Shown one piece after another: positions 1 through 64,000 of a DNA stretch of 64,000 nucleotides. The notes under the pieces were generated by a model. That model saw only the letters and a list, made by a program, of their open reading frames with translations, was not told where the DNA came from and searched no databases. The DNA is taken from contig NC_057924.1 in the NCBI RefSeq assembly GCF_018873765.1, forward strand, positions 9,697,001-9,761,000. Direction: 5' to 3'. Each line of letters opens with the position of its first letter. The first letter of the stretch is position 1. Source of the stretch: Telopea speciosissima. Taxonomy: Eukaryota; Streptophyta; Magnoliopsida; Proteales; Proteaceae. A program made the position numbers and the translations under genes.

Positions 1-298
1 TGTGTTAAACACGTAGGTCCAAAATGGACAAATTAGTACAAAATGGAAATTACTAATTAGAAGTAAAAGCGTCAAACGAATCAGTTAATAGAGTAGGGAG
101 CCGTAAGTAATTTTACACAGTGATTCACCAAAAATTGCAAAAGCAGAAAAAAAAACAAATCCCTCCCCTCAACCTGTAGCCTGTACTCTCACGGATCTTG
201 CGGCTTTGCCAGCTTGTCTTGTTGCTTCACGTGAAGTGGAAGGACAGTCTCGGTATTCGAAAGGATTTGTTTCTTTTGTTTTTTTGTCGCTCAGTAAT
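1..298. other. 3' flank of the At4g28100-like gene
   Basis: I see no gene or repeat here. Part of it should be the 3'UTR of the minus-strand gene that ends at 299. Confidence 0.4.
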
Positions 299-646
299 TC
301 AGAACAGAGAAGAAGAAAGGATGATAAGGGGCAGAAATGTAAATAAACAGATGATTAAAGGAAGACGACGAAGAGAAGGAGGAGCGTTCGATGAATCGAG
401 TCTCTGGAATTGAAGAGAATCAACGGCCAAGGGCATGTTCTCCTGATCAGGACTACACGTGGACTGGTGGGGTGGGTACGCACTGTACATGATAGCCCTC
501 AGCACCGCCGATACCGTCGGTATGTACGCCGTTTTGTTCCTTGCTAGCAGCCACGTCAGCCCCATGAGCTGGCAATCCCTACTAAACATCTTGCTTGCCC
601 TCCCGTCATCTCCTCCACCTGTCCCATTCTTCCCATCTCCCTTCAC
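299..646 (-). CDS. Exon 2 of the At4g28100-like gene
   Basis: The acceptor reads AATACAG just before 646, and the first codon is GTG (Val), not a start. It encodes the conserved CQLMGLTWLL block and the hydrophobic GPI-signal tail, then the stop at 299-301. Confidence 0.85.
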   Translation of the reverse strand: MKGDGKNGTGGGDDGRASKMFSRDCQLMGLTWLLARNKTAYIPTVSAVLRAIMYSAYPPHQSTCSPDQENMPLAVDSLQFQRLDSSNAPPSLRRLPLIICLFTFLPLIILSSSLF

Positions 647-1483
647 CTGTATTCACAACAACCAACAAAAGGGTACTTTCGTCATTATACATCATCAACC
701 ATTGCCAATAATGTAACCATGTGCACATGTTTGTGTATGAAGATGAAAAGGACTTGCAGAAGGAAGAAATGAATCAAATTGACAACGATGGCGGAATCAA
801 AGATATTAGAGAGAGGGAGAGAGCGATGACTGTGAGTTTACCTTCTCTAGGGCTCCAAGGCACTTAGTGCAGCCAGAATAGGAAGAATTCCGGCAATTCC
901 GCTCCAAGTTCTTCACGGCGGCGGTGGGTGTGGCGTTACGGTGCGAAGAAAGGTTAAACGCAGCAGGGCAACTCAATGAAGAGATCTGATGCAGACGAAT
1001 CCCGCAGAAACACAGTATTGCGTCGCAGGTCGCGTTTGGTTGAGGAATGTGGATGTTGCGGCTCTCAAGCGACGTCTGCAGTGAATTCACACACTTCTGA
1101 GAATCGTCCGGCATCATTGGATCATCCGACGAAGACGCCGGAGCATCCACCGGTATCTGCAGCGCCGAACTAGCATGGGCAGCAAATAGCCACGCGGCTA
1201 GCACAGGACAGCAACGGCTACGGTCGAGGTTCCGCCCGCAGGCCTCACTCACTCCGCCGAAGAGCTCGTCTGAGAGATCTAAATGGCAGGTTTGTGTTTG
1301 TGTCTGGACTGGAAAAGCTGGAACTGTGTTTGGACTGGAAAAGTTTCCGGGGTTTAATGGCTGTTGCGGGCCTCCTTCGGATTGCGATGGAATTTCGGCG
1401 ATGGAACATCTAAAAAACAGAGATGACAGAACGACGAGAACCGCAGTTGTTTTGAAGGCCAAGGAAAAAGCGGATAATTCCAT
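299..1483 (-). CDS. GPI-anchored protein, At4g28100-like (two exons)
   Basis: Predicted secreted plasma-membrane protein of the plant family typified by Arabidopsis At4g28100; the molecular function of the family is unknown. Coding exons are 1483..842 and 646..299, joined by a GT-AG intron (647-841) in phase 0, giving about 329 residues. The N-terminus starting MELSAFSLAF runs into a hydrophobic signal peptide ending near residue 29. The middle has many cysteines, including DRSRCCP, CFCG and GCTKCLG. Exon 2 carries the family signature DCQLMGLTWLLARNKTAY followed by PTVSAVLRA and MPLAVDSLQF. The C-terminus is a small-residue stretch (SSNAPPS) and a hydrophobic tail, as expected for GPI attachment. 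I chose the ATG at 1483 because the longer reading frame opens with GTG at 1528, which lies just after a possible splice acceptor. Family assignment is from remembered motifs; the exon structure is read directly. Confidence 0.88.
842..1483 (-). CDS. Exon 1 of the At4g28100-like gene
   Basis: It encodes the signal peptide and the first cysteine-rich part (214 codons). It ends GAGAAG followed by the donor GTAAAC at 841-836, leaving phase 0. Confidence 0.85.
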
Positions 1484-2165
1484 TCGTATATCTCTTGGAG
1501 TAACCTTCTTCAGAGATAGCAGAAACACAACTAATTAGAACACGAAGAACGATAAGGAGAAGAACAAATCATCCAATCCGCTTCTTATAGAAATGTAAAA
1601 GATGAAAAGCAAAAGGAAAAGGAAAAAAAAAAAGCAGGGGAAAAACTTGAATCTCGGAAGGGAAGCAAGGGCGATACCTTGGAATCTACTTTACCAGAAA
1701 TCTTTCGGAGATTCCACGAGCAAAACACTTTCCTCAGTATTAAACCTGTTCCACTTTCTTTCCCTCAAGGTGATTCAACCTTTCTAAAGCCCCAATAGGA
1801 TGTAGCAGAAGATTCAAGAGATATTCAAAGAGAAGAATTTAATCGTTAATCTGCAACCCAGTTCGTCAAGCTTCGGCAACCTCAGAAACAGAGAAGAACG
1901 AGAGAGAAGAGTGGAGATGGAAAACTACAAATTCTGAAGTTCACGAGAAGGGAAAGACTTACATTTGATTTGACAGTGACTCGGTGAGTGATAATACAAG
2001 AGATTAAAAATTGAAGAACAGTTTCCAGAAACCCAAAAAGAAAATGGAGTTCTTAGGGAGAAAAGATATGGAGGGAGCAGGTAGGGCAGAGTAGACTGCA
2101 GGAAGATTCGCCAAAGCAAGACTATGAGAAAGAAAGGAAGGGAGTGGAGAGCGAGAGAGGAATCC
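1484..2165 (-). promoter_or_regulatory. 5' leader with probable 5'UTR intron
   Basis: On the minus strand a strong donor (AAAT/GTAAGTC) sits at 1963/1962. An acceptor-like CTAATTAG ends at 1531, 47 bases before the ATG codon. This suggests a non-coding first exon of about 1964-2165 and a leader intron of about 430 bp. Splicing is inferred; there is no transcript evidence here. Confidence 0.45.
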
Positions 2166-2189
2166 AAAAAGAAAGAAAAAGAAAAGAAT

Positions 2190-2202
2190 GGTATATATAG
2201 AT
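2190..2202 (-). promoter_or_regulatory. TATA box of the At4g28100-like gene
   Basis: CTATATATAC on the minus strand, with the TATATATA core at 2192-2199. It lies about 30 bases upstream of the inferred leader and next to a GA/CT-rich stretch (2225-2285). No other TATA motif in the 700 bases upstream of the gene is as well placed. Confidence 0.5.
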
Positions 2203-2943
2203 AGGTGGATAGGAGGAGGATTATTAGAGATTATTAGAGGAGAGATGTGAAAGGACGAGAGAGAAAAGTGAGAGAGATAGAGAGATGGTGGCTCTGGTTC
2301 TCATGTGTGATGTTTGTCTGCTTGTGTCGTGGCGTCCTTTTCTTTATCATTCTCTCTGGAGTCTGATGTGGCTCTGAAAAAGTTTTTTGTTTTGGAGTTA
2401 GAGAGGCTCAGAACCTATTGAGCCACTTCATCGTCTCCACTCTTCACCGCACTCAGTCACATTACTCACACCTGCAACTCCACTGATTCTGACCCATTTT
2501 AATCGATTTTGAACGATTCAAATCAGATTCTATTCCGATTCTGATTTAAGAAACCTTGGTAGGGCACCTTGGTAAGTCATTTGTGGTGGTGGGCTACTGG
2601 GCTTTTGCAACGGCAAAAAAAGAAAGAAAGAAAGAAAGCTGGCATAGCCACAGGGGCGCACAGAAGATTGGGGTATTGTTCTGGTTTTCCATATCTGACC
2701 CCATCATCTCAACAGTATTTCTCGTGTGCTCTCTGGATAATGTGTAAAGTAAAACATTCTGAATTTATCTGCTCCCTCGACTTACTAAAATACCCTCTCA
2801 ACAGTCTATACTTTCTATAAAATCGAACCATGGTTTACTCCTCTCCATAGATGGCTTAAATTGAATATAAGATTAGTAAATCCACTTTGTATGTGAGCTT
2901 TTTCTTTTTTTTTTTTAAGAAAATGTGATCCATTATCCAGTAG

Positions 2944-3180
2944 CCATGGTTTGAAGTATCGGTATTATATTTCCTGTATCGGACGATATATACCGGTTTT
3001 ACAAGTGATTGATTTCAAAACCATGTTGATACCATATCAGTGATAAGATAAGGGGTAAAATGGTCTAAAAGATTTATTTAAAACAAAAAAAAAAGAATCA
3101 AGGGAAAATTCTCTGATATGACCAATCCGTGCCAATATTGATCCAATTCCAGTTGTCCAGTTGATCGATACCCATTCTGG
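2944..3180. mobile_element. hAT-type MITE, CATGGTT/TATCGG family, copy 1 (degraded)
   Basis: It starts CATGGTTTGAAGTATCGG and has the family's interior: cytosine-poor TATCGG motifs, a GGGTAAAATGGTC block and a GATACC block. The right end is not recognisable, so it is probably truncated. Intact copies lie at 40038, 49287, 49974 and 61324. Confidence 0.6.
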
Positions 3181-4430
3181 GTCAGATAGGTCTTGGCCTT
3201 AGTGGAGGGGGAGCTAACTAACAATACCCTCAAAAGGGAGGGCATATTTGGCATTTAAATTGACTCCTGGGACAAAATTATGGAGCCTGAAATCTGAACA
3301 ACCATTAACCAAAGGTCAAAAGTCTATATGGTTTGGTACCTACAATAGTACTGGATACAGACAGAAGTCCTTTCCTGGGTGACAGCAAAAGCTGGAAAAA
3401 AATGGAGCAAAAGAAAGGTAGATAGGAAAGAAAGAAAAGAGACAGTGCATAAAAGAGGCAGTGGAAGTGGAAGGGAGATGAGCTGTTTTAGTCACAGATT
3501 TGACCCTTTAATCTCATTTCTCTATATATTTATCATGAAATTTTGTTCAAAGAACAATATTCCTCTCACTACATACAATCCATCTCTGGTCGGTTTAAAT
3601 CATTTAATTAAACGGTTCGGTTCGATATCGATAAATGGTTTTGGTTTAATTTTAACACTCTTATCAGTTCTTAAACCTACTAATGACCAATGATTAAACA
3701 ATAATCTCTGATTAATTGCTTACTATTTCTTCTTGTCTTACTATATTTTCCTGTTTCAAAGGAGGACCACACTCAAAAAGCAAAGAAGTAAGGGGGGAAA
3801 AGAACAAAAGAGAAAGAAAAAAGCATGGAAGAACAAAGACTAGAAATTAAAAAGAAAGAGAAACCTAACTAACATTATAAGACTTAAGAAGACCAAATAC
3901 AAGATGACTATCATATACACAATCATTCCAGCAAAAAGATTACAAATCCCATGGTTTTTTTTTTAAGGTTTACTGGAGAGCTTTTTCAGGAGTAGATGTT
4001 TGATGTTTATTTTATGTTTTTAACTGGACTTTTTCATACAGACCAACTTATAGAATCTTATTTTATTTCTTTAATTTGAATTAGTGAGAGAGGCTGAGTG
4101 GTTGTTTAAGATGCTTTTTTAGGAGGACTTTATCTTTACTTTTAAGCTTTACCAAAAAAAATATCTTTACTTTTAAGACTACTTTTAACTTTTGTATTCT
4201 ATTTCGTTTTTAATACATTATGGAATTGAGAGATGATAATATGATAATTAGAAATGGTAGGTATCGCGGTTGTTCTTTGGTAATTGAGCTCTGAAAAGGA
4301 TAACCCAAAAAGTGGTAATCATGGCATTGCAAATCCATTTTTGATTTGTGGAAAGACTCTATAATCAGATCTTGGTATTATTAGTAAGGGGGAAGGAACG
4401 TTAGCTGAGCGTGTATGGTGCGCTGCATTT
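3181..4430. other. Intergenic, nothing recognised
   Basis: AT-rich non-coding DNA. Reading frames here are short and show no family motif. Confidence 0.4.
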
Positions 4431-5157
4431 GTGTCAAACATAGGCATGTGAAATGCATCCTTAGAAATGGAAATTCTTGGGAATGTGACAGTCATTTTCA
4501 ATCCAATAGTTTAAAGTCGATCATGTACATACACGTTGTGCATAAAAATTTTTATCGAAAAATATTAAACAAACTTATCATTAAAAAATCCATTTTCCTT
4601 TTATAAAATATAAATAAGTCCATGTCAAATTTGACATTCTATCTCCATTACGTATGTGAAGTGTCAAACATAAGGCATGTGAAATCATCATCGCACTCCT
4701 TAGAAAATGGAAATTCTTGGGAATGTGACAGTCATTTTCAATCCAACAATTGAAAGTACGATCATGTACATACACAGTTGTGCATAAAAATTTTTATCGA
4801 AAAATATTAAACAAACTTATCATTAAAAAAAATCTATTTTTCCTTTTATAAAATATAAATAAGTCACATGTCAAATTTGACATTCTATCTCCATTACGTA
4901 TGTAAAGTGTCAAACATAAGGCATGTGAAATCATCATCGCACTCCCTTAGAAAATGGAAATTCTTGGGAATGTGACAGTCATTTTCAATCCAACAATTGA
5001 AAGTACGATCATGTACATATACAGTTGTGCATAAAAATTTTTATCGAAAAATATTAAACAAACTTATCATTAAAAAAAATCTATTTTTCCTTTTATAAAA
5101 TATAAATAAGTCACATGTCAAATTTGACATTCTATCTCCATTATGTATGTAAAGTGA
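4431..5157. repeat. Tandem repeat, three ~230-246 bp units
   Basis: Units begin GTGTCAAACATA at 4431, 4661 and 4907, so the spacings are 230 and 246 bases. Units 2 and 3 are nearly identical; unit 1 is more diverged and has small deletions. Each unit contains a GGAATGTGACAGTC block and ends near a near-palindrome GTCAAATTTGAC. No coding content is seen. Confidence 0.85.
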
Positions 5158-5159
5158 CA

Positions 5160-5199
<40 letters not shown>
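5160..5199. repeat. (CT)n microsatellite
   Basis: About 20 uninterrupted TC units directly after the tandem array. Confidence 0.95.
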
Positions 5200-5202
<3 letters not shown>

Positions 5203-5283
5203 AAACAAAGATATTTAAGTTCACTTCCAAACAACAGGGTTTAAAGAATCATAATCGAATTTGTTGAATCAGAGTTCTGCTAT

Positions 5284-5406
5284 CCACATGGGGACGGCTG
5301 GGTATAGATCTAAACCCTCCATGGGGGTGTGGGACCTGTCTCTAGGGTGTGGGACCCACACCCCAAGGAGGGGTCAGATTTGTCCCCCCCCCCATCCCCA
5401 TGTGGG
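5284..5406. repeat. Fold-back element, GC-rich hairpin
   Basis: The left arm CCACATGGGGACGG pairs with the right end CCATCCCCATGTGG. Inner parts (GATCTAAACCCTCCATGG against AAGGAGGGGTCAGATTTG) also pair. Short and non-coding, of MITE-like design. Confidence 0.6.
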
Positions 5407-7717
5407 TATCTGATATGGATTCAATCAATTGTACCTAATTTCAATTCAAACATGGGTTGGATTCACACTCTATGTTTTGAGAAATATTTATCATCGATAA
5501 AAAGGGGGAAAAAAATAGAATCTGTCTATAGAAATGCAGTGAATGTGCTGAACAAAAGGAATATGCAGAAAGTGGTTGATGAATCTCTGATCAAAGTCAT
5601 TCAAATATAATTTTAATAATATGTTGGTGAGAAGGTCTACAGCCAGTAGTCTAGCCTCTACCAATATGAAATGACATATCTGCCCTTATTATAGGAGGAG
5701 AGAGATAGGCACATGAGGTATTAGAGTATGCTAAGCCCCTGCGTTCAAACACATGAGTGCACTAAATTTAAAAACCATCCTATTTACCATAAAATAAAAA
5801 ATCTCATCCATACTGATGTCACTCTGCACGATCTCAATAGCCTCCTGACCGATACAAAGACTACACGATCAGGCAGCGATCTCTTGCCTTCGTTAGGGGA
5901 ATGCAAGAACTCCGCCGCATGGAATCCATACAGCGGAGGTTGCCATACCTAGTGACTCACTAGTCACTATGGATCAAGTGGAGATGATTGACTTCCTAAA
6001 TTTTGAAGTGTAACATAAAATATTTCTAGCTTATTGGAAGAAGATTGATACAACCATGACACATTTAACAGCTTAATATTATTGGTGTTCTTGCCTTCGG
6101 TTGTGTTTCTATTTTTTTCTGGTTTAAATCAAGTGGTTTCAAGCATTATTCATGAGCAAAGCAATCCAATGCTTATATCTTTAAAGCTGAGTTTTTTTGT
6201 TTTTTTTTTTTTTTTGAAAGGGTAAATAACACTTACAGTATCTAATAATAATCATATATTAAATATGATTAACCCGAGATGGAGTTTTTTTTTTTGTTTT
6301 TTTGATAAAGCGATATGGAGACTTATAGGTACTTGCACTTGTTAGGGCCTTGAATAGAACTCATACTTTAAAGCTAAAACCTCCCAATCTCCCAACTCCC
6401 ATTCCCGCAACTCCATCAACCTCATCACTTTGCCCTGTCCTGCTCCCACCACCACCATCTCCCAAGTCCCACCTGTTCCCTCACCATTTCTAAATCCCTA
6501 TTGCTTGGTGACATTTTCCCATCATAAAGGGTATCCTCACTCTCTTCTCTATAAGAAACAGACTTTTGCCCAACTTTTGTACTTTGACCACTCCATCTCC
6601 TTTCAAGAAACTTCGATTTGAAATTGAAGTGGTTGTTAAGTTCCTTGGCCATGCGATGATCATTATTGGAAGGCGGTTTATATATTATGGCATTAGAAAA
6701 TATCAGTCTCACATCTAGGTGTCAAAACCTAACCCAACCGGTACAATCAAACGTAATCAATCAAAATACTTGGAGTGAACCGAACTGATCCTTATCAAAA
6801 GTTTTGAACCGGAGTATGACAGGACCAGCTGAAAATTGGATCGCACCGAACTAACCGATATCTAGACCGAAACTGAACTGGATGAAACCGACAAAAAAAG
6901 CATTAATTATGATGTTATGATGATTATCCATTGATTTTAATATTAGTGAGAAGATTTATAGTTATTAGGGAAAGTGTTACAAATCAATGAATATGATGTT
7001 ATGATTAAGAAAATTATTTTGTAACAATGCTTCCATTGATTTCCTTTTGCACTTGTGATTTCAATATTAATTATCTTCTCACTGATTAGTTATCCATTGA
7101 TTTGAATATTAGTTACTTCCCCTTACAATGATAAATAATTATTTGATTTGTAACAATGATTTTGCTAAAAACTCCATAATCCATTGATTTTAATATTTAT
7201 TCCCCTTTGTTTTGATATATATATATATATATTTTTTATTTTTTTTATTTATTTATTTATTTATTTTTTTTATTATTTTTTTTTTTGGGTGCAGTGTTTT
7301 GATTAACACATCAAATCAAATTTCTTCTTATTCCATGTTGTTTACTTGTTTAACTTGGGAAAGATTAAATAAATTGTTTTTACCAAATCCTTCCTCACTC
7401 TCTTGTAATACTTAAAGGGTGTGTAGGGTGCATGAACATTTAGAAGAGGGATTGCCATTACATGGGTAGAAAAATGATTGATTTTGAGGCTAAAATTTGA
7501 CAATGGGACTTATCCATATAATTCTTTAGATATCCCATAGTTGGATTTGCCTAATCAGCTTTCCATGTGAAAATGAGAGCCATGATTACAATGAATTTGT
7601 CACTCGTGTGGTGACAACAATATTTTGTTTCCCAAAGCTAACCTTCTCTCCTCCATCTCTCAAAAAAAAAAAAAAAAAAAAAAAAAAAGTTCACACCAGC
7701 TAACTTAGTCATTTTCT
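5407..7717. other. AT-rich intergenic DNA
   Basis: No gene recognised. The stretch 6718-6890 is rich in AACCGAACTG-type words like those of dispersed transposon remnants elsewhere in the window. The stretch 6910-7200 repeats a motif close to CCATTGATTTTAATATTAGT in both orientations. Pure T and A runs lie at 7230-7290 and 7661-7688. Confidence 0.4.
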
Positions 7718-7798
7718 TAATGCAAAATGAGAATATCAATAGAATTGGGGGGGATGAATCCAAGCCCCCAATCCTATTGATATTCTCGTTTTGCATTA
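7718..7798. repeat. Compact 34-bp-arm hairpin
   Basis: The arm TAATGCAAAATGAGAATATC continues for 34 bases and is matched in reverse complement with only two differences. The loop is about 13 bases. It could be a very small MITE or a microRNA-like precursor; the sequence cannot separate these. Confidence 0.75.
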
Positions 7799-9359
7799 AA
7801 AGATGTGACCATTCTAACAATTGGATCGATAGGTCTAAGATTAGGTTAGCCACATGTCAAATTTCAAGACCTAATACAATCAGATACCAACCCCATGTAT
7901 TGGCATGCATCCTCGTATTTTTTTCATGCCATCCATGTAATGCTCATGCACCCTCTTGTAGTCCCTAGATTTTCAGAACTTCAATTTGCAATTTCATTAA
8001 CTCTGTTTGGGCTGAAATTTGAAACAGGCTAGGAACCTTAAGATCTACCTGTCCCACAAAATTTGAGCTCATCTGATTTATCAAATGACAGAAACTTGGG
8101 CATCCAGACAAGACTATCAGGATGGGCCTTCCTGGGTAACTTGGCCCTAAAAGTACAACAAATAAATAAGATGATAGGCTTATTATAGATTGTGGTTGGA
8201 ACAAAATATTCATGTTCTGTTCATATTTGTTCCCCATTAACTTTACTTAAGAACAAAACAAACAAGCAGAGGATCATAAATTACACACATTGTTCAAATC
8301 CATGCATCTGTGAATTGTTTGTGAAAAAGCAAATTACATCTTACAATTCTTTAAGGATGCCCCAAATAGATCCTACAAAACAAGGGCATGCCTATTTCCA
8401 TTTTGTGGACATACCCACATACAAGACTCTGACAAGAATGGATGCTTTTCGCCTTTTTTCCTTTTCATCGTAATTCATACATCACAATGTTATATTGTAT
8501 TGTCCACTGTGACATGCTTTCAGTCGCTTAAACTAAGTTAATCTTTCAAAATCACTGCCAGCTTCACAATTTAGTGTGCATCAAATCAATACAAAAAATA
8601 TGACTCCTAACACACAGATCTAAAATGGTGCTTCCTAACCCCCACTCCCCCAAAAGAGTTTGAGAGAGATGGAATACCATGTAAGGAATGGAGCAAATTT
8701 TAAAAGAACCTCAGAGAGAAAATGCAGCTACACAGGTAACTAAATATTGCACGTTTGATTTCGACATTCAATACATGATTAGAGTTTCTACCATATCACT
8801 CTTTGATTGTAAATCCGAGACAGTTTAGCATTCCAATCCCCACCCCTCTCAATACCTGATTAGAGTTTCTCCCCCCCCCCCCCCCCCAAAAAAAAAAAAA
8901 AACACTATTTTAAATGTACGAGAATATCACAACATATTCCGATACCAAAGTTGATCTTTGGCCATGATTGACAGAAAATGCATCAAACGCAAGCCTTAAA
9001 AGCATAGTTATGAATCAAAAGAGAATTGATATGCACAGCTACAAATCAGAATGAAAAATAGGAAACAAAAAAATCAACATTTCATTTGATTCCGCTGCTG
9101 TCCCTTCTTCACTATTATTGCTTGTGATACAGGATTAACCCATGGTACTCATTGAAAACAATTAATACATGACAATATACAGAAGGCATAGCTTGTCTAC
9201 TAAGACAACTATCCAAAAGCAAAAGTTGGAGCAACGAGAAGGACAGAAATAGAATTCAGATGCAGATTATGTTATTTCTGAAGAGAGGGATATGTATCAT
9301 TTATATTTTACTTTCATTGTAAAAATTGTTTGCAAAAATTGAAAAGAGATGAGCACCTT
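7799..9359. other. 3' flank of the ABC1-type kinase gene
   Basis: No gene is recognised. A run of 17 C followed by about 15 A lies at 8871-8902. The part nearest 9359 should contain the kinase gene's 3'UTR. Confidence 0.4.
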
Positions 9360-9479
9360 CTATGGAGCCATGAGTCCTTCAATTGTGTAAAAGAGAGATT
9401 CTGCCATGTCAGATTTCAATATCAGTGTCTGTAATGTGTCCAACACATTGTATTCTGGATCAAGCTTCCTCCGCCAGCC
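9360..9479 (-). CDS. Exon 4 (last) of the ABC1-type kinase
   Basis: The acceptor TTGGTAG precedes GGCTGGCGGAGG. Its 39 codons plus TAG encode GWRRKLDPEYNVLDTLQTLI and end in GLMAP, the usual C-terminus of plant members. It continues LVLE from exon 3 in phase 0, though it lies 8.5 kb away. Confidence 0.9.
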   Translation of the reverse strand, partial: GWRRKLDPEYNVLDTLQTLILKSDMAESLFYTIEGLMAP

Positions 9480-12400
9480 CTACCAAGAGAGGGAAAAGTC
9501 AAAGTTTTGAAAACCCAAGAATCTTTAATGTTCTACCTTCTATTCAATCCTTGACCATGACACAGACTGCAAAAAATTCATAAGACAGTAACAGTGTAAT
9601 TTATCACATCCCATGTCAGCAATGCACCTTAGCAGATTAACTGAAATCCTTCTGATCAGATTTTTATTAATAATTTTAAATCACAAATATATTCACAACA
9701 ATCTCAAAAACTAAATTACAAATCCCTTTCCTCTTAATGGGAAGAACATTTTTTTTCTCCACAGCCTGCATATATAGCTTCCTTCCACATGCCATGGATT
9801 CTGCTACATGGACAACTGTTTTGGCCACCTGACCATTGGATGGTAGATCAGCCATGTGTAGATTTCGTTATCTTAACCACATGGCCCACCATGATGTGAA
9901 ATTATGTTGTATTTTTAAGAGACCAGCTGTTTCAACATTGTTCAACCCCTTATCCCAAAAGCTCGAGCTATTGAGTAAAGGTTACAACAATATATACCAA
10001 CACACATCAACCCCCCCCCCCCCCCACATGCAAACCCATAGACACACACACACACCGCTCTACAAGTGACACTATCATGTGGTGGCGCCATCACGTGGCA
10101 CCAAGGGGCACACAACACATAACACAAACCCTTTGCACTTAATAAGGATCACACATCCGACCTCCTGGCACTGATACCATGTTACAACCGCTTATCCCAA
10201 AAGTTCAAGTTATTAAGTAAGGACTGAATAGCTTTGCATTTTTATAAGCTTTATTTCCCTTTGAACTGAAACTTGCCAAATGACTAGAGGCTGATGTGGA
10301 CATTAGGTCCACAGAGTAAGTTCCATTTCCACTTGGGATGCGGTGTGACCAAAAAACATGGCCCATGGAGAGAGATCTCTTCCTTTTAACCTTGCAAACA
10401 AATTTTGGAAGTTGTGCCAATCACTGATATGAGATCGCCAAAAAAATGTGACACCAACCTCCAAAACTAAAAGGGACTTCAGAGTTCTAGAAATTTTAAT
10501 GGACAAATAATTCTATTCATATAAAAAATGATTCATACGAACCAATGGACTCAAAATACATCTGGTTTCCTGAAAGTTCAGAAAAATCATTTAGAAGAAT
10601 AAGTAGATGCCAATGAGAAGCTTAAGTTATACCATAGAGTTCAGATAATATTGGCATGAACTTGTTACTCTATTGCTACAGTGTGATAGTTACACATAAT
10701 ATTTAAGAAGTGTAATGCAATATGGTTAACCTAACAGTAGGTTCAGATGCAAACCACAGGTAAGGATCATAGCACACAACCTCAGGACAAAAATAGTGAG
10801 ATTTTAAATAATCTGAGATGGACTGAATTGATGGCCTTGAAAACCTGGTCGAGCTGTTAATAGGAAAAGTTTATGTAATAGAGGAACTTTAGTCACTGAC
10901 TCACTGGTTTATTGTATTGTCTCCTTAAGTTGTAAAGAATATAGGGGAGAGAAATCGATTCTTTCTCCCATATGGTTGCACATCTCTTCTTCTTCTTCTT
11001 TCTTTCTTTCTTCTTCTCTCTCCTTCTCTTCTCAGCTCTTACCTTCTTGTTTCTTCCCTTGAATCGATCCTTGCTTGATTTCCAAGTTGGTATCAGAGCT
11101 TGGTTTGAGAGTCAACCAAGCTAAATTTCGTCTATACCTCTCTTAGGAACCCTAGAAAAGTAGAGGGTTCCAATAGATGCTATATCATGTAAGATAATAT
11201 ACTTATAAGATCTAATGGAGTTCTACTATCAACTAAAGACCAAATGGAGGAAGATTGGGGGTTGTGAAAGTCGATCAAAGAACCAGGGGCTCAACACAGG
11301 GTTACCGCCAGTCCTCCCTTCATGTTCATGTTTCTCTCTCATCGAGCAACCATTTGGAGTGTGGCTCGGTTTGTTAGAATCGCCCAGGAGGTAGCTTTCA
11401 CCTCCCTAGGGGCTGGGTTGCTATGGAAGCACAACTCATTTTCTCCAAGCTTGACAGGTATCGCCAGTTTCAGTTTTCCCTCTGTTTCGTCTGAAATGCC
11501 TTGTGATGTGTTAAATAGTTGTTGTTAGTTGGAGAGTTCCATTATGTGAGACTTATTGGTTGTTATGGAATGAAGCTACATGGCGAAAGGTGCAATTGAT
11601 TTGACTTTATTCAAGTAACTGTGGTTTGTTTGCTTGCTGCATTTGTTTTCTGGGTAGAGCGTACACCCCATTTGATTAAGTCTCACACTGAATCACTAAG
11701 TGTGCTATCATGTCTGGGTCTAAAGTCAATGGACCTGTGGAAGCTTCGGCTAGTGGTTTGGGTAGTACCAACCCTAGCATGACTATCTTTGAGAACCCCA
11801 ATACCCAGATATCCATTCTGAAGTTGGACAACACCAACTATTTGGACTAGGCTCATTCTATGAAGTTGTTTATGCAAAGTCGGGGGAAGCCGGGGTACAT
11901 TACTTGGTTACAGGCTCTTGGGTCAACTGATCCTACGTATCTGAAATGGGACACCGAGAACTCAACCGTTATGACTTGATTGATTTTCTCTATGAAACCC
12001 GAGATTGGTAAAAGGTTTATAAGGAAGGAGACTGCCAAGGATATTTGGGACAGTGTCTCCAAGACATTTGACTGAGTGGGTGACCCGGCAAAAGTCTACC
12101 AACTCCTTCAAAAAGTAATCACAATGAAGCAAGGTGACAGTAGTATTTCTGAATGCTACAACACTGTTTTTGGTCTCTGGGAGGAGTATGATCATTATAG
12201 GAACCTCCAACTGTCCAACCCCGAGGATGAGGCAAATGTATATAGGACACTTGAGAAGGAACGTGTTCTTATTCTACTTGGCGGGCTGAACCCAGAATAT
12301 GAGCCAATTCAGCCACAAATTTTAGGACGGTCACCCCTTCCATCTTTAGATGAGGTACGTAGCTATTTACAGAGTGAGGAGACCAAAAGAGTAGCCATGG

Positions 12401-15400
12401 ACATTGCACAATCCCTGGAGAGATCTGCACTTGCCTTTAGCTCCCACAGAGACTGGTGAGGTGGGGGAAGAGGCCTAGACCCCGTGGATGACAGAGATAG
12501 ACTAAGATGTGATCATTGTGGGAAATCTGGGCACACTAGAGAGAGGTATTGGGTGCTTCATGGCTGTCCCCCTGGTTGTGTGGTGGCAGGAGAGGGGGAG
12601 CTAGAGCCCACACCGTGACGGCTAAGACTAAGCCTATGGGGTACCCATCTAGACTACAGGCAGATCATGATTCCCTTGCTAGAGATGATATTGTTGCATT
12701 CCGCAGGATGATATCCCAGCTGGGTAGCTCTTCTACTACTCCCACAGTGTCAGACTCTTTGGCCTCAGCCTTGCAGGCCTCTACATCTGCACCTTACACT
12801 GCTCCCTCTTAGGTCATTGACTTTGGTGTCACCGATTACATGACTAGTGTATGTCTTAGTGTTATGATTCCTACTCTATTTGCTCTAATAGGGATAAGGT
12901 TAGGATTGCTGATGGTTCCAGTTCTTCTATTTCTGGTAAGGGTAGTGTTTAGGTCACTTCTTCTATTTCCCCTGACTCTGTTCTTCATGTTCTTAACTTT
13001 GCCACTAATCTATTATCTATGCGTCACCTAACCAAATCCTTGAATTGTTGTGTCACATTCTTCCCTTCTCATTGTCTTTTTTAGGATCTAGTGACGAAGA
13101 GGATTATTGGCAGTGGATGTGAGGAGAAGGGACTCTACCTTCTTGAGCCCTGCACACCTGTTTTGCCTACTGCTCAGTCCTATGTGTGTGGCCGGAATGA
13201 CAACAATACTATCGATTCTATGATGCTTTGGCATCAGCGTTTAGACCATCCTTCTTTTGTTGTTATGAAAAAACAATTACCACACTTGTTTACTTCTTTT
13301 TCTTCTTCTCATGTTTTTCAGTGTGAACCACGTATTTTTACTAAACATTGTCGTTCTTCTTATCCCTGTCATGGTAATAGATCCATTGTTCCTTTCAATA
13401 TTGTGCATTCTGATGTTTGGGGACCTACTCCCACTACTTTGTTTGGTTATCGTTATTTTGTTTCCTTTGTTAATGACTATTCCCGGTCCACTTGGACTTT
13501 TTTTATGAAAAAAAGAGTGATGTCTACGATGCCTTTAAAAATTTTTATCAGCTGATTTGTACTCAATTTGGTACTCGCATTAAAATTGTTCGTTCTGATA
13601 AGAGGGTAGAGTATATGTATGGTGGTCTCCAAAACTTTTTACTGACAATGGCATTATCCATCAGTTTGCTTGTGATGACACACCCCCAACAAAATAGGGT
13701 AGCTAAGAGGAAAAATCATTTGTTGGAAGTCACTAGGAATCTCCTATTTGGCATGCATGTCAAGACTTTTTGGTCTAATGCCTTTCATGTTGCCGCCTTT
13801 TTAATCAACTGCATGCCAACTTAACTTTTGGCTCCAAATCCCCTTTGGAAATCTTGTCTCCTCAGGAACCTGCTTTCTCTCTTCCTCCTAAGGTGTTTGG
13901 GTGTGCCAATTATGTCCATGTTAATAAATCTGCTAAGACTAAGCTTGTCCCCAAGGCACTCAAATACATTTTCGTTGGATATTCCTCCTCTACCAAGGAG
14001 TATAAGTTCTACCATCCCTCCTCTCAGGGGCGACTTCTCTCCAAAGATGTCACCTTCTTTGAATCTATACCTTTCTTTACTCCTCATCAGCATCCTCTTC
14101 ATGGAGAGACTAGTGGGAGTGAAAAGGCTGCCGATGTCATCCCTTTTCTCCCACGTTTGCCTATCTCTGCATTCCTAGTTGATATTGGGAAACACAAAGA
14201 AGTGGATGTTGTTGATGTTTGTCATCATTCAGGTGTTGGTTCTGGCAATAAGGAGGAGTTAATTGTGTACAAAAGAAAGGGGAAGAAAGGAAAGAAGACC
14301 TACCAAGAGTCCTCTTTGGATCCACTTCCTGAGTTCCACCTTCCTCAATCAGGTAACATTCCTTCTCCTCCCTTTAAGTTAGATCTTCTCATTGTCATTC
14401 GAAAGGGAAAGAGAGCTTGCACTAACCCCATAGCCAAGTTTGTTTCCTATGATGCTATCTCTCCAAAATGTTGCATTTTCTATTGCTCTTTCCTCTTCCA
14501 TTCTCAAGAATGTTACTAATGCCATGTCTGACCCAAAGTGGAAGGAAGCCATGTCAGAGAAAATGATGGCCCTTGAGAAGAATGGTACTAGGAAACTAGT
14601 TGATCTCCCCAGGGGGAGAGTTCTAGTCAGATGCAGATGGATCTACACAATTAACTAGCGACCAAATGGTGTTATAGAGAGATATAAGACCCGGTTGGTT
14701 GCCAAGGGATACAGTCAGGTGTATGGGATTAATTATCAGGAGACATTTGCTCCTGTGGCCGAACACAACTCAAGAAGAGTCCTCTTATCAGTGGTAGCCT
14801 ATAGACACTAGCCATTTTATCAGTTGATTGTGAAGAATGTTTTTCTCCATGTTAACCTAGAAGAGGAAATATACATGCAACCTCCACCTGGTTTCAAGTT
14901 TCCTTCAGCTGAAGGGAAAGTGTATCGCCTAAAAAAAGAACTTTATTGCCTCAAACAATTTCCTAAGGCTTGGTTTCCGGCGAGGTAATGGTACTATCAC
15001 AGCTCTTACTGTCTATGCTGATGACATTGTTGTAACTGGGAATGACAGGGTTGAGATAAGTAGACCGAAATTCTACTTGGCCCAACAGTTTGAGATTAAA
15101 GACCTTGGAACCTTGAAGTACTTCTTGGGGATTGAAGTGTCAAGATCAAAGGAGGCAATAAATATTTGCCAAAGGAAGTTTGTGCTAGATTTGTTGAAAG
15201 AAATAGGAAAGTTGAGTTGTAACCCAACAAACTCTCCAATTGATCAAAATCACAAGTTTGGTGAAGATTGTGGTTCATCCCTTATTAATTCAGGAAAGTA
15301 CCAGAGATTAGTTGGGAAGTTGATCTACCTCTCTTTGACTTGCCCAGACATCACCTATGCAGCTGGGATAGTAAGCCAATTTATGCATGCCCCCAAGAGC

Positions 15401-18400
15401 GGGCACTTGGATGTTGTATATTGCATCATCGGGTACTTGAAATCCTCTCCAGGGAAAGGACTTTTATATGCCAGGCATTTGAGGATAGAGGGCTGCACTG
15501 ATGCCAATTGGGCTGGTTCAGTTTCTAGCGGATAGTCTACATCAAGTTATTGTACATTTGTAGGTGGTAACCTGGTTACATGGAGGAGCAAAAGACAACC
15601 TGTCGTGGCAAGAAACAAAACTCCAGACCCTGAATTTAGAGCAATGGCTCATGGCGTATGTTACTCATATGGTTGAGATAGTTGATCCAAGAGTTGGGAT
15701 TTGACACCGAGGGACCTATGCGGCTCTATTTTGATAACAAGGTTGCTATTAGTATTGCTCATAATCTTGTGCAACATGACCGAATAAAGCACATTGAAGT
15801 AGATTGACACTTCATCAAGGAGAACATTGACTCTGGTTGCATTTGTACTCCCTTTGTGAAGACAAGTGATCAATTGGCAGATAACTTCACCAAAGGTCTC
15901 ATCCCTCACTAGTTCAGTACCCTTCTGTACAAGATGGGAATGTATGTCATTTATTCTCCAGCTTGAGGGGGAGTGGTAGAGTTTATGTAATAGGGGTACT
16001 TTAGTCATATGTTTATTGTATTGTCTCCTTAAGTTGTAATTTTCTCTTTTTTACCTTTTACCTTCCTAGGGAGGTGTATGTAATTCTTATGGAATAGGTT
16101 AGTAAAGAATATAGGGGAGAGAAATCGATTCTCTCTCCCATACGGTTGCACATCTTCTTCTTTTTTTCTTTCTTATTCTCTCACCTTCTCTTCTCCTCTT
16201 CTCAGCTCTTACCTTCTTGCTTCTTCTCTTGAATCAATCATTGCTTGATTTCCATACTTGAGTAGCACTATAGTAGAGAGGGAACAATCCTTCAAAGTTT
16301 GGCTAATATCCAATGGATGGAACTGGAGATATGGCAGTGATCAGAAAAAAGCAACTTCCAAAAAACAACAGAATTAGTAATTGACAAGAACTAGAAATGA
16401 TGGTCAGAATTTAGAAGCCAATCAAAATATAAACATCCAGAAATGGAAACTGAATTTAAGAGCCTGCAGAACAGTGTTAATAAATTAGAAACTCTACTGG
16501 ATATTGCAATGGAAACTCAGAAATTTAGTAACTGGACTGAGAATCACTGCAGGTGGTGACTTCATTTCAGCATGGTTGTGAGGACAGCATATGCAGGTAG
16601 CTAATCAATCAGTATTGCTAGTCAAACAAAACTCCAGACCCTGAATGGAAGTCTGAACCAAAGACAAAGTTAAAACCCACAATAGAAGTCAAACGTGAAG
16701 AGAATGAACCAGTACAGATTACCTTTGAGATTTGACGAGTGAGTACTAAACTGATTCAGGAATAGTTGTTCTTACGAGCAGTAGGATGTAAAATCTCAGA
16801 AACTGAGCTTATGAACTGAAGAAAAAGAAGAGAGAATGAAGAAGGGAAAAGGATATGACCTAGAATCACCACTAGGCCTATAGGAAGCGCATCACCACCA
16901 ACCACCTATCCTAATCTATTGAAATACCACAACAGGGCTGGAGGTGCATCACCACTAACCCAAAGAGGCAAAAGCCAAGTTTCTCAATAACTCAAATTGC
17001 TGGGGTAGTGTGATCCCCTACTCTTTATTTATAACTTCTATAGTTCAATGAAATAAGCAAAATAGAAAACCCCTATCTAAGGTAGGGAGAATCTTATAAC
17101 TTAAGTCTTCTCCAAAATAGAAACTAGGAGCTGGAATGTAGGTAACCTGTCCAGCCTTTTAAAAACACTACTAAAATAAAAAATACAACTTAAAATAGAA
17201 ACTAACACTAATCCCATACACACATTAAATCCTTAATGTTTGAGCTTATAGAATTGGCCCATTACAATAGTAAACCCAAAAACACTAAGCCCATGGTTCA
17301 TATAACTCTTTGGACACTCAAAATTAAACATATTGGTCCATTCTTGGTCTAATCCAATGGCCTGGTTTGTTGCTGGCTTTCTTGTTCTTCTGAACTGCAC
17401 TAAAACAGCTTTAAACCAAGATATTTGAATATTTGATGGATAAGGAAGGGAAGGCAGAAATCTAAATGTCCCATTCCAACCATCGATCAGAATTTACCCC
17501 AATATGACAAGATTGACATTTGGCATTCTGTAGGACAGGCACCATACTGCACTTGTTAAGCATCAAACCAAAGGAAAATTGGATGTTTGCAAACTTTGCC
17601 TATGTGGCATCTGACATATAAATGGCTATATCAGGATATAAGATTTGTAAAAACAAAATGGCTTTTTTTCACCAGTACCACCATCCTTCTGCTGATGCAG
17701 CGAAACAAACCAGCATGCTAGTTGAACAAAGTCTTGTGGGCATCATAAGCCCTGAAACCACGGATCAAATCCCCCTTTTTAAACTTTACAAAAATTAAAG
17801 TATATCTTCATCTATTGCCAAGACATGCAGTTGAGTTACATATGGCTTACTGAGGCTGAAGTCCCAACAAAGGGATGGGATCTACTGCTGACTAATGCTG
17901 ATTCATCCAACAGTTCTTTTTTGGGGGTTTTAGATTTATTCAACATTTCACAGGCTTGAATGTGTATCACATGAAATGATGAAACAAACAAAACAGGGCA
18001 TTATACCTCAAGAACCAAAGTAGTAACCATCACAGTACAAACATTGCCATCAATGTTGACTTTATGATGTCGAACTTGCTCAAGCAATTGCTGGATGCAC
18101 TCAGAAGGATTGAAACCATCCCCTTCTGGGGTAGCCCAGAAACTGAATGCCTTATCCACCTCCTGTTGAAAAACCAAAATGTTATTATCACATATATGGC
18201 CAAGAAGGAATTGCTACTTCTTTTGCACTGGTTAACCAGGTAACACCATAAAAGTAAACAATATTAAAGAACAAGAAGGTTGTTAACAACCTAAGTCAGC
18301 TTCCTCACAACCTCAGCTCTCCATGGGTGGAGTATCAACTCAATTTTGTGACTCACTTCAAAATAGTAGCCAATGCCAAATGATGACCCTGTTTTCTGTG

Positions 18401-21400
18401 ATTTCAGAATTTGTGGATGGTATATGAGCATAGTTTGACCTTCAACAGTTTATCTCGCTTTCGAACCTGATCAAAACAAAACCACCAGCAACTTGACAGG
18501 TTTACAAGTCTTTGGTTGAAATTTCAGCAAAATGACCAGAACGATTGAAATTTTGCTCGAAATGGTTGAAATTATGTACTGCTTTCCAATTTTATGGCTC
18601 TTCATTGTTATTGCATATTTCAATTAGTTTTATTAAATGTTATACTTTATAAGACCAAATTAGGTGTAGAATAGGCTATATAAGGGAAAGTATACAGTAG
18701 ACGAAATTTGTTGAACCTTGTATACGAAGAATGATGAATTTGGTAGCAACTAGAAGAGCCCATTTTAGTTGGATTTAGCAGTGCAACTCGGGTGGGCCTG
18801 GGGTGAGAAATTGATCAATTATGAATCAAACTGAGACCAAACCCAGCCTGATTTCATTGAAATTGAGTCCACATTCAGCCTGAGTTGCACCCCTAGCTGG
18901 ATTTCTTAGAGTTCAAGAAAGTGAAGAAATCCTATTGCTTCAAGCCTATGACCTTAATGCTTACAAGTAGAAACTACTGGGTCAACCATCTTATATTCAG
19001 ACTCTGAATTTTTCTTATTTACAATTATTTATAGTCAATCAACCGAACCTATTTAGTTGGAATAAGGTTTAGTTATTGTTGTTGTAATTATTTATAGTCA
19101 ATCCAATCCTAGAATCTAGTAATTCCCACCCAACAAAAAAAGTGAAAGTGATGCAGGAAGAACTAAAGTCTAACTAATACTTCAAAAGATGGTGTCTTAC
19201 TTGGAAAATACAAATTCAACTCGCGGGGTTATATTACCCTTAGTCACGTCTCTTTCTCTTTTTCTACTTTTTTTTTTGGATAGAATAATTATAGGCGACC
19301 CATAGACTGCTCCACTAAATGTTGCTGTTTCCTGAGGCTTATTTTCAAAGCTCAAACCCTGTTTAGTATGATTTTGTCACTACTTGAGAACTTAATCAGT
19401 TACCATTCCAACAAGACAATTATTGTGCAATCCCAACTGTATTGGGAAAGCTATATCCAGTATATTGATAGGGTGTTGGTATTTGATGGGATTACCATGT
19501 CAAAAAAGTTTTGTTTTGTTCACATTTCAGAATTTTTTTTTGAGTCTATTTCTAAAGTTTACAACCTAATTGTGAAAGTTGTCAAGCACTCAAGGGAGTA
19601 CCTAAAATAAAACAGGGTGTCTGATTAGGATTAGGAGTGTTAAGAGTTGTTTTTCTTTTCCTAATGGTAGGAATTCAAGAAAGACTCCACAATCACTCCA
19701 TGGGAAACTATAATTCAGGATTTTGGTTATGGAATATAAATATAAGGTTGCTTGCAGGTATTCTTCTAGATTGGCAGTGGTCATTCCATTGCTATTATCT
19801 GAAGTTAACAGTGTTTGTTTTCCAGTTCTTTAAAGTTCTAAGTTCCTTTTCTTGAAGATTTCCAGCTACAGAACATTCTATGCAAATTGATTAGAACCTA
19901 GAACAATTGCATAAGTTTTTCTACCGTCCTTGCCTGCTGTTAAGAGGATTACTGATCTTTAATAATTTCAAGAACTCTTTATAATTACTTCAAACCTGAT
20001 TTGTTTTTAATAGGTTCTCTTATCTTCTAATCAATTTCTTCGAATTTTCTCCCTTGAATTATTGATTTAGTCCTTTTGATTTAAATTTTCCTGTTTCAAT
20101 CTTCATTTCTATTCCATATTCTTAACTGCTAACGTAATTTCTGAATGGCAAGATATTTACCAAAATAGCTAATTTTAAACGATAAAGGTTTGGTTCCTTG
20201 GGCCCCATATTTCCAAAGTTGGGAATTCTTATATCAAGTTTTACCAGAAGAAACTTAAATACGGAATGCTCTAATAAATTTCCGTTGACCTGAATCAAAA
20301 ATTCTTTTCATTACCATTACACCGTACAGAATTCTCATTGGACTTCAAGATCTCAAGAAATATTTGGAAATAGTTTCTTGCTCACTCGAACAACTTCAAG
20401 AAAGTTATGAATATGGTGCTATACTCAGGAAAGAAGAGAAAGGAAGGGGGAACCTATGAAAACATCACAGTAAAGGTACAGAATCAATCTTGTTCAGAAA
20501 ATTCTACAAAGATAACCAAAGAATCAAGGAACATTAAAGAACCCATATGATGTGGAAATATTTGATGTAAAGGCAATGAGAAGTCGTCTGTCTTGATTTG
20601 ATCTTTCCAGATTAGCTCCTCCACAACAAAGTTCGATCATAGCTGACTATCTTCCTACCGCAAGTTCTCTTTAAGGTTACTTCACAGGATCATTATGGAA
20701 GTGAGTTGTTGATCATTTACAAAACTCATGGCCGAGTTTCTCCCAATCAAAGGGGTAGATGCAAGAGCATTTCAAAGGTTCAAACAAAGATGTTTCTCCC
20801 TCAGAAAGTCCATGCAATCTGATAAGAATCTATAACAACCCTGGAAGTTTATCTGCTATTTTCCGATTCCCTGAATGAATTATTTATTTTCTGATCAATT
20901 TCCCTCAATTTTCTCCCTAACTACCCCACATCTCAATCTCTTGATTTCTCCATTGCTTTTGGATTCCCTATTAAAGTCTTCATCATCATTCACATATCCT
21001 CTATCACTAATCCAAAATCTCTAAGAGTGTAATCATCTACCAAAATAGAAAAACTGATGCAACCAAAAGTGAAAAGTGATGCTTGTTTTGATGTCATGTG
21101 GTTTCAGGCTTCGTTTTTTCATGGGGTTACTTGCAATGGCCTAATGGGCCCATTATACAGTCCCAATATTGGGTATTGGGAAGAGCATGAATTCAATTTA
21201 CCTTTTTTAAGTTGTGGGGACCTGTATCTGTTTTTGGAAAGCTTAGTTTCTATTTTTCAGATAAGTCTTAAGTTGGGAGTCTCTCCTAACAGTACCTGGT
21301 TTATTATCCTTCCTCTAATTTCTTCAGTTTCTTAATATTAATCAGTTCTAACCTTTTTCTTACTACCTTTACCTGTATTTCAGCCCTAGAAATCTAAATC

Positions 21401-24400
21401 CCTAGGCAGTCCTATATCAAAAACCTTCTGAGATTTTATAAGGTAACCTTTGTTTTTTTAGGCCAGTACTCACAAGGATAGGATCGTAAAAACATCCTAG
21501 CAATAGGAAGGACTTCAGATCTAGTAAAGAGAACTGGTATATAACTTCGGTCTAGGAACAAATGACAAATTTGTAAAAGCCTTTGTTGAAGGGTATTACA
21601 AAGAACAATGTTAATAGAATTCAGTCTACTAACAATGCTATGTAACCACATATATTTTACCTCGACAAAGGCCTCAGGATTCGGGCAGCTCTGCTGTTTT
21701 GACAATCTCAGTGTGCACTCTGCAGCAGTGCGGCCATCTCGAAGGGCAACAGCCTTAAAGAACCCCAGTAAATTCTCTCGATCACTCTTACAAAGCTCAG
21801 TAGTCATGCCTACATCAAGGAAAATGACGTGAGGCTTGGGCTTGTGCAAAGATTTGCTATGGGTCACCCGGACAAGGATATTTCCAGGATGCATGTCTGC
21901 ATGGAGAAAATTGTCCACCTGAAAAGAATATGATATCTCAAAATACTTCAATTCCAGCCATCGTATCTGAACAACTCATTTAATTGTCTAGCGGAAAAAC
22001 AATTACCATCATCCAAACTTGCTAAGCTAATTGTGGGGATTTGAAATTTAAATATCATAAATAAAGATATTAGCGCAGGTGAACAGCTATGAGATCAAAT
22101 ACACAGCTACCCAAGGATGACAGAATGCAAAACACCAAGAGTAACATAAGAATAGCCTAGATGGAAGGTCACATGTAGTTCTACAAAACTTAATTCAAAT
22201 TAACACCATAATTTTCTGCGTCATTGTCTAGTTCATATGATCTATATCTTGAAATGATGACCTCATGACTAGGTAACCATCTAGATGATGCAGAAGCATT
22301 ATTTTATTTGACTGGAGTGAGAACATTTCTTCAATGTCGTGAAGCTCTTCCCATGCAGCTCATTTAACTCAAGGTCTTCTTATTCCAAGATGGAGAATAT
22401 TTGCACTTTTGGTCAAGTAGAGAAAAATGGATGTTGAACCTCTGATTCATCACAACTAGCCCATGGGATTCAATACGGGGTAGGAAGGCTAATTGCAAAG
22501 ATTTTAAAGAAGTGGGTTATTGGTCTAAGAGTGGCTAATAGGAGGTCGATAGATTTTGGGGCCGTAATAGTAATTTCTTAGAAACAGGTAAGAAAGGTTA
22601 GGTAATTAGTAGCATAGCTGTCAAGGCGCCACCTTGGCATCCAAGTGCTTCTGGCCATCCAATGCATGTTGGCACCTAGTTGTTTCTGTTAAAGTTTATA
22701 GTTGGAAGTTAGTCTATAGTTTGTGAACTATTGCCTTTATGTGTGGTGTACTGGAGGGTAGTTATGGTCAATAGTCTTTTCTTAATAGAGAAGTCTTGTG
22801 TTAGTGGAATCATTTTTTATCAATATAAATATTGTGGCTGACGGTAAGGTGATTTTGATTCCCATATGTGAGCCTTCTCTCCCTAGTCGATCTCTCTCTC
22901 TCAGTTTCTTCTTCTTTCTTTCTCCTTCTCTTCTTCTTCTTCTTCATTGATTCTGATTGTTTTATCTGATTTGTCACATGGTATTAGAGCTATGAAGAAG
23001 AAGAAGAAGAAGAAGAATTATACCCTAGTTAATCCAATATGAAAAAGAACTAGGGTTTCTACTGTTTTGATGGTGCCTTGCTGTTCTGCTATATGTTGGT
23101 TTCATCTACGCATGAAGTGTTCTTGCTGGAAACGATATCTTCTCACACTGCACAAGGAGTTCTCTACTGATATGACGATTTCTGTTAATATGAAGTTTCC
23201 TGCGCATGGAGTTTCGATTGCTGCTTTTCATATGGATCTGGTTTGATCCCATTTTGGCATTATATTGAACCTCACACACTTGTGGCATCTCTGTTTTCTG
23301 GGTTTTTTTCCTGGTAATGTTATCTCTGGTTTCAATCATTATTTTAATACAATAAACTGGTGGAGATTAACCCCCTGCAGCACCTTTGTTTGACTGTTAT
23401 ACTACGCCTCGCAGTACCCTTGTTATGGAGTATTTTTCTATTATTCTAACCTCTTTGGGCACCCAGTTTTTGGGTCTTATTTATCCTGGTTATGGTACTG
23501 CTGGTTTGATCCCTTTATGGGCGGTACATTGGTAAAACCGTAAAAGTACACTTCTCATAACACTCCTAGTTTGCTGTTTTTACTGCTACCATCAGAACCC
23601 AAGTTTTAGGGAAGATTTCTGCTGCTGTTATACCTTGTGGCACCCCTGTTTTGGAGGTTTTTTGCTTCACTTGAATATTGGACTGTGTTTTCAATCCAAC
23701 AGTTGGATCATCTCAACTACCAAGGTACTGTTATATATATCAGAGATTGGTCTTCAACAGTGCTTTGGATTGGCTGCCACTGCTTTTCTCCAAATCACTC
23801 AGTTTTTCTTCCCTACGGTTTTGGTTTTTTTCCCGTCTGCTTGTCTGGGGCTGGACTTGCTGCTGTGTATTGACTGAATACTATTTGTTGGGTGTATTTG
23901 AGACTCCATATTGATTATACATGTATTTCTTGGTGGCCTATCGCCTGCAGTTGGGAGTTCATGGTCGTCTCCATGATCTGTGACCTGAGGCTGTCTCTGA
24001 TTCTGCCCTGTGGTTTTCTGAGTAATTGTTGATTTAATATATTGATGTTCTGCTGCGATCATCCTCTGTGGCTTGTAGATGACAGTATGATGCGCATATG
24101 GGAGACTGCTTCTAGTTTGGTCATCAGATCCATTATTTTCTACAGTTCTTGGTAACCTGCTAATTTGGTGAAGGTATGTTGCTTCTACTGTTTAAGTACT
24201 GCTTGGTATACTCCCTCCACTATTCGTCCACGTGTAGTGCTACATGTGAGGGGGAGACTGGAGTTATCATGAATTATCATCTGATATTCGAAGATTATTA
24301 CTATTATCTACTCATGCCATCATCAGCATAGTGTCATCTACTTATCTGTTCGTGGCATCTGCTCGTGGCATCTGTTTATCTGTTCGTGTCGTCTGCTCTT

Positions 24401-27400
24401 TTCATCAACAACATATTTTCTCAGGAAGATGGTTACTTGTGGTTTGCAGCAACAAGATTGTTATTTGTGGTTCACAACAATCTTGTTTTGTTTCTTGTGG
24501 TTCGCAGCAACCTTATGTTGTTATCTTGTGACTCACAACTACCTTATATTGTTACTTGTGGTTTACAACTACCTTATGCTGTATTTGTGGTTTACAGCTA
24601 TCTTATGTTGTTATTTGTGGTTCGCAGCAAACTATGCTTCTCTTTAATCTGTGGTTCGCAGCAACCTATGCTGCACTTTTCTCTGTCTTCTTTGTGAAGA
24701 TCACTACTTACCTTCTTTGAGAAAGGCTTATGATGTTGATGTTGTTGTTGTTGTTGCTATGGTATTTGGGCTTGCGGTTGGCATTCTCTGCCGCTAATCT
24801 TTTTCGTTGCTGTTTAGATTTATTCGACACAAAGATTTTTCTCTACTATTGCTTCTGAAAATTGGTGTGCATGTGTTGGTTTTGCGGTCGGAAGGAAGTT
24901 CTCTCTGTGATAACTATCATCTACGAGTAATATATATGTTCAAGACTGGTTCTGTTGTTTATAATTGTTCTTGTTGTTCCAAGCTGGAGCATTTGGTTTA
25001 CATGCAAATATATATATATATATATATAGATATGCTCCAGCTTGAGGGGGAGTGTTAAAGGTTATAGTTGTGTTCAAGTTTATAGTTGGAAGTTATCGTC
25101 TGTAGTCTATGAACTAGTCTTTATGAATAGTCCACTGGAGGGTAATTATGGTCTATTGTCTTTTCTTCCTGTACTAGTGGAATCCTTATCGTATGGTGTA
25201 ACTGCCCTATTTTACAACATAAATAAATATTGTGGCTGATGATATGGTGATTTTTATTCCTCCATAAGCGCTTTCTTCTCCCTAGTCGATCTCTCTCTGT
25301 CAGTTCTCATTCTTCTTTTCTTTCTTCTTTCTCCTTCTATTCTTCTTCATTGATTCTGGTTGTTTTATCTGATTTTGTCATAGTTTCAAACTTTCAATGG
25401 CTTTTTTAATATATTATTCTCCTGAATTTTTTATTTGCTTGTGTACAAACTTTTGGTACACCAAGATGCATGAAATCACATGCTGTGAAACATAGTTGTC
25501 AAGGTGACCCAAGGTGGTGGAGGTATGCCTAAGCGCTTAGGCAACAAGGCACCCGCCTAGGTGTTGCCTAGGCAAACAAGGCGACCAAGTGTTATTTTTT
25601 ATTGCCCCTCTTTTCTAACATTATTTAGTATGTTACAATATATACCTTATATCATAAAAAAAAAATCAACATTAAGCCACATCAAGTCATCAAAAATCAA
25701 CATAGACTAGAAGTCAGCAGAACTAAAGAAGCAAGCTATTGGAAGTTTGAAACAACAAAAACATACAGGTGGTTTATATTGTTCTTGGAATTGATCATTA
25801 TCACAGTATACCTAGTCTCACATTTGGTTTATACTGTTCTTAGAAATATGATCTTATCTACAAGTAATTAAATTTCTCTCGGTTTAGAGAAATGCTCTTT
25901 TTCTCTAAGAAGTTTGACTGGTCAAATGATTTTTCTTTTACATGAGACTTGTTGTATCAGGTAGAGCACAAAACCAGCTTTCCAACAAATCCAAGATTGA
26001 TTAAATCAAATTTATTTTGAAGGAGTTATGTTCCGGTCAAACTTTATTTGGTGTGCCCGAATGCTGTCAAAATCACTCTAAATGAAAATATTTTTTTTAT
26101 ATCAAAACAAATGAATATTTTACTGTCTTTTGGTTTTTAGCAATGTTTTACCATATTAAGATTTATGGAATTTTTAGATTTGAAAAAAAAAAAAAAAAAA
26201 AAAAACAGCATTAGAAAGTTGAAAATTTCACCAACCATCGAAAATGCAGTTTTTGTTCTTGAACTGAGGGGTTGACTTTTTATCCTTTTGGAATTTGATT
26301 TTTTAACTGTTTTTATTGGATTTAAATAGGGAGTATTGGCTTACTTATGACTAACATCTTAAGTAAATGAAATAACAAACATAAAAACACGTCCGCCTAA
26401 GTGACACCTGGGCGATGCCTTGACAACTATGCCATGAAATTTAAAAAAAAAAAACAAAAAAAGGAGTCAAATCAAAAACGCACATTCTCAAGACTTCGTC
26501 CCTTTCTCAATACACAAGGCAACCCTTCCTCTGAAACCTTATGGCATCTTAACAACATGTGGCGACTGCGAGCCGGCTGCAACCCAACTGGTAAGTCTTC
26601 TTCTTCTCTTCTTTTTTTTAATCTTCCTCTCTGTTTCGCTGCATTTTTCCTTTCCTTTCTTCTTCATTCCCTGTTTTGCTGCATTTTTCCACTCCTCTTC
26701 TGTTTTTCTTTTCCTTTTTTCCCCCTCTGCTTTCCTTTCCTTTCCTTTCCTTTCCTTTCCTCTCCTCCTCCTCTACCCTTCTTTTTTTTTTCCTGTTTTT
26801 TTTTATTCTGTTTCTGCAATACTGCATATTGTGCTAAGACCATTATATATTGCTGATCAGCGAAGGAGGTGTACAGTGACAGAGAATCTGAGATTTGAGA
26901 CCATTAACAAAGGCTAAGGTTCTTAAACCTCCAGCTAGTAAGTTATGTTGAATTTGGTTGCTATATTATTATATTCTTTAGGCATCATTTATTCTGTAAT
27001 ATGTAATCTGTATTTCTGTATTGTTCCTTCCACAAGGCAAATTACTGCTAATAGTAGCATAGATACCATTGCTTACCTTGTTCTACTGCAAAATTTATCA
27101 GGCATGCTGTTGGAAAGTCATATTGTGAACATTTTAGTGTGTTCAGTGATATGTTTATCAGGCATGCTGTTGGAAAGTGATGTTGTGAAAAGTTTAGTGT
27201 GTTTTTACATACTAGGGCACCTACATGATGCCAATGTGGGTGCCTTGTCCGCTAAGCGCTTAGTTGGCCCTCCAACGCCTTGGGTCGCCTAGGCGCCTTG
27301 ACAACTATGATTTGTAGGCAGTTTCTATAATGGTTTTAATCATAGTTGTTAAAGTGTCGCCTAGGCAGCATCCAGGTATTTTTGGGGAGGCTAGGCAGGC

Positions 27401-30400
27401 CTTGATTTATTGAACATGCAAAAGGTGCCGCCTGTCTTGGTGTTCTGGGCGACACATAGGACGCCTTGGCTCGCCTTATAAGCTGGGCACTCGCCTTCTT
27501 GCATATTTGTTTTATTTTTTTTTTAAAAAAAACTTATACTTATATAGTTTTTTTATTCTATTTCTAACTTTTTTCATTCGCATGTATACAGGATAACAAG
27601 CACCCTGCTACACGGGATCAAAGTATATAAAATAGAGTTAAGAGGATCTTCTCTCACAACTCACACCCTGCAACCTCAACCCTCAAAAGGGTTTAACATC
27701 TTTAACCTTCCCCGTGACCATAAGACGAAATCAGTAGGGCTGTGATGCTATTCGTCCTCTACTCCGGCAATGGCATATCCAGCATCTCCAGCTTCAACAA
27801 TGGTAAGTTTGAGTTTTCATTTCCCATGATGCACTGTTTATTATTATTATTATTATTCCTCCTTACTTTTTTTGTTTTCCTTCTTCTTCACCATGACACA
27901 CTGTTTTGTTCTTTTTCTTTTTGTCCATCCTTCATTCCTCTGTAATTTATTAATCGATTTGTTTTTTTTATTTACTCTCTTTCTTCTTCTTTCTTCTTCT
28001 CCTTCTCATCCTCCTCCATCTTCTTCTTCTCCTCCTCCTTTTCCCTGCTTTTTCTTACTTCATTTTGCCTTTTCAGCAGTCAAAATGCAGCTGTTATTTT
28101 TCATGATGATTTGCCATGACTTTATTTGTAGCATTATCAATAGGGATGTAAACGGATCGGATTCGGCTCGGATAGTGCTATATCCGCATCCACATCCTAT
28201 TAGCTTTCGGACGGATTCGGATAGTGCTAAACGGATACGGACACGGATACGCATCGGATATTTTAACCGTTTACTTGTAAATATAGCTTTTCGGATAGTT
28301 ATAGCCTATTCGTATCCGTATTCGTTTAGCTTTCGGACGGATTCAAATAGTGCTAAACGGATACGGACATGGATACAGAGACGGATTTCGGCTATTCATT
28401 TACATCGCTAATTATCAATGTGATCCATCACTAGGGATGTAAACGGATCGGATTCGGCTCGGATAGTGCTATATCCGCATCCGCATCCAATTAGCTTTCG
28501 AACATATTTGGATAGTGCTAAACGGATACGGATCGGATATTTTATCCGTTTACATGTAAATATAGCTTTTCGGATAGCTATAGCCTATCCGTATCCGTAT
28601 CCGTTTAGCTTTCGGACGGATTCGGATAGTGCTAAATGGATACGGCCACAAATTCGGAAACGGATTTCGGCTATTCATTTACACCCCTATCCATCACCCG
28701 AGGACAGTATGAAAGCATCAGAGCAGTAGCAATATCGTTGTATTTCTCCAAAGGAGCACTGAGAATTGCAACAACTTGCTTTGTAGCTCTGCTGTCTTCA
28801 AGTCTGGTCTTCCAGAAAGCTTCTTAACACACACTCCCTGCAGAAAAATAACCTAGAGAATCAGGTAGACAAGCACCCTTTTGTAAAATCTTTTTCTCCT
28901 TTTTCGTTTATCGGCTAAGTTTTAACCTTTTTATCAAATTTTGTTGTGATATGTGAAATGTGCATAATTGGTCAGTTCTGCTATTGTTCGAAATATATGG
29001 CATTGTGTGAAAATATATTGAGTTAAACTTGAATTCAATCTCTGTTTTTAACCTGATTTATTGTTTATGTTTGTCAGAACTCAGTTCTGAACTGCTAATT
29101 TAATTTGATGTAGCATATAAGTAGAATTATATCATTGCTAATATGCTATTTCACTATTTTCTATGCTAGTCTACTAGAAATAATGGATACATTAAAAAAA
29201 AAAATAGTAGGATGCCTAGGCGGCCGCCTAAGCGCTTAGGAGGCCCTCCAACTCCTTGGGTCGCCTTGCGCTTTGACAACTATGGTTTTAATGTCTAGTG
29301 GTTTGAGTAGGAGTGATGCAGTTTAATCACCTAAATGGGCCTATTTTATTAGAAATAAGCTTTGGGCTGGGTTATGTATGTGTTGGGCCTTTGATACAAT
29401 GTGTTTTCATTGTAATGGATCACTTTAATGGGCTTATAATATGAGTAGAGGCTAGGCATACGAGATTAGTTAAGTAGTGTCTTCATTTCTTTATTTTAAT
29501 TTTTATTAAGTGTTTTAGTTAGGCTGGATTAGGATTCTACAAGTCCAGTCCTGTTTTGAGTTAAACATAGCCAACTAGAAAACTCATCCGCTTGTCAATT
29601 CTGGGTGTAATACTCATCCGTAAATGATTGGTGTCAGAATTTTTCACCTACTATTACAATTCTCTTTCTTTCTCTTAATTGAAGAAATAATTGGAAAATA
29701 AAACAGCAATTACAAAAATGAGTAATAACCCCTAGTAGAGACTGGTACAATTTAATTCAACATTTTGTTTGTTTGGGTTTGATTGTGTCGTAGCAAGAAA
29801 GAGGAGCAGGGGGAGTTGATTCCCAATTATGAAGCTGAAAAGCAAAGATTACCAATCACCCACTAAGGCGGGTGGGGAAGGGGAGAGTGGAGAGTGAGAG
29901 AGAATGTCCCGAGTGGAGAGGAACCCTTTACCTACATGGCCCTTTTTCTCTTATCCGATTTGGGAGCTGAACCTTTTTGCATGTAAAGCAGGGCAAAGCA
30001 AAGACCTATAGCTTTAAGCGCGCTCCGAACCAAAGGAGGCATTTTCATTTTAGTGTTTGAGTCTCTTTTTTTTTTTTTTTTCTGGTGGAAGTATTTGAGT
30101 CTGTTTTGAGTCTTCTATATAAGTTTGTAATGGGGTCCAGCCTTGTACACGAATTTGATTAATGAGATTTTGGCATGAGCCTTTTCTTTACTCTATGAGA
30201 TTCAGATTTGTTGTGAGAGATAGTGAGAGACTGAGAAGCTCCACCTATTGGAGAGATTCTAATCTAGGCTTATTGGTGGGAGATCAAAAGTCATATCCTC
30301 TTCTATATTTTCTGTTTTTCTTTTTTTTCCTCAATTTTGCTTGAGGTCCTGTTAGAAGAGGTGTGTAATCCTAACCTAGGGTTCATCCTATCTACACCCC

Positions 30401-31900
30401 CCCCCCCAACTAAGGAGGGTGGTAAGCATGGTTTCTAATATCTAGCTACTAATTTGTTGTTTCATTAATTTCCAAGTTCTACTTTTTGGAGAAACTAAGG
30501 AGTATATACATACAGATTGGATATAAGCCAGCAATTAATTTGATCACACCCAATGACACCGATGTCTTGCAGTATCCACAAAAATTTGAATAGGTGAAAA
30601 TCTAACTAAACATTAGCTTAAAAAGAGGAAGGAAAGAGAAAAGAACTGTTATTAAAACAATATAAAATGTAAGAGATGGTACCAGAAGCATCTTCAGAAG
30701 GGCATGAACCCCAATGCGAGCAAGTGCACTTTTAATTCTGTTATTTCCTTCAAGCTCATCAACATAGTAGGAAACACATTCTCCTTGCTCATAAGTTTCC
30801 ACCAAGACAGCAGGATGCACAAGTGGATACAAAGGTTTCGGAAAGGATACATCTTTCCATCTCCGGAAATTGTAAATAAACCGACTCAAATGAGCAGCTT
30901 CCCTTGCAAGATCAACTTGAGACATCATGAAAATGGCAAATTGCTGGACACTTTGATCCAACCTCAACCACTTCAAGGTAGGGATGAAACTTGATATCTT
31001 GGCAATCACATTAATAATCGCAAAATCCCTCCTAATTATTTCCCCAACACCAGGATGTCTAACTTTCACAGCAACTTCAATGGGCTTGACCTGTTGACCA
31101 GGGTACCGAAATCTCAAAGAAGCTCGATGCACTTGGGCAATACTTCCAGATGCTACAGGTTCTTCTTCAAAATTTTCAAAAATTTCAGGAAGCTTGCGAC
31201 CAAATGCTTTCTCAATAGTCCTCTTCGTGTAGGCAAAGCTATGTGGTGGTGCTTGCATATGAAGCTTTGCAAGCTCAGAACATAGATCCTTAGGGAAAAG
31301 ATCTGGTCTGGTGGCTGCCCACTGACCCCACTTTATGAATGCTGGGCCTGCTATTTCTAGTGTATGATGGACAAGGTGAAGCCATGCTTTCCTAAAACGA
31401 CCATTGAAACAATCTACAAATGGAGCCATTGTCATCGCAGGTGAAAACAAAATTGCCAAATAGATCAATCTCACAAACAAAATAACACCCTCCAAGACTG
31501 AGTAAACAAGAGAGGTCAGATAGACATGTCCATCTCGTGCATTCATGTATAGATTGTTTCCTTTTGGAAAGTATTCAGCATCTGCCCAAGTTCTCTGTGT
31601 CCATGCAACCTCTCCTATAATAAAGGCAAAAATGCTAGGAGCTACCAGGTGTGATCTGGCCAATGCCAAGCTGACAGCACAAGCAATCCTACTTATTGGT
31701 GGGAATGCTGAGCCTCCATATGAACATATATGCGAAAGTCTTTTCCAAATAACTTGGGCATTACGTGTCATGTTATCACTTGCTAAGACAAAAGTGAGGT
31801 TCTTGGAATATCCAGCCTTGTATAAATTCTCCTTCACTTTGTATGATCTAATCGGCGCATGTCGACTAGGAAGACTACACAACGAATATGACCTGCTCAT
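9360..31900 (-). CDS. ABC1/UbiB-family atypical kinase, ADCK2/abkC-like (four exons)
   Basis: Predicted atypical protein-kinase-like protein of the ABC1 (ADCK/UbiB) family, subgroup of human ADCK2 and Dictyostelium abkC. Relatives act in mitochondria and are linked to coenzyme Q; location and role here are inferred. Coding exons are 31900-30683, 21918-21661, 18162-18007 and 9479-9360, all with GT-AG introns in phase 0, giving 583 residues. Visible motifs: the KxGQ signature (KWGQ, 190-193) in GPAFIKWGQWAATRPDLFP; ASGSIAQVHRA in place of a glycine loop (250-260); VAVKVRHP with the candidate lysine 279; the catalytic-loop equivalent HADMHPGN (412-419); and DVG (441-443) in place of DFG. Hydrophobic stretches lie near residues 131-156. 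The final exon encodes GWRRKLDPEYNVLDTLQTLI and ends YTIEGLMAP. No key motif is missing, so the gene looks intact although introns make up about 92% of its length. Confidence 0.9.
9480..10854 (-). other. Kinase intron 3, part distal to the copia element
   Basis: Non-coding intron sequence. A run of 15 C lies at 10011-10025, followed by a CACA microsatellite near 10040. No further gene is seen. Confidence 0.5.
10855..11084 (+). repeat. 5' LTR of the copia element
   Basis: About 230 bp ending GCTTGATTTCCA. It matches the 3' LTR over GTTTATGTAATAG, GAATATAGGGGAGAG and the TC-rich 3' part. It lacks about 60 bp that are present in the 3' LTR after CTTAAGTTGTAA. Confidence 0.85.
11088..11099 (+). 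other. Primer-binding site of the copia element
   Basis: TGGTATCAGAGC, complementary to the 3' end of initiator methionine tRNA, three bases after the 5' LTR. Confidence 0.9.
11710..12560 (+). pseudogene. copia gag remnant
   Basis: The frame starts ATG at 11710. In-frame stops lie at 11848, 11977 and 12073; the first two replace tryptophan codons expected from the flanking motifs. The stretch 12076-12459 reads openly and resembles the gag/UBN2 capsid region. A zinc knuckle CDHCGKSGHTRERYW begins at 12508; its last cysteine is replaced by tyrosine (TAT at 12547-12549), so the CCHC box is broken. Confidence 0.8.
12800..13830 (+). pseudogene. copia protease/integrase remnant
   Basis: The protease motif reads VIDFGVTDYM (12813 on), so the catalytic DSG is changed to DFG, and a stop lies directly before it at 12810. 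The pre-integrase region MLWHQRLDHPS and the integrase core start FNIVHSDVWGP and FVNDYSRSTWTFF are visible between 13091 and 13520. Frame changes occur near 13510 and 13820. Confidence 0.8.
13845..15060 (+). pseudogene. copia integrase C-terminus and reverse transcriptase remnant
   Basis: KVFGCANYVHVNKSAKTKL begins near 13890. Reverse transcriptase pieces include KEAMSEKMMALEKNGT and RYKTRLVAKGYSQVYGINY. The first catalytic aspartate block reads QLIVKNVFLHV, so Asp is lost. YADD is kept at 15014-15025. About 25 codons are missing after CLKQFPKAWF near 14980. A stop at 14809 replaces a probable tryptophan. Confidence 0.8.
15077..15960 (+). pseudogene. copia RNase H remnant
   Basis: KDLGTLKYFLGIEVSRSKE, YQRLVGKLIYLSLTCPDITY and the RNase H motif CTDANWAGS are present. 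A stop at about 15533 interrupts the frame, and reading resumes with CTFVGGNLVTWRSKRQPVVA. The usual serine/acidic motif after this point is replaced by NKTPDPEF (see findings). Confidence 0.8.
15962..15973 (+). other. Polypurine tract of the copia element
   Basis: CTTGAGGGGGAG directly upstream of the 3' LTR start TGGTAGAG. Confidence 0.8.
15974..16254 (+). repeat. 3' LTR of the copia element
   Basis: About 281 bp, from TGGTAGAGTTTATG to GCTTGATTTCCA. It is the more complete of the two LTRs. Confidence 0.85.
16255..18006 (-). other. Kinase intron 3, part proximal to exon 3
   Basis: Non-coding. A 23-base block at 16624-16646 is identical to one inside the copia RNase H region (15613-15635). 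Otherwise nothing is recognised. Confidence 0.5.
18007..18162 (-). CDS. Exon 3 of the ABC1-type kinase
   Basis: The acceptor TTTCAACAG precedes GAGGTGGATAAG; the donor is CTTGAG/GTATAA. Its 52 codons encode EVDKAFSFWATPEGDGFNPS and end NVCTVMVTTLVLE, matching the C-lobe of the family. It is too short to stand out as an isolated reading frame. Confidence 0.9.
18163..21660 (-). other. Kinase intron 2
   Basis: About 3.5 kb, non-coding and AT-rich. No transposon ends or gene fragments are recognised. A 92-codon open frame at 21057-21335 shows no known motif and is probably chance. Confidence 0.6.
21661..21918 (-). CDS. Exon 2 of the ABC1-type kinase
   Basis: The acceptor TTTTCAG precedes GTGGACAATTTT and the exon ends GTCGAG before GTAAAA. 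Its 86 codons encode VDNFLHADMHPGNILVRV, the FLDVGM motif and LRLSKQQSCPNPEAFVE. They carry the catalytic-loop and metal-binding equivalents. Confidence 0.92.
21919..22604 (-). other. Kinase intron 1, part next to exon 2
   Basis: Non-coding, no repeat recognised. Confidence 0.5.
22687..22978 (+). repeat. 5' LTR of the non-autonomous element
   Basis: Begins TGTTAAAG and ends GTCACA. It shares GTTTATAGTTGGAAGTTA, AAATATTGTGGCTGA and CTCCCTAGTCGATCTCTCTC with the 3' LTR. Confidence 0.85.
24425..24675. repeat. Minisatellite, ~8 units of ~31 bp
   Basis: Variants of TTGTGGTTCGCAGCAACCTT repeat about eight times, with units of 28-34 bases. It lies inside the interior of the non-autonomous LTR element and explains the overlapping open frames there. 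Confidence 0.85.
25053..25382 (+). repeat. 3' LTR of the non-autonomous element
   Basis: Begins TGTTAAAGG and ends GTCATA, where the usual terminal CA has become TA. It is about 38 bp longer than the 5' LTR because of small indels. Confidence 0.85.
25491..26431. mobile_element. hAT-like TIR element A, nested in element C
   Basis: Ends CATAGTTGTCAAGGTG and GATGCCTTGACAACTATG. Flanks CTGTGAAA and CCATGAAA agree at 6 of 8 bases, a plausible decayed target duplication. 941 bp, no coding motif. Confidence 0.65.
28142..28410. mobile_element. Mutator-like MITE 1 inside the VPS35 fragment
   Basis: 269 bp with ends AGGGATGTAAA and TTTACATCGCTA. The 9-bp repeats ATTATCAAT at 28133-28141 and 28411-28419 are perfect. 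The interior is built of ACGGATTCGGATAGTGCTAA words. A 9-bp duplication is typical of Mutator-superfamily insertion. Confidence 0.85.
28433..28689. mobile_element. Mutator-like MITE 2 inside the VPS35 fragment
   Basis: 257 bp, same family as MITE 1. Starts AGGGATGTAAACGGATCGG and ends TTTACACCCCTA. Flanks TCCATCACT (28424-28432) and TCCATCACC (28690-28698) match at 8 of 9 bases. Confidence 0.85.
29314..30396. mobile_element. Possible solo LTR in kinase intron 1
   Basis: Starts TGATGCAGTTTAATCACC and ends CTATCTACA, with an internal promoter-like CTATATAAGTTTGTAATGGGG at 30114-30134. The composition (GGGCCTATTTTATTAGAAAT, GGGCTTATAATATGAG) resembles plant gypsy-type LTRs. I found no target duplication or second LTR, so this is tentative. 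Confidence 0.35.
30683..31900 (-). CDS. Exon 1 of the ABC1-type kinase
   Basis: It has 406 codons, from ATG at 31900 to ATG CTT CTG before the donor GTACCA at 30682. It holds the N-terminal region, the KWGQ motif, the ASGSIAQV loop and the VAVKV lysine. The reading frame continues past the donor as intron sequence (translated VPSLTFYI), which is not family-like and confirms the splice point. Confidence 0.9.
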
Positions 31901-33200
31901 GGAGGAAGGTAGAGCAAGGGAGAAAAGTATTACATTCTTCTTGACTTCTATAAAGCTGGTCCTCTGGTTTACGAGAAGGAAATGTGCAACTGTTCGAATG
32001 TTTCCAAATGAAAAAAACCTACACTTCCAACAAAAAACATATTACTCTTCCACCAAGCAGAATGCTACGAAGTTTAGAAGTAAAAATTAATTAATTTTGA
32101 GCCCCATGAGCTGGAACTGGAGTAAAATGAATATTTCATTTTATTCCAAGCTAACTAAACACAATTAAACATTTCATGTCCAGCTGATGAAGGAATCTTA
32201 AACATTCGTGCAGACATTCACACTAAAAAAACAAAACACCACAACAACGATATAAAACTATACTTCCTGATTAAAATTACTTCACCAGAAACTTTAATTC
32301 ATAGAAGTTCACGAACTAGACAACAAAATCCGTGTCAAAACAGCACAAACAAAGTTCGATCCGCATCCGCAAGCTCTTCAAACAAACTCTAATCGAATTT
32401 AACGAATTCAGCTCAGGAAACAGGATGGAATACAAGACAGCAGAACAATTCTACCATTCAAACCCTAACTAAAAAGTATCCAGACACGATCATCGGAATG
32501 CTAAACTGCGATCAACATGAAAACTTAGAACTTGAAATCCCACACATTGAAAAAAAAGAAAGAAGAAACATGAAAACCAAAACCCTATCAAACAAACAAG
32601 AAGGAAACAATTTTAGAGAAATATGAATTTCTTGCAGCTTGCAGAACCGACTACCAACCTTGACATGGTGAATGCTATCAGTGCAAGCTATTTTAACTAT
32701 AATACACAGGTGAGGTATTCCTGCCGGCATTGTCACCCGTTGGCGCAGACAACCATCGTCGTCATCTCAGCCATTGCCACCGTCGTTGTTGGTCATCATC
32801 AGGCTTCGATGTGGCTGATGGCTGCTGACTGTTTGACGACTTTTACATTTCTGTTAAGAACTAACAACCTTCCCCCCCCCCCCCTCTTTTTTTTTGACAC
32901 CTTTTTCCTGCTACAACCTACAGTGCTGTTTTGTTTCCGGCCGATCTTGCAATACGCCGGTAGCCGGCGCTTTGGAGAAGGGAGGTTTGGATCTTGTCGC
33001 GAATGAGAGATTTATATGCTCCACAGAACATTCCGAGTTCGTTTTTGTTAATTGTTGGAGCTAATAAGTTCCAGCAGATCCGGATCGAGGACTGGCCAGA
33101 CTCCAGAGACCGCTCTTCGAGGCCTTGCCGCGTTTATATCTGCCACGTGCTAATTCATTTGAGGTTAAATTTCAATAAATTTGCGAAATAGAACGCTGCC
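31901..33200 (-). promoter_or_regulatory. Upstream region of the ABC1-type kinase gene
   Basis: It must hold the promoter and 5'UTR of the minus-strand gene. A donor-like GTTGGTAG after CAAG (minus strand, near 32655) could end a non-coding first exon, but no TATA box is convincing. A C-rich run lies near 32871-32884. Confidence 0.35.
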
Positions 33201-33269
33201 TTGCTTGCCTGTGCCAGACACAGGTAGGCAAAATGAACTCTGTACGGGACTGTGGTCCATGCTAGCATT

Positions 33270-33420
33270 GTAAGACAGTTTTTTTTTGAGAAGCAGTTTT
33301 CTATATACGCCACACTCCCATGTGTCTATGTCTCTCCTCTTTAAAACAAAGGGGCAGAGGTATGAGGAGGAGAGAGATAGACTCATGGGAGTGCTGGCAT
33401 AAGCCACACTCTTGGATAGA
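33270..33420. repeat. Fold-back element with CACACTC/GAGAGATAGAC arms
   Basis: GCCACACTCCCATGTGTCTA pairs with TAGACTCATGGGAGTGCTGGC around a short centre. Partial relatives are visible at 33700-33790 and 34045-34085. Confidence 0.55.
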
Positions 33421-33530
33421 TAATTTTTTACCTTTTTTTTTTTTGCCAATTTGGGAATTAGTTCTCTATCCGTAGCGCTAGCGTAAGTCTATCTCTCTCT
33501 TCCTCATTTAAAAAGGGACCTTTATCCGCT

Positions 33531-33662
33531 GTTGTAACTGGAGCGCTGCTGTGCGCATCGTGCGGCACAGCAGCGGCCATGTGTGCACAGTGAGGCCCGT
33601 TGTGCACACATGGCCGCTGCTACGCCACACGATGCGCACAACAGCGCTCCAGTTACAGCAAC
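33531..33662. repeat. Long near-perfect GC-rich palindrome
   Basis: About 60-base arms: TGTAACTGGAGCGCTGCTGT on the left is mirrored by ACAACAGCGCTCCAGTTACA on the right, then GGCCATGTGTGCACA meets TGTGCACACATGGCC. The loop is only about 11 bases. Probably a fold-back MITE. Confidence 0.8.
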
Positions 33663-33805
33663 AAATAAAAATTATTTAAAAAGACTCCTCTGCTCCCTTG
33701 TTTTAAGGAACAGAGATATTTTTCCCAATTTGCGAAGCAGTTTTCTATTTGAGAGTACTAGCCACCTAAGTCTATCTCTCTCTTCCCCCGTTTAAAAACC
33801 AATTT

Positions 33806-33988
33806 GGATCCTCTACTGTTGAGCTACCCGGCAGGACCGTGCTGCCCAAATACGGTGTTGCATGCAATGTCCGCCTTACCCCTGCCCAAATGCCATGCCC
33901 AAGTGGGGGTAAGGCAGTCATTGCACGCAGCACCATGTCTGGGCAGCACGGTCTTATTGGGTAGTTCGGTAATAGAAGATCTGGATCC
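33806..33988. repeat. Fold-back MITE with GGATCC ends
   Basis: Ends GGATCC at both sides; the arms share GACCGTGCTGCCC and the GCCTTACCCC/GGGGTAAGGC pair. A diverged partial relative lies at 52975-53106. Confidence 0.7.
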
Positions 33989-34770
33989 TTTAAAAACTCT
34001 TGTTATTTTTTTGGGTAAATAAAAACTCTTGTTTTGAGGATAAGAGAGACAAACACATGGGAATGTTGCATAGGCCACACTCTTTGACAAAAAAACTACT
34101 TCCCATGAAAAGTTTTACCGCCATTGGATTCCTTGCGTTGGGGTAGGGGCTACGTAGTTTGGCAACAAAATTTTATAGTTTCCTAAGGTCACATGTACAA
34201 TTTCATCGACATCGTTGGATTGTAAGAAACCTTTGTGCAACTTTATTTTTAGAGGGTTCCCAACTGTCAGTGTGGGGGAATCTCAACGTCACATTAATAG
34301 TGATGCGTAAAATGGTACCATCTTAAATGGGGCCCATGCATTAGAATAGGGAGAGAAAACAGTAAAGAATCTCATGCACCATTTTTTATGGATTGTCCAT
34401 AAGGTATTTATAAATGGCCCATCTATTTGTACCATGTATAACTGAAATTTAGTAGAGAGAGATATCCAAAGCTCTACTCTACTTGCATGTCCAGTTTTAC
34501 CTTAATTGGAATTGGCCAAGTGGTAAAATAAAATTTTTCGAAAATATAAAACTACTAATAAGGATGCTTAGACTATCAAGAAGGTGCATGACAATAATCG
34601 CAAAGACACATGAAAGAATTTATGAATGCCAAGTGATAAATTCAAACAATTCTCTACATATCCGATAGTTAGAATTGTCACATCATGAGTCCACATGGCA
34701 GAGTTAAAGGGATCACTCATAGATACTCTATGAACATGACCATCTCAAACATTTTGCTTGTTTTTTTTTT

Positions 34771-36344
34771 GGGAAATTTATGAAACACCCCCTAAAAATG
34801 GGCCGATACTTAGATCACCTCCTCATATTTGAAAATACTCAGATCACCCCCTGCATTAGAGCCCTATACTCAAATTAGACCCTACCGTTAGTTAACTGAT
34901 GAAGTTAGCTAGTTAAATTTTTTTGAAAACTCTAAACTACCCTTGAGAAGAGTATAATTACTATTTTATCCTTAGATCTAAAAACCCAACATGTACAAGT
35001 AAATTTACAATACTACCCTTCCTTCATCTTCAACCTAAAATATCCCACCCTTTTCCTGCAACTCTACTCGCAGCACTGCCACCGCCGCTGCTGTCGGTGT
35101 ACCTCGTCGAGAAAGGTGAAGATTCAACGAACCAGCTTAAAGGGAAAAACCTATACAGCCAAATCTCTTGTTTTTTTAATCTCAGTTTCTTACCTTATTC
35201 TTCCAGGAGGATGGAGTTGAGCTGTACGAACCTACACAAAACACCACCGCTGTCGGCGTACCTCGTGGAGAAAGGTGAAGATTCAACGAACTAGCTTGAA
35301 GGGAAAAACCTGCACAGCCAAATCTCTTTTTTATTTTAATCTCGTTTCTTACCTTCTTCTTCCAGGAGACTGGTCGTCGTTAATGGCGACAAGGACCACA
35401 CCACAGACTGGATAAAATTTCAGTTCCTTCCTTGACCATGATACCCTCCACTCCAAATTCAAATCACACCTCCATTTCTACATTTCTACCACTGTTCTTT
35501 GAATCCCTCATTTGTGCAGTTTCGGAAATGCACCTCACCTCAAGCTGTTAATTCTCAAACTTTTCTCATTGCAATGACTCCAAACATCCCTAAACAATGA
35601 AGAGTGAAGAAATTATAGCTGCAAAAGGTAACCATCATTTTCAACATCAATTCCAATGTCTTTAAAGATCAAACATTTCTTATTATCAGTTGCAGAAATA
35701 ATGGAGAAATGGGTCTTGAAGGGGAAGGAATGAAAGAGAGGAGAAGAGGAAGAAGATCAAGTTGCAGACTTGATTCAACTAAGGCTACAGGGACAGGGTT
35801 TTATTTTGACAACCTCATGACCTGAAAGTATCCCTGAAAATAAAACCTGCAAATCCATCCATTTATGTAATGGATTTAAAGAAAAGAAGAACAAAAAGAA
35901 GAGTAAAGATATGGAATCAAATAAAAAAGAAGGGGAGAAAGAATAACAGTAGAAAAGAAAAGTTAAACCTGAAAAATTAAAAAAAGGGGAAAAAAAGAAG
36001 AAATTCATGGATTAGAAGGGGTGGATTGTTCTTTTTTTCTGTCTGCTCAAAACCACATTTATCATCAAAAGACAGAGATCATCTTCATTCCAAGTTTGAG
36101 AGAGAGAAGCTTGTACTAATTCAAAATACCCATTTTACATTATCAAAAGGGTAGGTATAAACAAGGGGAAGGGGAAAAAAATAAATAAGAGTGAAATATT
36201 TACAAGGGTAAAATAGTCCTTTTACACTAATAACTAACAACAGACTAACATCGTTAGTGTAGAGGGGGTGATTTGAGTATTTTCAAATATGAGGGGGTGA
36301 TCTGAGTATCGGCCCATTTTCAGGGGGCGTTTTGTAAATTTCCC
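34771..36344. mobile_element. Mutator-like element with long terminal inverted repeats
   Basis: Left GGGAAATTTATGAAACACCC and right-end complement GGGAAATTTACAAAACGCCC extend into inverted repeats of about 85 bp containing AATGGGCCGATACT and CATATTTGAAAATACTCA. T-runs flank both sides, so a 9-bp duplication cannot be verified. The interior (35085-35370) holds a direct duplication of about 140-180 bp around GAGAAAGGTGAAGATTCAAC. It encodes YLVEKGEDSTN twice with intron-like spacers, suggesting captured gene DNA of unknown origin. No transposase is recognised. Confidence 0.7.
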
Positions 36345-39300
36345 TTTTTTTTTTGTTATGGAGAGGGATCTCTGAGCAAGCATAGCATTCTACACCCTCT
36401 CACATTTATTTTTTCATTTAAAAAAACTAATATAATAATACATGTGATAGGGCATAGTTAACACCTTAAGCTTAGAGAGCCTTTTCCCTTTTTGTTATTA
36501 GCTTCATGGATTTAGGTATAGGGATTATATCAAGCGATACATATCAGTGTCGATGGTATAATATCAATACTATACTATAGACCAATACATGGCCTTTTCT
36601 TAAAATTCCGTCTAATTAATCTTGAACCAATAATAAATCAATACGGACATATCGATATCATTATAGCCGGAGACCGATATGGCCTCTAATACAAATACCT
36701 ACAACGTTGATTAGCTTTTAGATCCTCCAGGTAGGTCATCAATATCAAAAAAAAACTTTACCCTTTTGATACGCATAAAAAAATCGTCTACCAATGATGG
36801 ATGAAATGTGGCAGAGAAGATCAAATCACAGATCAGACCAAAGCCATTGTCATTCACTAAGATCCAAACTTCCCATAACCAAGACATTCATATTGTGATT
36901 GGACTCCCCAAAAGGCAAGAAAAACGACTACATGGAAACCTTTCCTAATAGGACTATCTACGCATATCTCCTACCATTCATTGTTGGAGTATGTCCATCA
37001 ACCCCGAATTGATTTGAATAAATAATTAATTTTTATAATGCATGAAATGTATTTACAGACTTATAACTTCGTTCAATGGATTTTCAACCAAAATTGTTCT
37101 CGACTAGGGTTAGGACTAGACATCCTGTTTATTTGGTCTTTGCATTTTTTTTTTTTTTTTTTGGTAATGACTGCCTGTAGTATAAGGATGAGGTGTGTAC
37201 TCGTCACTAGTTGATCCTTTGACCTGAGAGATCGTTATCGTTACGATGTTATGTTACGGGTTTTGACACACCAATGGTTGATGTCTCATAAACTCTATAT
37301 CAACATGCTGAATTCGTGATTGTGCATTGTGAACGAAAGAGATGCTCAACATAGAATCCACTACCCTTGAATGGAAAGTATCAAGAAGAGAGAAAGTCTG
37401 TGATCAATCGGATTGGGATCTGGATCCAATGATATTTTTTCTCATAAAATTATTATTTTTTATTATCAAATATATTATTATATTATTTTAACGATGTTTG
37501 ATCACATTTTTGCACTCGGAAATGATCACAAAATCTTTGATAAGGACACCTACGATGAATTGGGATTGACAGTATTTAATTACATGACCAATAGTTCATC
37601 ACGAGATATTGTTTAGTGGAGGGTCTTTAAATGCAAATTAAAAAATTAAATTATGCATGACAATTTTTGAGAACATAAAATAGATTGATTATCTTTTAAT
37701 TATGGTAATTTTATTTGATAAAATCTTCATCCCTAATTAAAAGAGATGTCAAATCCCTTTTAGATTCCTCTATCTATTTTAGAAACAAGATTGATTGCAA
37801 ATTCTAAACTTCACTAAAAAGTCTCACAATCAGTTTAGAAAATTGGGAGTTGGGATTCTCATCAACCTTAATGGGTTGAGCTATTTAAATGCAAAAAAGG
37901 GGGGGGGGGGGGGGGGGGGGGATCAGAGCTGACCGAATTTTGGGGCTCCCCCCCCTTCCCGAATCCATCTCTCTCTCTTTTTAGGTGTGGTGTGATTAAA
38001 ACTTTTAGTGATAGTTTGTGTTCATCGTTTGCATTGAATTGAGGGTTCAAATGTTGATCATCTTCAATTCTTACCATTGCTCGAGTGTGGAAGAATTATT
38101 ATATGAAGGAGGAATTTCATTTGGAATTCTACGGTAACATATTCTTTCCTGTTTCGTTTCGTTATGGGTTGATCTCAAATTTGAATGCAAAGGTTTTATA
38201 CCCGATCCGAATCTACTGCACAATCGAATCACCGATTCCAACATTCAGGACTCCTATTGGGATTCACTTTCCTTCCTAGAATCCCTTACTATGAATTAGA
38301 CTACTCCACCGTCTATACTATAAGTAGGGAGGTAAAACCCAAGGTACATTGCGTTCAATCCCACACACAAATTTCTTCAAGTTATTGCTCTTTTAGCATC
38401 CCTGCTATTGGTCTAAGTTCTAACTTAAACATTGGAGAGTCCTCCTGGGAGTTTGCTCCGATCTTTTCTACTGTTCACATTCTAGTCTACTATGTGTAGG
38501 TCTCCATGTTGGTGCAGAGTTCACAACACCTTCATTCGTTTGTAGACTTGATAAAATGTTTGTAGGTCAGTTATATAAAATAAAATAAAAACATTTAGAT
38601 AACCCCTTGTAAATGTGTCAATTTCGAACCGAAACCAAAATCGACCATATAAAACTATATCGAAGAAGATTTGGTACGCTTTTGGTATGGAAAAATAGAA
38701 TCTTTCTCAGTTGATTTCTAAGCCAAAATCATTTGATATGTACCAAACCGTACCGTACCATACTGAATTATCTACTTTTTGTATTGAACCGAGGCTAAAT
38801 GTGTTATTGACTTAATGTGTTTACATATATATACTATACCTATATAATAATATAAGGTTAAACCACGAAGAATAAAGACAACTTACCAAAGAAAGTGTAA
38901 AGATAAAGTGAAGTGAACTTATTTCATAATGAATAAGAAATTGATGATATGTGTTGAAACTGTATTCCATACAAGACTGTCCATAGAGCATACACATAAT
39001 TGATGCTAGTTCAAATAATAAACCGTACTTCATATTGAATAAGAAACCATTTTGTATACCAAAAAAAAACTACTCGATACGGTATTGGTATTGAAAATAA
39101 AATTTATAATTGGTACGGTATGATTTTGGTGTTTACTTTCTGTCTTCTATACCGAATCAAAATCGTACCAAATTTCCGATACCATAACGATTGACTCCCT
39201 TAATCCCTTGTGCTATTTTTTCACCATGTATGGTTATTAGCGATGGAAAAGTTTTAAAATCTAGAAAGTGAAAAAGCATAAATTCAATAGTGGAAAGGGA

Positions 39301-40029
39301 AATTTTTCTCCAATGATTCACCTAGAAGGGAAACATACGTTGAATGAGTTGGGCCTATTGGATCTGTAAACTTTAGGTGTTAACCAGTCGGATTGGTTTG
39401 GTTTTGGTCGAATTGAGCTGGTTTTGATTTAGTATTGGGCTAAACCAAAACCAAACCATCAGCCAAAGTCTGATTTCGATTTTTTTTTGTTCTTTTATTG
39501 GGTTACCAACCCAATAAGAAACCTAATGTAAAATCTGAAACTGAAGGGACCGATCGATTTCGGCCTCGGTTTGGTTTCAGTTTAACCATATAAATACAAA
39601 AATCCAGTTCAATCCAATCAAAATCAGATCAAACCAAACCGGCAGATGGACAGTGCCCTAACAGTTTGGGCTTATCTTGGTGAGTGATTGAATCCATAGT
39701 GGTGACCATTATTTCATGACAAACCTTTTAAGCTAGAGCCCAGCTCAAATACGTACAATTATCTGCATTGGCCTGGGCTTGGGCCCAATGTATGTCTCAA
39801 CCAAAGTATATACGATTACTATACTGCTGAACCTTACCTAGTGCTTGATGAGAAAAGTCGATTTAAGGAAAAATATACCATGACCCATTGGAGGAGAGCA
39901 TTATCTTCTCATATAGTAAAGAGAGTCGGATCCCGCGATTGAAGTGATTCTATCTTCACCTTAGCTAGACAACGAAAATCTATAAAATCTCCATCCATGA
40001 AATTATATAAGACCGAGTTTTCCACGGGG
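36345..40029. other. Intergenic DNA with degraded repeats
   Basis: A degenerate relative of the CATGGTT MITE lies at about 36530-36710. A run of 23 G is at 37899-37921. Words such as GGTACGGTAT and ACCAAACCGTACC at 38630-38810, 39060-39190 and 39370-39650 are remnants of other dispersed elements. No gene is recognised. Confidence 0.45.
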
Positions 40030-40037
40030 CTTCATAT

Positions 40038-40304
40038 CATGGTTTGGGGTTACCGATATCGCATCGTCTGTATCAGTTTTGTATCGATTTTGCAGGGCAA
40101 CGATCCCAATACTGTGTTGATACTGTATCGGCAACACGATACAAACAAGGGGTAAAACAGTTTCAGTCAAAAAAACCCATTTTTTTTAAAGAAGATTAAG
40201 GACAAATTTATCTGATATGACCGATCCGTTCTGATATCGTATTGGTATTGTATCGGTTTTGCAAATGACCGATACCTAATCCGATACCCTGCACTAAAAC
40301 CATG
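40038..40304. mobile_element. hAT-type MITE, CATGGTT/TATCGG family, copy 2
   Basis: 267 bp, starts CATGGTTTGG and ends AAAACCATG. It has a perfect 8-bp target duplication CTTCATAT (40030-40037 and 40305-40312). No coding capacity. Confidence 0.88.
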
Positions 40305-40567
40305 CTTCATATGGGCATTGGAAGATAATGAAAGTGTAATTTTAGGAAATATAATAATATCTTACATAGGGGTTTGTGAACCCTAAAAGAGTCTAAGATA
40401 TATCTTCTACAAAAAAAAATGATGTGGTGAACCTTCATAAGGAAACTTGAATTATATATGGCTTGAAAGCCAAACTTTGATAGAAGAAATTTTAAAATTA
40501 AAGGATCGAGTTTCTCTCCATCCACAATAAATGGATCTCATTCACCAAGCAACAGTGAACTATCAAA

Positions 40568-40960
40568 ATCCTAAGAGGGGTTTGTGAACCCTAGGATGAT
40601 GGATGCACCATCCTCTACGTGTGGAGAAAAACTGTCCAAAAATAAAAATTAAATTTTTTAGGGGGGGGGGGGGGTTGGGGGAATTCGGTCAGTTTCGATT
40701 TGTTGTCGTATTCAAAGAATAATTTGAAAATGCTGCAAAAATCTTCATTTATTGTATTCCATGTAATCCTAAAAGGGGTTTGTGAACCCTAGGATGATGG
40801 ATGCACCATCCTCTACGTGTGGAGAAAAACTTTGTCCAAAAATAAAAATTAAATTTGGGGGGGGGGGGGGGAATTCGGTCAGTTTCGATTTGTTGTCGTA
40901 TTCATAGAATAATTTGAAAATGCTGCAAAAATCTTCATTTATTGTATTCCATGTATTGCT
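40568..40960. repeat. Tandem duplication, 198-bp unit
   Basis: The block beginning ATCCTAAGAGGGGTTTGTGA at 40568 recurs at 40766 as ATCCTAAAAGGGGTTTGTGA and runs to TGTATTCCATGTA. Each unit contains a G run (40661-40674 and 40857-40872). Confidence 0.85.
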
Positions 40961-41285
40961 GCGAGGTAGGGAGAATGCAATCATCGACCTTTAGTGGGTC
41001 ATCAAAGCACAAGCAACGCATATACATGGAGACTATAATATAAAGAGGGACAAGCCGTGAAGTAAAGAAAGTCTCCCAAATACCAATCCAAAATACAAAG
41101 GATTTAATAACTTATTTTAATTTCAAAGAAAATAATTTATTTGATGTGAGAGCAGTATATAATAGAACCCATAATAGTCTACAAGTTCTCGACAATGCAT
41201 ATGCAATTACCCTAGTTGGTGAGTGCAGAGGGTTGATGAGTGATGGAAATGAAGAGCCCGCCTGATAATTTTATGAAAAATAGTT

Positions 41286-41495
41286 TCTGATGTTTTTTCG
41301 TTTTGAGAAATGAAAAAACACCTAAAAATCTCTTGATAACAAAGTATTTTTTGTGATTGTTTTTTGAGAACATAAATCAAAATTTATGCTCCCAGGCCAA
41401 AACAGAAAAACACCTAAAATCGCTTGATAACAAAGTGTTTTTTGTGACTATTTTTGAAAAACATAAATCAAAATTTATGCTCCCTGGAAGATTTT
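41286..41495. repeat. Tandem duplication, ~107-bp unit
   Basis: GAAAAAACACCTAAAAATC ... AAATTTATGCTCCCAGG is repeated as GAAAAACACCTAAAATCG ... AAATTTATGCTCCCTGG. Confidence 0.75.
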
Positions 41496-42259
41496 TGACA
41501 GTTCTATGGTTTCTTGACTGAAAATTGGAAAAGTGTGCCCAATAAAAACTCTTATATTCGTTCACTATGCTCTTTTGTAAAATTGAACAAGTGTGCCAAA
41601 CATATCCTATTATTAATTTTTTTTTTTTTAATTTTAAAAAAGGATTTTGCTGATTTTCAATAACAGGTTTACCAAACGGGTCCAAAACGGTTTCTCAGCG
41701 CAGAAAATGAAAAAATTATTTTGCTATTTCTCAGCATATAACCAAAATAGAAACACCCGTAAGATTACCAAGCGGGCACGAAGCTTCTCAAGTTGGGAAC
41801 TAGGTACTCATTTTTATATATTTTCATTTTACTGGGTCTCACTGCAACACATCGGATAACCATTAGATGGTTTCCATTTTCAGGTGTGCTTGCAGAGTGA
41901 GTACAGAAAAAAAAAAAAAAAAAGGGTACAGACTTCCTATTTCGGTTTCAGTTTTCAAAAAACAGTTGAAAGAAGAGACCCAGCTTAATTGGAATCTTGC
42001 CTTCTACTGTTAAATGCTAATCGATAACTGTGACAATATTAAATTTCAGATGATAAGACCATTTCTGTGACAGTTATCGTTGTTCATACTTGGACAAATG
42101 GCAAAAATGTGTATCAAACAACTTCAAATCATCTCAAAGTTTAAAAGCAAAGAAAGGGGAGAGATGGAGGAGGTAAATCCACATAAATTAACATATAATA
42201 CAATACAAGAGAGGAATTAATTACTTCAATAATAAGTCTGGTAGGTCACTAATCACTGG

Positions 42260-42483
42260 TCAGCGTCTCCTGGCAGCCGGTTCTTTCTGGGCGTTGAAAT
42301 AGACGGCGGCGACGGGAAGGCCAAGGCCGCCCTGAGCGGCGAAATTGCGAGTACTGAAATTACAGCGGGCATCTGGCGATCGAATCTCCCTTGCCATAGG
42401 TCCTCTCTGCTGAAACAACGCGAACACGTACCGGTGGATGCCGGTCGGTGGCTTTGGTCCCATGTACGGTACTATCTCTTTCC
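42260..42483 (-). CDS. MFT: MFT exon 4
   Basis: Acceptor AGTTGCAG; encodes [20 protein letters not shown] to the terminal ARRR and stop TGA at 42262-42260. Confidence 0.95.
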
Positions 42484-43218
42484 CTGCAACTCCCGGTTAA
42501 ATTAATTTTCACCTACTCTCAATACACGTCAGACATTTTTTTGGGAATTTCTCAATTGATTTAAAACATAAAACACTTGTCATTTTAAGATTTGTAACAT
42601 ATGAATCACATGAACAGAGAAATTAAAGTAACCTTTCGAAGCATCCAATCCTTCCGGAATATCCACCACGATCCTGCGATTGTTACAGAACCATACAGAC
42701 CTCAAGCCAAAAAATTCCTTTTAATGGATCTGCTAGGTTAAGATAGAAAAGAAAAAGATGAAATGAAATTAGTAAATTACCAATGAAGCCATTCTCTCAT
42801 ACTTGGCTCACTGGGGCTTGGAGCATCAGGATCTGTCATAACCTGAAGACATAAACAATTATAAAAGTAAAGAAGACCAGACAATTTTTTAGGGTTTTCC
42901 AGAGAGTGGTCCCCTAAGCATTTTCTCTCAACGAAGAATTTGACTTATTTTATTGCAGAAACCCAATAAAAAGAAGGAAGAGTTGAAGGGGAGGCTTACA
43001 AGAGTATATAGATTGTTGGAGAGGCGAGAACCAGAGAGCTGAACTTTAGGTTTGTTAGGTGTAGCAGAAGGTTTGATTTCACAGCCGTTAGCGACTTGTT
43101 TCGATCCGTAATGGACTGTGAATTCAATGGTAGGGGAGAACATGTCGAGAACGTCTCCGATTACTCTCCCGACGGCCAGTGGTTCTACGGACCGAGAAGA
43201 AGTAGCAGCGGCAGCCAT
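42260..43218 (-). CDS. MFT: MOTHER OF FT AND TFL1 (PEBP family), four exons
   Basis: Phosphatidylethanolamine-binding-fold protein of the MFT clade, which in other plants acts in seed germination and dormancy under abscisic acid and gibberellin control. Exons 43218-43000, 42842-42781, 42673-42633 and 42483-42260 join to 181 residues with GT-AG introns. Exons 2 and 3 are 62 and 41 bp, exactly the sizes conserved across the FT/TFL1 family. Motifs: [15 protein letters not shown] near residue 17, DPDAPSP (77-83), GIHR (122-125) and the C-terminus [18 protein letters not shown] followed by an RRR end. Trp91 in REWLHW occupies the position that is Tyr in FT and His in TFL1, which marks MFT. The gene looks intact. 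A GA/CT repeat lies in the 5'UTR (43246-43268). Confidence 0.96.
42633..42673 (-). CDS. MFT: MFT exon 3
   Basis: 41 bp; acceptor ATCGCAG; encodes [13 protein letters not shown]; donor GTTACT, a weaker GT site than the others. Confidence 0.93.
42781..42842 (-). CDS. MFT: MFT exon 2
   Basis: 62 bp; acceptor TCTTCAG; encodes [20 protein letters not shown] and the first two bases of Trp94; donor GTAATT. Confidence 0.95.
43000..43218 (-). CDS. MFT: MFT exon 1
   Basis: 73 codons ending ACTCTT before the donor GTAAGC; phase 0. Confidence 0.95.
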
Positions 43219-43463
43219 TAGAGGACGGACGGACGGACAATGAAGAGGAGAGAGAGAGAGAGAGAGAGTGAAATACGAGGGAAACTCTCTGATCGATCAA
43301 ACAAGGGAACTGCCAAGGGGCAAAACGGCAAGAGAGAGAGAGTCTTTTTCGCAATTCGGGACTGGCAAGGGCAGGGGACGGAGAGGTCGAAATGAAGAAT
43401 GATTGGCGTTTTCTGGCGAGAAGTAGGGGTTGGATAAAGAGGCGGAGGAATTGACGAATGAGG

Positions 43464-43541
43464 GACACGTTGCAAAAGCTACCTGACAAGTGTCACGTTG
43501 CTTGTTATTTACGAAGCGTATCCGCTTTCAGAACACGTGTT
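43464..43541 (-). promoter_or_regulatory. ACGT-box cluster upstream of MFT
   Basis: Three ACGT cores at 43467-43470, 43495-43498 and 43535-43538. The last sits in a palindromic ACACGTGT G-box (CACGTG at 43534-43539). They lie about 250-320 bases upstream of the MFT ATG. Such sites bind bZIP/bHLH factors, including abscisic-acid-responsive ones; MFT genes elsewhere are ABA-regulated. Function here is inferred. Confidence 0.5.
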
Positions 43542-44690
43542 TCAAATTTGACACTTTGCCGCTTTATGGCCGGTCGATTCAATTGTGCTCCTGGGCCTGT
43601 CTCTGTCAGACGAAATTGCCCTGGTTTTCATCTGTATTTTACACCCTTATTCGGTATGATTTTTATTTCAAATCGGATTGATTTTTATTGAATAATTAAC
43701 AAATAGATTCTTGATTTGGAATAAAATAATAATAAGGGAGAAAGGTTGCCATCTGGTTGTGCGTTTAAGCGTGTACCTGCGTCTAGATACAGTCGGGCAT
43801 GAAATGACCTGCCCACCTCCATGGAAAGGCAGGGGTGTACCAATCATTTCGCATTTGGGTGGCATTCCTTTTCCCTAATATTAAATAGATTTTTGGTAAA
43901 AAAAATTGAAATTATTTGGTTGCATTAATTTAAAATATTTTATAAAGTAATTCAATTTCAAAGAATAGATTTTTTCTATTTCTTTGAGAGAAGGTGGTGG
44001 CATTGGCAAGGGTGAAGCGGGATTAGGATGCATGGTATTGAGACCATAGGAAAAGAAGAAAGCCGATATTTTTATTTTTAACATAAAATTATTGCTTTAC
44101 CCATCGAATTATCCATGTTTTCATTAAAGAACAAGGGTGCAATTTCAATTTTTAAAATTAAAATTTGATTCCTATTTCATGAAAATAAGATGAAAAAATC
44201 GAACCAAACAACTTTCATAATAGAATTCACCCCCATGAAATTGAAAATAGAAAACATACCAAATCAAGTCATTTAACCCTCGCTAATTACAAATATCTGC
44301 TGAAATTTTGTTTTCTCAAAGGCTATGTATTCAAATGAGAATGACATATCTTAATCAAAAAAAAAAAAAAGGAGAATGACATAAATGATAAGTCAATTCC
44401 AAATTATCTTCAAAATCTTATTTTTACCATTACTTAAAGAACATTTTGAAATAAAACAAGGGACAAACAAAAGAAGGTTACAACTTCTCAATATGCCACT
44501 TTGGTTAAAAATTTATTCCGTAATCCGTAACTGCAAAATGTAAACAATATATTAATAGAAAGGATTTGATACCAATTGTGTTATTAGGTAGAAAAGGGAA
44601 ATCTGGGTAATAATTTAAATCTTTTTCAAAATAAAATTAACTTATCTACTCAATGATGATATTTGTTAATTATTTACTAATTTTTTATTG

Positions 44691-44876
44691 AGAGAAAGAA
44701 CACTACCTAGTCACGTGCGGCCTCTGTGCCCAAACACATGGTCATGCAAAATGACTATCATGCCCCCATGGAAAGGCAGAAAAGCCAAAAATCCTTGGTG
44801 GCGCATCGATCTTTTTGCATAACCATGTATCTAGGCACAAGGTCCGTGCACCTCACACGATCAGATAACGTTCTCT
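44691..44876. repeat. Fold-back MITE
   Basis: The arms TGTGCCCAAACACATGGTCA and, reversed, TGTGCCTAGATACATGGTTA pair, as do the flanking AGAACACTACCTAGTCACGT and AGAACGTTATCTGATCGTGT. Similar wording at 43745-43870 and 60757-60930 suggests relatives. Confidence 0.6.
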
Positions 44877-45033
44877 TTACCTTTATTATTTTAAGATAAA
44901 ATGAAGTCAACATGTTATCTTGCTTTTTCTTTTAAAGGTTGGCAGTTTGAAATATTTTACGATAATGCACATCCTATCAATTCCCAATTAATCTAAAAAA
45001 TTCAACACTAAGGCAGAGAGAGGGAGAGTAGAG

Positions 45034-45190
45034 CTCCTCCGTAGCGTGACACAGTGTATAGTGCATCATCCGACGGCTTGCAATACTTGGGTACACAGCT
45101 CAACACATTGATGGGGTGTTGGGCTGCGTGTCTAAGCATTGCAACCTGTTGGATCTGCTGCGCTACACACTGTGTCGTACTACAGAGGAC
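45034..45190. repeat. Fold-back MITE with GACACAGTGT arms
   Basis: TCCTCCGTAGCGTGACACAG pairs with the right end CTGTGTCGTACTACAGAGGA. The inner CTTGCAATACTTGGGTACA also has a partner. Arms are about 70 bp. Confidence 0.7.
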
Positions 45191-45666
45191 CCAAGTCCAG
45201 ATTTGTATCGACAGTTAGTTCTTGAGTCTCATCACACGCAAAAAAGGTAATTCACGAAGGAAATGGAGGGCGTTTTGTGTTTACAAGTATCTTTTTATAA
45301 TTTGATAAATGGATTCCATTTACCCTTCCCCTTATAAAAAAATGCAAGTGGAAAAGTTGTTTCCTTGTGTGGAAGTCTTATAATTGAAAGCTAATCCACT
45401 CACTTTTCAAGTATTCTACATTGACAAGAAGAACATTTATAGGGACCCAAATGTAGCAAAAACTTTCACTAAAAAAAAAAAGGGGAGGAATGGGGGATGG
45501 GTAAAGCGGACAGCTTTTCCTTCCCTTATGATTCCTATTAGTAAATGAAAAAGATGACAGAGTCCCACACCTAACAAAGAGAATATGCATGGAGTCACCA
45601 CAAATTTTTGGACCTCTCTACTCTGTAAATAGTGAATAACATTTTTTTAATGAGAATCTGTTTTTG

Positions 45667-45702
<36 letters not shown>

Positions 45703-48700
45703 AGTCAAGACAATTGGAATATGGAAAATGATCTCACTGATAGACATTCATGATAAGTCATTTTCTACTTGATATAGATGTTTGTCGATTCATCTCAAGG
45801 ACTTTCGCAACTAATCTTCGTTCCCATTGATATAAAAAGGGTATAACCGTTTGATGAAAGTTTTGCTTCACCAATTTTTTTTTGGTAAAGAAGTTTTCCT
45901 TCACCATTAAGTGTAGGAAGAATCTTCACACCACTGGTGATATGACCATTAACAAACTCTCACCCCCTATTGTTATCCGATGGAATCGATGTTCATAGTG
46001 AAGAGAAACTCGGTCTCAACATTTTGTAGATAATACTTGCTTTACGTAAAAATATTCCCTATTGGTTTCGTCTGATTGGTTGCAAGGAAAATGAAGATGA
46101 TAGAAATAAAATAAAATTAATACTAATATAAAACAGTTTTTGTAAAATTACTTCACGTGATTGTGTAATTGACTAAAAAATTATCAAAATCTAGATTATT
46201 AAATTTTATTTTATTTTAAAAAGTAAAATAAATAATACAAATAAAAATTATAATAAGAGTTTTAGATAAGTTAAACAATTATGATTAACCCTAGGCTGGT
46301 GGGTTAACCGTCCTCTATAGATGGAGGAAAATTTTGTCCTAGAATTTTTCTTTTCCTTTTTAAAACATTTTTCATTTCGTTTATCTTTCCTTCACTTACA
46401 ATCAGATACAGTCATCATTTCACAAGAAAACACAAACATGGCCTAGTCATAGTTTTTTTCTTTTGGGTAATATGTGAAAATAATTTTATGAAGAGACAAA
46501 AAGAACTACAGAAAAACATAAAACAGTACGAAAAATTATCCTCTTCAATTCAATAAAGTGTGCAACGCAGCAATTCGGTGTGAAAATGTCAACACTTGGC
46601 AGCTTGGACATCCAATGATGCCAATCTCAAGAAGAAAGAGACCAAAAAAAAAAAAGAGGAAACCAATGAGCTCAAATCTCGTAAGATGTCCGAGATATCA
46701 GGTGTCAATATCTCCACCCCGAAGTGCCACACTTTACACTTTTAATCTAAAACAGTACTTAAGTCCTTAGCAAAAAAATAATTCCTTAAGTACAAGTGCA
46801 ATTATTTTCATTCCTTGGCATAGTCAAGACTCAAGAACACCACAAAGAGGGAGCCAATCAGGATCTGACATGCCTATAGAAGGCATCCTCCATTATTTTC
46901 CATCAGTGACAAAGACACTTCTTGTTAGGGAGCGTGTCCAGATCTCATTCACTGATTGGGTTGTAGAAATCAACCTTTTTCTGTTTGTGCATGGTGAGGT
47001 GACCACATCACTGATAGATAAACAAGAATAAATAAAAATTTATATAAGTAGCCCACGTATGACGTATGAATTTCTTGTTGTTGGGATTACTAGGGGGATT
47101 GAGTTATTAATATATTGGCTCCAATCGCAATAGTGATGAAACATAAAACATTGATAGATTAATTGAAGTGATTAGAACTTTACGATAGTGGGATAAGGTC
47201 AGTCTCCATGGTTTAGTCCCAAGTGTTAAGGAGATAAATTGAATTGGTACCAAAGAATTTAATAAACTCCATGGATAAGATTCAATTGTAAGATTTATAA
47301 ATTATTCTCTCTTTTTAAGCATATATAATCTCTTAACTACCCACCAGAGAAAAGGATAGCAGCTTACAAAAAATTTTAGCAAAAGCTTTCGACCACCTGT
47401 TAAGAAAGGTGTGGAGGAGGATTCATCCACCGTCCTAGGGTTTTAATTAGTTTCTCTTATAGTATTAGATTGAAAATACCTTTCTTACTGTTCTCGATGC
47501 CCATCCCAAGACGTTGACTTAATTCTTTCTTCAATGTAGACAAAAGGGAAACTCGATCCATTTCTTTTTCTCTTATTAATTTATAAAATTAAGGGGAAAA
47601 TTTTCCTTCTCTCTTCCATCTAAGGTCATTATTAAAACAAGGTTTAGAAAAAGTATACTTAGTGGAATTTGCCTACCTTTCTCTTTCTTATTATCGAGTT
47701 TTTCAAAATATTTGACCTTTAAACCATTTATCAAATCATTATAAATATCGAAAGAGGCTTCATTTGGACTGATTTTTTTTTCCATGGTGTATAGGATATG
47801 TGTTGTATTAAATGAATTTAAACAAAGGAACATTAAAAAAAAAAAAAAAAAAAATCAAACTTTATGTTGCATTTATAAAATCAAATAGAACTATAGTTCT
47901 TTAGTCCCATATGTGAAGTGGGGAACAACACAAGTTTGCTTATATTGAGAACTATAAGGGATATAAAGGTTCTTAAACAGAAGTATCCATCTTTCCATGT
48001 ATCAAAGCTGGGTCTAGGCCTCTCTCTCTCTCTCTACATATTGATAAACTGCCACACTATTCTGTTGTCTATTTACCGATTTACATTGTATCTTGTGGTC
48101 TGAGTGTAACTTCGATGTATTTGAAGGGACAAAACAAGCGAGTGCATGCTTGTAATTATAGGACGCCATAGGTTGTTCTATCTTTAAGTCAGCTTTGCAA
48201 ACAACTCGATTGCACCACAAAAGGGTAAATACTGACTTTAAAGAATGTCAAGTGGCATGTCTCAGTCTTCTATCATCATCTTAGGACGACAACACAAGTT
48301 CGACTCACTCTCCTACTGTGTCAATACAAACAAATAAGTTCGTCTCATATAATATTCTACTCTTATTTTATTACAATATGTCTTGGACTAGTGGAGCAGT
48401 TTTTCTTTTCACACAAGAAAATTGTTTTTATGCACTTTTTTTTGGGGTTAAGTGAATTAATTTTAACCCTTGTTTTATCATTAGTTAATATAGCGGTTGT
48501 TTTTAAGGGTAGTATGAGGTTACTAGTATCCCATCTATTATTTGGAAACTAATGCCCAAAAAAGCACATGGAATTTATCTCTCTATGTTTTGAATAATTT
48601 TTGTTTTTCATTTGTAATGAAATTTCTTTTAATTACCTAACAATTCAAAAACATTCTTTATTTTTGAAAACCAAATATGGGAAAAAGAAAAATACATGAA

Positions 48701-49286
48701 AAAACTTTTTATAAAGGAAGTGTCTGAATGACACCTTTATACATGTGTTTTGAACTTGACGCTTCCTTTTAATTGTCCCTTGTTTTATTCTCAAAGTTAT
48801 TTATTTCAATATTTAATGCAAGGGTAAAAAAGAGTTTTCAAAAAATTAAAAATTATTTTAATTAGTGTACTTTTTATGTGAAATGACAATATTTGCCTTC
48901 ACTGGAAAAAAAAAAAAATGTTAAAAAGGAAAAAAAAAAATAAGGTGTCAAAAATATCAATTAAGAAAATCCTCTTCTTAAACCAATAACAAACATAACC
49001 TAATTAGTGTGGACATTTTTCCATGTGCCAATTAAGCTGTCACTTGACAAAAGATAAGCTCGCCTAGACTAACTTAACTGATAAACCAACCCATAATACC
49101 GGTGGCCTTAGTTTTTTGACCTTATCTACTTTCTTCCTCCCCCTTAAGTACTTTTAAGAGTGGATATAACAAGTCAGAGACCACACAGCTTTGAAGAACA
49201 ATTTAAATGTAAAACCTTAATCACTTCACATTGAAGAGACACCTCAGAGGAAGATCTTCATAGTGATTTCACATTCATGTCCCCTC
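45191..49286. other. Gene-poor AT-rich spacer
   Basis: No gene or clear transposon ends recognised. Long A runs lie at 45669-45700 and 47833-47853. Short open frames show no motifs. Confidence 0.45.
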
Positions 49287-49539
49287 CATGGTTCGTGATC
49301 TCGGTACAGGTTGGATCGGATTGGATGGGGATTGGATCGACCGATATGGATTGGGATCACCCAAATTCGAGCAAATATGACACTTTTGTCCTTATTTTCT
49401 TATAAAAAAAAACTATTTTTTTAAAACATTTTTACCTTTGTCCGTACAGATGAATTAGATCGGTATCAGGATTGGTCTCAACCGATACCGATCCAATCCG
49501 GCCAAAATTGGCTGATCCGATCCGATACTTCAAACCATG
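49287..49539. mobile_element. hAT-type MITE, CATGGTT/TATCGG family, copy 3
   Basis: 253 bp, CATGGTTCGTGATC to TTCAAACCATG, with a perfect 8-bp duplication GTCCCCTC (49279-49286 and 49540-49547). Confidence 0.88.
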
Positions 49540-49973
49540 GTCCCCTCCCCTGAAATTTTGCGTAGTTTAATCAATTACCACTATCCACAAAGATGATTGA
49601 AGAATTAAATGTTAATCATATGACTAGAGAAGAGGTTTAATTCATGAATGATTTGAGTTCTAATTAGACCGTTTCTTCCAGGGTGTCACCAAGTTAGTGA
49701 ACTAAAAAATTATAACCTCATTTTATTGCCATTTGTTTTATTCTTAAAAGTTATTTAATGTAGGGATAATCTTGTCATTTCACATGGACAATAACAACCT
49801 TTGAAAAAATGACATAATGATAAGTCACTTTCAACATATTTTAAAAATCTTCTGTTACCAAAAAAAATAAAATAAAATAATTTTTAAGAATAAAACAAGA
49901 GACAAAAGAGTAAATGTTACAATCGTGTTGTAACCAATCTAGGTGACAACAATATTTTTCCTTCTAATTAAAT

Positions 49974-50235
49974 CATGGTTCTAAGTATCGGTATCACATC
50001 GCCTGTATCGGGTGATATGTATTGGGTTTGCAAGTAGCCGATTCCCGATACTATGCTGATATCGTATTGGTGACACGGTACGAACAATGGGTAAAATGGT
50101 CAGAAAACTCCTTTTTATAAGGAGATTCATGGGTAATTTTGTCTGATACAGCCGATCCGTTTCAATACCATTTCGGTATCATATCGATTTTGCAAGTGAC
50201 CGATACCCAATCCGATACCGAGCACTAGAACCATG
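49974..50235. mobile_element. hAT-type MITE, CATGGTT/TATCGG family, copy 4
   Basis: 262 bp, CATGGTTCTAAGTATCGG to CACTAGAACCATG, with a perfect 8-bp duplication AATTAAAT (49966-49973 and 50236-50243). Confidence 0.9.
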
Positions 50236-50937
50236 AATTAAATAGAAACACAAAAATTGTCGGATACTTCATATTTTTTGTATTCAATTTTAGCAAATTA
50301 TGATCGAAGCAATGTAATGTGTCTTCTTGTATCATACACTTAGTTTTGCCACGTTAAAGGATGATGTGGCAATTCCATTAAGGAAGTACCTAAGAACACA
50401 CTCACTTCCTTTACCCTCTTCAAGTGGCCCCCAAATGAGCTCAAGCTGAGAGCATATATAGTCTTTTTTTTTTTTTTTTTTTTGGTTGAAAGAGAGCATA
50501 TATAGTCACTAAAATGAAGGTGAGTTTAACAAGCTTGGCTTGCATACTCGAGAAAACAACCAGAGCCTCTTTAGAGATAGACAATCAGATAGAAAAATTA
50601 CATGCAATAATATGTAGATTATATGAGCATATAAATCATTGCAGAAATGTGTGTTTGGGAACATCTGAATCCATAATAGGAGAAGTCTGTCTGCACAAAT
50701 GCTCTCCTATCTGTGACGGTCGTTGGTCTTGTCTATCCTTTTTTCATTTCTGAACTTTCGGGTGTTTTCATCATATATACATTCAATGGACCAATGCTGA
50801 TGATATATTGAGTGAGGATAGGGACACACCCTGCAAAGAAATAATGATATCTTTTCCCATGAAAAGTTATTAGAATCAGATCCGCACACATGCATAATAT
50901 TCACACTAATTAATATGTATCAAATAAAACCCAATAA

Positions 50938-51071
50938 GTGGGTTTAGTCCCACATCGGGTGTGTAAGTGTGGTGTGTATTGTGTACATCCGTCATTCCAA
51001 GGTCCTAAAAGTCGGTTAACCTCTTGGGATTGATGTGTGGTTTGTGTGATTACACTTGCATAAAAAAAAAA
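50938..51071 (+). mobile_element. SINE-like element, full copy
   Basis: About 134 bp ending in an A run and flanked by imperfect 14-base repeats ATAAAACCCAATAA (50924-50937) and ATAAAGCCCAGTAA (51072-51085). It shares GGTCCTAAAAGTCGGTTAA and GTGTGATTACACTT-type blocks with 54377-54456. A-tail plus variable-length duplication suggests insertion by LINE machinery. I see no convincing tRNA-derived promoter boxes. Confidence 0.65.
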
Positions 51072-51085
51072 ATAAAGCCCAGTAA

Positions 51086-53182
51086 CCCATATGAGATCGC
51101 TTCCTAGTATTGGAGTTAACAGACTACCCCAACAAATAGTCAAGAAAAGAAACCTTACATAATCCACATTGAACGAAGGAATCTAAGGCTAACTTGATGG
51201 CATATCCTTGTACCAGTTGGGCTTGGGGGTAGTCAGGGACTTAGGTGCACACTTTGAACTTCACTTTTAGAATAATTGGTTTTCTTCATTGGGTCTGAAG
51301 GTCCCTTCGCTCTTGATTCTGCATTTAGGAGTTCATTCTCCTCTATGTTTTGCTTATAAGCTAAGGCCATAGAGATTTTGAAGAGATGGTTTGTGTTGCT
51401 TTGAGGATCGACAAGGAAGAGAGAGTGCAGAGATGCAAGAAGAGAAAGAGACTCATTGATGTCATCTTGAGAACCTAGTTGGGCTTTTTTACAAAATTTC
51501 TTTGCCAACTCATTGAACTCACTAAGGCCCAGTCATATTCAAATGAGATTATGCTTGCTGGCCCAAGCTATTTGGGCTAGCCATGTTGATAGACAATGGG
51601 CCGGCCCACATGTTGTGAGATGACACCAATGGGTTTTCCATTATCATAATCAGCATAATCAGCATATTCGATTGATTAATGTTAGTTAATTAACATAATT
51701 GATGTAATTTGTTAACTAGTATAAAGTATTTTAGCATAATTATTTTATTTGGATATCTGGTTAGATCATAGCCATCCATCGGAATTGTTTCTTTCCCCTG
51801 AATAGGGGGGGGGGGGAGTGGTGACTCTTTTTACCCATTTACCCTATTTCGATGTGAGCGGGTATGATCTCAGGATGGATACACCCCCGAACCCTAGGAA
51901 CCAGTCTGAGCTATATTCCTACACCTGCCCAACCTTGGCAAAAATCAGGGTCAAACAAGGCCAACCCGGTCCAGCCCAATCTGATCAGGGTCCATTAGGC
52001 TCGGGGTGGGCTGGGCTTAACCTTAAAGGGTTGGACTTGGCCTGATCAGAGTCAGCTTGGGCTTGGGCTGAGCTAAGACGGGGTGGGCTGGGGTTTTAAA
52101 AAGCTTTGCCCTGTTTCAACTCTAGGTAAAATAGTAATTGTGTGGGGATTAGGGTTTGTAGGATTTCCTATATATTTTCTTTATGGTGAAAACCATAGAC
52201 ACAAGCAAGGAGAAATATCCGGTTGAGTGTTTTTTTAATTTAGTAAAAAATCTCTGATTCTCTTAGGTGGATGTAAGTATTCGTGTTGAACCAGGTTAAA
52301 TTCTTCATTTGTATGTGATCGCATGCATTCAGTTGATGGTTAATTTGGTCAGCTGTGGTGAACCTTATTAACTGGACTGCCAGAAAAAATTTGATCAGCA
52401 ACTGAACACAAATCAAGAAACCATGTTTGGTTCAAGGCTACATGCTCACAGGAAGAATGGTTTGGTTTTGGTTTTGGTTTTTATCTTTGACACCGTGAAT
52501 TGAACCAAACCGTACTATTTAACACCCTTACAAAGCATCATCTAAATGATTATTTGCTTATGCAATTTTATTCAAGTGGGTTTTATAAAGATATCAGCTT
52601 ACCAAGTTGGTAAGATCTTTGGGGCTTCATACCAAAATTTATCTTGGTTCAATACCAATGTGGCTCCTAAAACCAAATACTTACAAGGGTAGAAATAGAT
52701 TTGGATTGGTTTGGTTCTAATGTAGATGATTTACATTAGAGTTAATGCATATGGATCAATCAATTACCATTTGAAATGAAAACTTTTAATTTTATTGTAA
52801 AAGTGATTCTGTCCCCACTTCACTCATAATAGAAAGACAAAGAGATAAAGGGATGGCAACTTTTGTTTGATTTGAAATGTAATGACTATTTTCTTTCAAT
52901 TAATTGTCTTTGGAAAGAAACTTTTGTTTTTAAGTTCTCTTGAATTGAATATGTATAAAGAGAAAGAGAGGAGATCGGTCAAGCCTACGCACTTAGCCTT
53001 ACCGCCTTACCCCTACTCGGGCACAGGTAAGGCAGTAATTTACCATCTTGCTGTGTCTTAGCAGTAGGGTCCTATCGGGCAGCTCGGCAGTAGAAGATCA
53101 GGATCCGTTGTCATCTCTCATTTCACTGATTAGGTCTTTCATTATGAGTTAACGTTTTGGACCGTTGCAGGTTTTCTTATGA
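51086..53182. other. Intergenic DNA with repeat remnants
   Basis: A G run lies at 51805-51816. GGGCTTGGGCTGAGC-type words at 51930-52100 and GGTTTTGGTTTTGG words at 52455-52490 are typical of dispersed repeats. A minus-strand open frame at 51233-51508 has no recognised motif. Confidence 0.4.
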
Positions 53183-53665
53183 TGGACTCAAAATGTCTGC
53201 TTTGAAAGTTTGTTGTGAAGGTGAGAACTGATGATTACACCTACTGAATGCTTGACTAATCCATGCCAATGTTTTTCGAGGAAGCACTAGAATTCATCTC
53301 AACCCACCTATTAATTTTGGTGGCATTGAGTGATTTTATCAATCTTTTTTTTTTTTTTTTTTTTATATGGAGAGAGTTTTTGTTTGTCTCCATAAGTTGT
53401 ATCTATTGAGTTATAATTATTTTTCCTTGGGTGTTCCTGTGTGGTGTGTAGTGTTAGATGCAAATAATGTTGCCTTTATTGGGGAAATTCGAACTTTTGT
53501 GTATTCGCTGGATTTTTATTATTGCAATTAAGAAACATCACATAGATAAACTCATTGTAACTAAATTAAGGATGTCGAGATGGATATGTGGCAAAACTAG
53601 GAAGGATCATATTAGAACTTATTTGGGAGTAGAGAGAGAGGAACAACTTTGGAGACAATCCAACC
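53183..53665 (+). repeat. Duplicated segment, copy 1, with LINE reverse-transcriptase remnant
   Basis: Similar to 54217-54865. Near 53520-53625 it encodes IKKHHIDKLIVTKLRMSRWI and CGKTRKDHIRT, the conserved C-terminal words of plant RTE/L1-type reverse transcriptases. The frame is short and broken. Confidence 0.7.
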
Positions 53666-54216
53666 ACCTTTTTTGTTTTGGCTTTCCCAATTCATGGTTT
53701 AGTTGATGTCTAATTGAGCACAACTCTGAAGTTCCCCGACGTGACCTAATAAGTGAGTGCAACAACTACTTAAAGGGGCCGGCAAGGTTGTTTTATCTTT
53801 TAGGTTGATTCGCAAAAACCTGATTTGCACCATAGGAGGCATCAGCTGTCTTAAGGAGAGTGATCGATCACACGACTCAACCCCACCGTTTCTTAAGATT
53901 CTTCTTATATTTTATAGGTTCATGATACCGTGTACAATGCTTATGTTTGCTAATGTCAATCACGATTTGTCTATGGTTCATATGACTATCTTATTCCTCT
54001 TGTTACAGGTATTAACATGTATATCTTGGATGATTTTTCCAACACTTTATTAGATGTGATACAATTTTCTAACTCATTCATAAGGAAAAGATTTGAAATA
54101 TATAATTAGGTCATTCAATGTATTAGCCCAATATTAGGGGTGACTGTCTAAAAGTAGTTCTTTCTTCAAAATTCTCACAAGTGTTTGTGTCCAAATCAAA
54201 TCAGTAAACCGAAATT

Positions 54217-55130
54217 GATGGACTCAGAATGATTGCATTGAAAGTTGGTTGTTAAACCCATTCTTATCTTCATTGATGCATGTCATATTCTGATGATTAC
54301 ACCTACCGAATGCTTGACCAAACCATGCCCATGTTTTTTGGGGCTGCTTTTATTTTTGTAAAAAGCATTAAAATTCGCTATTCCACGGTCCTAAAAGTCG
54401 GTTAATCAAATTGGTGTGTGGTTTATGTGATTACACTTTCATCAAAAAAAAAAAAACACTAAAATTCATCTCAGCCCACCTACTGATTTTGTTGGTATTG
54501 AGTGTCTTTATCAATCTTTCTTTTTTAACATTGAGAGATATATGTTTTGTATCTATTGATGTATTACGTTGATAGATGTTTTGTGGTTGTCTCCATAAAT
54601 TGTATCTATTGATTTATAATTATTTTTCCTTGGATGTCAATGCATAGTAATAGATGCAAATAATGCTACCTAGCTCTATAGGGAAAACTGAACTAATGAA
54701 ATTATATCTTTATATTATAGTTATTTGCGACGAAATGCTAGGTAGTTAAGAAGTATCATATAAATAAACTCATCGTAGTTGAGATGAGAATGTTAAGATG
54801 GATGTATGGCAAAACTAAAAAGAATAAAGTAAGGAATGATCATATTAGAGCTGATTTGATTACAACTCTGATACATGATAAGTTATAAGAAATCGTTTAA
54901 GGTGACATAACCATGCTCAATGAAGGCTTTTGAATGCTCTAGTATGGATGAATGATTTGATTCAGATTGAAAGAGCTAAGAGATCCAGGAGTAGACCTAA
55001 AATGACTCTAGGAGAAGTGGTGAGGAAAGACATGCATAGTTTTGGCCTTGTATCAAGTATAACCTTGAACAGAGCTTATTGGAGGATAAGGATCCATGTT
55101 GGTGCCCCATTTAATTGGGACAAGGCTGAG
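54217..55130 (+). pseudogene. Duplicated segment, copy 2, with RTE-type LINE 3' coding remnant
   Basis: From about 54735 the words VVEMRMLRWMYGKTKKNKVR are readable. Then, beyond stops, 54930-55115 gives RSRPKMTLGEVVRKDM and NRAYWRIRIHVGAPF, matching the end of plant RTE LINE proteins (GRPK.T...VVKKDM...RAEWRKRIHVADP). The extra 3' part is absent from copy 1. Confidence 0.75.
54377..54456 (+). mobile_element. SINE-like element, 5'-truncated copy
   Basis: 80 bp with 3' A-run. Flanks CATTAAAATTC (54366-54376) and CACTAAAATTC (54457-54467) match at 10 of 11 bases. The equivalent site in copy 1 (CACTAGAATTC, near 53286) is empty. Confidence 0.75.
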
Positions 55131-56070
55131 TTGTTGTTTTTTATTATAGTTATTTGTGACCGAATATTTTTCCATTTAAAAAACATATCAATTATATTTA
55201 AACATTGGGTATATCTGACATATATAGTTTTTTTAACGACAAATTTTTTCATCTTATAAAATTCTTATTTAACTTATTAAGCAATTTTTGTAAAATTTTT
55301 TTTTGCGACAAATACATTTATTTACTGCAAATATATGACCGATTTGTTTATAGTAATTTTTCCTTCGTAAATGGTTATAATGTCTTCGTGATGGACTTTA
55401 TCCTTCGTTATTCTTTGCAACAATGGTTTCCGTCGCAAAAACCTTGTTTGTTGTACTTCCTGACTTGATTTTATATGTTATTTGAGTTAGTTTTGACTAA
55501 ATAAATTGGAAAATAATCCTAGAAAATGTTCATAGAGGCTGATTCGGAGCGGCTTGATTTGGTATCGAGCTCAGTTGCTTCTGCTACACCCGATCCAATT
55601 CCATTTTTTAAAACCTTGTGTCACCAAACTCCATGAACTCTTAGTAAACACTCTTTGAAATGCAGGTTTTCTTCTCTTTTTTTTTTTCTCTCTAAATATG
55701 TATGAACATGTGTTAAAGGTTTATGAAAATTTGGTAATAACACCAAATGACTGGTATAGGATGTTAGGATTGATCAACTACTTATCCGGAGGGTTACTGT
55801 TTCTATGAATTAATTAGTTGCCAAAGATCCAACCCAAAAAAAAAAAAAAAAAAAAAATATAGTTGCCAAACATATTTATGTATGTGGGGAATTAAGTTTT
55901 GGGTTCCTGGGTCCAACAAGACGTGATGGAATTAGCCAAGGGAAGATTAATTTTCTTGAAAGTAATACCAAAAGCCTTTGAAATCTTTTTTGGTTATCAC
56001 CATTAATTATGTGAGTCACAGGGTACAAACGCTGAGCTCAAAATTGACAACTGATGATAACATCTTTGAT
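55131..56070. other. AT-rich spacer
   Basis: No gene recognised. An A run lies at 55834-55856. Confidence 0.4.
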
Positions 56071-56690
56071 ATTGGCTTTATATGCTCCTTTATTATTTAC
56101 TATTCCCAAAGAATTCACTTCTTCTTACCCAAAAGAAAATAATAATTCACATCTGATTGACAGATTGACATCGCTTTAATTGGAATTTCGAGAGGTTAGA
56201 AATCACACCTCTTCTCGGAAATGTGTGTCAGTGCAACGGTGCTCGTAGATTCGTTTTACTCCACTCAAGTTCTTACTGGAATTGCGCCATAGTTGGTCTA
56301 TAACCAAAAAAGCAAAGGCTGAGCTGATCTACGACCACTCTTTATATGTTCCTTTATTATTTACTATTCTCAAATAATTCACATTTGATTGACAGATTGA
56401 CATCGCTTTAATTGGAACTTCTAGAGGTTAGAAATCACACCTCCTCTCGGATATGTGTGTCAGTACAACGGTGCTCGTGGATCCGCTTTATTCCGCTCAA
56501 GTTCTTGCTGGAATTGCGTCCTAGCTGATCTATAATCGAAAAAGCAAAGACTGAGCTGATCTACGTCCACTCTTTATATGTTCCTTTATTATTTACTATT
56601 CTCAAATAATTCACATTTGATTGACAGATTGACATCGCTTTAATTGGAACTTTTAGAAGTTAGAAATCACAGCTCCTCTCGGAGATTGCT
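56071..56690. repeat. Tandem array, three units of ~230-260 bp
   Basis: CCTTTATTATTTACTATT recurs near 56087, 56350 and 56582. Each is followed by TTGACAGATTGACATCGC and GGTTAGAAATCACA-type blocks. The third unit is cut short by about half. Confidence 0.85.
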
Positions 56691-57150
56691 GATTATAATC
56701 ATATTTCCTCCTTGCCCCCACCTTTCTAGCCCAGCATGCATGGTGAAGAACATGGAATTCATAATTGTGAAATATGTTTTCTTCCTTGTCAAAATGCTTG
56801 GTGAAGTATAATGCTTCACTATTTACCACATGGTAGTATATGGATTGGTCCATGTGATAGAGGACTAGACAAACATATTATCTATACAATTTCAGCTTAA
56901 AATGAGTAGAGGAAGTAGCTAAAATTACAAAAGATGTCATTTTGGTAATTTTATTAAAACTTTGAATAAGAATTTGAGCACCTTTCTTTGTTTACTTTGA
57001 ACTAAAATTTGACCACTAAGATATATGTGGGGTCCTCTATCACATGGACTACCCATGTATTTTCAACTGACAAATAGTAAAACGTTATACTTCACTATAC
57101 ATAGTGACGCCTAGAAGGCTCCATTCAAAATATTAAAACATAGGGAAAAT

Positions 57151-57288
57151 GATCTCTACTTGGTGGTGTTTCGTACGCCCTCTCACAAGGCACTGTGAAA
57201 TGACGCCTCTGCCCCCTGGATAGATACTCAAGTGTGCTCCCCTTTGACCCAGACACTTGTGTAGAGATTATGCGACCAAGTAGAGATC
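57151..57288. repeat. MITE, GATCTCTACTTGGT family, copy 1
   Basis: Inverted ends GATCTCTACTTGGT and ACCAAGTAGAGATC. The interior is shared with 61088-61224 (ACGCCCTCTCACA, GACGCCTCTGCCCC). Confidence 0.85.
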
Positions 57289-57506
57289 AATGAGATAATG
57301 TAATCTGAGTGGTGTGATCCAAAAACACTGAGAGTCATAGTCTTTTGGTTTTTTTTCTTTGAACCCTTCTTTTAACCATAGAAATGATCATGATTCTGTA
57401 AGAAAATGATGACTAGGTCCCAATACTGATGGATTAGAATAATATAAATAATATTCTATTATAATTTCTAATCTATAATCCCTATCTTGCATACATTTAT
57501 ATATAT

Positions 57507-57674
57507 GGGAGAGGGATGTGTATGCTAGCGGTATATGGTATGCTAGCACCCTATGTGTCTATCTCTCTTTTCCCCTTTGTGAAATCATTCCCTTACCCTT
57601 CAAAGGGGGAGAAGAGAGTTAGACATATCAGGTGCTAGCATATGGTATACGACTATCATACCCAATCTTTTCCC
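57507..57674. repeat. Fold-back MITE with GCTAGC arms
   Basis: Ends GGGAGAGGGATGTGTATG and CATACCCAATCTTTTCCC. The inner GGTATGCTAGCACC/GGTGCTAGCATA pair is adjacent to an AAGGGGGAGAAGAGAG partner. Confidence 0.75.
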
Positions 57675-58430
57675 TAGCTTTACATATATATACAAAAATA
57701 ATACTGAGTTTTACGTATGAAATATATGGTCGGGCCAAAGCCCGGTTTAGCCCTACTCCGAGTTTAAAAATTTCAATCCTAGCCTGACTCTGGGCCTAAA
57801 AATTTCAATCCTAGCCTAACTCAGGCCCTGAGATTTTCAGGTGGACTTTAGTCTTTAGGTGGGCTCAAGTTTATAGAACCACTTGAATTATTATATTTTC
57901 TTTCACCAACTATTATTGGATGGAATTCTTCACCAATTTTTTGGAGTTTTTTCAGAATAAGAGTGCTACAAAAGCTCCTTAGACACATGGACAAGATCCA
58001 ACTGTTAAAGCAAGAATGAGTGTATGAGAAGGTCCATCCATAAATTACTTAGGACAAGGAGCGTTGTTGAAATTTCCACATCAATATATTTCACATGCTA
58101 TTAAAAAGCTATTTAGTACTTCTATCAATTAGTAAAGGTTTTCTTTCCCATCACTATGGCTAGTGGAGTATAATACTTTACTATTTATCAAATGATAGTA
58201 TATGGGTTAATCCATGTGATAGAGGATCCTACATACATCTCATTGAAATAATTTCTGCTTGAAAAGAGAGTAATTAAAATTACATAGTCTAATCCATGTA
58301 CTGCAAAGTGGGAAATAGTGATATGTTATACTTCACTAGGTAAAGTGATGCCTAGAAAGTCCCAATATAATGATTATGTAACAAACATAATTACATTAAT
58401 GGCGTATAAATATTAAGCATTCGAAGATGC

Positions 58431-58652
58431 ATGAGAAAATACTCTTACACTTTCAAGCACTTTAAATATTCTCCGTTGGTATGCCCCACCATGGTGGATC
58501 CTATCATTCAAGATGTCCGTCATTTGGTCACTTATTTTGAGGATTGTAGCATCCTCCACATTTGTAGGGAGATTAACAATATCTCTGACTCCCTAGCCTG
58601 GAAGGCCTTGTCTTGTACATGCGAGACAATTTGGCCAAATTTCTCTCCTTAG
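58431..58652 (+). pseudogene. Possible LINE RNase H-like fragment
   Basis: The 73-codon frame reads PIIQDVRHLVTYFEDCSILH then ICREINNISDSLAWKA. This resembles the end of the RNase H-like domain found in plant LINE proteins and relatives (HV.RE.N..AD.LAK). The key aspartate region upstream is absent. Weak but suggestive. Confidence 0.45.
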
Positions 58653-58689
58653 TTTTAACATTTATGTGATCTAGGTTCCTCGGCTATAA

Positions 58690-59810
58690 CATGTTCTTCA
58701 CCTCAATAGATCTCTTTCTTACCAAAATATATATATATATATATATCTCTGCAGTGCACCCCCGGCATCTGCTAATGTGGGCATCAAAACTCGACACATG
58801 AAAGATGCTTCTTTCAACGGTGCAAGCTTGATAGACCCAGTTTTTTCTCTTTTCTTCTTGAGCTTGGTACGGTTGATTGTCACATTTTTTCACATGTCGA
58901 ACTCTCTGACACCCACAATACACCGCCCTGGCAATGCGAACACCAGAGAGGATTTTTTACCAATCAAGCCTATGGGTAAGACCAATGAGACCATCTTTTT
59001 GTACGGCCTATCACTTTTTCTTGTTTGGCTTAAAATTTCTCTTTAATCTTAGCTGTAATCTTTATCTGTAACTGTAGGGCAAGGTGAGAGAACTATTACT
59101 CCTCATTCTTGCGTCTCTGTCTATCTTGTGTCCTTGTTGTTACTACCCATCCATCTCGCCTGCCGGCAGGAACTATTGAATCAAAGGGCCTTATCATGTT
59201 AGCATTCTTAGATTGGTTACATAAAAGCGTGAAAAGGCAGAGAGAAAGAAGCTTGGTTCTTTGGTGAGTAGCTTTTTCTTCTTCTTCTTCGTTTGATGGG
59301 ACTTCAAATTGGACACACATATCTGTACTATCCTGAGGACTGTTTGATTAAAAAAAACTCCCAAAGACTTAAAGACTTGACCCAACAATCAATCAGTGTT
59401 TTGGCTGTAAAAGAGATGTCAACGAGGAAAACACAATCGATACCCACCCTGACCCTGCAGACCACATGTTTGTTTATTGGTCAATACCAAAAAACTACTG
59501 TTGCGCTAGGTACTATTGTTATTCTTCGTCTCCGTGGAGGAAAGCAAACTTCTTATTACTTTACAACAAGATCACCCCTTGGCGTAAATGTGAAAACATA
59601 TGCAGAGACAAAAATGAACTTTGAAGCTGTACGAATTCCACTGGGGGCGGTGATCGGATTGCCACAGGCAAAAGTAGTTCAGTGTCGCAAACGACTGAAA
59701 GGGCCTAGAGAGAGAGAGAGCGAGAGAACAGAAAGAGAGACGGCAAAGGTAGAAAAAGGCTCAGTAACGGGGAAGAGGAGTGGGTCGGTCCGTTCTTGTG
59801 GGGTTTAGTG
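58690..59810. other. Region with an unrecognised 171-codon open frame
   Basis: 59293-59808 on the plus strand is open for 171 codons. It ends in a very basic, RE/ER-rich tail made by a GAGAGA tract. A segment IVILRLRGGK resembles the C-terminus of ubiquitin, but the preceding residues do not align. No start context or intron signal decides whether it is real. Probably chance. Confidence 0.25.
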
Positions 59811-60270
59811 AAAAACGCGTCGTACCCTTTGAGATTTTGTCTGACGCGCACGTCAAAGATCTTCATAGACTAGAGAGGGAACCTCGTGATCCATGGGGTA
59901 GGCCTTTGGTTGGATTTTCGTCGAATATATGACGTATATAGTGAAGTTGAAGTGGGGGTCCTACCTGTTTGACGTATAGGTGACGTATTTCTAATGACTA
60001 CTGAGCTCTCCAACCTGGAGAAGATTTCTTACGCTACTTACTTTCTTTGTCTCACGCCCCCGATTTTGACATCTGGTGGGTAGCTCTTAGCCTCTTGCCT
60101 ATTTTCCTTCGGAATAGGCTTCAGATTTTAGGTCACACGATGCGTAAAGCAGTGCCCCAGCCTCCATAATTTTTCAAGATTTTAGTGGTTGGCATTTAAT
60201 GAAATCACCAAAACCAGGAAGGCATTGGAAACATTTCTTCTGGTTTTGGTTTTGCTTGTGAAAGTTTTTA
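59811..60270. other. Intergenic, nothing recognised
   Basis: No coding motif or repeat ends seen. Confidence 0.4.
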
Positions 60271-60696
60271 GGGAAAATTACATGATTAGCTATTTTTGGA
60301 TTTTTAATTACAAAGCTGTCCATCTTATGTTTGAGTTAACAAAAATAAATAAAAACAAGTTAAGGTTTACAAAACTAGACAAAATAGTGTCTCTCTCTCC
60401 CACATTTATTTTTTTAGATATTTTTATCCATGTCATTGCCTTCTCGCCCAGGCATCGTCCGTTCCCTGCAATCCTATCTTTGTCCTAACCACCGCCATTC
60501 TCTACTACCCCAAGTAACAGAGGAAAAAAAAAAAAGAGATTTTTTCAAAATGGAACAATCGAGGAAGGAAGGAGAATCACAGTATTGTCTAGTTTTGTAA
60601 AACTAAACTTGTTTTTGTCTATTTTTGTTAACTCAAACATAGAGTGGATACTTTTGTAAATGAAAACCCAGAAGTAGCTAATTATGTAATTTTCCC
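60271..60696. mobile_element. MITE with ~110-bp inverted arms
   Basis: Starts GGGAAAATTACATGATTAGC and ends TAATTATGTAATTTTCCC. The arms share TATGTTTGAGTTAACAAAAA and TTTACAAAACTAGACAA, with a centre of about 190 bp. Long arms suggest a Mutator-like MITE. The flanking target duplication is not clear. Confidence 0.8.
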
Positions 60697-61087
60697 TTTT
60701 TATATTCCACAAGATTAATATGATGGATTAACCAACACTATAATAATAGAGGGTTGATGTTCTCTACATGGGAGTGCAGGGACCACGACCACGCGCGTGC
60801 GGCAATCAATGAAAACGCATGTTGTGGCATCTTTTGGGATGGAATTTCCACCGTTCATGGGTGGCGGAGCAGTCATTTCGTCTCCCACCGTGTCTGAGCG
60901 TCGCCCCTACATCCCATGCGAAGAGCTTTTCTCTATAATAATAATAATAGAATCTAATTGGAGGCAAACTCGATCAGATGCGTATCAAATGCTTTTGTTT
61001 CTTGTCAATCTTGTTAGTTAGTTTCTCTATGTAATTTGTGAGTGATCATAGCAATTATTAGGCATTGTGTTTTTTTTATGGGAAAAA

Positions 61088-61224
61088 GATCTCTACTTGG
61101 TGGTGTTTCTTACGCCCTCTCACAGGGCACAGTGAGATGACGCCTCTGCCCCTGGGTAGATACCAGGCATGCTCATCCATTGGCCCAGACGCTTGTGTAG
61201 AGACCATGCAACCAAGTAGAGATC
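61088..61224. repeat. MITE, GATCTCTACTTGGT family, copy 2
   Basis: Same ends and interior as 57151-57288: GATCTCTACTTGGTGGTG to CAACCAAGTAGAGATC. Confidence 0.85.
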
Positions 61225-61323
61225 TCTTGCTCTTTCTTTATATATATAGACAAACCGAGCATTTCCCAAATAAGACTTAATTGTCCATATGACACTTTAC
61301 ATGTTAAGGTGGTTAACTAAAAC

Positions 61324-61582
61324 CATGGTTTTAGTGTATGGTATCGGATCAGGTATCAATCACTTGCAAAATCGATATCTATATCGGTATGGATCGGCCG
61401 TATAGGACGAATTTACCTCTGATTTTCTTAAAAAATGGATTTTTTATTTTACTATTTTACCCTTTGTCTGTACCATGTCACTGATAAGATATCGACACTT
61501 TATTAGGATCGATGACTTGCAAAATCGTTATGTATTGCCCGATACAGATAATACGATACCGATACCGATACCTCAAACCATG
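61324..61582. mobile_element. hAT-type MITE, CATGGTT/TATCGG family, copy 5
   Basis: 259 bp in the opposite orientation to copies 2 and 4. Ends CATGGTTTTAGTG and CCTCAAACCATG. Flanks ACTAAAAC and ATTGAAAC agree at 6 of 8 bases. Confidence 0.8.
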
Positions 61583-64000
61583 ATTGAAACCCATAATACC
61601 CATTAAGAGACATCTACTAATAATATACTAGCTTATGGTAGTTAGGTAATCAATACTAACAATGGTTTTTCTTCAAGTGTGATAATCCAGGTCAACCCTC
61701 CACCTTCAGAGAGTTTTGTCATCATATAGTGTGAAAGGTGAGGTCCAATAGTGCATGTTTTAATACAATAACTAAGCCACCATTAGTGCTTTAGAGCATG
61801 TTTTAATACAGTAACCAGTAGTGCTTTTAAGTCTCTAATACTCTTGGCCTACGGATTATATGGCCTTGTTAACTCAGGTGTTGCACAAGTTATGTCATTC
61901 TTGTCTCATTAGTGTGTTGCAAATCCCACTTTTTAATGGGTTTCTTTTCTGGGTAACCCTCTATATTTTGGGTACTAATTAGCTGCTTAGAAAGCTTCAA
62001 TTTTAATTGAAACTTAATCATTCAAACTCATGATTGGGATCATATATAAGATCACCAAAGGATATAAAATTGGTCCTTGATTGGAGGGTCTCAATATCAT
62101 AACTTAAATTCTTATATTTTAACATTAAAAAAGAAATTCCATATAAATAATATTATATGGATCAATATAATTTGTTATTAAATCATAGAAGAATGGTGAT
62201 TAGTTGATCTATGATCACTTAATTTTTATTTTTTTTTGGTACATGAAAAATAATAATATGCTTAGTTATCCCATACTACATCTTGACGTACACGTTCCAA
62301 CAAAGAAAGAAATTCTTAATTGGATATTTTGTTATATTTTACAAGAGAGCGTAACATCTAAGAACCCCATTCACACTAATTAATGAAGTTTGAAGATCCA
62401 AAGCCTAAACAAGGAAATTAAGTCTTGGTTTTAAATTAAGTTGACTAGTTATTTAGTAAAATACCCACTTGTTCTAGAGTGATCGAATGCCAAGAGTAAG
62501 AGTTAGATTGTGAGAATATTATAAATATAAGGACAAAAATGATAGTGATCTATTTTATACCAAATGGTTCGATTATTGGTGCCTTTATATACTTGAAGAG
62601 CTATCTCTATTTAATGTCTTAAAATTTTGGATTGGACCCTCCAACAAAATATCAAAATCTCGATCCATTTGTTATCTTTTCAAAATTGTCTCTCTACATG
62701 TGAGTTAGGTATGCTGAAACTACATGTACAGACTTACATATATTGCATAATTATAATATGTGAATTTACTACGAGTAAAATTCAACCCATACTCAATAAG
62801 TCTATTAATAATTAGAGAAATACCATGCCCTGATGAGGGCCGGGGCTTGAAGAGTTGATTGAAATACTTTCAATTTGTTAACCATATATTTTAATTGAAA
62901 GTTCACTTCAAGAACAGCTTTTGAGCCATGTGGCATGCTTAGTTTATAATGGAATATTGTCAATGAGGAATAATTTATTCATATTAAGATATTTGATAGT
63001 TGGTGAACTGTATTAAAATTTACTGTACTTTGTAAGTTTTAACATCTCCCTTCAATATTCATTCATTCATCAGTTAATTGTTACAAAATTAATTGTTTCA
63101 AATGTTCACAATAATCTTAAGGTCTCTCTCTTTCTTCAACTAAGTTTCCTAAAATGAAAGAACAAAATACTAAAGTCATAAAAGACTATTTCTTATTCAT
63201 GGCAATGGAGATTGCTAGGGATAGCTAGAATTTGGACAAATTCGGGTAGAGGTTGATTAGTGAGTTCATGTTTGTCTGTAGTCTTTGCACATATTTGGTC
63301 CAAACATGACTTTTGGATAGAGAAATATTTTTTCCCAGAGCGATAAAGAATAATGGTCGAAAGCGCCTAATACTTTGTTAAGTGATAATAGTTTCCTGAT
63401 AGCCATATGATAGTTTATGGGAAAATTAAGGTTGTTAGGTTGCATGGTGCCTACTTCTGGACACAGGAAGGGAGAAATGACCGCCCCACCCCCGTTAAAT
63501 GAAACTTCCGTTTGCTCTTTCATTAGCCCATGCACTCGTGCAAGGGCCACACAACCTGACAACGATCTCTCCCCCCCCCCCTTCCCCACACAAGTACTTT
63601 ATTTTGAAGACAATTAGACCCAAGCTATCCTACCTACTTATATAACAAGTTGTAGTCCAAAATCTTTAACGAAAATACATAATATGTCCAACAATTCAAT
63701 AAAAAATAGAACTTCTAGAAATATAATGGAGGAGAAATATAAACTCTAAGGAAAATCACCAATACATGAGAGCAAAGATGATTGAATCCAATGTTGGATT
63801 GACCATGACAATTCATATGATTATTCATATCCAATGGTGAGAATTACCACATCAGTTACCACGTGGCATAACTAAATTGAATTTTGTTTGCGAAATTATC
63901 CACCAAAATCTTTTGAGTTGAGTTCCTCTGCACGTATAAGTCCAGTATTAACACATGTCCCACCTACTATCATTTAAATGATGAAAAAAAAAAATTTATA
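61583..64000. other. AT-rich spacer to window end
   Basis: No gene recognised. A weak fold-back with ends GTTGTTAGGTTGCATGG and CAACCTGACAACGATC lies at about 63429-63567 and may be a distant relative of the GATCTCTACTTGGT MITEs. A C run follows it at about 63570-63580. Confidence 0.4.

Follow-up and report, generated by a model that had tools for sequence, protein, structure and literature searches.

A probable Pack-hAT element carrying a VPS35 gene piece in an intron of an ABC1-type kinase gene of Telopea speciosissima

The kinase intron and the element inserted in it

The window analysed is a stretch of 64,000 nucleotides of the Telopea speciosissima genome (NCBI RefSeq assembly GCF_018873765.1, contig NC_057924.1, positions 9,697,001 to 9,761,000, forward strand), and all positions are counted from its first letter. 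The minus strand carries an ABC1-type kinase gene with a GT-AG intron of 8,764 bp (21919..30682), delimited by Pfam matches in the flanking exons and by reading of the splice sites. The minus-strand frame at 30605-32041 matches profile positions 1-186 of the ABC1 atypical kinase domain (E 8.8e-42) and that at 21439-21975 matches positions 185-242 (E 8.3e-10), and the protein joined across the intron reads MLL-VDNFLHADMHPGN. A reading made earlier from the sequence alone (the sequence-only reading) had placed a hAT-like element in a kinase intron, and the two halves of the ABC1 domain in the two flanking exons bear out the intron.

Within this intron lies a hAT-type element of 1,944 bp (27341..29284, no strand assigned), recognised by its inverted ends, an 8-bp duplication, and ends of the same family elsewhere in the window; subtracting the two MITEs nested in it, each with a single copy of its duplication, reduces its length to 1,400 bp. 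The target-site duplication GTTTTAAT, read directly from the sequence, is perfect and flanks the element on both sides (27333..27340 on the left, 29285..29292 on the right), its 8 bp being the length expected of the hAT superfamily. The left terminal inverted repeat, CATAGTTGTTAAAG (27341..27354, plus strand), and the right one, CATAGTTGTCAAAG when read on the minus strand (29271..29284), were located by a terminal-sequence scan and an end alignment. These are short ends of the CATAGTTGT type, with 13 of the 14 terminal bases inverted. The left junction reads GTTTTAAT then CATAGTTGTTAAAG, and the right junction CTTTGACAACTATG then GTTTTAAT, so that the limits of 27333..29292 and the perfect duplication given by the sequence-only reading are exact, and its hAT-like class agrees with the ends, the duplication, and the related ends nearby.

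Two features of the ends count against classing the element as a Pack-hAT. Beyond the first 14 bases, the two ends are only loosely alike in the end alignment. The usual terminal pattern of hAT elements is YARNG, and the ends here, CATAG, match it at positions 1, 2 and 5 (position 4 being free) and depart from it at the third base. The terminal sequence of Ac/Ds differs from these ends. A profile search of 12 short frames on the minus strand of the element returned no transposase match, and the element is probably non-autonomous. On the plus strand at 27624-27808, TATATAAAATAG was seen by eye, followed by an ATG at 27770 and GTAAGT at 27803; this could possibly be what is left of a first exon, belonging either to a transposase or to a second captured gene.

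As a control for chance, perfect 9-bp inverted ends accompanied by a perfect 8-bp duplication and set 100-6000 bp apart were sought in 60 dinucleotide-shuffled versions of the window. Together these gave 10 matches, and the real window gave 12 rows, of which seven fall at one poly-A place and the other five include the element described here. Because of this background, the ends and duplication by themselves are only moderately strong proof of the element. Its structure is nevertheless firm, because four further copies of the 14-base terminal sequence occur in this intron, three of them exact (25491, 26431, 27309) and one, at 22613, with a single mismatch, and the six ends of the family were aligned together. 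In view of these neighbouring ends, a chance origin of the element's own was rejected. Three further candidates (19574, 14571-14584 and 777-790) carry three mismatches each, the limit of the scan (<=3), and were set aside as chance.

A VPS35 exon-like piece split by two MITEs

On the minus strand of the element, 28069..28837 holds an exon-like piece of VPS35, identified by Pfam, PDB and a shuffle test, with outer limits that follow putative splice-like borders. Two nested hAT-type MITEs, absent from the sequence-only reading, split the piece, and a perfect 8-bp duplication flanks each of them. MITE 1 (28141..28410, plus strand, 270 bp) has the ends TAGGGATGTAAA and TTTACATCGCTA and is flanked by ATTATCAA at 28133-28140 and 28411-28418; MITE 2 (28432..28689, plus strand, 258 bp) has the ends TAGGGATGTAAA and TTTACACCCCTA and is flanked by TCCATCAC at 28424-28431 and 28690-28697. 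They share 235 of 258 aligned bases (91% identity) and lie in the same orientation, and their ends, TAGGG with one TAGCG, conform to the YARNG pattern. A gap of 21 bp, including 8 bp of MITE 1 duplication, separates them, which places their insertion points in the exon 13 bp apart. The pair at 28141-28689 is itself a tandem insertion, and joint movement of its members could carry off the DNA between them.

Removal of the two MITEs, together with one duplication copy for each, leaves a VPS35 piece of 225 bp that carries two frame changes, and one frame, EDSRATKQ...VMDHIDNATNKVMA, then runs through both former insertion points. The joined 77-aa reading, in which X marks the two frame breaks, matches positions 363-429 of the 726 in the Pfam Vps35 profile (E 0.00023); its score of 20.3 bits falls under the curated cut-off of 35 bits, as is expected of so short a piece. 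The unbroken 48-aa part matches by itself (E 0.0076, 15.2 bits). In a PDB search with the joined parts, all four sequences returned at E up to 10 were VPS35 (best E 0.017). None of 5000 shuffles reached the VPS35 alignment score of 68, the highest scoring 45. When all six frames of the 64 kb were scanned, the four best windows (63, 56, 51 and 50), which overlap one another, all lie on this piece, the next best elsewhere scoring 48. The sequence-only reading had called a VPS35 exon inside the element, a claim that would have lapsed had VPS35 matches been lacking; the Pfam and PDB matches to the joined reading uphold it, with the amendment that the VMDHIDNATNKVMA peptide is continuous only with MITE 1 removed.

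Taken without joining, the pieces are weak because two short transposons sit inside them: one of the four tested matched Pfam Vps35 at E 0.12 and the other three gave no match to it, and a PDB search with the 50-aa piece (E up to 1) gave nothing. No further VPS35 match was found in 10 short minus-strand frames, eight within the element and two outside it; among these frames, two sub-threshold Pfam matches to unrelated families (E 0.17 and 0.22) were taken as chance. The two outside frames are also the only ones in which VPS35 homology past the ends of the element was sought, a weak test of the continuation that the sequence-only reading named as a sign of an ordinary pseudogene. An NCBIfam search returned 0 families, and a search of 21000-32500 against Rfam at the gathering score gave no match, by which a known RNA family was rejected. 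An intact coding exon was likewise rejected: the piece cannot code, because of its two frame changes and of a stop, at 28671-28673 within MITE 2, that interrupts its main frame. With VPS35 at 28069-28837, captured host coding DNA lies between the ends of a TIR transposon, which is one of the defining features of a Pack-TYPE element.

Borders of the piece and its origin

On the upstream side, a putative splice acceptor, CTGCAG after a T-rich tract (28838..28843, minus strand), borders the piece, and the Pfam match begins four residues past this border, where TTATTTTTCTGCAG meets GG. On the downstream side, GC stands in place of the expected GT of a donor (28067..28068, minus strand, read by eye), directly after GAAAAG, and GTAAG starts ten bases farther downstream (GT at 28057-28058, also by eye). 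The Pfam match stops nine residues before this putative donor, leaving the last nine codons outside it; these are probably VPS35 too, as in plant VPS35 proteins. Read in this way, the piece fits one 225-bp exon that has kept its acceptor and whose donor has decayed, and VPS35 was likely captured from genomic DNA with some flanking intron included. Genomic capture rather than cDNA capture was also the conclusion of the sequence-only reading; its evidence is the splice-like borders, and the acceptor side, where homology runs from four residues on, speaks for it, whereas on the donor side homology stops nine residues short.

All of this is best explained, and with high confidence in our view, by a Pack-hAT that has since decayed: a hAT-type transposon, itself probably non-autonomous, acquired part of a VPS35 gene, probably from genomic DNA together with some flanking intron, and was inserted in the kinase intron. 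Capture may have happened at a break inside or next to an older element, through repair or a switch of template, or else when neighbouring elements moved together; a transposase encoded elsewhere would then have moved the composite. The MITEs would have been inserted after the capture, because an intact VPS35 gene is not expected to carry both in an exon. At present, the element would be inert intron sequence that is spliced out.

Within this explanation, the route of capture may have been the joining of two neighbouring hAT insertions of the same family with VPS35 DNA between them, and not gap repair, to which we give a little less than an even chance. Gisby and Catoni propose tandem insertion followed by re-mobilisation for plant Pack-TYPE elements (excerpted text of PMC8903248). 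Such a route fits the element, because its ends differ past the first 14 bases and another family end, at 27309, stands 31 bp from it in a local cluster of the family; this is not proof, since age can also make ends diverge and no single element sharing either half of it is known here.

Instead of being taken directly from an intact VPS35 gene, the piece might stem from a processed cDNA or an already rearranged pseudogene, but this is unlikely. The downstream border, which lies outside the demonstrated VPS35 homology, leaves room for such a source, but the T-rich tract and CTGCAG four residues before the Pfam match, with GAAAAG and GC on the opposite side, argue against it, and a cDNA would be expected to bring neighbouring exons, of which the 10 minus-strand frames gave no trace.

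The VPS35 piece and the kinase gene lie on the same strand, the acceptor-like site is kept and GTAAG follows ten bases past the decayed donor, so use as an exon is conceivable; that some kinase transcripts include the piece as a premature-stop exon, which would lower kinase expression, is very improbable. It is hardly credible that the piece is just a fragment of an ordinary VPS35 pseudogene whose flanking inverted ends and duplication match by coincidence; the shuffled windows leave some room for such matches, but chance would not yield the four other ends of the family in the same intron.

Known systems and other elements in the window

Gene-fragment capture is already known, and maize Ds2-22 and the maize Pack-hATs are direct precedents for the element. 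According to the excerpted text of one report (PMC3260210), Ds2-22 carries exons 5 and 6 captured along with the intron that separates them, from a known donor locus; two Ds2 and nine Ds-l4 elements of maize hold gene fragments, and capture was called, in 2011, a rare feature of hAT elements. As far as that text goes, the maize elements and the one described here have in common the hAT superfamily and captured exon pieces and, probably, a non-autonomous state and the presence of intron sequence; they differ in that the donor here is VPS35 and that the captured piece has been struck by two MITEs.

A study of rice and maize from 2022 ties Pack-TYPE elements to all main plant TIR superfamilies, including hAT, and the maize Pack-hATs in its excerpted text share with our element inverted ends, an 8-bp duplication, captured coding DNA and insertion within genes (PMC8903248). 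One of them, Zm-hAT-TL35758, lengthens an exon of the gene that hosts it, whereas the element in Telopea gives no sign of contributing to the kinase transcript. For Pack-TIRs of animals, gap filling with template switching has been described, and Pack-hAT-N8_XT of the western clawed frog resembles our element in having hAT ends around duplicated host DNA but differs in its animal host, its many copies and its known parental copy (PMC8277862, in excerpt). Literature searches on the terminal-sequence strings of the element and on VPS35 paired with capture terms found no report. The present case is one more example, with clear limits, of a hAT-type element that has captured a gene fragment, and it settles no open question; its nested MITE pair is the kind of tandem insertion that has been proposed as a step before capture, and illustrates that model.

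Other candidate elements were seen in the window. A possible larger member of the same family, 4.7 kb long, lies at 22613-27309 and ends 31 bp before the VPS35-bearing element; its duplication, ATTAGTAG and ATTTGTAG, agrees at 7 of 8 bases. Its 10 reading frames gave no transposase match, and two sub-threshold Pfam matches to unrelated families (E 0.049 and 0.07) were taken as chance. Another possible member, at 25491-26431, is nested in it, with flanks that agree at 6 of 8 bases. Three more elements, at 40038-40304, 49287-49539 and 49974-50235, are short (about 250-270 bp) and have CATGGTT at their ends and a perfect 8-bp duplication each; the first and third are 77% identical, and the second is much less alike (62-70%, in either orientation). 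At 12076-15535, reading frames examined by eye resemble a decayed Copia-type retrotransposon.
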